Of a stretch of DNA of 33,040 nt, positions 1 to 33,040 are shown one piece after another. The DNA is taken from NCBI GenBank assembly GCA_030532575.1, contig JAUNKV010000002.1, forward strand, positions 1 to 33,040. Direction: 5' to 3'. Origin of the DNA: Propionibacteriaceae bacterium (lineage in GTDB: Bacteria; Actinomycetota; Actinomycetes; Propionibacteriales; Propionibacteriaceae). The notes beneath the pieces are model-generated. The model did not search any database. It had not been told where the DNA came from and worked only from the letters and a program-made list of their open reading frames with translations. How positions within the stretch are numbered: position 1 is the first letter of the stretch; each line of letters starts with the position of its first letter. A program made the position numbers and the translations under genes.

Positions 1-686
1 CCATCTTCGGAGGCCCCGTCGGGATCGGCGCAGCCATCGCACTCGGAGCAGGCCTATCCGCAGGCGGGAACCTCATCGACCAAGCCACCAACGGCTACCC
101 CATCAATTGGACAGAAGTAGCCGCCTCAGCAGCCTTTGGAACTGCAGGTGGAGCAGCAGGATGGGGCCTCGGTAAAGCCTTCCAATGGGCAGCCAAAACC
201 CCACTCGGCCAAAGCGCCATCAACTGGGCACAACAACAAACCAACCGCATCCCCCTCATCCGCAACATCACAACACGCCTAGGAGCCAACACAGGAGACG
301 ACACACTCACCAAAGTCACAACCGAAGCACTCCCCACCCCAACACCACAACCGCCAACATCTACGCGGATTTCATCTCCACTATGGTCACCAACCAATTC
401 ACGAACAGCCGCACAGAACGCCTTGGCGCACTTCAACAAACATCGAGCAGACTTCCCGCATCTAAGAAATGCCATGGAATACGTTGCCGAGGCACAGGCC
501 TTTGTTCGAACTCCACCTCCAGGCACCCTCTCAAAAATTCGCCCCAATGGGGATATCATCAGATACAGTCAGCAAAGCGATCTCTTCGGGGTCGCGAATT
601 CTTCGGGTGCACCTAGAACATACTTCAAGCCTTCCCCTAGTGTGCATAACCACCCTACAAATTTGGACTACTTCAATGATCAATGA
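1..686 (+). CDS. C-terminal part of a secreted polymorphic toxin (5' end outside window)
   Basis: The frame is open from the left edge (first whole codon at base 3) to a TGA at 684-686, so the N-terminus is missing. The first ~75 residues are rich in Gly and Ala (GGPVGIGAAIALGAG and similar), like the hydrophobic pre-toxin segments of large WXG/LXG or Rhs-type exported toxins. A Thr/Pro-rich linker follows (around bases 320-400). The last ~90 residues form a compact polar domain with the pattern HFNKH..DF, EYV..A..F, G..SKIRPNGDIIRY, FGV...GAPRTYFKP and a terminal NLDYF. I associate this layout of His, Arg, Tyr and Thr with C-terminal nuclease toxins of the barnase/EndoU/colicin-like (BECR) group, but that assignment is inference. 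The next gene overlaps its end by 11 bases, as immunity genes do. Codon use is richer in A (aac, caa, aca) than the rest of the window, consistent with transfer. Confidence 0.7.
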   Translation, partial: IFGGPVGIGAAIALGAGLSAGGNLIDQATNGYPINWTEVAASAAFGTAGGAAGWGLGKAFQWAAKTPLGQSAINWAQQQTNRIPLIRNITTRLGANTGDDTLTKVTTEALPTPTPQPPTSTRISSPLWSPTNSRTAAQNALAHFNKHRADFPHLRNAMEYVAEAQAFVRTPPPGTLSKIRPNGDIIRYSQQSDLFGVANSSGAPRTYFKPSPSVHNHPTNLDYFNDQ

Positions 687-972
687 AATAGATTCTTACT
701 GTCGCGTTTGCGGCTATCGCCCTCCTGCCCCACCTTGGGGGATTAACGGACAAGATCCATCGTTTGACATTTGCCCTTGCTGCGGCGTCGAGTGGGGCTA
801 TGAAGATTCTTCACCAGCCGGCATTGCACAATATCGGAATCGATGGCTTGCAGCTGGAGCAAAATGGCATGACAGGCGGATCCCAGATGATGGCCTTGAC
901 ACGACAACTCGCATGGCGCGAGTGCTTCAAGAGCAAAAGAATACAGATTCGCAGACGAACTCACATCCATGA
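676..972 (+). CDS. Small cysteine-rich CPCC protein, probable immunity protein
   Basis: This is a 98-residue protein whose ATG (676) lies inside the last codons of the toxin gene, in another frame, so the two are probably translationally coupled. It has a CRVCGY motif near residue 9 and an ICPCCGVEWGYED motif near residue 36. The two pairs of cysteines could form a zinc ribbon. The remainder (YR.RW...GAKW, then a charged tail) is soluble, with no signal peptide or membrane segment. Short CPCC proteins of this type are common next to polymorphic toxin C-termini, and the position directly after a toxin end supports an immunity role that neutralises the toxin in the cytoplasm. A general zinc-binding protein without immunity function cannot be excluded from sequence alone. 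Confidence 0.75.
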   Translation: MINEIDSYCRVCGYRPPAPPWGINGQDPSFDICPCCGVEWGYEDSSPAGIAQYRNRWLAAGAKWHDRRIPDDGLDTTTRMARVLQEQKNTDSQTNSHP

Positions 973-973
973 A

Positions 974-1072
974 AAAGTTGACAGATCAAACTCCAGTAGA
1001 GGGCCAGAGCACGGCAAACGGATTCTGGCCAACGACCCCGATGGAACCGTCTATCTTTGGACCGTGGACTAG
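974..1072 (+). pseudogene. Possible orphan C-terminal tail of a toxin
   Basis: Between the CPCC gene and the next gene, the frame that ends with TAG at 1070-1072 encodes a protein-like tail (GKRILANDPDGTVYLWTVD). The stop directly abuts the ribosome binding site AGGAAGG of the following gene, the spacing expected of a toxin followed by its immunity gene. No start codon or N-terminal domain is visible, and upstream the frame runs through the CPCC gene in a different phase. I read it as a displaced toxin tail. It may also be a chance open stretch. Confidence 0.3.
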
Positions 1073-1081
1073 GAAGGAATC

Positions 1082-1771
1082 ATGCTGGCCGTGTTCGAGA
1101 ACCGCCTCGCCCCGCTCACCTATGCCTTGGGGTTCCTCAACGCCAAGGCCCATGAAGTGACCGAAGCCATCACCCGCTTCCTGGCCGGAGCCCCAAACGT
1201 CCCAACCAAGGTCACACAACTGACCGGATCACTCGAGGAAAACCTGCTCCATCTGCAACCACTGACCATCGGAGGCCCCCCTCTCTTGGTAACCTCAACC
1301 AAGCTGGATGGCTGGTCCGCCATCTTCGACGGCCACGCCCAAGGCCAAGGCGTGGAAAACCGCGTCTCCCACATGGCCACCATCATGAACATCCGGGGCT
1401 ACTTCTTTGCATCCGTCTCCCCAGCAGCCGGACCAACCCACCCATTGGGAGGAAGACACTTCCACGTCCTTGGGCCTGAAGCCAAATTCGGCCAGGTCCG
1501 CGTGGTCAACCTGATCGAGAACAACCCTGGAAAATGGGTCTTCGAGCTCTCCGGAGAGCCCCACCCCTACGAAGATCTCGATGTCTACAACAAACGTCGC
1601 AAAGCGGACCGACTCACCAACGACATGCTTCTCGAATACAGCACCTCCGTAGGCCTCCACCCTTGGGACGAAAACTTCTACCAGAACCCCTCCTACCTCA
1701 TCACCAACCAACAACCAAAAATACGCCAATACACCCTCACCGAAGCACGAAAGAAACTCAAGCTGGAATGA
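1082..1771 (+). CDS. Unrecognised 229-aa soluble protein, candidate immunity protein
   Basis: ATG at 1082 is preceded by AGGAAGG with good spacing. The protein is cytoplasmic in character: no signal peptide, no membrane segment, mixed charge, Lys/Arg-rich C-terminus (LTEARKKLKLE). A central stretch, DGWSAIFDGHAQGQG followed by VSHMATIMNIRGYFF, resembles in layout (W.A.FDG...G, then V.HMA....RG) small proteins I have seen beside polymorphic toxins, but I do not recognise a named family. Its place downstream of a toxin end and the CPCC gene, with the same low-GC codon use, suggests a second immunity gene of the same module. A structural or regulatory role is possible. The function is unknown. 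Confidence 0.65.
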   Translation: MLAVFENRLAPLTYALGFLNAKAHEVTEAITRFLAGAPNVPTKVTQLTGSLEENLLHLQPLTIGGPPLLVTSTKLDGWSAIFDGHAQGQGVENRVSHMATIMNIRGYFFASVSPAAGPTHPLGGRHFHVLGPEAKFGQVRVVNLIENNPGKWVFELSGEPHPYEDLDVYNKRRKADRLTNDMLLEYSTSVGLHPWDENFYQNPSYLITNQQPKIRQYTLTEARKKLKLE

Positions 1772-1894
1772 ACCGACAACTTCAAGAGACCTACCAAAGT
1801 TGACGCCCCTGAGCGGGACTTGGGAACAGCGACTGATCGGCCCGAACAGCTGATTCTGTGTCGACAACTGTGCCAGGCTGCACGGGGAGCCAGA

Positions 1895-1930
1895 GGACTC
1901 GACCGTCAGACTCAACTCGACCAGCGGAAA
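1895..1930 (+). repeat. Fragment of an intergenic REP-like repeat
   Basis: The segment begins GGACTCGACC and ends CTCGACCAGCGGAAA. The same boundary words occur in the repeat cluster downstream of pknB (26480-26535 and 26543-26588). It lies in non-coding DNA after the putative immunity gene. From 1772 to 1961 I see no convincing gene. Confidence 0.35.
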
Positions 1931-1961
1931 ATCGATATGAACGACCCCCTGAATCCCTTGA

Positions 1962-2165
1962 CCTCCCTCAACCCACGGGAGACTCCAGCACCCAGAGAAA
2001 ACCAAGATTCGATACACCAACTCAGCTAGAGAGAAGATCAGTAGATTGGTCAACACAGCTCCGGCTGATTGGCCCGAGATCGAGAGCTTCTGCCACACCT
2101 TCATCAGCAAAGTTGACGATGACCTCAGACAGCTCGGCTTGAATCCAGACGAGATCATCAGATGA
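1962..2165 (+). pseudogene. 3' remnant of an unidentified gene
   Basis: Frame 3 is open from 1962 to a TGA at 2163-2165. From about 2004 it encodes a natural-looking protein end (SAREKISRLVNTAPADWPE, then FCHTFISKVDDDLRQLGLN and PDEIIR). There is no ATG or GTG; the only possible start is a TTG at 2046 with no ribosome binding site. Three stops lie just upstream in the same frame. It is best read as the surviving C-terminus of a decayed gene of the toxin/immunity region. A hairpin (2201-2226) follows it, as a terminator would. Confidence 0.4.
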
Positions 2166-2200
2166 CGGAGCGTCGTTCATCACGACTCACGCCCGCACCT

Positions 2201-2226
2201 CCCGCCCGCTGCTCACACCGGGCGGG
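2201..2226 (+). terminator. GC-rich hairpin, possible terminator
   Basis: CCCGCCCG (2201-2208) pairs perfectly with CGGGCGGG (2219-2226) across a 10-nt loop. There is no T run. It sits 36 bases after the remnant gene end and before the aldo/keto reductase. The rest of 2227-2353 shows no gene. Confidence 0.5.
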
Positions 2227-2353
2227 CGAGCTTGACGGATGCGCCCGTGCCGAGACCTGGTGACGGTGCGCAGGGACCCACCAAGACTCGACACGACGCG
2301 CGGCCTTCGTCGTTCTCGCCCCGTCGTTTGGCCGGGCGGTGTTGAATGGGGTC

Positions 2354-3181
2354 ATGACGAGTTCTCCCATCATCACCCTGAACGACGGTGTCCAGATTCC
2401 CCAGCTCGGCCTGGGCACCTGGCAGATGACCGACGACGAGGCCACCGCCTCGGTGCTGAAGGCCCTGGAGGTGGGGTATCGACACATCGACGGGGCCGCG
2501 ATCTACCGCAACGAGGTGGGGGTCGGCAAGGCCATCAGGGAGTCCGGGCTGCCGCGTGAGGAGATCTTCCTCACCACGAAGCTGTGGAATGCCGTGCAGG
2601 GCCGGGAGCTGGCCCGCGCCGGGTTGGAGCGCTCCCTGGAGAAGCTCGGCATGGATCAGGTCGATCTCTACCTCATCCACTGGCCGTGCCCGGCGAAGGA
2701 CCTGTACGTCGAGACCTGGGAGCAACTCATCGACTTCCGCTCCGAGGGCCTGGTGAAGTCCATCGGCGTGTGCAACTTCCTGCCTGAGCACCTCGACGCC
2801 ATCGTCGACGAGACCGGCATCACGCCGTCGGTGAACCAGATCGAGCTGCACCCCACCTTCCAGCCCGACGACCTCATCACCCACTGCGACGACCTCGGCA
2901 TCACCATCGAGAGCTGGTCGCCGCTCGGCCAGGCCCACGACCTGGCCAACCCAGCGGTGACCGCCATCGCGGAGCGACTGGGCGCGACCCCGGCCCAGGT
3001 CGTGATCCGCTGGCACATGGACCGCGGTTTCGTCGTCATCCCGAAGTCGAAGACCCCGGAGCGGATCGCCTCCAACTTCCAGGCCCTGGACCTCTCCCTC
3101 ACCGCCGAGGACCGGGCCGCCATCGACGCGCTGAACGCCGACAACCGCATCGGCCCCAACCCACTCGACCTCAACGAGTGA
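2354..3181 (+). CDS. Aldo/keto reductase (AKR5-like, 2,5-diketo-gluconate reductase type)
   Basis: This 275-residue protein is the usual length for a single-domain aldo/keto reductase, an NADPH-dependent (beta/alpha)8 barrel that reduces aldehydes and ketones to alcohols in the cytoplasm. The catalytic tetrad is visible: Asp in YRHIDGA, Tyr in AIYRNE, Lys in LTTKLWN and His in LIHWP. The cofactor signature near the C-terminus is present (VVIPKSKTPERIASNF). The start chosen is ATG 2354, where the family alignment begins; GTG 2339 and TTG 2342 are in frame upstream but lack a good ribosome binding site. It is a single gene, convergent with the export operon on its right. The physiological substrate cannot be read from the sequence. 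Confidence 0.93.
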   Translation: MTSSPIITLNDGVQIPQLGLGTWQMTDDEATASVLKALEVGYRHIDGAAIYRNEVGVGKAIRESGLPREEIFLTTKLWNAVQGRELARAGLERSLEKLGMDQVDLYLIHWPCPAKDLYVETWEQLIDFRSEGLVKSIGVCNFLPEHLDAIVDETGITPSVNQIELHPTFQPDDLITHCDDLGITIESWSPLGQAHDLANPAVTAIAERLGATPAQVVIRWHMDRGFVVIPKSKTPERIASNFQALDLSLTAEDRAAIDALNADNRIGPNPLDLNE

Positions 3182-3187
3182 CCCTGA

Positions 3188-3237
3188 CCCGGCTGGCCGT
3201 GACGTGTCGCCTTCTTGATGTGTCACGCCCAGCCGGG
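3188..3237. terminator. Bidirectional terminator between convergent genes
   Basis: An interrupted long hairpin: CCCGGCTGG (3188-3196) pairs with CCAGCCGGG (3229-3237), then after a C/C mismatch CGTGAC (3198-3203) pairs with GTCACG (3222-3227), around an 18-nt loop. It fills the gap between the aldo/keto reductase and the ABC ATPase, so it can serve both strands. Confidence 0.75.
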
Positions 3238-3248
3238 GATCAACGCCC

Positions 3249-4010
3249 TCAGAAACCTTGGCCCCGCAGCCAGGTCAGCAGGTCGTCCTGCCTCGCCGTC
3301 GCCTCGGCCGGATGCCACCGGCCGAGGGACCGTGAGGCGACGAGGCGGCCGTCGCGCAGGTAGACCACACGGTCCGCTCGGGCCGCGCAGGCCGGGCCGT
3401 GGGTGACCATCACGATGGTGCGCCCCTCCTCGTGGATGCCGGAGAAGGCGTCCATCACCTCGGTGGTCATGGAGCTGTTGAGCGCCCCGGTCGGCTCGTC
3501 GGCGAACACGATGGCCGGTTCCCCGGCGAGCGCCCGACAGATCGAGGCCCGCTGCAGCTGCCCGCCGGAGACCTCCGTGATGCCGTGGCCCCTGACGTGC
3601 CCGATCCCGAACCGGTCCAGCAGCGCATCCACCCGGGCCACCACCGCATCCCCCTGCTTCGGTGCGGCCTTGAGGGCTGGCAACAGCACGTTGTCCCGAA
3701 TGTTCAGATTCGGCAGGAAGTAGGGCTGCTGGAACACGAACCCCATCCGGGTCAGCCGTACCCGACTCATCTGGTCATCATTCAGTCCCGTGAGGTCGCG
3801 CCCCTCCAGCCGTACCGATCCCGTCGTCGGGCGATCCATGCCGCTGATGCTGTACAGCAGCGTCGACTTCCCGGACCCGGAGGCCCCCATGATGACGACG
3901 AACTCGCCCTGCTCCACAGTCAGGTCGATGCCGTGCAGCACCTCGGTCGGGGGATCGGTGCTCATGTAGGTCTTCGTGATTCCTGTGCATTCAAGGACGA
4001 TCTGAGTCAT
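3249..4010 (-). CDS. ABC transporter ATPase of the LolD/MacB/FtsE class
   Basis: A 253-residue nucleotide-binding subunit. Walker A is GASGSGKST (around residue 42), the Q-loop region is FVFQQPYFLPN, the signature is VSGGQLQR, Walker B is IVFADEPTGALN and the H-loop is MVTHG. The EPTGALN form and the PTEVLHGIDLTVEQGEF start are typical of ATPases that partner FtsX-fold permeases in lipoprotein release or peptide/drug efflux. It starts 9 bases after the permease gene on the same strand, and is the last gene of the operon MFS-permease-ATPase, ending at a bidirectional hairpin. It energises the neighbouring permease at the inner face of the membrane. Such pairs often give resistance to antimicrobial peptides, but the substrate is unknown. 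Confidence 0.93.
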   Translation of the reverse strand: MTQIVLECTGITKTYMSTDPPTEVLHGIDLTVEQGEFVVIMGASGSGKSTLLYSISGMDRPTTGSVRLEGRDLTGLNDDQMSRVRLTRMGFVFQQPYFLPNLNIRDNVLLPALKAAPKQGDAVVARVDALLDRFGIGHVRGHGITEVSGGQLQRASICRALAGEPAIVFADEPTGALNSSMTTEVMDAFSGIHEEGRTIVMVTHGPACAARADRVVYLRDGRLVASRSLGRWHPAEATARQDDLLTWLRGQGF

Positions 4011-4019
4011 GTCGAACTC

Positions 4020-6407
4020 CTATCGGTTGAGCCATTGGCTGGTTTCACCGCGGCTGAGACCTGCGGTGACGAGGACGGCGACCAACAGGCCGACCGCCAT
4101 GAGGGTCAAGGGATAGCCGACGAGGACCACCCACGGTTGGGTGATGAACCGCAGGCTCGCCAGACCGAACCCTGAGGCCGAGATCAGGGTGCTGACGGCC
4201 GCCTCGCCGAGGGTCGAGGCAATGAGCGTGCCGAGCACCGTCCCGACGGCGACCATGAGGGCCGTTTTGAACCTCACCTGGGCGATCAACTCCCTGCGCG
4301 AGAATCCGAGCGCAGCCAGCACCCCCATCCGTCGGCGCTCCCTGGCGAGCCGAAGCTTCAGGAACAGTGCGGTGATGAGTCCTGCCACCGCGAGCCCGAA
4401 CCCGAAGGACAGCCAAGCAGCACTGCGGAACGCATCCGTGATGCCGGAGAGGGTCTGGGTCACGTACTCCTGCATCGGCACGATGCTGGCCTGGCTGAAC
4501 CGCTCGCCGTACTCCTGGCTGATCCCGGCCGGGTCGGTGCCCTCGGTGACATCCGCATAGATGATGTGGCTGACAGCGTCGCCCGGGGCCTCACCCTGCA
4601 TCTTGGCGGTGCGACCCCCGCTGGTGACGTCCTGGTAGATGCCGGAGACCTCGACGGCGCTCTCCCGGCCATCTCGACGCACTGCCAGGGTGTCACCCAC
4701 CGTCACGCCGTAGTGGTCGGCGTTCAGCACCGACAACGCGATCTGTCCCTCGGCGGGGCGCTGCCCGGAGAGGAATTCGACGGTACCGCGCGAATGGTCC
4801 CCGACCTCCACCCGCAGGCTCTCCCAGCCCTCCGGTCCGCGAGCCTCGTCCAGGACGGTGCCGAAGGTCCGGATGTCGTCCACCCTCGGGTCGGCCTCCA
4901 TTGCGGCCACCAGGTCGGCGCGCACGGTGGTGACCTCGTCGAAGAACTGCAGGTCGGCGCGCACATCGGCGAGCGGGGCACCCATGTAGGTGACGAACCG
5001 GGGGCTGGAGAAGGTGGTGAGCAGGTTCATCGGCAGGATCAGCAGCAGCGCGGTGAGGCAGAACACCACCGGGATCAGCAGCCACTGCCGAAGCTCCGCC
5101 CGAAGGTCGATCCACGCCAACCCGAGCCCGACCCCGCCACTGCCCAGCCGGGCGCGACGGGCCTGCCTCGCTGCGCGCACGGCCCGCCTGGCGGTCTGTT
5201 TCTCGTCCATCAGGCTGCCGTGGACCAGGGCACCCACCACCTCGACGCGACGCACCCCACGCAGGATTCCCCGGCAGATGCCGACCACCAGCAGGTACAC
5301 CAGCACCAGGGCGACGACCGGGGCCAGCACCGTCGCCACCCCGGCATCGGGGCTGGCGTAGTTCTTGGCGATGTTCTGGGTGAGCAACGATGTGGCGGCG
5401 ACACCGAGCAGCCCACCGAGGAGGCAGGCGATGAGGGCCATCAGGCTGTACTTGCCGAGATACAGCCCGGTGATGGCCTTGGTGGGCAGCCCGAGTGCGC
5501 GCATCACGCCGATCTGGCGCACCTCGTCCTCCATCGTTCCCTTGATGATGAATCGCAGGTTGACAAGGGCGATGACCACCAGCAGCAGGCTGGCGAAGAC
5601 CAGGGCGATGGCGACCAGGCCGTCGCTGAAGACGTTGACCAGCCGGATCATGTCGAAGGTGACGGCCTGGCCGTTCCTCGGCAGTGACTCGTCGGCCTCG
5701 TAGGCGGTCTGCAGCTGCCCGATCTGCGAGGTGTCGGTGACCCGGTACTCGACGATGATCTCCGGACTGCCACCCCCGGCCTCGGCCAGAGCGGCGAAGT
5801 CGCCCGGGGAGATGACGAAGCGGGTGGCCGAGGACAGCGAGGAGGCCATCTGGGCGTCGCGGACGAAACCGGCGACGGTGAAGGACTTCACCCCGCTGCC
5901 CGTCTGGATCTGCAGCACATCCCCCACCAGCAGATGGAACCGGGACTCGTAGGCGACGGGGACGTAGACCTCACCGTCGGAGGGACGGACGGCGGCGCCA
6001 TCGGCGTCGAGCAGCAGATCGAAGGACTCGTTCTGGCTGACAAAGAGGTTGTCGATGAGACTCTCGGCCATGCTGCCGGACTCCCCCGTCGTGGGGCGGG
6101 ACCAGGTCAGCGACGCCGAGTCGTGGCCGATCATCTCCTCGACCAGCCACGAGTCGATCTCAGGGTGCTCGGCGGCGAACCGCTCCAGGGCCGCCGGGTC
6201 GTACGGACCGACGTGCATCTGCAGGAAGTGAGGTGGCCTGGCCTCGTCGAACAGCTTGTTGACGCCGCCGACCAGGCGTTCCATCACCATGCAGCCGGTG
6301 GCCATGAGGAAGGCGCTCAGCACCAGGATGGCCAACAGCGCGAGGTTCACCCCCCAGTTGCGCACCAGGTCGTTGCGCGAATACCGAAGATACAACCATT
6401 CCTTCAT
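4020..6407 (-). CDS. Two-module FtsX-like ABC transporter permease
   Basis: A 795-residue membrane protein. One membrane segment lies near the N-terminus (ALLAILVLSAFLMATGC), followed by a ~220-residue extracytoplasmic domain and a first FtsX bundle (three segments, about 265-385) with the coupling motif RQIGVMRALGLPTKAI. A second half begins with a membrane segment (WLLIPVVFCLTALLLILP, about 437), has another extracytoplasmic domain and a final FtsX bundle with RRRMGVLAALGFSRREL. This duplicated architecture matches permeases of the MacB/LolCE-like mechanotransmission group in Gram-positives. It overlaps the MFS gene by 4 bases (ATGA) and is followed closely by its ATPase, so the three genes are translated together. 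Likely role: export of a peptide, lipid or drug; the substrate is unknown. Confidence 0.92.
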   Translation of the reverse strand: MKEWLYLRYSRNDLVRNWGVNLALLAILVLSAFLMATGCMVMERLVGGVNKLFDEARPPHFLQMHVGPYDPAALERFAAEHPEIDSWLVEEMIGHDSASLTWSRPTTGESGSMAESLIDNLFVSQNESFDLLLDADGAAVRPSDGEVYVPVAYESRFHLLVGDVLQIQTGSGVKSFTVAGFVRDAQMASSLSSATRFVISPGDFAALAEAGGGSPEIIVEYRVTDTSQIGQLQTAYEADESLPRNGQAVTFDMIRLVNVFSDGLVAIALVFASLLLVVIALVNLRFIIKGTMEDEVRQIGVMRALGLPTKAITGLYLGKYSLMALIACLLGGLLGVAATSLLTQNIAKNYASPDAGVATVLAPVVALVLVYLLVVGICRGILRGVRRVEVVGALVHGSLMDEKQTARRAVRAARQARRARLGSGGVGLGLAWIDLRAELRQWLLIPVVFCLTALLLILPMNLLTTFSSPRFVTYMGAPLADVRADLQFFDEVTTVRADLVAAMEADPRVDDIRTFGTVLDEARGPEGWESLRVEVGDHSRGTVEFLSGQRPAEGQIALSVLNADHYGVTVGDTLAVRRDGRESAVEVSGIYQDVTSGGRTAKMQGEAPGDAVSHIIYADVTEGTDPAGISQEYGERFSQASIVPMQEYVTQTLSGITDAFRSAAWLSFGFGLAVAGLITALFLKLRLARERRRMGVLAALGFSRRELIAQVRFKTALMVAVGTVLGTLIASTLGEAAVSTLISASGFGLASLRFITQPWVVLVGYPLTLMAVGLLVAVLVTAGLSRGETSQWLNR

Positions 6408-7714
6408 GACTGGTCCTTTTGGGATTGCACGGCCAACGACCGGATGGCGTGGCTTCGGGGTACCAGGGCAGCGATGCCGACCAACAGGACCCCGACGACC
6501 ATGAGGATGAGTCCGATGCCCCGGGACTCGCCAACCCCGATGAGCGCACCGACACTGTCGGTCAGGGCGCCACCGTCACGCAGCAGAGGGTTGAACACGT
6601 GGTCGGCCAGGAAACCGGAGACTGCGTAGGCCACGATGTAGCCGAGTTGGGAGATCAACCCCATGAGTCCCCAGACCTTTCCCTGGGTGTCGTTCGGGAT
6701 GGCAGACCTCACCAGCACCTCGACGGCGGTGTTGAGCGGCGGCAGGATCAGGAAGAACCCGAAGGCCATCACCCCGATCGCGAGCACGTTGGGGATGGCC
6801 CCCATGAAGAACACCACCACACCGCCGCCGACCAGGCACCAAGCGATCCAGGCGATCCACGAACCCTTCATGTTGAACACCCCGATGATGAGGCTGGCCA
6901 CGACCATGCCGACTGCGGCGACGGAGCGGACGACGCCAAGGGTGGTCTCATCCGAGAGGTCCAGCAGCATCGGGGTGAGCAGGGTCTGCAGGAAGCCCAT
7001 GCAGAAGGTGACGAGCGTGAGGAGCAGCATCAGCGTCATGATTCCGGGGCTGTTGCCCAGGAAGCGGCACCCTTGCCTGAAGTCAGCCCAGAACCCACTG
7101 TCCGGGGTACGTCGAGGGGTTCTGACGGTTCGCCAGACCAGCACCATGGCGCTGGTCGTGACCACCATCGTCGCGATGTCGATGGTCACGACGACGGTGA
7201 TGTCGTACGCGGCCATGAGCAGCCCGGCGACAGCGGGGGAGATCAGGTACTGCGACGCTGCGGCCAGCTGGACCAACCCACCGGCCCGGGCGTACTGCTC
7301 GGGGGTGAGCAGATCGGTCACCGTGGCACGGTAGGCCGGGTCCATCACTGAGCTGAACACGGAGCTCACTGCTGCGCACAGGCACAACACCACAACGGAT
7401 GCGGTGCCGGTGTGGAAGGCCAGCAGCATCCCCAGCAGCCCGAGCGCGGAGAAGGAGTCCCCGAGGATCATGAGCAGCCGCCGGTCGAACCGGTCCGCAA
7501 GCACCCCGCCCAGGGGGCCGAGCAGCAGCGACGGCAGGAACGCCGCCATGGTCACCAGAGCCACCGAGGTGGTCAGGCCGGACTGTTGGTAGACGTGGAC
7601 CCCGAGCCCGAAGGCGGTGAGCCCGTTGCCGATCCTGGCGATCAGCTGGGCCACCCAGATGACCATGAAGGCGCGGAACTTGGCTACGGTGTCGGTGTGG
7701 GGTTGAGCACTCAT
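6404..7714 (-). CDS. Major facilitator superfamily efflux permease (MFS_3 / macrolide-efflux type)
   Basis: A 436-residue protein with about twelve hydrophobic segments. The loop after segment 2 carries the MFS signature LGGVLADRFDRRLLM. Overall layout resembles MFS exporters of the MefA/EntS group: a short N-terminus, WVAQLIARIGNGLTAFGLG in segment 1, and a PNDTQGKVWGL loop in the second half. It starts at ATG 7714 with AGGAGT 3 bases upstream and is the first gene of the operon, overlapping the permease by 4 bases. Proton-driven efflux of a small molecule is the family role. An MFS exporter co-transcribed with an FtsX-type ABC exporter suggests a shared antibiotic or toxic-peptide response, which is inference. 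Confidence 0.9.
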   Translation of the reverse strand: MSAQPHTDTVAKFRAFMVIWVAQLIARIGNGLTAFGLGVHVYQQSGLTTSVALVTMAAFLPSLLLGPLGGVLADRFDRRLLMILGDSFSALGLLGMLLAFHTGTASVVVLCLCAAVSSVFSSVMDPAYRATVTDLLTPEQYARAGGLVQLAAASQYLISPAVAGLLMAAYDITVVVTIDIATMVVTTSAMVLVWRTVRTPRRTPDSGFWADFRQGCRFLGNSPGIMTLMLLLTLVTFCMGFLQTLLTPMLLDLSDETTLGVVRSVAAVGMVVASLIIGVFNMKGSWIAWIAWCLVGGGVVVFFMGAIPNVLAIGVMAFGFFLILPPLNTAVEVLVRSAIPNDTQGKVWGLMGLISQLGYIVAYAVSGFLADHVFNPLLRDGGALTDSVGALIGVGESRGIGLILMVVGVLLVGIAALVPRSHAIRSLAVQSQKDQS

Positions 7715-7808
7715 GGGACTCCTGTCATTGCCCGGAAGATCACGGCAACCTGCCCCGGCGACGATGCAAGGTCCACGGGCCCTCCTTGACCCCAGCCTCC
7801 CTCGGAGA

Positions 7809-7865
7809 TCATGGGTTCATGTTAGAGGGTGCGCGGTGAGGTGGGATCGTCGCGAGGATCGTCAT
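7809..7865 (-). CDS. Possible 18-codon leader peptide upstream of the efflux operon
   Basis: Between the divergent efflux operon and ugd lie 329 bases (7715-8043) with no full-size gene. On the efflux strand, an ATG at 7865 opens an 18-codon frame (MTILATIPPHRAPSNMNP) preceded by AGGAA at about 8-nt spacing and ending 95 bases before the MFS start. Short leader frames regulate some antibiotic-efflux operons by attenuation. No strong alternative hairpin pair is evident here, so this is only a candidate. Nothing else in the gap is convincing apart from the ugd promoter box. Confidence 0.2.
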   Translation of the reverse strand: MTILATIPPHRAPSNMNP

Positions 7866-8031
7866 GATGGGTTCCTGGCAAGGCGGACGACGAAGATCAC
7901 ACCGGAGCGTGGCAGTCGAGGAGGTCCGCAGCCAGGGGTCACCAGGGCGACTGCAGTAGATGCCGCCCTCACCGCACGCCCTCTTGTTCCTCTCCGGGTA
8001 GTCACCCAGCAACAAGGTCCACGCACTGCAC

Positions 8032-8037
8032 TACCCT
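8032..8037 (+). promoter_or_regulatory. -10 box for leaderless ugd transcript
   Basis: TACCCT fits TANNNT and ends 6 bases before the ATG at 8044, so transcription would start at or within a base of the start codon. There is no ribosome binding site. No clear -35 element is visible. Confidence 0.45.
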
Positions 8038-8043
8038 TCCCCC

Positions 8044-9384
8044 ATGAGGATCGCTGTCATCGGGTGTGGGTATCTCGGGGCCGTTCATGCCGCGTGCATG
8101 GCCGAGATCGGGCACGACGTCGTCGGGCTCGACATCGATGAGCAGAAGGTGGCCAGGCTGGCCCAAGGTGAGGCCCCGTTCCACGAGCCCGGGTTCCCGG
8201 AGGTACTGGCCCGCACCACGGCCTCCGGGCGGCTGCGTTTCACCACCGACGCGCGACTGCTGGCCGACCGGGAGCTGATCTTCATCGGGGTCGGCACCCC
8301 GCAGCTCGGCGGCAGGCTCGGCGCGGATCTCAGCTTCGTCGATGCCGCCATCGACGCGATCATCACGCACACCCAGCCGAGCGGGAACCGCCCGGTGCTC
8401 GTCGCAGGCAAGTCGACGGTGCCCGTCGGCACCGCCGAGCGACTCACCGCCCGGCTGCAGGGCTCGGGCAAGAACCTCGCCCTGGCCTGGAACCCCGAGT
8501 TCCTGCGCGAGGGCCACGCCGTGCAGGACACCCTCTGCCCCGACCGCATCGTCTACGGCCTACCCGACGACCGGGCCGCGGGGCTGCGCCTCAAGGCGAT
8601 CCTCGACGAGTGCTACGCCCCGATCCTCGACGCCGGCACCCCCGTCGTGGTCGCGAACCTCGCCACCGCCGAGCTGGTCAAGGTGGCCGCCAACTCCTTC
8701 CTGGCCACCAAGATCTCCTTCATCAACGCGATGGCCGAGCTGTGCGACGCCACCGGCGGCGATGTCACCCGCCTGGCCGAGGCCATCGGGTACGACGACC
8801 GGATCGGCGCGAAGTTCCTGCAGGCCGGGATCGGATTCGGTGGCGGCTGCCTGCCGAAGGACATCCGCGCCTTCATGGCCCGCGCCGGGGAGCTCGGCGT
8901 GGATGAGGCACTGACCTTCCTGCGTGAAGTGGATGCAATCAACCTGCGACGTCGCGATCATGCCGTCTCTTTGGCCGAGGAGGCGACCGGTGGCCGACTC
9001 GCCGGACGCACCGTCGCCGTGCTCGGCGTCACCTTCAAACCCGACACCGACGATCTGCGCGACTCCCCGGCGTTGGACATCGCCTGGCGGTTGTGGACCC
9101 GCGGAGCCGAGGTGAGGGTCGTCGATCCGGCGGCGAGCGCCGAGCTGAGACGGCGTCCGCCCAGCCTCCAGATCTGCGACACCGTCGAAGAAGCCCTTGT
9201 CAAAGCCGATGTGGTGATGGTTCTCACCCCGTGGCGGGAGTTCTTGGAGCTGGACCCGATCCGGTGCCGGAAGCTCGTCACCCAACCGGTCATCATCGAC
9301 GGCAGGAACGTCCTCGACCCGCACCGCTGGCAGACAGCCGGGTGGAGCTACCACGGGATGGGACGGGGTGTCCCCACCTGGTGA
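8044..9384 (+). CDS. ugd: UDP-glucose 6-dehydrogenase family protein
   Basis: A 446-residue NAD-dependent nucleotide-sugar dehydrogenase that oxidises the C6 hydroxyl of a UDP-hexose to a carboxylate in two steps. It has an N-terminal Rossmann motif (IAVIGCGYLGAVHA), the central substrate-binding and dimer domain with NPEFLREG, the catalytic cysteine in FGGGCLPKD (around residue 265), and a C-terminal domain beginning VLGVTFKPDTDDLRDSP. These are the features of the UDP-glucose form. The UDP-GlcNAc form (WbpA-like) usually begins differently, so I prefer UDP-glucose as substrate, but cannot settle it. The product (UDP-glucuronate or UDP-GlcNAcA) would feed uronic acid-containing envelope glycans, in keeping with the sugar operon 450 bases downstream. 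The -10 box 6 bases before the ATG suggests a leaderless mRNA. Confidence 0.92.
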   Translation: MRIAVIGCGYLGAVHAACMAEIGHDVVGLDIDEQKVARLAQGEAPFHEPGFPEVLARTTASGRLRFTTDARLLADRELIFIGVGTPQLGGRLGADLSFVDAAIDAIITHTQPSGNRPVLVAGKSTVPVGTAERLTARLQGSGKNLALAWNPEFLREGHAVQDTLCPDRIVYGLPDDRAAGLRLKAILDECYAPILDAGTPVVVANLATAELVKVAANSFLATKISFINAMAELCDATGGDVTRLAEAIGYDDRIGAKFLQAGIGFGGGCLPKDIRAFMARAGELGVDEALTFLREVDAINLRRRDHAVSLAEEATGGRLAGRTVAVLGVTFKPDTDDLRDSPALDIAWRLWTRGAEVRVVDPAASAELRRRPPSLQICDTVEEALVKADVVMVLTPWREFLELDPIRCRKLVTQPVIIDGRNVLDPHRWQTAGWSYHGMGRGVPTW

Positions 9385-9431
9385 GGCTCCCCCACAGCCC
9401 CGAAAACACGGGCGTTTCGCCGCGTCGGAGC

Positions 9432-9460
9432 TTGACATGGCGGGCAAATCGCTCAACGAT
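9432..9460 (+). promoter_or_regulatory. Promoter of the HU gene
   Basis: A consensus -35 TTGACA (9432-9437) is followed 17 bases later by a weak -10, AACGAT (9455-9460). The ribosome binding site AAGGAG (9478-9483) sits 7 bases before the ATG. The perfect -35 suits a highly expressed gene. Confidence 0.6.
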
Positions 9461-9490
9461 GATGAAGACCTCACGATAAGGAGACAATCA

Positions 9491-9760
9491 ATGACCAAGC
9501 GTGAACTCATCCAGGCCATCGCTGCCAAGGCTGGCCTCACCAACGCCCAGGCCGAGGCTGCCATCGACGCCTTCGGTGAAGTCATCACCGAAGCCCTCGT
9601 GGCCGACAAGAAGGTGCAGCTGCCCGGTGTCTTCACCGCCACCACCACCCAGCGTGCCGCTCGCGAGGGTCGCAACCCCGCCACCGGCAAGGCCATGACC
9701 ATCCCGGCCCGCCGCGTCGCGAAGTTCTCCCCGGCCACCGCGCTGCGCAACGCTCTCTGA
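9491..9760 (+). CDS. hup: HU-family histone-like DNA-binding protein
   Basis: An 89-residue HU/IHF-fold protein. It begins MTKRELIQAIAAKAGLTNAQAE, the usual two-helix dimerisation part, and has the beta-arm region with REGRNPATGKAMTIPA, where the RNPxTG tip intercalates into DNA. It lacks the long Lys/Ala-rich C-terminal tail found in mycobacterial and streptomycete HupB/HupS, so it is the short bacterial form. As a dimer it bends and compacts chromosomal DNA. One unusual point is a TT run (FTATTTQR) in place of the common Phe/Gly-rich stretch. It is an independent unit with its own promoter, a strong AAGGAG site and a long terminator immediately downstream. Confidence 0.94.
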   Translation: MTKRELIQAIAAKAGLTNAQAEAAIDAFGEVITEALVADKKVQLPGVFTATTTQRAAREGRNPATGKAMTIPARRVAKFSPATALRNAL

Positions 9761-9765
9761 GCCCA

Positions 9766-9807
9766 CGATGAAGGCGCCGGTCCCTGTGGGGTCCGGCGCC
9801 TTCATCG
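9766..9807 (+). terminator. Strong hairpin terminator after hup
   Basis: A perfect 15-bp stem: CGATGAAGGCGCCGG (9766-9780) with its complement at 9793-9807, 12-nt loop. It starts 5 bases after the stop of hup and has little T tract, as is usual in high-GC actinobacteria. It also faces the end of the glycan operon (stop at 9831), so it may work on both strands. Confidence 0.85.
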
Positions 9808-9830
9808 ACTTCAGCAGGATCATGTGAGGC

Positions 9831-10550
9831 TCACACCGATGCCCGACGCCTCAGCCGATCTGCACGTCTGATCCGGAACAACCCCAGACCCATGTCGATG
9901 ACGTCCCGGGGGCGAATCCGGGTCCGCGAATCCTCGTCGTGCTCCGCCAACTTCACCGGTACCTCTCTGACCACCACGCCATCGCGAAGCGCTGCCTGCA
10001 CGATCTCCGTGCTTGCCAGGTATCCCTGCTCACACAGCCCCGGAACCTGCCCCACCAGCCAGTCACGCTCCACCAGAACCGTGCCCTGACAGTCCTTCAC
10101 GCGCATCCCGAGAATCAACCACCGCAGCAGCCGAAAACCACCGGACATAAGCTCCCTTGCCAGACCACGAGGCACCAACGATGCCGGATGTGCCTTCGAA
10201 CCGAGTGTCATCCCATCCGGCGCACCAACATCCTGCCACGCTTGGATGTCCGAGACCCCGAACGGCAGATCGTCAGCGGTCAACAACACCATCCGGCCCG
10301 TGGCCCGCAACGCCCCCTCATGGTAGGCGGCTCCAATCCCTGTCGCTGACTGGCAGGCCACCACCGGGAATGGAAACCCCTCTGCCGCCAGCCGCCTGGC
10401 CTCCTGCCAGGTGTCGTCACGTGATCCGTTCTCCACGATCACAACCTCGAGGTCAGTGCCCTCGAGCTCTTGGGCCAAGGTACGAAGCGCGTCCCGAAGC
10501 CGTCCTCCACTGTCATGGGCCGGGATCACCACCGTCAGAGCAACCATCAT
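9831..10550 (-). CDS. GT2 glycosyltransferase (polyprenyl-phosphate sugar synthase type)
   Basis: A 239-residue family 2 glycosyltransferase. It begins LTVVIPAHDSGGRLRDALRTL, has the nucleotide-binding VVIVENGSRDDTW, the metal-binding DD motif in LLTADDL and a later acidic segment EQGYLASTEIVQAA. It is most like dolichyl- or undecaprenyl-phosphate mannose/glucose synthases, but lacks the C-terminal membrane helices of GtrB, so it would be peripheral. Start ATG 10550 is chosen because GGAGG lies 7 bases upstream; in-frame upstream codons fall inside the GtrA gene. It is the last gene of a six-gene operon and follows the GtrA-like gene by 4 bases. Likely reaction: transfer of a sugar from a nucleotide to a lipid phosphate on the cytoplasmic face. 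The sugar is unknown. Confidence 0.87.
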   Translation of the reverse strand: MMVALTVVIPAHDSGGRLRDALRTLAQELEGTDLEVVIVENGSRDDTWQEARRLAAEGFPFPVVACQSATGIGAAYHEGALRATGRMVLLTADDLPFGVSDIQAWQDVGAPDGMTLGSKAHPASLVPRGLARELMSGGFRLLRWLILGMRVKDCQGTVLVERDWLVGQVPGLCEQGYLASTEIVQAALRDGVVVREVPVKLAEHDEDSRTRIRPRDVIDMGLGLFRIRRADRLRRRASV

Positions 10551-10554
10551 TCCC

Positions 10555-11004
10555 TCACCTCCGCAGCTCCTCCGCGACATACACCCAGTGACGGTAGGCA
10601 AAATAATTCCACACCGTGGTGAGAATCGTCGCAATCAGTTGGGACGTTCCGAGCCCCAGCCGGAAGTGTTCGTGCGCGACAGTGACCGCCCCTGCCACCA
10701 CCACGGAGTTCACCGCCACCAAGATGCAGTAGCGCAGCAGGGATCGATGAACCGCCGTGGTCGCTCGAAAGGCGAAAACCCGCTGGGTCAGGAAACTGAA
10801 CACAAATGTCCCCCAGAACGCTGTGACCGCCGCCATCCCCGTCGGCCATCCCCAGAATTCCCGAAACAGATTGAGCAATGCCAGGTTGAACACGAACGAG
10901 GCACCGCCCGCGTACACGTATCGGGCTGGTTGCGACCACAACAGATGCACGACAGGACTGCCTCCCGACGAAGTTTCGGCGCGGTGACGGTTCTGCGAGG
11001 TCAT
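10555..11004 (-). CDS. GtrA-family membrane protein, putative lipid-linked sugar flippase
   Basis: A 149-residue protein with four hydrophobic segments and GtrA-family features: RYVYAGGASFVFNLALLNLF in the first, WGTFVFSFLTQRVFAF between the second and third, and a closing ATILTTVWNYFAYRHWVY. GtrA proteins are thought to flip polyprenyl-phosphate sugars across the membrane. The start ATG (11004) overlaps the stop of the upstream membrane-protein gene by 4 bases, and its stop lies 4 bases before the GT2 gene, whose ribosome binding site is within its last codons. The arrangement GtrA + GT2 + large polytopic protein matches three-component glycosylation systems. Confidence 0.9.
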   Translation of the reverse strand: MTSQNRHRAETSSGGSPVVHLLWSQPARYVYAGGASFVFNLALLNLFREFWGWPTGMAAVTAFWGTFVFSFLTQRVFAFRATTAVHRSLLRYCILVAVNSVVVAGAVTVAHEHFRLGLGTSQLIATILTTVWNYFAYRHWVYVAEELRR

Positions 11005-12518
11005 GGGTTCGTGATGGTCAGATCGTCGGGAAGACCATGGTAGGTCTTGAGTGCCTTCTCATAGCGCGGCATGAGGAAGGCATTGCCGTACGACATCGTC
11101 GGCACCGGCAGTACATTCGGCACCACCACATGGCTGCCCGGGGCAGCGCTTCGCAGCGGTTGGAGGATCCGCTCGGTCACGAACTCGTGATTCGCCTGGA
11201 GCCCCACCCAGACCCGATCGACCCACACCAACGAGGCATGACCGAGGACCACCACCAGACCCAGCGCAACCACGCGACGCCACACCTCGGCCACATCGCG
11301 GGTCACCACGGACAACAGCGACACCACCACCACGAGCAGCAACGCCGTCGGCAGGAAATGCACCCGCTCCGTCAACGCGCCACTGCCGAGGACGAACACG
11401 TTGGAACCGACGAAGGCCAACCAGGCCACGACGGGCCCCCAACCGAAAAGCCGCACCCCCTTCGCAAGAACCCACCACGTGGCGAGAAATGCAATCGCAA
11501 GCACTCCCACGAGCAGCGCCCCGTACGGCACCACCCTCACCAGCGAACCGTCAGCACGCTGCAGGGAGGCGGTCATCCGGGTGAGATACATCGACCCGAG
11601 GGGCCCCACCAACACCAAACCACCGACGGCCACCGTGACAGCACCTCTCAGCTCGCGGTGCACTGCAGCGCAGACCATCAGAAGCACGATCAAGGCCAAC
11701 CACAGCAGTGGGACCCGATCACTCAGATGGCTGGCCGATGCCGCCGCTGCCTGAATCACCCTCGTCACCCCGGAGGTCTCTGATGCCTCCGCCACCGATC
11801 CGCTGCGCGCCCACAGTCCGGGAGCCGACATGTGCACCGCGAATGCCGCTGCCATCATGCCCGTCATCACCCAGACCCTCGACGACAACCTGCCCCAAGC
11901 CGTGATGACCACCATCACCGCGACTGCGCCGAGTGTCGTCGAGACGATCTCCTGCAGTGAATCGGTGAACATCAACCACAGCCCTGCCAGCACCACTCCC
12001 GGCCAGGGCACCTCGGCCCCGTCCAGAACCCGCACCAGAACAGCCAAGCCGCCAGCCGCCGCCCCGAGCGGCAGCACATAGTTCATCGCCCCAGCTGTCC
12101 AGAAGATCGCATCCCCAGAAGCTCCCGGCACCAGCCAACCGACGGTGGGAACCACCAGCAGGCCGAGGCAGACCAACCAACACCGATCCCCTGGCCGACG
12201 TGTGGCAGCAAGCCAGAATCCGACAGCCAGCCCTGTCACAGTGAACATCAACGGAGCGAACAAAGGATAGAACCACTGTCCGGGCCGAAGCACCGCCCGC
12301 AGCAGACTGTCCGAGGTGCGCCCGTTGACCCGAAGCCACTCATCAGCCAGGAATCCCAGCCACTGCCGGAAGGAGAAACGCCCCCCGACATCCCCGCCCT
12401 GGGTGACCAGCAGGTAGTCGTCGCCGGACATGAACCACCAGCGGTGAAGCCCCCACCACACGACGGTGCTGGTGACGGCCGCAGCCATCACCAGCACCGT
12501 GTTCCTGTGAATCCTCAC
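11001..12518 (-). CDS. Polytopic membrane protein, putative GT-C type glycosyltransferase (DUF6056-like)
   Basis: About 505 residues with 10-12 hydrophobic segments. After the first segment comes an acidic motif, FMSGDDYLLVTQGGD, the position and form of the DD/DE motif of lipid-sugar-using GT-C enzymes. The C-terminus (about 80 residues, beginning after VVVLGHASLVWVDRVWVG) is soluble. The overall layout resembles DUF6056 proteins found in glycan loci. GTG 12518 is chosen as start, 2 bases after the stop of the upstream gene; the frame continues upstream into that gene, and internal GTG/ATG codons 8-12 residues later are alternatives. Together with the GtrA and GT2 genes it overlaps or abuts, it could transfer a lipid-linked sugar to a surface polymer outside the membrane. 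That role is inference from context. Confidence 0.75.
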   Translation of the reverse strand: MRIHRNTVLVMAAAVTSTVVWWGLHRWWFMSGDDYLLVTQGGDVGGRFSFRQWLGFLADEWLRVNGRTSDSLLRAVLRPGQWFYPLFAPLMFTVTGLAVGFWLAATRRPGDRCWLVCLGLLVVPTVGWLVPGASGDAIFWTAGAMNYVLPLGAAAGGLAVLVRVLDGAEVPWPGVVLAGLWLMFTDSLQEIVSTTLGAVAVMVVITAWGRLSSRVWVMTGMMAAAFAVHMSAPGLWARSGSVAEASETSGVTRVIQAAAASASHLSDRVPLLWLALIVLLMVCAAVHRELRGAVTVAVGGLVLVGPLGSMYLTRMTASLQRADGSLVRVVPYGALLVGVLAIAFLATWWVLAKGVRLFGWGPVVAWLAFVGSNVFVLGSGALTERVHFLPTALLLVVVVSLLSVVTRDVAEVWRRVVALGLVVVLGHASLVWVDRVWVGLQANHEFVTERILQPLRSAAPGSHVVVPNVLPVPTMSYGNAFLMPRYEKALKTYHGLPDDLTITNP

Positions 12519-12520
12519 TC

Positions 12521-13510
12521 TCAACGCACGTCGATGAACTGGTTCGAGGCGGCCGACTCGATCATCGCCTCGCACACCCGAACCACCTTCGCGCCCTGCT
12601 CCAGGGTCACGATGTCGGCCGGTTTGCCCAGCACCGCGTCGCGGAACGCCTCGTGCTCGGTGCGCAGCGGCTCCGGCTTCGCGATGGCGAACCGGGTCAC
12701 ATCGCCCTCGGTGACGCCACGGAACTGCGCGATGTCGTCCCAGGTGGTCTCCACCCGCCCATTGGCGTAGAACGTCAGATCGGCGGTGAGGGTGTCCGCG
12801 ACGAACATGCCCTTCTCGCCGGTCACGATGGTCAGCCGTTCCTTGGTGGGGGTCAGCCAGTTCACCAGGTGGTTCGACATCAACCCGCCCGTCAGCTGAC
12901 AGGTCGCCGAGACCATGTCCTCGTACTCCCGGCCCGCCTTGAACATGGTGCGCGCCGCCACCAACTCGAAGTCACGCTGCGTGACCCACGCGGTCAAGTC
13001 GATGTCGTGGCTGGCCAGGTCCTTGATGACCCCGACGTCGGCGATCCTGGCCGGGAACGGCCCCTGCCGCCTCGTGGTGACCTGGTACAGGTCCCCCAGC
13101 TCGCCTGCCTCCAGGCGACGGCGCAGCTCCTGCAGCGCCGGGTTGTAGCGTTCGATGTGGCCGACGGCTCCGATCAGCCCCTTGTCCGCGAACGCCTTGA
13201 CGAGAGTCTGGGCGGCCTCGACCGTCTTCGCGAGGGGCTTCTCGATGAGAGCGTGGACACCCGCCTCGGCAACCTTGAGGCCGATCTCCTCGTGGTACAT
13301 CGTCGGCGCCGCGACCACCACGTAGTCCAGCCCCTCGGACAGCAGTCCATCGATGTCGGGGTGCAGCGGCAGCCCGGCGGCCACCCCGTGCGGGTCCCCC
13401 TGGGCATCGGCAACGGCGACCAGGTCGACGCCGTCGATGGCCTTCAGGTTGCGGGCGTGGTGACGCCCCATCATTCCCAGACCGATGAGTCCGGCACGCA
13501 GATTGCTCAT
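12521..13510 (-). CDS. wlbA: Gfo/Idh/MocA oxidoreductase, UDP-GlcNAcA 3-dehydrogenase-like
   Basis: A 329-residue NAD-dependent oxidoreductase. It has the N-terminal Rossmann motif (AGLIGLGMMGRHHARNL), the family EKP motif in HALIEKPLAKT, then GHIERYNPA and the substrate-side helix SHDIDLTAW. Family members with this context oxidise C3 of UDP-N-acetylglucosaminuronic acid (WlbA/WbpB) to the 3-keto sugar used by the aminotransferase next door. Start ATG 13510 overlaps the last base of the aminotransferase stop codon; longer in-frame starts lie inside that gene. The trio dehydrogenase-aminotransferase-acetyltransferase in one operon is what makes the assignment; the sequence alone says only Gfo/Idh family. 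Other 3-keto nucleotide sugars are possible substrates. Confidence 0.8.
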   Translation of the reverse strand: MSNLRAGLIGLGMMGRHHARNLKAIDGVDLVAVADAQGDPHGVAAGLPLHPDIDGLLSEGLDYVVVAAPTMYHEEIGLKVAEAGVHALIEKPLAKTVEAAQTLVKAFADKGLIGAVGHIERYNPALQELRRRLEAGELGDLYQVTTRRQGPFPARIADVGVIKDLASHDIDLTAWVTQRDFELVAARTMFKAGREYEDMVSATCQLTGGLMSNHLVNWLTPTKERLTIVTGEKGMFVADTLTADLTFYANGRVETTWDDIAQFRGVTEGDVTRFAIAKPEPLRTEHEAFRDAVLGKPADIVTLEQGAKVVRVCEAMIESAASNQFIDVR

Positions 13511-14604
13511 CACGCACCCGCCTTCACGACGGTGTTGACGGCGGCGACGATGCGCTCCAGGTCGTCCTGGCTGAGTGAGGGATGCACCGGCAGCGACAGG
13601 CACTCCTTCGCGGCCCGCTCGGTCTCCGGCAGCTCGAGGGGCACCTGGAACGGCTTCAGCCGGTGGTTCGGGACGGGGTAGAACATCCCGGAGCCCACCT
13701 GGTGTTCCTCCTTCAGCGCCTTCGCCACGCCGTCGCGGCCCTCCGGCACCCGGATCGTGTACTGGTGGTAGACGTGCACCGCGCCCTCGGCAACCGGCGG
13801 CGGGGTGACACCGGCCAGGTTCGCGGTGAGGAAGGCGGCGTTGTCCTGGCGCTGCTTGGTCCAGCCGTCCACCTTGGTCAGCTGCACCCGCCCGATGGCG
13901 GCGTGGATGTCGGTCATGCGGTTGTTCAGGCCGACGACCTCGTTGTGGTACTGCTGCAGCATCCCCTGGTTGCGGTACAGCCGCATGTTGCGCTCGATGG
14001 TCTCGTCGGCGCAGGAGACCATGCCGCCCTCACCGGAGGTCATGTTCTTCGTCGGGTACAGCGAGAACATCGCGAACGACCCGAAGGCACCGACGGGGGT
14101 ACCGTTCAGCGACGCCCCGTGCGCCTGGGCCGCGTCCTCGAAGAGCATCAGGCCGTGCTTGTCGGCGATGGCCTGCAGCTGGTCCATCTTCGCCGGGTGC
14201 CCGTAGAGGTGCACCGGCATGATGGCCTTGGTGCGCTCGGTGATCGAGGCCTCCACCGAGGCTGGGTCAAGGGTGAAGTCGTCGGCTGAGATGTCGGCGA
14301 AGACGGGGGTGGCCCCGGTCAGTGCGACGGAGTTGGCGGTGGCGGCGAAGGTGAACGACGGGACGATCACCTCGTCTCCCGCCCCGATGCCGCAGGACAG
14401 CAGCCCGAGGTGCAGGCCGGAGGTGCCGGAGTTGACGGCCACACAGGCCCGGCCGAGCTTGAAGTGCTCGGCGAACTCGGTCTCGAAGGCGGCCACCTCG
14501 GGGCCCTGCGCGATCATGCCGGAGCGCAGCACCCGGTCAACGGCCTCACGCTCCTCGTCGCCGATGATCGGCTTGGCCGGGGGGATGAAGGACAACGACA
14601 TCAT
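13510..14604 (-). CDS. wlbC: DegT/DnrJ/EryC1 sugar aminotransferase (WlbC/WbpE-like)
   Basis: A 364-residue PLP-dependent nucleotide-sugar aminotransferase. The start PPAKPIIGDEEREAV and the segment GMIAQGPEVAAFE are typical. The cofactor-binding Asp-Ala pair is in LFEDAAQAHGA, and the Schiff-base lysine is in FSLYPTKNMTSGEGG. In the WlbC/WbpE pathway it adds an amino group at C3 of the 3-keto UDP-GlcNAcA using glutamate. Two adjacent ATG codons occur (14604 and 14601); the first overlaps the acetyltransferase stop by 4 bases. Family-wide similarity means a C4 aminotransferase could look alike, but the neighbouring Gfo/Idh dehydrogenase and hexapeptide acetyltransferase favour C3. Confidence 0.88.
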   Translation of the reverse strand: MMSLSFIPPAKPIIGDEEREAVDRVLRSGMIAQGPEVAAFETEFAEHFKLGRACVAVNSGTSGLHLGLLSCGIGAGDEVIVPSFTFAATANSVALTGATPVFADISADDFTLDPASVEASITERTKAIMPVHLYGHPAKMDQLQAIADKHGLMLFEDAAQAHGASLNGTPVGAFGSFAMFSLYPTKNMTSGEGGMVSCADETIERNMRLYRNQGMLQQYHNEVVGLNNRMTDIHAAIGRVQLTKVDGWTKQRQDNAAFLTANLAGVTPPPVAEGAVHVYHQYTIRVPEGRDGVAKALKEEHQVGSGMFYPVPNHRLKPFQVPLELPETERAAKECLSLPVHPSLSQDDLERIVAAVNTVVKAGA

Positions 14605-15203
14605 GCTTCCTTTACGAGGTTGAGGACTTCGCCCACCTGCTCGAACTCGTCGCCGGTGTGCGGGTCACGGAAGGTGTTGGGGCCGGTCTCCTCAAGCGGA
14701 AAACCGGAACGACCCACCCACTTGATGCGGCGGGCGGGGACCCCGGCCACCAGGGCGTAGGCGGGGACATCCTTGGTGACGACGGCGCCAGCGGCCACCG
14801 TCGCCCATTCGCCGATGGTCACGGGAGCCACGCACACCGCGCGGGCCCCGACCGAGCAACCCTTCTTCAGCGTGACCCCGACCGGCTCCCAGTCGTGGGC
14901 GGACTTCGAGGTGCCGTCGGGGTTGATGGCGCGGGGGAAGGTGTCATTGGTCAGCACGGCGGCCGGGCCGATGAACACCCCGTCGGCCAGGTGCGCGGGC
15001 TCGTAGACCAGGGCATAGTTCTGAATCTTGCAGTTGTCCCCGACGTGGACGCCCGTTCCGATGTAGGCGCCGCGGCCGACGATGACGTTCTCGCCGATCT
15101 CGGCACCGGAACGCACCTGGGCCAGGTGCCAGATCGACGAGCCGTCGCCGATCTGGGTGCCGTCGTCCAGGTCGGCCGACGGAAGGATGCGGGGTTCTGC
15201 CAT
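14601..15203 (-). CDS. wlbB: Hexapeptide-repeat N-acetyltransferase (WlbB/WbpD-like)
   Basis: About 200 residues, built of left-handed beta-helix hexapeptide repeats (IGENVIVGRGAYIGTGVHVG, then KIQNYALVYEPAHL and VFIGPAAVLTNDTFPRA), with the family ending GVPARRIKWVG. The insertion DTFPRAINPDG followed by WEPVGVTLKKGCSVGA is characteristic of nucleotide-sugar acetyltransferases of the WlbB/WbpD group, which acetylate the 3-amino group with acetyl-CoA to give UDP-2,3-diacetamido-2,3-dideoxy-glucuronate. It works as a trimer in the cytoplasm. Start ATG 15203 is supported by GAGAGGTGA upstream; a longer frame to 15248 runs through the putative -10 box. It is the first gene of the six-gene operon. 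Confidence 0.88.
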   Translation of the reverse strand: MAEPRILPSADLDDGTQIGDGSSIWHLAQVRSGAEIGENVIVGRGAYIGTGVHVGDNCKIQNYALVYEPAHLADGVFIGPAAVLTNDTFPRAINPDGTSKSAHDWEPVGVTLKKGCSVGARAVCVAPVTIGEWATVAAGAVVTKDVPAYALVAGVPARRIKWVGRSGFPLEETGPNTFRDPHTGDEFEQVGEVLNLVKEA

Positions 15204-15235
15204 GGAGTTCACCTCTCGGATAGGACCTGCGACGC

Positions 15236-15241
15236 AGTCTA
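15236..15241 (-). promoter_or_regulatory. -10 box of the six-gene glycan operon
   Basis: On the minus strand TAGACT lies 32 bases before the ATG at 15203, giving a short leader with the ribosome binding site GAGAGGTGA. A good -35 is not visible at 16-18 bases. Confidence 0.4.
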
Positions 15242-15280
15242 GCGCCACCCTCTGACAAAGGATTCGTCAGGATCGGTCGT

Positions 15281-15286
15281 TAGAAT
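15281..15286 (+). promoter_or_regulatory. -10 box of the decarboxylase/ATP-grasp pair
   Basis: TAGAAT lies 9 bases before the ATG at 15296, so the mRNA would be nearly leaderless. It diverges from the box at 15236-15241. The 92-base gap between the two operons therefore carries both promoters and could hold shared control. Confidence 0.45.
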
Positions 15287-15295
15287 TCCCCCATC

Positions 15296-16486
15296 ATGGA
15301 GACCCTGATCGAAACCCCCGCATTCGTCGTCGACGAGGAGCTGCTGCTCACCCGGGTGCGCTCCTTCCGGGAGGCGCTGGAGCGTGGCTGGCCGAACTCG
15401 ACGCTCACCTACTCGGTGAAGACCAACTCTCTGCCGTGGCTGGTGGCCTGGATGGGGCGCCACGAGGTGCCCGCGGAGATCGTCTCCGCCGAGGAGTGGG
15501 AGCTGGCGCTGCGCACCGGGCACCAGGCCCGCGACATCGTCGTCAACGGGCCGGTGAAGACACCCGAGCTGCTGGAGGCGGCCCTCGACGCCGGGGCGGT
15601 GGTGAACCTGGACTCGCGGCGGGAGTTGCGCTGGGTGGTCGAGCGGGCGGCCCGGGGGCAGCGCATCGACGGCGTGGGGCTGCGGGTCAACTGGGACGTG
15701 GACCGTGACGCCCCCGACCACACGGCGTCCGGGGCTGCGGGGCTCAGGTTCGGCTTCCACGTCGAGGGCGGGGACCTGGACTCGGCCATCGAGGAGCTGC
15801 GGGCCGCCGGGGTGCGGATCGCGGGCCTGCACCTGCACGTCACCTCGTTGACGCGGGCGCTGGACACCTACGTCTCCGCGGGACGCACGGCTGCCGGGAT
15901 CATCACCCGGTACGGCCTGGAGCTGGACTGGCTGGACATGGGAGGTGGGTTCTTCGGCGGGGACTCAGACCGCTTCCCCACCCCCGACGAGTACGTCACG
16001 GCCATCCGGGAGGCCGTCGGTGACGCGGTCGATCCGCAACGCACCCGCCTCATCCTGGAACCGGGAGCGGCGCTGGTGGCGGTGCCCTTCGACCTGCACA
16101 CCTCGGTGATCGACTCCAAGCCGGTGCAGGATCACCTCATCGTCGTCACCGACGGTTCCCGCACGAATCTGGACCCGTTCCTGCGCAAGCAGGCCTACGA
16201 GCACACCGTCGTCTCCGACGGTGAACCGTGCTCGAGACCGCAGGTGATCTCCGGGTTCACCTGCCTGGACAACGACCGCCTGATGACCCTGGAGCGCGCA
16301 CCCCGGCTGAGCGAGGGCGACCGGATCGTCTACCACAAGGTGGGCAGCTACACGATGACCTTCAACCCGCTGTTCATCCAGTACCTGCCGCGGGTCTATG
16401 CTCGCCTTCGCGACGGCTCCCTCACCGAGGTGCGCAGGCGGTGGGGCGTCGATGAGTACCTGGCCGGGAACACCTGGGACGCCTGA
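15296..16486 (+). CDS. LysA-like PLP-dependent amino acid decarboxylase (Orn/DAP/Arg group IV)
   Basis: A 396-residue fold-type III PLP enzyme. The cofactor lysine is K42 in YSVKTN. Further family sites are the barrel motif HLHVTS (the usual form is H.H.GS), the phosphate-binding DMGGGF, the EPGA motif, the catalytic cysteine region GFTCLDND in the C-terminal domain and a GSYTM motif near the end. It is shorter and divergent from diaminopimelate decarboxylase, and the HVTS and GFTCLDND changes fall at substrate-facing positions, so the substrate is probably not meso-DAP. It is followed 15 bases later by an ATP-grasp gene and diverges from the diaminouronic acid operon, which suggests a role in making or modifying an amino acid or amine joined to a glycan or secondary metabolite. 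The reaction is unproven. Confidence 0.82.
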   Translation: METLIETPAFVVDEELLLTRVRSFREALERGWPNSTLTYSVKTNSLPWLVAWMGRHEVPAEIVSAEEWELALRTGHQARDIVVNGPVKTPELLEAALDAGAVVNLDSRRELRWVVERAARGQRIDGVGLRVNWDVDRDAPDHTASGAAGLRFGFHVEGGDLDSAIEELRAAGVRIAGLHLHVTSLTRALDTYVSAGRTAAGIITRYGLELDWLDMGGGFFGGDSDRFPTPDEYVTAIREAVGDAVDPQRTRLILEPGAALVAVPFDLHTSVIDSKPVQDHLIVVTDGSRTNLDPFLRKQAYEHTVVSDGEPCSRPQVISGFTCLDNDRLMTLERAPRLSEGDRIVYHKVGSYTMTFNPLFIQYLPRVYARLRDGSLTEVRRRWGVDEYLAGNTWDA

Positions 16487-16501
16487 GAGGAAAGCCAAGT
16501 C

Positions 16502-17482
16502 ATGAACGTGTTGATCCTGACCGCGGGCAGCCGCGTGCAGACCGTCACCTATTTTCGGCGTGCCCTGGCGGGCCGGGGGCGGGTCATCACGACCGACGCC
16601 TCGGAGCTGGCCCCGGCCCTGTACGCAGCCGACGGGCACCATGTGGTGCCGCTCATCAGTGACCCTGACTACCTGCCGACGATCCTGCAGATCTGCCGTG
16701 ACGAGGAGATCGCGGTGGTGTTGTCACTGCTGGACCCGGAGCTCAGCCTGCTGGCGGCCCACGTCGAGGACTTCGAGGCCATCGGGGTGCAGGTGATGAT
16801 CTCCCCCGCCGAGGTGGTGGAGCGGGCCTTCGACAAGTGGCTGATGTTCCAGTGGCTCCAGGCCGAGGGATTGCCGACGCCGAGGTCGTGGATCACGCTG
16901 GAGGCCTGCCACGCCGACCTGGATGCCGGTGTGGCCGAGTTCCCACTGTTCGTGAAGTCGCGCACCGGGTCGGCCTCGGCCGGGATCGCCCGGATCGACG
17001 ACCGGGAGCAGCTGGATGCCGCCTTCGCAGCCACACCCGGGCTCATCATCCAGGAGTTCCTGCCGGGTGAACCGGTGGATGTGGACGTCTACGTGGACAT
17101 GATCTCCGGTGAGGTGGTCTCGATGTTCGCGAAGAAGAAGCTGCGGATGCGGGCCGGGACGGCAGACAAGTCGGTGTCCTTCAAGGACGAGTCGCTGTTC
17201 GCGCTGGTGGCGGACTTCGTGAAGCGTTGCGGCTTCCGCGGCACCGTCGATGTGGATCTGTTCTCCACCCCTGAGGGCTGGTCGATCCTGGAGGTCAACC
17301 CCCGCTTCGGCGGCGTCTACCCGCACGCCTACGAGTGCGGGGTGGACTTCCCGACGCTGCTGCTCAACAACGTCGCGGGACAGATCAACGAGCCGAACAT
17401 CGGGGCCTACGAGCCCGACTGGGCGATGCTCGGCTACGACGGCGTCATCATGCATCGCATCGACGGCCTGGCCGACCGTTGA
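16502..17482 (+). CDS. ATP-grasp ligase (carbamoyl-phosphate synthase-like)
   Basis: A 326-residue ATP-grasp protein. It has a Rossmann-like preATP domain (MNVLILTAGSRVQTVTYF), an ATP-binding lysine in PLFVKSRTGSASAGIA, the hinge segment IIQEFLPGEPVDVDVYVD and the metal-binding EVNPRFGG near residue 270. Enzymes of this type join a carboxylate, activated as acyl phosphate, to an amine. The preATP domain and length match the stand-alone CPSase-like proteins that occur in polysaccharide loci and in PylC-like systems. The gene follows the decarboxylase by 15 bases with GAGAGGA upstream, so the two form an operon. A plausible partnership is that the decarboxylase supplies an amine and this enzyme couples it to a carboxylate such as a uronic acid; this is inference. 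Confidence 0.85.
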   Translation: MNVLILTAGSRVQTVTYFRRALAGRGRVITTDASELAPALYAADGHHVVPLISDPDYLPTILQICRDEEIAVVLSLLDPELSLLAAHVEDFEAIGVQVMISPAEVVERAFDKWLMFQWLQAEGLPTPRSWITLEACHADLDAGVAEFPLFVKSRTGSASAGIARIDDREQLDAAFAATPGLIIQEFLPGEPVDVDVYVDMISGEVVSMFAKKKLRMRAGTADKSVSFKDESLFALVADFVKRCGFRGTVDVDLFSTPEGWSILEVNPRFGGVYPHAYECGVDFPTLLLNNVAGQINEPNIGAYEPDWAMLGYDGVIMHRIDGLADR

Positions 17483-17548
17483 CGCGGGGCCGGGGCGTCG
17501 GTTCATCACCACCGGGGACCACCCGGGCGCGATGTCCTCGTGGCGGGA

Positions 17549-17554
17549 TAGGCT
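17549..17554 (+). promoter_or_regulatory. -10 box for leaderless meaB transcript
   Basis: TAGGCT ends 7 bases before the ATG at 17562. No ribosome binding site is present, so a leaderless message is likely. Confidence 0.5.
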
Positions 17555-17561
17555 CTAGCCC

Positions 17562-18554
17562 ATGCGGAATCTGAGTGTGGCGGAGCTGGCGGAGAAGGTC
17601 GTCGACGGGTCGCGCGGGCACGTGGCCCGGGCCATCACGCTGGTCGAGTCCCTCAAGCCCGCGCACCGCGAGCAGGCCCACGAGTTGCTGCAGCTCATCG
17701 CCCCTCACACCGGGAAGGCCTTCCGCGTCGGCATCTCCGGGGTGCCGGGTGCCGGGAAGTCCACCTTCATCAACGCGATGGGCAGCAAACTCATCGACGA
17801 ACACGGCCACCAGGTGGCGGTGCTCGCCGTCGACCCCTCCTCCAGCCGAACCGGTGGCTCCATCCTCGGCGACCGCACCCGTATGGGGGAGCTCGCGAAC
17901 CGCGACGCCGCCTTCGTGCGCCCCTCGCCCTCCGCCGGGCACCTCGGCGGGGTGGCCCGCGCCACCCGCGAGTCGATGCTGGTGCTGGAGGCCGCCGGAT
18001 ACGACGTCGTGCTGGTGGAGACCGTCGGCGTGGGGCAGTCCGAGGTGGCGGTGGCCGGGATGGTCGACACCTTCCTGTTCCTCCACGTCGCCCGCACCGG
18101 GGATCAGCTGCAGGGCATCAAGCGCGGCATCCTGGAGCTGGCCGATGTCATCACCATCACCAAGGCCGACGGCGACAACGAGCAGGCCGCCCGGGTCTCG
18201 GCCCGCGAGCTCAGCATCGCGATGAAGCTCATCTCCAGCGACGATTCCAAGCGCCGCGCCCCCGTGCTGACCTGCTCCTCCCACACCGGGGCCGGGCTCG
18301 ACGAGCTGTGGGCGGCGGTCGAGAAGCATCGCAGCGACCTGGAGGCCGCAGGCGACCTCACCGCACGACGCCAGGAGCAACAGCGCGCCTGGCTGTGGAA
18401 CATGGTGGAGCAGGAGGTGGTCCAACGGCTGCGCACCTCACCCGAGGTCCGTGCCGTCGCCGAGCGGGTCGAGGCCGACATCGACGCCGAACGTCTCAGC
18501 GCGGTCGAGGGCGCGACCGCGATTCTGGAGGCCTACGCGACGACGTTTCGGTGA
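17562..18554 (+). CDS. meaB: Methylmalonyl-CoA mutase-associated GTPase MeaB (ArgK family)
   Basis: A 330-residue G3E-type P-loop GTPase. Walker A is GVPGAGKSTF (around residue 63), the switch region is AVDPSSSRTGGSILGDRTRM, the next metal-contacting part is VETVGVGQSEV and the base-specificity motif is TKADGDN. These are the hallmarks of MeaB, which loads and protects the adenosylcobalamin cofactor of methylmalonyl-CoA mutase, the enzyme that links succinyl-CoA and propionyl-CoA metabolism. A C-terminal dimerisation arm of ~60 residues is present. The mutase genes often lie next to meaB but are not in this window. A -10 box directly before the ATG indicates a separate transcription unit. Confidence 0.94.
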   Translation: MRNLSVAELAEKVVDGSRGHVARAITLVESLKPAHREQAHELLQLIAPHTGKAFRVGISGVPGAGKSTFINAMGSKLIDEHGHQVAVLAVDPSSSRTGGSILGDRTRMGELANRDAAFVRPSPSAGHLGGVARATRESMLVLEAAGYDVVLVETVGVGQSEVAVAGMVDTFLFLHVARTGDQLQGIKRGILELADVITITKADGDNEQAARVSARELSIAMKLISSDDSKRRAPVLTCSSHTGAGLDELWAAVEKHRSDLEAAGDLTARRQEQQRAWLWNMVEQEVVQRLRTSPEVRAVAERVEADIDAERLSAVEGATAILEAYATTFR

Positions 18555-18618
18555 GTGCCCCGTCCCCCCATTTGCTCTCGTCCCCCGATGGGCTGGACGA
18601 TGTTGCATGACTGATCTG

Positions 18619-18624
18619 TAAGCT
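18619..18624 (+). promoter_or_regulatory. -10 box for the fhaA operon
   Basis: TAAGCT lies 22 bases before the ATG at 18647, leaving room for the ribosome binding site GGAAGGAAGG. A -35-like TGGACG occurs 19 bases upstream (18594-18599). This would drive the fhaA-pknB operon. Confidence 0.4.
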
Positions 18625-18646
18625 GGCGATGTCGGAAGGAAGGTGT

Positions 18647-19363
18647 ATGGGAGTTTTCGACCGTGCCGAGAAGAAGATCGGTGCTGCCGTGGACAAGGTC
18701 TTCGCCCGTGCCTTCAAGGGCGACGTGCTGCCCATCGAGATCGCTGCTGGCATCCAGCGGGAACTCGACGCGGAGGCCAAGCTGCTCAGCCGGGACCGCC
18801 GTCTGGTGCCCAATTCCTTCACCGTCGCCCTGTCCCCCCACGACTACAACCGGCTCTTCCCGTACTCGAAGACCCTCAACGCGGAGATCACCCCGACCAT
18901 CCGCGAACATGCCGTGGAGCGCTCCTACGTGTTCAACGGACCCATCCAGATCCTCTACGTGCTGGATCAGGGGCTGACCACAGGGCAGTTCAAGATTTCC
19001 AGCCGCGCCGTGGCCGCCGACCCGGCCACCGCCGCCGCTCCCCCGCTCCGTCGTGGTCACGGCACGGCCCCGCTCGTGCTGGAGGTCGCAGGGGTGCGTC
19101 ACCCGCTGACCCCACCGGGTCTGGTGATCGGGCGTGGCTCCGACGCGGATCTGCGCATCAACGACCCCGGGGTCTCCCGCCGCCACGCGATGGTCTCGGT
19201 GACGGGCACGCCCGGCAACCTCACCATCACCATCGAGGATCTGGGTTCCACCAACGGGGTCACCGTCGACGGTGTGCGCGTGACCCGTACCCACCTCGGG
19301 CAGGGTTCCCGCATCGAGATCGGCAACACGAGGATGCTGGTGCATTCGCCGATGGAGAACTGA
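18647..19363 (+). CDS. fhaA: FHA-domain protein FhaA (DUF3662 + FHA)
   Basis: A 238-residue cytoplasmic protein with two domains. Residues 1-~115 form the DUF3662 domain (MGVFDRAEKKIGAAVDKVFA, then RRLVPNSFTVALSPHDYNRL and TGQFKISSRAV). Residues ~145-235 form an FHA domain with the phosphothreonine-binding signature GRGSDAD, then SRRHA and LGSTNGV. The start is ATG 18647, because GGAAGGAAGG ends 4 bases before it; an in-frame ATG at 18629 lies before that site. The linker is short, so it is smaller than the mycobacterial protein. It reads phosphothreonines made by PknB and is thought to tune late peptidoglycan steps. First gene of the growth-control operon. Confidence 0.93.
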   Translation: MGVFDRAEKKIGAAVDKVFARAFKGDVLPIEIAAGIQRELDAEAKLLSRDRRLVPNSFTVALSPHDYNRLFPYSKTLNAEITPTIREHAVERSYVFNGPIQILYVLDQGLTTGQFKISSRAVAADPATAAAPPLRRGHGTAPLVLEVAGVRHPLTPPGLVIGRGSDADLRINDPGVSRRHAMVSVTGTPGNLTITIEDLGSTNGVTVDGVRVTRTHLGQGSRIEIGNTRMLVHSPMEN

Positions 19364-19366
19364 TCC

Positions 19367-19828
19367 ATGTCGGACCTCATCGCAGCGGCGATCAAGATCG
19401 TCTTCCTGGCCCTGTTGTGGGTGTTCATCGGCATCATCGCCGATGTGGTGCGCAAGGACCTGTTCGGCCGCAAGGTCAAGGTCACCGACCTGCCACCGTC
19501 GGAGCCCGCCCCCCATCGTCGGGGCGGCACCGGGCGCGTCCCCACCCGCTTCGCGATCACCCAGGGCGCCCAGCAGGGTCTGTCCGTGCCGGTCAGCTCC
19601 ACCATCAACCTGGGCCGCACCGCTGACTCCACCGTCCTCCTCGATGACGACTACGCCTCCTCCCGGCACGCGCAGCTCAACCAACGCGACGCCGAGACCT
19701 GGATCGTGACCGACCTCGGTTCCACCAACGGCACCTACCTCAACGGCAAACGTCTGACCGAACCGACCCCCATGACGGTCGACGACATCCTGCGCATCGG
19801 CCGCACCATGATGAGGCTGGAGGTGTGA
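19367..19828 (+). CDS. fhaB: Membrane-anchored FHA-domain protein FhaB (FipA)
   Basis: A 153-residue protein with one N-terminal membrane helix (IKIVFLALLWVFIGIIADVV) and a C-terminal FHA domain carrying LGRTADS, SSRHAQL and LGSTNGTYLNG, which binds phosphothreonine. Length and layout match mycobacterial FhaB/FipA, which links PknB phosphorylation to division and wall synthesis. It begins 3 bases after fhaA and its stop lies 1 base before pstP, so translation is coupled along the operon. Confidence 0.94.
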   Translation: MSDLIAAAIKIVFLALLWVFIGIIADVVRKDLFGRKVKVTDLPPSEPAPHRRGGTGRVPTRFAITQGAQQGLSVPVSSTINLGRTADSTVLLDDDYASSRHAQLNQRDAETWIVTDLGSTNGTYLNGKRLTEPTPMTVDDILRIGRTMMRLEV

Positions 19829-19829
19829 T

Positions 19830-21212
19830 GTGACCTTCTCCCTCGACTTCCGCATCCACTCCGAGGTGGGCCGCATCCGCCAGAACAACCAGGACGCCGC
19901 CTACGCCAGCCCCCACATGCTGCTGGTCGCCGACGGCATGGGAGGGGCCGCCGCCGGGGACCTGGCCTCCGCCGTCGCAGCCACCGAGGCCAGCCACAGT
20001 GACCGCCGCCTGAATGATGAGCACCTGCTGGAACACATGGCCGGGATCATGCAGCGGGCCAACGACAAGTTGGCGGACCTGATCCGCTGCGACCTCGACC
20101 TCGACGGCATGGGAACCACCTTCTGCGGGGCCGCGTTCTCCGGGACGCTGCTGGGCATCGCCCACATCGGCGACTCGCGCGGCTACCTGCTGCGCGACGG
20201 TGAGTTGCAGCAGCTCACCCACGACCACTCCTGGGTGCAGTCCCTGATCGATGAGGGCCGCCTCACGCCGGAGCAGGCCGCGTCACATCCGCACCGTTCC
20301 CTGATCCTGAAGGTCCTCAACGGGGCTGACGAGACCGAGCCGGACTTCTTCGAGCTGGATGTGGTCGAGGGCGATGTGCTGCTGTTCTGCTCCGATGGTC
20401 TGTCCGGGATGGTCTCCGATGAGGAGCTGAAGACGCTGTTGGGGCTCGCGGACCTGGACGAGGCCGTCACCCGGTTGGCGGCCCTGGCCAACGCCCACGG
20501 CGGCTACGACAACATCTCGCTGGTGCTGGCACGCATCGTGTCGCAGCGCGACGACCTGGACTCCCGGGGCGGGGTGCTGGCCGGGTCCGCCCTGGAGCGG
20601 GAGATCCCGAGGGTGGTGCCCGACGACGGCCCCGGCTACCCGGAACCACCCGTGCCCCAGGAGGCCGAGGAGGTCGAGCACGGCACCGCCGAGCAGGCCC
20701 GCTACGCCCCCCGTGACACCAAACGCCGCTGGGTGACGGTGCTGGCCGCGTTGTTCGCGGTGCTGCTGCTGCTCGGGGGCACGTTCTGGGCGGTGCGGGC
20801 CTACAGCGCGTCGCGCTACTTCGTCGCGGCCTCCGACGGGCAGGTCGCGATCTACAACGGGCTGCCCGGTACCCTGCTCGGGTATCCGCTGCACGAGTTG
20901 GTGGAGCGGCGGGAGACGAAGGTGGCGGACCTGCCGGTGCACTTCCAGCAGCAGGTGGCCCAGATCATCACCTCAGCGGACCTGAGCGCCGCCGAGGAGA
21001 CCGCCGCCATCCTGGAGGGCCACGCGAAGCGCTGCCTGGCGGTGCGGGAGCAGCGCGCGAAGAATCCCACCCCGCAGCCGAGTGCCTCCGAGTCGACGGA
21101 CCCGCTGCCGCTGGCCCCCGATGCCTCCCTGCCTCCACAGCCCACCACCACGCCGAGCCTGCTGGTCGTCACCTCCCCGACGCCGGACCAGGACGACCCC
21201 GAGGCCTGCTGA
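19830..21212 (+). CDS. pstP: PP2C-family Ser/Thr phosphatase PstP
   Basis: A 460-residue membrane-anchored phosphatase that removes phosphate from PknB and its substrates. The PPM catalytic domain fills residues 1-~235, with metal-binding motifs DFRIHSEVG..R..NQD, ADGMGG, GTTFCG, IGDSRGYL, FCSDGLSGMV and YDNISLVL. A proline-rich juxtamembrane stretch follows, then one membrane helix (WVTVLAALFAVLLLLGGTFWA, about residue 300) and a ~140-residue extracytoplasmic part ending in a Ser/Pro/Thr tail. The start is GTG 19830, 1 base after the fhaB stop; the preceding ATG runs straight into a stop. The final TGA overlaps the rodA start by one base. Confidence 0.95.
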   Translation: MTFSLDFRIHSEVGRIRQNNQDAAYASPHMLLVADGMGGAAAGDLASAVAATEASHSDRRLNDEHLLEHMAGIMQRANDKLADLIRCDLDLDGMGTTFCGAAFSGTLLGIAHIGDSRGYLLRDGELQQLTHDHSWVQSLIDEGRLTPEQAASHPHRSLILKVLNGADETEPDFFELDVVEGDVLLFCSDGLSGMVSDEELKTLLGLADLDEAVTRLAALANAHGGYDNISLVLARIVSQRDDLDSRGGVLAGSALEREIPRVVPDDGPGYPEPPVPQEAEEVEHGTAEQARYAPRDTKRRWVTVLAALFAVLLLLGGTFWAVRAYSASRYFVAASDGQVAIYNGLPGTLLGYPLHELVERRETKVADLPVHFQQQVAQIITSADLSAAEETAAILEGHAKRCLAVREQRAKNPTPQPSASESTDPLPLAPDASLPPQPTTTPSLLVVTSPTPDQDDPEAC

Positions 21213-22606
21213 TGTCGGTCACCCAGCAGCCCTCGGCCACGGGCGAGTACATCGTTTTCAGGCGTCGTCGCGGCGTCGAGCTGATGCTGCTGCTGATCTC
21301 GTGCAGCTTCGGGATCGGCGGCTGGATCATCAGCCACCTCAACCTGCACGGCGCACTGCCCCCGGACCTGGTTCCAGGTGTGGTGATCTGGTACTCGATG
21401 GCGCTGGTCGCGCACCTGGTGGTGCGGTGGAAGGCCCCGTACGCGGACCCGGTGATCCTGCCCGCAGTGATGCTGCTCAATGGTCTGGGGCTGGCGATGA
21501 TCGCCCGGCTGGACCAGGCCACCAACCCCATCGGGCAGGATGCGGCGAGGCAGCTGATCTGGACCGGGCTGGGGATGCTGCTGTTCGTCGCGGTGCTGGT
21601 GTTCCTGCGCGACCACCGTCGGCTGCAACGCTTCCCCTACCTGATGTTCCTGGGGGCCTTGGTGATGTTGCTGCTGCCGCTGCTGCCGGTGATCGGGCGT
21701 GCGACGGGCGGGGCGCGCATCTGGATCAGGGTCGCAGGGTTCAGCTTCCAGCCCGCCGAGGTGGCCAAGATCATGCTGGCCATCGGCTTCGCCGCCTACT
21801 TCTACGAGAAGAAGGACGTGCTGGCGCTGGCCGGGAAACGTTTCCTCGGCATCGACTTCCCGCGTGCCAGGGATCTCGGACCCATCGCGGTGATGTGGCT
21901 GATGGCGCTGGGCATCATGGTCTTCCAGAACGACCTGGGCACCGCGATGCTGTTCTTCGGCATGTTCACGGTGATGATCTACATCGCCACGCAGCGCCCC
22001 GCCTGGCCGATCCTGGCGGGGTTGGCCTTCCTCGTCGCCGGGGTGTTGGCGGCGCGGTTCACCCATCACGTGCCGCGTCGGATCAATGCGTGGCTGGATC
22101 CCTTCAGCAACTACGACGCGAACTACCAGGTGATCTCCGCCCAGTTCGGGTTCGCCTGGGGTGGCCTGTTCGGGCGCGGCTGGGGGCAGGGACGGCCTGC
22201 GCTGACGCCGTTGCCGAAGGACGACTTCATCGCCGCGAGCCTGGGCGAGGAGATGGGCCTGGTGGGGCTGATGGCAATCGTGCTGGTCTACGGGTTCATC
22301 GTCTCCCGTGGCCTGAAGACCGCGCTGATCTGCCCCGACGGTTACGGCAAGCTGCTGGCCGGGGGGTTGTCGTTCACCTTCGCGCTGCAGGTCTTCGCGA
22401 TCATCGGGGGCATCACCCGGTTGCTGCCGTTGACGGGTCTCACCACCCCGTTCATGTCCAGGGGCGGATCGTCGATGATCGCGAACTGGATGATCGTCGG
22501 GGTGTTGATCGTGATCTCGCACCGGGCGCGGATGCCGCAGCGTGCCACCGCCACCCCGCACGAGTTGTTGACCCCCGGTGATGCGACGGCGGTGGTGGCA
22601 CGATGA
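21212..22606 (+). CDS. rodA: RodA/FtsW-family SEDS peptidoglycan polymerase
   Basis: A 464-residue polytopic protein with about ten membrane segments. SEDS hallmarks are present: GGARIWIRVAGFSFQPAEVAKI, the essential Asp in VFQNDLGTAML, the extracellular loop with YQVISAQFGFAWGGLFGRGWGQG, DFIAASLGEEMGLVG and the closing TTPFMSRGGSSM. It polymerises lipid II glycan chains outside the membrane together with the class B PBP encoded next. It starts on the last base of the pstP stop and its own end overlaps pbpA by 4 bases. The position in the PknB cluster argues for the elongation-type enzyme, as in other actinobacteria. Confidence 0.94.
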   Translation: MSVTQQPSATGEYIVFRRRRGVELMLLLISCSFGIGGWIISHLNLHGALPPDLVPGVVIWYSMALVAHLVVRWKAPYADPVILPAVMLLNGLGLAMIARLDQATNPIGQDAARQLIWTGLGMLLFVAVLVFLRDHRRLQRFPYLMFLGALVMLLLPLLPVIGRATGGARIWIRVAGFSFQPAEVAKIMLAIGFAAYFYEKKDVLALAGKRFLGIDFPRARDLGPIAVMWLMALGIMVFQNDLGTAMLFFGMFTVMIYIATQRPAWPILAGLAFLVAGVLAARFTHHVPRRINAWLDPFSNYDANYQVISAQFGFAWGGLFGRGWGQGRPALTPLPKDDFIAASLGEEMGLVGLMAIVLVYGFIVSRGLKTALICPDGYGKLLAGGLSFTFALQVFAIIGGITRLLPLTGLTTPFMSRGGSSMIANWMIVGVLIVISHRARMPQRATATPHELLTPGDATAVVAR

Positions 22607-24030
22607 ACGCCCCCTTGCGCAAGGTCAGCCTGTTCATCGGGTTGCTGATCACGGCCCTGCTGGTCAACATCACCTGGATCAGTGTCGGACCACCCGCGCA
22701 GCTCAACGCGGACTCCCGCAACAAGCGGGTCCGTGACGCCGAGTTCGCCACCAGCCGCGGTGCGATCCTCGTCGGCAACGAGCCCATCGCGGTGAGCGTG
22801 CCGTCGGAGGGCAAGTATCCGTGGGAGCGGACCTTCCCCGACGGCCCCACCTGGTCCTCGGTGACCGGCTGGTACTCCTACACCTACGGCCGTCAGGAGT
22901 TGGAGCGCACCTGGAATGAGGAGCTGTCCGGCACCGATTCCTCGCAGGCGGTGGCGCGGATCGTCGATCTGCTGACGGGACGCAAACCCGTCGGGGCCAC
23001 GCTCGGCACCACCCTCAACCCTGCGGCGCAGAAGGCCGCCGTGCAGGCACTGGGTGGCAAGCAGGGAGCGGCGGTGGCCATCGACTACACCAGCGGGGAA
23101 ATCCTGGCGCTGGTCTCCACCCCCACCTACGACCCGAACCTGTTGACGAACCTGGACTACGGCACCGAGTCGGCGAACTGGGATGCGCTGCTCAACTCTC
23201 CCGACGAGCCGCTGAAGAACCGGGTGGTGCGGGAGGTCTACCCGCCGGGCTCCACCTTCAAGCTGGTCACGGCCGCTGCCGCGTTGGAGGCGGGGCACCA
23301 GCCCTCGACGCTGGTGGAGGCCCCGGCCAGCTACCGGCTGCCCGGTTCCACCCATTCGATGGGGAATTCCACCAACTGCGGCGGCACCGAGATCACCCTG
23401 GCGGCGGCCCTGGCCACCTCCTGCAACACCGCCTTCGGCAAGCTGGGCGTGGAGCTGGGGGATGAGAAGCTGCGCAGCATGGCTGAGCGGTTCGGTTTCA
23501 ATTCCGATCCGCGGATCGATCTGCCGTCGGTGAACTCGCGGTTCCCCAAGGAGCTCGACGACGCGCAGCTGGCCCTGTCTGCGATCGGGCAGTACGACGT
23601 CGCCGCGACTCCGCTGCAGATGGCGATGGTGACCGCCGCCATCGCCAATGACGGGAAGCTGATGCGGCCGCACCTGGTCCGCACGGTCTCGGGCAGCGAT
23701 CTGCGCGTGATCCAGACCGTCACCCCGCAGCAGATGGCCGAACCGCTCAGCTCCAACAACTCCGCGCTGCTGAGGCAGATGATGGAGGGCGTGGTCAGCG
23801 AAGGCACCGGCAAACCCGCCGCCATCAAGGGGCTGACCATCGGGGGGAAGACCGGGACTGCCCAGTCGGACCCGGATCGTCCGCCCTATGCCTGGTTCGT
23901 CGGGTATGCCGTCGAGCCGCACGTCGCCGTCGCGGTCTTCGTCTCCGAGTCCGGGCTGGAGCGCGACGACATTTCCGGCGGCCGGGTGGCCGCCCCCATC
24001 TTCAGGAAGATCGTGGAGGCGCTTCAATGA
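22603..24030 (+). CDS. pbpA: Class B penicillin-binding protein PbpA
   Basis: A 475-residue transpeptidase with a single N-terminal anchor (VSLFIGLLITALLVNITWI). The catalytic motifs are SxxK in PPGSTFKLVTA (about residue 220), SxN in ATSCNTAFG and KTG in IGGKTGTAQSD. Before them is a small dimerisation-like domain (FATSRGAILVGN, TGWYSYTYGRQELE). Length and layout match mycobacterial PbpA, which crosslinks peptidoglycan and pairs with RodA. The ATG overlaps the rodA stop by 4 bases. About 70 bases separate it from pknB, with no second kinase gene between, unlike mycobacteria where pknA lies there. Confidence 0.95.
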   Translation: MNAPLRKVSLFIGLLITALLVNITWISVGPPAQLNADSRNKRVRDAEFATSRGAILVGNEPIAVSVPSEGKYPWERTFPDGPTWSSVTGWYSYTYGRQELERTWNEELSGTDSSQAVARIVDLLTGRKPVGATLGTTLNPAAQKAAVQALGGKQGAAVAIDYTSGEILALVSTPTYDPNLLTNLDYGTESANWDALLNSPDEPLKNRVVREVYPPGSTFKLVTAAAALEAGHQPSTLVEAPASYRLPGSTHSMGNSTNCGGTEITLAAALATSCNTAFGKLGVELGDEKLRSMAERFGFNSDPRIDLPSVNSRFPKELDDAQLALSAIGQYDVAATPLQMAMVTAAIANDGKLMRPHLVRTVSGSDLRVIQTVTPQQMAEPLSSNNSALLRQMMEGVVSEGTGKPAAIKGLTIGGKTGTAQSDPDRPPYAWFVGYAVEPHVAVAVFVSESGLERDDISGGRVAAPIFRKIVEALQ

Positions 24031-24097
24031 TGACGATGGGCAATTCCTGCTGCAATGCTTCACAATGGTTCCCGATCAACACGAAAGGACCGACGCG

Positions 24098-26113
24098 ATG
24101 AGTGAGCGCGGGACCCTCCTGGGCGGGCGGTACGAGCTCGACCAGATCATCGGCCGTGGCGGCATGGCCGAGGTCTGGCGTGCCCACGACACCCGCCTGG
24201 TTCGCGATGTCGCCGTCAAGCGGCTGCGGATCGACCTGGCCAGCGACCCCACCTTCCAGGCCCGGTTCCGCCGCGAGGCCCAGTCGGCGGCTGGGCTGAA
24301 CCACCCGAACATCGTCGCCGTCTACGACACGGGTGAGGAACGCGACCCGAAGTCGGACGTGATGGTCCCCTACATCGTGATGGAACTGGTGGAGGGCATC
24401 ACGCTGCGTGAGGTGCTGCGTGACGGCCGCAAGATTCTGCCGAGCAGGGCGTTGGAGTTCACGCTCGGGGTGCTGGACGCCCTGGCATACAGCCACCGGG
24501 CCGGGATCATCCACCGCGACATCAAGCCCGCGAACGTGATGCTCACCCCGTCGGGGACTGTGAAGGTGATGGATTTCGGGATCGCCCGGGCCGTCGCGGA
24601 CACCTCGGCGACGATGACGCAGACGGCCGCGGTGATCGGCACCGCCCAGTACCTGAGCCCGGAACAGGCGCGGGGCGAGAAGGTGGACAACCGCTCGGAC
24701 CTGTACTCGGTTGGTTGTCTGATGTATGAGCTGTTGTGCTCGGAGCCGCCGTTCAAGGGGGATTCCCCGGTGTCGGTGGCCTACCAGCATGTCCGGGAGA
24801 CCCCGATCCCGCCGAGTCAGCGGGACCCCGAGGTGACGCCCGCGATGGACGCCATCGCGTTGAAGGCGTTGGCGAAGGCACCGGTGGACCGGTACCAGGA
24901 TGCGCGCGAGTTCCGTGATGACATCGTGCGGGCGTTGAATGGGCAGCCGGTGCACGCCCTGGCCTCGGTCTCGGAGAACGAGACCCCGACCACGGTGCTA
25001 CCTGCCTCCAGCGCGATGGGGGCCAGGCGGGCCGTTGCCGATCCTGCCGCCACCCAGCTGGCCGAGCCGGTGCCAGCGACGGGGCCCCTGCCTGCAATGG
25101 AGCCCGAGGAGGAACCCAAGAGCCGCAAGAAGCTCATCATCGCGCTGGTGGCGGTGGCCGTGCTGCTGATCGGTGGACTGTCGTTCGCCGCTTACCAGAT
25201 TCTCAACCCGCCAACCAAGACACCCACGACGGTGGCGGTGCCCGCAGTGGTGGGCTCCGACCAGGCGACGGCGGAGAAGCTCCTCACGGACGCCGGGTTC
25301 GTACCGAAGGTCGAGCCGGTGGAGTCCACGGAGGCCGACAAGGGCAAGGTGATCGCCGTCAAGCCGTTGGCCGGTGAGCAGGCCGCGACGGGCTCCACGG
25401 TGACTCTGCAGGTGGGTCAGGGACCGAACACGTTGAAGGTGCCGCAGCTGGTGGGGCTGTCGGAGGAGCAGGCGAAACAGCTGCTCAAGGACAGCAAGTT
25501 CACGGGGACGGTGACCACGACGGAGGCTGATCCAGCCGAGGAGGACCCCAAGGCCAAGAAGGGCGACGTGATCTCCTCGGACCCGGCGAAGGATGCCCAG
25601 GTCCCTGCCGATCAACCGTTCACGCTGGTGGTGGCCACCGGCAAGTCGGTGGTGCCTGATCTGAGCGGGTTGAGCCTGCAGGATGCGAAGGCGAAGGCGC
25701 AGGAGGCGGGATTCACCGCAGAGCTGAGCGTGGCCGAGGAGGAGAACAACGAACAGGCCGGGAAGGTGTTCAAGCAGAGCCCTCAGGCAGGCAAGGCTGC
25801 TGAGCGCAGCTCGAAGCTGAAGGTGACGGTGGGGACCGCAGCGAAGAAGGCGGTCGTTCCGGACATGAACGGCGTGGATGAGAACCAGGCCAGGACCTTG
25901 TTCAAGAATGCCGGGTTCACCTCGGAGCTGCGGGTGACGGTGAAGGAGATCAACGGCCACCAGGAGGGCCGGGTCTTCCACCAGGACCCACCGGCAGGCA
26001 CCGAGCTGGAGAAGACAGCCACGGTGACGGTGGAGATCGCGAAGTACCCGGAGCCGCAGCAGACCCAGCCCGGCCAGCCGGGCTCCCCAACGCCGACGCC
26101 CACAGAGAACTGA
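24098..26113 (+). CDS. pknB: Ser/Thr protein kinase PknB with four PASTA domains
   Basis: A 671-residue receptor kinase. The kinase domain (1-~275) has the glycine loop IIGRGGMAEVW, the ATP lysine in VAVKRL, the catalytic HRDIKPANVM, the DFG motif in VMDFGIAR, an activation loop with several Thr (DTSATMTQTAAVIGTAQYLSPEQAR) and the usual SVGCLMYELL. A juxtamembrane stretch leads to one membrane helix (LIIALVAVAVLLIGGLSFAAY, about residue 350), then four PASTA repeats, each beginning with a V.VP..VG..-type phrase, and a Pro/Thr tail. PASTA domains bind peptidoglycan fragments or lipid II and control growth. The start at 24098 has GAAAGGA 8 bases upstream; a longer in-frame start (24065) is less likely. 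Confidence 0.96.
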   Translation: MSERGTLLGGRYELDQIIGRGGMAEVWRAHDTRLVRDVAVKRLRIDLASDPTFQARFRREAQSAAGLNHPNIVAVYDTGEERDPKSDVMVPYIVMELVEGITLREVLRDGRKILPSRALEFTLGVLDALAYSHRAGIIHRDIKPANVMLTPSGTVKVMDFGIARAVADTSATMTQTAAVIGTAQYLSPEQARGEKVDNRSDLYSVGCLMYELLCSEPPFKGDSPVSVAYQHVRETPIPPSQRDPEVTPAMDAIALKALAKAPVDRYQDAREFRDDIVRALNGQPVHALASVSENETPTTVLPASSAMGARRAVADPAATQLAEPVPATGPLPAMEPEEEPKSRKKLIIALVAVAVLLIGGLSFAAYQILNPPTKTPTTVAVPAVVGSDQATAEKLLTDAGFVPKVEPVESTEADKGKVIAVKPLAGEQAATGSTVTLQVGQGPNTLKVPQLVGLSEEQAKQLLKDSKFTGTVTTTEADPAEEDPKAKKGDVISSDPAKDAQVPADQPFTLVVATGKSVVPDLSGLSLQDAKAKAQEAGFTAELSVAEEENNEQAGKVFKQSPQAGKAAERSSKLKVTVGTAAKKAVVPDMNGVDENQARTLFKNAGFTSELRVTVKEINGHQEGRVFHQDPPAGTELEKTATVTVEIAKYPEPQQTQPGQPGSPTPTPTEN

Positions 26114-26122
26114 GAGCATCTC

Positions 26123-26287
26123 TTCGCTGGTCGGGCCGGGGGCCTTTTCTCCGCTGGCCGAGCCGGGAATCCCGATGCGAAGCGAGGGAATCCCGTGTCG
26201 AGACCCCGCAACCGTCCGCAGGGACTTGAACCCCGGACTACCCCCCGCTCAGCGAAAGTCCCAGCACCGGGTGCCAGGGGTCTCGAC
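26123..26287 (+). repeat. Direct repeat copy A (REP-like intergenic element)
   Basis: This ~165-bp segment after pknB is repeated almost exactly at 26329-26490. It begins TTCGCTGGTC, contains CCGCTGGCCGAGCCGGG, two copies of GGGAATCCC around GATGCGAAGCGA, GTGTCGAGACCCC, GGACTTGAACCCCGG, and ends GGGGTCTCGAC. Non-coding: open frames here are short and unlike proteins. Confidence 0.75.
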
Positions 26288-26328
26288 TGTCGGGCGCAGA
26301 GCGCCCTCGGCTCGAACAGCGGGAGTGT

Positions 26329-26490
26329 TTCGCTGGTCAAGCTGGGCCTTTTCTCCGCTGGTCGAGCCGGGAATCCCGATGCGAAGCGAGGGAATCCCGT
26401 GTCGAGACCCCGCAACCATCCGCAGAGACTTGAACCCCGGACAATCTCCGCTCAGCGAAAGTCCCAGCACCGGGTGCCAGGGGTCTCGAC
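26329..26490 (+). repeat. Direct repeat copy B (REP-like intergenic element)
   Basis: Second copy, about 205 bases after copy A, with a few substitutions (for example CTGGTCGAG for CTGGCCGAG, AACCATCCGCAGAG for AACCGTCCGCAGGG) and small indels. It runs directly into an inverted unit (26480-26532). Confidence 0.75.
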
Positions 26491-26588
26491 ACGGTTCCCT
26501 ACGCAAGCTCCGGGAACCGGCTCGACCAGCGGAAAGGCGAGAAGACTCGACAATCGGGCGCTGGGGCGCTGAAGCTCGACCAGCGGAG
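26480..26588. repeat. Inverted REP-like units facing copy B
   Basis: GGTCTCGACACGG...CCGGCTCGACCAGCGG (ending 26532) is the reverse-complement form of the head of copy B: CCGGCTCGACCAGCGG exactly complements CCGCTGGTCGAGCCGG near 26356. A further partial unit follows, from ACTCGACAATCGG to CTCGACCAGCGG (about 26544-26586). Such TCGAC...CTCGACCAGCGG pairs are common intergenic elements in related actinobacteria and could form large hairpins in RNA read from pknB or pabA. Confidence 0.65.
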
Positions 26589-26599
26589 AAGGGGCAGCC

Positions 26600-27238
26600 T
26601 CACGACAGCGAGGTGGTCGCCAGCGGGGTGAAGTCCTTCGCGCGGGTCGGGGCCTCGGTGTCGCCGCAGCTGGCGAGCCAGTTGGCGAGCATCTGGTAGC
26701 CGCCCTCGGTGAGCACCGATTCGGGGTGGAACTGCACGGCCTCCATCGGCCAGCTGCGGTGACGCACCGCCATGATGACCCCACTGTCGGTGCGGGCCGT
26801 GACCTCCAGCTCGTCGGGTACGGTGGCCGGGTCGGCGGCCAGCGAGTGATAGCGGGTGGTGTTGATCGGCGATGGCAGACCTGCAAAGACGCCCCGGCCG
26901 TCGTGGTGGACCGCCGAGACCTTGCCGTGCAGCAGCTCGTCGGCGCGCCCCACGACCCCACCGAGCGCAACCACCATCGACTGCAGCCCCAGGCACACCC
27001 CGAACAGTGGGACCCGTCCGCCGAGGGCGCGGATCACATCGATGCACACCCCGGCCCGCTCCGGGGTTCCGGGTCCGGGTGAGAGCAGCACACCGTCGAA
27101 CGGGGCCTCCCAACCGGGGGTGCTGAAGCGCGGGTCGTCGTTGCGCCACACCTCCACCTCGGCCCCGATCTGGGCCAGGTAGGAGACGATGTTGTAGACG
27201 AACGAGTCGTAGTTGTCGATCACCAGGATGCGTGCCAC
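26600..27238 (-). CDS. pabA: Class I glutamine amidotransferase (aminodeoxychorismate/anthranilate synthase component II)
   Basis: A 212-residue glutaminase subunit. It starts VARILVIDNYDSFVYNIVSYL from a GTG at 27238 (the longer frame upstream is not protein-like), has the oxyanion motif LSPGPGTPE, the nucleophile Cys in FGVCLGLQSM and the His-Glu pair in VQFHPESVL. It supplies ammonia from glutamine to a chorismate-using partner (PabB or TrpE), which is not in the window. In mycobacteria the orthologous gene (annotated trpG) also sits between pknB and the DUF881 gene, and the relative directions are the same here. Paralogue choice between folate and tryptophan synthesis cannot be made from sequence; the enzyme may serve both. 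Confidence 0.92.
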   Translation of the reverse strand: MARILVIDNYDSFVYNIVSYLAQIGAEVEVWRNDDPRFSTPGWEAPFDGVLLSPGPGTPERAGVCIDVIRALGGRVPLFGVCLGLQSMVVALGGVVGRADELLHGKVSAVHHDGRGVFAGLPSPINTTRYHSLAADPATVPDELEVTARTDSGVIMAVRHRSWPMEAVQFHPESVLTEGGYQMLANWLASCGDTEAPTRAKDFTPLATTSLS

Positions 27239-27324
27239 GGCGTCATTGTGGCACGGGTCAGGCATCTGGTCAGCCTCGCTTCGCGTGCTCAACCACGTGT
27301 CTTCTGAGGAACAAGAGCGTCAAA

Positions 27325-27363
27325 CGTTGGGGTCAACCCCGCTTCGCATGGTTGACCCCAACG
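27325..27363 (-). terminator. Perfect hairpin overlapping the end of the DUF881 gene
   Basis: CGTTGGGGTCAACC (27325-27338) is fully complementary to 27350-27363, a 14-bp stem with an 11-nt loop. The stop codon of the DUF881 gene (27333-27335) lies inside the stem, so the last nine codons help form the terminator. The remaining gap up to pabA (27239-27324) shows nothing else. Confidence 0.7.
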
Positions 27364-28106
27364 GCCCCTTCAAAGGCCGGGAGCTCCAGCTGATCGACGA
27401 CGCTGGCCTCGTAGCCCAGGCCGTAGGCGTCGACGTACTGGCGGTAGATCTGGATGGCGCGGCTGTTCTCGAGCGATGCGCTGAGGGCCTTCGGGTCGCC
27501 GATGGCCTGGATGACGTAGGGCGGGGCGTAGGGGATGCCGTGGAGGACCACCGAGTTGCCCACGCACTTGATGCCGGTGGTGGCGATCACCCGCTGGTTC
27601 TGGATGGTGACGGCCTCGGCTCCTCCCGCCCACAGGGCGTTGACGACGGCCTGGATGTCCTGCTGGTGGACCACCAGCGAGTCGTCGTCCACACCGGCGG
27701 GTTTCACATCGACGGGGGCGTCGGTGAGCACCACCCTGACCCCGGGGCCGGTGACCGCCTCGGCACCGGCGTCCAGGGCGACCTCGGCCAGCTGGGCATC
27801 GTGGGTGGGGTTGCTCCTGCTGGTGCGGGTGAGTTGGTCCACCTCAAAGCGCAGGCCCGCGACCTCCTCGGAAAGGTCCTCGTTCCGCTCGGCCTGGGTG
27901 GCGACCAGCTCCCTGAGGCTCAGGTTCCGGTCGGAGCGCAGATCGGTGCCCCGTGCCGCCAGGGCCGCGACCGACATCATGGCTCCCGCCAGGACGCACA
28001 CCACGACGGTGGCGGCGCGGCCCCGTCGGGTGGGTGGGGTGCGCTGGCTGCGGGGTCGCACGATGCGGGCCAGGCGGTCCGGCCAGGGGGTGCGCTCCGT
28101 ACTCAT
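27333..28106 (-). CDS. DUF881-family membrane-anchored protein
   Basis: A 257-residue protein with a basic N-terminus, one membrane helix (AATVVVCVLAGAMMSVAALAA, about 32-52), then a coiled-coil-like stretch (LRELVATQAERNEDLSEEVAGLRFEVDQL) and the DUF881 domain with GPGVRVVLTDAP, QDIQAVVNALWAGGAEAVTIQNQRV and IPYAPPYVIQAIGDP. It corresponds to mycobacterial Rv0012, in the same place between pabA and crgA. The predicted topology puts the domain outside the membrane. The molecular function is unknown; the conserved neighbourhood suggests a part in division or wall growth. Confidence 0.92.
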   Translation of the reverse strand: MSTERTPWPDRLARIVRPRSQRTPPTRRGRAATVVVCVLAGAMMSVAALAARGTDLRSDRNLSLRELVATQAERNEDLSEEVAGLRFEVDQLTRTSRSNPTHDAQLAEVALDAGAEAVTGPGVRVVLTDAPVDVKPAGVDDDSLVVHQQDIQAVVNALWAGGAEAVTIQNQRVIATTGIKCVGNSVVLHGIPYAPPYVIQAIGDPKALSASLENSRAIQIYRQYVDAYGLGYEASVVDQLELPAFEGAVGVNHAKRG

Positions 28107-28164
28107 GGGGACAAGCCTACGGGGTGCCGCGAGGCAGGAATGGGTTTTGGTGGGTGGGCTCGAC

Positions 28165-28170
28165 TAGTCT
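28165..28170 (+). promoter_or_regulatory. Possible -10 box for crgA
   Basis: TAGTCT lies 33 bases before the GTG start of crgA, diverging from the DUF881 gene. The ribosome binding site AAGGAG follows near 28190. No clear -35 is seen. Confidence 0.35.
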
Positions 28171-28203
28171 TGGCCCCCAGAAAGTCGTGGAAGGAGTGGG
28201 CCT

Positions 28204-28491
28204 GTGCCCGAATCCAAGGTTCGTAAGGAAGCCAAGGCGAAGGCCCGCAAGAAGCAGGCCGAGGAGCTGGTGGAGGCCCGCAGTGAACGCAAGCGCCTGA
28301 AGGGTACCGGCGAGCGCAAGTGGGTGCCCTGGGCCTTCATCTCCGTCGGGTTGCTGGGTGTGCTGTGGATGGTGGTGTGGAACCTGGCGAACACCCAGAT
28401 CGGTTTCATGCGGGCGCTGGGCGACTGGAATGTGCTGATCGCCATCGGCTTGATCGTCGCCTCGTTCATGCTGGCCACCCTCTGGAAGTAG
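28204..28491 (+). CDS. crgA: Cell division protein CrgA
   Basis: A 95-residue protein with a strongly basic N-terminal half (KVRKEAKAKARKKQ, RSERKRLKG) and two membrane helices (PWAFISVGLLGVLWMVVWNL and LIAIGLIVASFMLATLW) separated by the short loop NTQIGFMRALGDWN, which is the conserved CrgA arrangement. CrgA is a small actinobacterial divisome factor that recruits or stabilises septal peptidoglycan enzymes and affects FtsZ rings. The start is GTG 28204 with AAGGAG at good spacing. It is followed 8 bases later by a HAD hydrolase gene. Confidence 0.94.
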   Translation: MPESKVRKEAKAKARKKQAEELVEARSERKRLKGTGERKWVPWAFISVGLLGVLWMVVWNLANTQIGFMRALGDWNVLIAIGLIVASFMLATLWK

Positions 28492-28499
28492 CGGCTGCC

Positions 28500-29168
28500 A
28501 TGGCGTGGCGGCAGGCGGCGGACGGGGTCGTCGGGGAGTTCGAGGCGGTGATCTTCGACCACGACGGCACCCTCGTCGACTCCGAGGAGGCGATGTACCG
28601 CGCCTACAACCGGTGGGCGGAGGAGTTCGGGGTGGACACCCAGGACCTGCCGCGCTACATCGGGATGCCGAGCGCGTCGGTCTCAGCGATCCTGGTTCCG
28701 GGGAACCGGCAGGACGCAGCGGATCGGATCGAGCAGCTGGAGGTGGAGGACACCGAGGGTGTGCAGGCCCTGCCCGGGGCCGTCGAGGCGCTGGTGACGC
28801 TGCCTGCCGAGCGGGCCGCGATTGCGACGTCGTGCACGACCCCGCTGCTGGAGGCTCGGATGGCTGCGGCCGGGTTGGCGAAACCGCCGGTGGTGGTGAC
28901 CAGGGATCAGGTGGCGAGTGGGAAACCGGCGCCGGATTCGTTCCTGCTGGCGGCGAAGCGGCTGGGGACCGCACCTGAGCGCACCCTGGTGGTGGAGGAC
29001 GCCCCGGCGGGGGTGGCGGCGGCCAGGGCTGGTGGGTTCCCGGTGCTCGGGGTGTTGACCTCGCAGACCCCGGAGAAGTTGCGGGCCGATCATCATGTCG
29101 GCGACCTGTCGCAGGTGGTCTGGGAGGTCTGCGACCGGGTGATCCGGGTCCGGCTCGTCGCGGGCTGA
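28500..29168 (+). CDS. HAD-superfamily hydrolase (phosphoglycolate phosphatase / beta-phosphoglucomutase-like)
   Basis: A 222-residue HAD hydrolase. Motif I is VIFDHDGTLVDSEE (nucleophile Asp and acid/base Asp), motif II is the Thr/Ser in IATSCTTPLLE, motif III is the Lys in SGKPAPDSFLLAA and motif IV is VVEDAPAGVAAARAG. The helical cap between motifs I and II (type C1) places it among small phosphatases and phosphomutases acting on sugar phosphates. The start ATG 28500 lies 8 bases after the crgA stop. The ribosome binding site is weak, so translation is probably coupled to crgA. The substrate is unknown. Confidence 0.88.
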   Translation: MAWRQAADGVVGEFEAVIFDHDGTLVDSEEAMYRAYNRWAEEFGVDTQDLPRYIGMPSASVSAILVPGNRQDAADRIEQLEVEDTEGVQALPGAVEALVTLPAERAAIATSCTTPLLEARMAAAGLAKPPVVVTRDQVASGKPAPDSFLLAAKRLGTAPERTLVVEDAPAGVAAARAGGFPVLGVLTSQTPEKLRADHHVGDLSQVVWEVCDRVIRVRLVAG

Positions 29169-29184
29169 GGGGGCGTCCAGACGG

Positions 29185-29190
29185 TAGGAT
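29185..29190 (+). promoter_or_regulatory. -10 box for leaderless lysS transcript
   Basis: TAGGAT ends 6 bases before the GTG at 29197, which itself lacks a ribosome binding site. Confidence 0.5.
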
Positions 29191-29196
29191 CGCCCC

Positions 29197-30717
29197 GTGA
29201 GTGATGTGCGTGAGATGGAACCGACCGACTCGGAGCAGACCGCCGTCCGCAAGGAGAAGCGGGAGCGGCTGCTGGGGCAGGGCAGCGACCCCTACCCGGC
29301 TGACCTGAAGCGCACCCACACCTTGGCGGAGGTGCGCGACGATCCCGCCTACCGAGGCCTGGAGGCGGGTGAGGAGACCCAGGACGTCGTGGCCGTCGGC
29401 GGCAGGGTGGTGTTCATCCGCAACACGGGCAAGTTGGCGTTCGCGACGCTGCAGGACGGTTTCACACCGGGCGACAACGGGGCCAGGTTCCAGGTGATGC
29501 TGGCGCTGGGTGAGATCGGCGAGGATGGGCTGGCCGCCTGGAAGTCGGATGTGGATCTCGGCGATCACGTGTGGGTCGAGGGCCGGGTGGTGCGCTCGAA
29601 GCGCGGTGAGCTGTCGGTGATGGCGTCATCGTGGCGGATGGCGTCGAAGGCGCTTCGGCCGTTGCCGACGCTGCACAAGGAGCTGTCGGAGGAGTCCAGG
29701 GTCAGGCGGCGCTACGTCGATCTGATCGCCAGGGACGAGGCGCGGGCGATGGTGCGCACGCGGGCGGCGATCACGAGGGCGATTCGGGAGACCCTGTACG
29801 CGCAGGGCTACATCGAGGTGGAGACGCCACAGCTGCAGCTGGTGCACGGTGGGGCAGCGGCGAGGCCGTTCACGACGCACATCAATGCGTTCGACATCGA
29901 GATGAGCCTCAGGATCGCGTTGGAGCTGCACCTGAAGCGGACGATGGTCGGCGGCGCGGATCGGGTGTTCGAGATGGGGCGGGTGTTCCGCAACGAGGGC
30001 ATCGATTCGTCGCACTCGGCGGAGTTCACGATGCTGGAGGCGTACCAGTCGTGGGGGGATCAGGCGACGATTGCGCGACTGACCCAGGACATCATCGTCG
30101 CGGCGGCGGATGCAACGGGGTCTCGGCAGGTGGAGACCAAGGCCGGGGTCATCGACCTGGACGGCGAGTGGCGTTGGCTGTCGTTCTTCGACGGGCTGAG
30201 TGAGGCGGTGGGCCACGAGGTCACCGTCGAGACCCCACTGGAGGAGCTGCAGCAGATCGCTGATGGGCGAGAGGTGGAGTACGACCCGAAGTGGGGGGCC
30301 GGGAAGCTGGCGATGGAGCTGTTCGGTGACCTGGTGGAGCCGGGCCTGATCCAGCCGACGTTCGTGCACGACTACCCGTCGATCGCGCAGCCGCTGGCCA
30401 GGCCGCACCGCAGCGAGCCGGGGAAGGTGGAGGCCTGGGACCTCATCATCGGCGGCATGGAGCGGGGCACGGGCTTCACGGAGCTGATCGACCCGGTGAT
30501 CCAGCGTGAGGTGCTGGTGGCGCAGTCGCTGGCGGCTGCGGCAGGTGACCCGGAGGCGATGCAGCTGGACGAGGACTTCCTGGAGGCCCTGGAGTACGGC
30601 TCCCCGCCGATGGGCGGCATGGGGCTCGGCATCGACCGCCTGGTGATGCTGCTCAACCCGGGAGCAGGCATCCGGGAGACCATCCTCTACCCCCTGCTAC
30701 GTCCGTCGCAGGGGTGA
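29197..30717 (+). CDS. lysS: Class II lysyl-tRNA synthetase
   Basis: A 506-residue enzyme that charges tRNA-Lys with lysine using ATP. The N-terminal OB-fold anticodon-binding domain covers roughly residues 60-155 (VVAVGGRVVFIRNTGKLAFATL). The class II catalytic core follows: motif 1 around EVETPQLQLVHGGAAARPF, motif 2 in FEMGRVFRNEGIDSSHSAEFTMLE and motif 3 in GMGLGIDRLVMLL. The active-site segment GGMERGTGFTELIDP is present. Length is standard and there is no LysX-type N-terminal membrane extension. The GTG start is preceded by a TANNNT box and fits a leaderless mRNA. A small inverted repeat, GACTC-GAG-GAGTC (30720-30732), lies right after the stop. It is the last gene before the CRISPR locus. 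Confidence 0.96.
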   Translation: MSDVREMEPTDSEQTAVRKEKRERLLGQGSDPYPADLKRTHTLAEVRDDPAYRGLEAGEETQDVVAVGGRVVFIRNTGKLAFATLQDGFTPGDNGARFQVMLALGEIGEDGLAAWKSDVDLGDHVWVEGRVVRSKRGELSVMASSWRMASKALRPLPTLHKELSEESRVRRRYVDLIARDEARAMVRTRAAITRAIRETLYAQGYIEVETPQLQLVHGGAAARPFTTHINAFDIEMSLRIALELHLKRTMVGGADRVFEMGRVFRNEGIDSSHSAEFTMLEAYQSWGDQATIARLTQDIIVAAADATGSRQVETKAGVIDLDGEWRWLSFFDGLSEAVGHEVTVETPLEELQQIADGREVEYDPKWGAGKLAMELFGDLVEPGLIQPTFVHDYPSIAQPLARPHRSEPGKVEAWDLIIGGMERGTGFTELIDPVIQREVLVAQSLAAAAGDPEAMQLDEDFLEALEYGSPPMGGMGLGIDRLVMLLNPGAGIRETILYPLLRPSQG

Positions 30718-30798
30718 GGGACTCGAGGAGTCGTCAACAGGGCCTGCCACATCGTGACGCCGGAACCCCAGACCACGGATGACCTCGTAAACTTGAGC

Positions 30799-30835
30799 AC
30801 GACCGGCTCGTTCAGGACCGGTCCTTCGTTGAGGA
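30799..30835 (+). repeat. Isolated degenerate CRISPR repeat upstream of the array
   Basis: The last 21 bases of this segment match the last 21 of the array repeat except the final base (GGACCGGTCCTTCGTTGAGG then A). Its first arm GACCGGCTC differs from the array arm GACCGGTCC by a two-base swap, and its loop is 5 nt rather than 4. It lies 314 bases before the first true repeat. The rest of 30718-30798 shows only the small inverted repeat after lysS. Confidence 0.7.
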
Positions 30836-30903
30836 ATGGTCTTTGACGTCAGAAGCTTGGCTTCGCCTCACCCGGGCCTTGGCCCCTTCGTTGTCCCCAA
30901 TAC

Positions 30904-30930
30904 CTCGGCCCAGCGTTTCCTTGGGCCGAG
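30904..30930. terminator. Hairpin in the leader region
   Basis: CTCGGCCCA pairs perfectly with TGGGCCGAG across a 9-nt loop. It may end lysS or leader transcription on either strand, or be a structural part of the leader. No T tract follows. Confidence 0.4.
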
Positions 30931-31135
30931 AACGCAACCTGACAACTTCACAGAGCTTCATCGTTTGACACCGCGAGAGGGGTACGGAACACGCGACACG
31001 CCTTGACCGCTCGCGCACCAAAACCCCTTGTCACAGCCACACGAGTGGCGATCTTCCTGTCAGACCCCACCACGACACACCCACCGGGCAAGCGCCTCTC
31101 GCAGCACCCCTCCAAACCCCCAAGCCAGAAGGCGA

Positions 31136-31141
31136 TAAAAT
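31136..31141 (+). promoter_or_regulatory. Putative -10 box for pre-crRNA
   Basis: TAAAAT matches five of six bases of TATAAT and ends 8 bases before the first repeat. No -35 is seen at the usual distance. Confidence 0.4.
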
Positions 31142-31149
31142 CAGGAGCC

Positions 31150-32998
31150 GTGACCGGTCCTCCGGGACCGGTCCTTCGTTGAGGGGTTGAAGGAGTTGCT
31201 TGCGAAGCCCGAGCCCCCCGCACTGTGACCGGTCCTCCGGGACCGGTCCTTCGTTGAGGGCCGCTCAGCAGGACGAGAAACAGCACGGACAGCCAGTATG
31301 ACCGGTCCTCCGGGACCGGTCCTTCGTTGAGGGGGGCATCCCTGCCGCATGGACCTTGGGGCTGGACGCAATATGACCGGTCCTCCGGGACCGGTCCTTC
31401 GTTGAGGGGGACCGTCTGCCCCACCGATTCCACATTCTTCATGTGACCGGTCCTCCGGGACCGGTCCTTCGTTGAGGGCTCCGTCAGACAGTGAAAAACG
31501 TCCACTGCCGCGACCGTGACCGGTCCTCCGGGACCGGTCCTTCGTTGAGGGTGCACCACCGCCTCACGCATGTTCGGCGTCCCCGTGGTGTGACCGGTCC
31601 TCCGGGACCGGTCCTTCGTTGAGGGACGGAACTCCAGAAGGCGACCGACCGCGCCACCCAGGGTGACCGGTCCTCCGGGACCGGTCCTTCGTTGAGGGTG
31701 CTTGATCGCAACATAGGCGCTGACCGTCTTCCCGTGACCGGTCCTCCGGGACCGGTCCTTCGTTGAGGGAGACTTTTGGCGGCAGCGGAAACATGCGCCG
31801 AGACAGTGACCGGTCCTCCGGGACCGGTCCTTCGTTGAGGGCCGCCGTGTTGGCCGGGGTCGGGGTGCTCGTCGGCTGTGACCGGTCCTCCGGGACCGGT
31901 CCTTCGTTGAGGGCAACTCGAAATCGGCTCAAATCCATGCCGGGGTTGTGTGACCGGTCCTCCGGGACCGGTCCTTCGTTGAGGGGACGACCAGGTGGAC
32001 GCGCTGACTCAGGCCATCATCGTGACCGGTCCTCCGGGACCGGTCCTTCGTTGAGGGGTGCAGGATGCTCAGGTGAGCGGGCAGGCCTTCGAGTGACCGG
32101 TCCTCCGGGACCGGTCCTTCGTTGAGGGATGCGTGAATGGGCGCCCGGCATCATCCACGCCGCCGTGGCCGGTCCTCCGGGGCCGGTCCTTCGTTGAGGG
32201 GATGAAAACGGTCGTCCCCGCCGGGCGGGCCACGAGTGGCCGGTCCTCCGGGGCCGGTCCTTCGTTGAGGGGGGCACTCAACGCCTTGAGAATGGGGCCG
32301 AGCGTATGTGGCCGGTCCTCCGGGGCCGGTCCTTCGTTGAGGGGCCTTCGCTCTCAAGGCCGCCGACCTGGCGGCCGGGGGGTGGCCGGTCCTCCGGGGC
32401 CGGTCCTTCGTTGAGGGCTGGCGCAGTCGGGCATCGACCACGGCACGGTCTGGCTGTGGCCGGTCCTCCGGGGCCGGTCCTTCGTTGAGGGGGGTCCAGC
32501 AGTGGCCAGCCCTGGACCGATGCCGAAGGTGGCCGGTCCTCCGGGGCCGGTCCTTCGTTGAGGGCACGTGGGCGGCTGCGGGTGGTTGATACCAGAATGT
32601 GGCCGGTCCTCCGGGGCCGGTCCTTCGTTGAGGGCAGGCCCTCGGAAAGCAGATGGGCCTCACTGCCGAAGCTGACCGGCCCTCCGGGACCGGTCCTTCG
32701 TTGAGGACCCACCAGCTTCATCGCCACGGCACGATCAAGCGGGTGACCGGTCCTTCGGGACCGATCCTTCGTTGAGGGCTCCGGGGCGGCGATGGGCTTG
32801 GTGGCAGGGATAGCGGTGGCCGGTCCTCCGGGACCGGTCCTTCGTTGAGGGACGACGACCACCGCGCTCGGGACGATCACTGCGGCCCTGGTGACCGGTC
32901 CTCCGGGACCGGTCCTTCGTTGAGGGGCGCGCCGGGATATCGAACCGCCGCTCGGCGCGGTCGTGGGCGACGCGTCCGGTCCCGTCCGTGCTTTATGG
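31150..32998 (+). CRISPR. CRISPR array: 25 clear 36-bp repeats plus a decayed terminal repeat
   Basis: Repeats start at 31150, 31225, 31298, 31373, 31443, 31516, 31590, 31663, 31734, 31806, 31878, 31950, 32022, 32093, 32165, 32236, 32308, 32382, 32456, 32529, 32599, 32672, 32743, 32816 and 32891. Spacers are 34-39 bp and all different. Each repeat is GT, arm GACCGGTCC, loop TCCG, arm GGACCGGTC, then CTTCGTTGAGGG. Repeats 15-21 (32165-32634) have A-to-G at positions 4 and 18; repeat 24 (32816) has only the position 4 change. Repeats 22 and 23 carry other errors. Position 32963-32998, exactly one spacer (36 bp) after repeat 25, holds a strongly decayed copy (about 21 of 36 bases). Decay at the right end and uniformity at the left put the leader on the left. 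Repeat length and stem suggest a type I (I-C or I-G) or type III system; no cas gene is in the window. Bases 32999-33040 show nothing else. Confidence 0.97.
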
Positions 32999-33040
32999 CC
33001 CGGCCCCCACAAACCCGCCCACCGCCGCGGGGGGAGCGGC

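Follow-up and report, generated by a model that had tools for sequence, protein, structure and literature searches.

How does a CRISPR array come to carry, in its interior, a block of seven repeats that deviate from the main repeat at the same two positions, and how does it then return to its former repeat type? The question is raised by array 1 of this Propionibacteriaceae genome (assembly of 3.2 Mb in 75 contigs), which we analysed in a window comprising bases 1-33040 of the 155-kb contig C40. The main (A-type) repeat of the array is GTGACCGGTCCTCCGGGACCGGTCCTTCGTTGAGGG. In repeats 1-14 both positions 4 and 18 are A, and repeats 3 and 4 also have A at position 1. The repeats of the block, which carry G at both sites (G/G type), start at 32165, 32236, 32308, 32382, 32456, 32529 and 32599; they are identical to one another and differ from the A type at positions 4 and 18 only. 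Reading all 25 repeats in the window (Table 1) bore out what a preliminary description of this DNA had reported, namely seven consecutive repeats with these two changes, at the same coordinates and with the same pairings, flanked on both sides by A-type repeats and accompanied by one repeat, number 24, with the position 4 change alone. The window ends at a scaffold gap of 10 Ns inside the array (C40:33041-33050, corresponding to L009:2542-2551), and more repeats follow beyond it, such that the old end of array 1 is incomplete in the window. Past the gap lie repeats at 33078 (4G, 13T, 32A, 36C), at 33151 (4A, 13C, strongly decayed) and at 33278 (very degenerate). Read from old to new, site 4 is A, G, (gap), A, G, A, A, followed by seven times G and fourteen times A, while a repeat with 18G but without 4G does not occur among the repeats of array 1. 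The run of identical repeats is not in itself due to chance, but copying of the adjacent repeat yields such runs; the point that needs explanation is that two sites switch together, both on entering and on leaving the block.

Table 1. Features of the locus; positions given without a prefix are window positions.
Feature	Position	Strand	Remarks
Isolated fossil repeat upstream of leader	30800..30835	+	core 3' 20 nt perfect, 5' half decayed
Array 1 leader	30917..31149	+	93.5% identity over 232 nt to array 2 leader, C40:41719-41949
cas2 3' end remnant	30921..30968	+	in frame (LGRERNLTTSQSFIV, stop); heads array 1 leader
Array 1, window part	31150..32926	+	25 repeats, 36 nt each
A-type repeats (4A, 18A), leader side	31150..32128	+	n=14
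G/G-type block (A4G + A18G)	32165..32634	+	n=7, repeats 15-21
Repeat 22	32672..32707	+	4A, 18A; 1C, 9C, 36A; 9C is the array-2 allele
Repeat 23	32743..32778	+	4A, 18A; 13T, 22A; 13T is the array-2 allele
Repeat 24	32816..32851	+	A4G without other change
Repeat 25	32891..32926	+	exact A type, old side of block
Cas7g/Csb1	L009:3019-4230		Pfam PF09617 112.6 bits, cut-off 25; NCBIfam 33.3, under cut-off 38
Csb2 (Cas5-Cas6 fusion)	L009:4232-5797		TIGR02165 248.6 bits, cut-off 45
Cas3g	L009:5781-8393		TIGR02621 692.5 bits, cut-off 400
Cas8g/Csb3	L009:8390-9388		PADLOC Cas8g E 4e-84; NCBIfam 20.9, under cut-off 65; Pfam none
Cas4/Cas1 fusion	L009:9385-10971		PADLOC Cas1g E 2e-215; Pfam Cas4 and Cas1 over cut-off; NCBIfam fusion model 462.6, under its cut-off 560
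Cas2	before array 2		PF09827 56.6 bits, cut-off 23.8

The direction of the array can be read from its flanks. The stretch to its left matches the leader of a second array, array 2, and the aligned leader stretches (30917-31148 and the array 2 equivalent) both stop at the first repeat. Given this match on the left and the decayed repeats on the right, the leader lies on the left and crRNAs have the sense of the plus strand. The cas2 remnant consists of the last 15 codons and the stop, and at the protein level it matches exactly the C-terminus of the Cas2 encoded before array 2. Because this remnant stands in frame at the head of the leader, the array 1 leader is a duplicated module of cas2 end plus leader. 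The fossil repeat further upstream has 10 mismatches to the main repeat (26/36 identical; in shuffles of the downstream trailer, the 95% maximum was 21) and may be the mark of a lost earlier array. A tandem duplication from a motif common to the flanks at 30836 and C40:33378 was also considered and could not be established, the likeness being insignificant if no gap is allowed (ungapped identity of 16/30, which is equalled at 1040 of 1,292,038 positions of the fetched loci). A scan of L009:1-3000 against Rfam gave no match.

Downstream of array 1, within 10 kb past the window end, lie a cas operon and array 2, in the order Cas7g, Csb2, Cas3g, Cas8g, Cas4/1, Cas2, array 2 and then type I-E genes. 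With these proteins, the locus is a type I-G CRISPR-Cas system. The same genome also harbors a 101-repeat array near type I-E genes (L101:1764-7732) and, on contig C54, a 14-repeat array with its own Cas1 (L071:10654-11667).

What do the two changes do to the repeat RNA? The repeat has a stem of 9 bp (3-11/16-24), and positions 4 and 18 lie within this stem and outside the handle. In the G/G repeat, pair 4:23 changes from A:U to G:U and pair 9:18 from U:A to U:G, and the predicted energy goes from -18.9 kcal/mol in the A type via -18.3 for each single change to -17.7. The earlier proposal that the stem survives as two A:U pairs become G:U is thus upheld. The two sites are not partners of each other, so that the block displays no compensatory covariation inside one pair. 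They are, however, the equivalent site of an internal direct repeat, GACCGGTCCT, which occupies positions 3-12 and 17-26 and which is left perfect by the G/G combination, as is the case for 30 of the 4590 double changes that touch it. For type I-G, the available part of PMC9638904 describes repeats of 36 nt that are processed by Csb2, which cuts 4 nt 3' of the hairpin and so leaves an 8-nt handle, and the array 1 repeat fits the geometry given there (the stem, CTTC and GTTGAGGG). Since the A and the G/G type both keep the predicted hairpin and the 8-nt handle, processing of both by Csb2 should be expected.

A clue to the meaning of the two changes comes from array 2, which starts at 41950 and has 12 identical repeats, GTGGCCAGCCCTTCGGGGCTGGCACTTCGTTGAGGC. 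They differ from the A type at 9 of the 36 positions and have G at 4 and 18. Pair 4:23 accordingly is A:U in array 1, G:U in the block and G:C in array 2, and pair 9:18 is U:A, U:G and C:G, respectively. Judged from these sequences, the G/G type is a natural wobble intermediate between the two repeat families of the locus. The type change within array 2 is abrupt, from a decayed, A-like terminal repeat at 42861 (26/36 identity to the A type, 22/36 to the array-2 type) to the 12 identical repeats. One further element of array 2, an 80-nt 'spacer' containing GTGGCCAGGG (L009:11557-11636; C40:42056-42135), possibly represents two spacers around a repeat that has lost its hairpin.

The relationship of the two arrays is also visible in the variant alleles of array 1. 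When the 25 window repeats of array 1 and the repeat at 33078 are taken together, five of their ten variant alleles (4G, 9C, 13T, 18G and 36C) equal the array-2 allele, which has a hypergeometric p of 2.4e-4 over all substitutions and of 0.03 if only transitions are counted (4/8). Among the 36 double changes that consist of stem-keeping transitions, three (4+18, 4+20 and 18+20, by hand count) lead towards the array-2 repeat, such that G/G would match array 2 by luck in approximately 8% of cases if only stem-keeping transitions spread. The related genome G023 has one leader of the kind seen at arrays 1 and 2, with a single fossil repeat, in which pair 4:23 is G:C and position 18 is A, and the lysyl-tRNA synthetase gene that adjoins our locus is also conserved nearby in this relative. 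What remains there, on contig C105 (L047), is the C-terminal part of Cas4/1, cas2, the leader and one repeat, and this looks like a collapsed type I-G locus. Over eight repeat types from our locus and G023, pairs 4:23 and 9:18 both vary on either side by way of G:U, three pairs in all are changed on both sides (equalled by 9/500 shuffles) and 94.4% of cells pair (equalled by 7/500), results which are supportive only, the eight types being hand-chosen and of common ancestry. The number of further pair types among the same eight is not above the shuffle level (165/500 reach it).

If the block goes back to a related array, one may ask whether a donor can be found. The preliminary description had envisaged a second array with the G-type repeat, and this idea holds in part: array 2 exists and has a closely related leader, but its own repeat is a relative of the A type with nine differences from it. 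The G/G repeat was found neither elsewhere in its own genome, as repeat DNA and by the tail motif, nor in 197 other genomes of the family. This family search, which covered 198 genomes including the own one (one genome per species, 3 mismatches allowed), matched, among the places listed, only the arrays of the own genome, which has 38 matches in all, and the fossil repeat of G023. Between arrays 1 and 2 there are no shared or duplicated spacers. The 24 spacers of array 1 matched 16 of 50,697 phage records, all of them by spacer 12 (31986-32021), whose hits are terminase genes of Microbacterium phages (best E 7e-3). The seven block spacers gave no plasmid match at E 0.1 and one phage record at E 1, and repeat scans of IMG/VR gave no match. 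In spacer length, GC content and end bases, there was no usable difference between the block and its neighbours, the groups being small. The spacer target searches do not separate the explanations. As an observation apart, spacer 3 of array 2 (C40:42172-42207) matches in 25/26 nt, and in the same register, the inside of a type I-G spacer of Gordonia hydrophobica (L025:17452-17477, E 1.5e-6), and the own genus and Gordonia seem to have sampled related targets.

It is also pertinent to ask how common such blocks are. We compared array 1 with 74 other arrays (2213 repeats), which came from 48 of 50 loci with a Cas1 match and 20 of 24 loci with a Csb2 match from other genomes, from earlier loci of the genus and from one Gordonia; three of the 74 are the other arrays of the own genome. 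Interior runs of at least three variant repeats with a return to the former type occur in two of these 74, with interior runs of two (L089, L098) left out of the count. In L096, six repeats carry one change, and the return consists of a single end repeat. In the type I-G array L121 (11148-13154), which the script missed and which was found by reading by hand, two linked types alternate, with six repeats of 9A, one of 14A, six of 9A and then fifteen of 14A. An interior run in L068 was rejected as a true switch, as its C3T change persists and is interrupted by private changes only. Seven rows were passed over by the detector: L113, both entries of the window array, and four rows whose repeats numbered fewer than 6. 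We read the window array by hand. A switch-back block like the one in array 1 thus is real and uncommon, but neither unique nor strange.

The best reading of these observations, and one to which we would give an even chance, is that the leader-proximal repeat was exchanged with, or the block imported from, a related array. In the case of an exchange, the leader-proximal repeat would once have been G/G and would have been copied in six or more acquisitions. One recombination event with a related array would later have restored the A type at this position, either because the leader and the first repeat were converted or because a stretch on the leader side was replaced, and the A type would then have been copied in further acquisitions. 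Import of the whole seven-repeat block from another array is equally open. What the sequence shows is the block, the side of the leader, the cas operon, array 2, the near-identity of the two leaders, the cas2 remnant and the shared alleles; that recombination took place, in which direction and from which donor, is what we infer. The duplicated leader module, the upstream fossil repeat and the abrupt type change in array 2 favour recombination on balance. That a different template or recombination lies behind the block had been suggested before, and the suggestion gains support from the related leader of array 2 and from the array-2 alleles at several variable sites of array 1; the contention that the switch back requires a second event is likewise supported. 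The alternation at site 4 agrees with recombination as well but is weak evidence, because single-site alternation near the old end is also found in L046 (T16C at repeats 12, 14 and 15, absent at 13) and L082 (G10A at 8, 10 and 13). A bolder version, in which array 1 keeps in time order the wobble step of a compensatory switch at two hairpin pairs, from A:U/U:A via G:U/U:G to the G:C/C:G now found in array 2, is one that we put forward tentatively and with more doubt than confidence.

The main rival to recombination with a related array is internal (ectopic) acquisition. Here, an interior repeat would have mutated to G/G and six integrations would have taken place at this site, which would make the block younger than its left neighbours. 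The appeal of this scenario is that one mutated repeat accounts for the A type on both flanks with no switch back needed, and the available part of PMC7999890 documents ectopic acquisition for S. thermophilus CRISPR1/CRISPR3, where, according to the portion at hand of a review (PMC8047081), it has been reported without leader mutation as well. However, it would be unusual for a single interior site to take six insertions. Ectopic events are less frequent than polarized ones, and the cited cases are tied to leader mutation or loss, as far as the accessible text of PMC12638026 goes; the array 1 leader closely resembles its array 2 counterpart and has no obvious defect. The end of spacer 14, directly upstream of the block, does share 7/15 nt with the leader end over its last 15 nt, ranking 2 of 24, but this likeness is weak, since at 7 nt spacer 14 shares first place with four other spacers and at 10 nt it does not stand out. 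We therefore judge internal acquisition to be unlikely, though to be taken seriously. A further proposal concerns the origin of the G/G type and can be combined with the recombination reading: A4G may have arisen first and have been copied to position 18 by misalignment of the two copies of the internal direct repeat. Such homogenisation within the repeat would fit the perfect state of this direct repeat in G/G and the presence of A4G without A18G at 32816 and 33078, with 18G alone in no repeat. Yet 4G is also present in array 2 and G023, and so possibly is an old allele rather than a step, and the direct repeat is a by-product of the self-palindromic arms, the type I-G array L113 having the same layout. 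Homogenisation is conceivable on these grounds, with the balance leaning against it.

The preliminary description had viewed the two substitutions as a coordinated change at both arms, driven by selection on the RNA fold or on symmetric recognition by Cas proteins. Both changes do keep the stem, and we asked how stem variants behave across the 54 arrays whose orientation could be read (the window array and 53 of the 74), dropping variants with more than 3 differences. Stem transitions shared by two or more repeats of an array preserve pairing in 10/10 cases, as opposed to 36/62 for those seen once (Fisher p 0.011), and for all stem substitutions the figures are 10/13 and 36/90 (p 0.017), where the rows are not independent, L068 giving three and the window two. 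The contrast between keeping and breaking falls to p 0.07 without the window, L121 and duplicates, and L121 propagates a 9A type that breaks a stem pair (predicted -9.8 versus -14.5 kcal/mol). The bias looks like ordinary tolerance of G:U pairs, for which coordinated selection is needless. Moreover, the two changes of the block affect two different pairs, each change keeps the stem on its own and costs only 0.6 kcal/mol, so that neither calls for the other. Coordination of the two arms thus did not hold up, and selection on the fold or on symmetric recognition is improbable as the driving force. It is less probable still that the block is an assembly artefact, in the form of a collapse or misjoin of two arrays or two strains; the 10-N gap inside the array and a reported contamination of 4.3% of the assembly would speak for it, but different spacers stand between the seven repeats, and a unit of approximately 72 nt would be spanned by ordinary reads. 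The least credible option is mutation only, with both sites of the leader-proximal repeat mutating and afterwards reverting. While this would need no donor, it would require an exact double reversal, which is very improbable, and propagated changes are rare, runs of at least two identical variants being detected by the script in 6/74 arrays (L048, L068, L077, L089, L096 and L098).

How does the block compare to what has been described in other systems? In E. coli and Salmonella, runs of variant repeats have been attributed to copying of the neighbouring repeat when spacers are acquired (PMC2886076, as far as available), and array 1 resembles these arrays in having a run of variant repeats. It differs from the stretches in the accessible part of that paper in that its run is interior, has two linked changes and switches back, although Table S6 of the paper may contain similar cases. 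Set against the same source, the variant of array 1 is also an intermediate toward a second repeat family of the same locus. In S. agalactiae CRISPR1, 98.5% of internal repeats are typical and variants are rare; internal variants thus occur there as well, but they are single-nucleotide variants, and the part of PMC4466440 at hand describes no switch-back block. Ectopic acquisition in S. thermophilus CRISPR3 would, as in the internal acquisition scenario, place newer units inside the array, but this system is of type II-A and no variant-repeat run is described in the available text (PMC7999890). The type I-G system in the accessible part of PMC9638904 shares the repeat geometry, whereas our locus differs in having two arrays with different repeats.

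Some caution is in order when reading an array as a chronicle, as array position is not strictly time and a change of the repeat is not necessarily a single mutation. With this in mind, the locus is of wider interest. Repeats differ among arrays, yet one integrase and one Csb2/Cas6 must still be able to read them, and intermediates rarely survive. Here, a single locus holds the two end states, each in an array of its own behind a near-identical leader, together with a block in the wobble state in one of these arrays. This makes it possible to test in one place in which order the steps came, how much the processing enzyme tolerates and what part exchange between arrays plays. If the wobble reading is true, the block would be a fossil record of a repeat that changed while it stayed readable by one Cas6 and one integrase.
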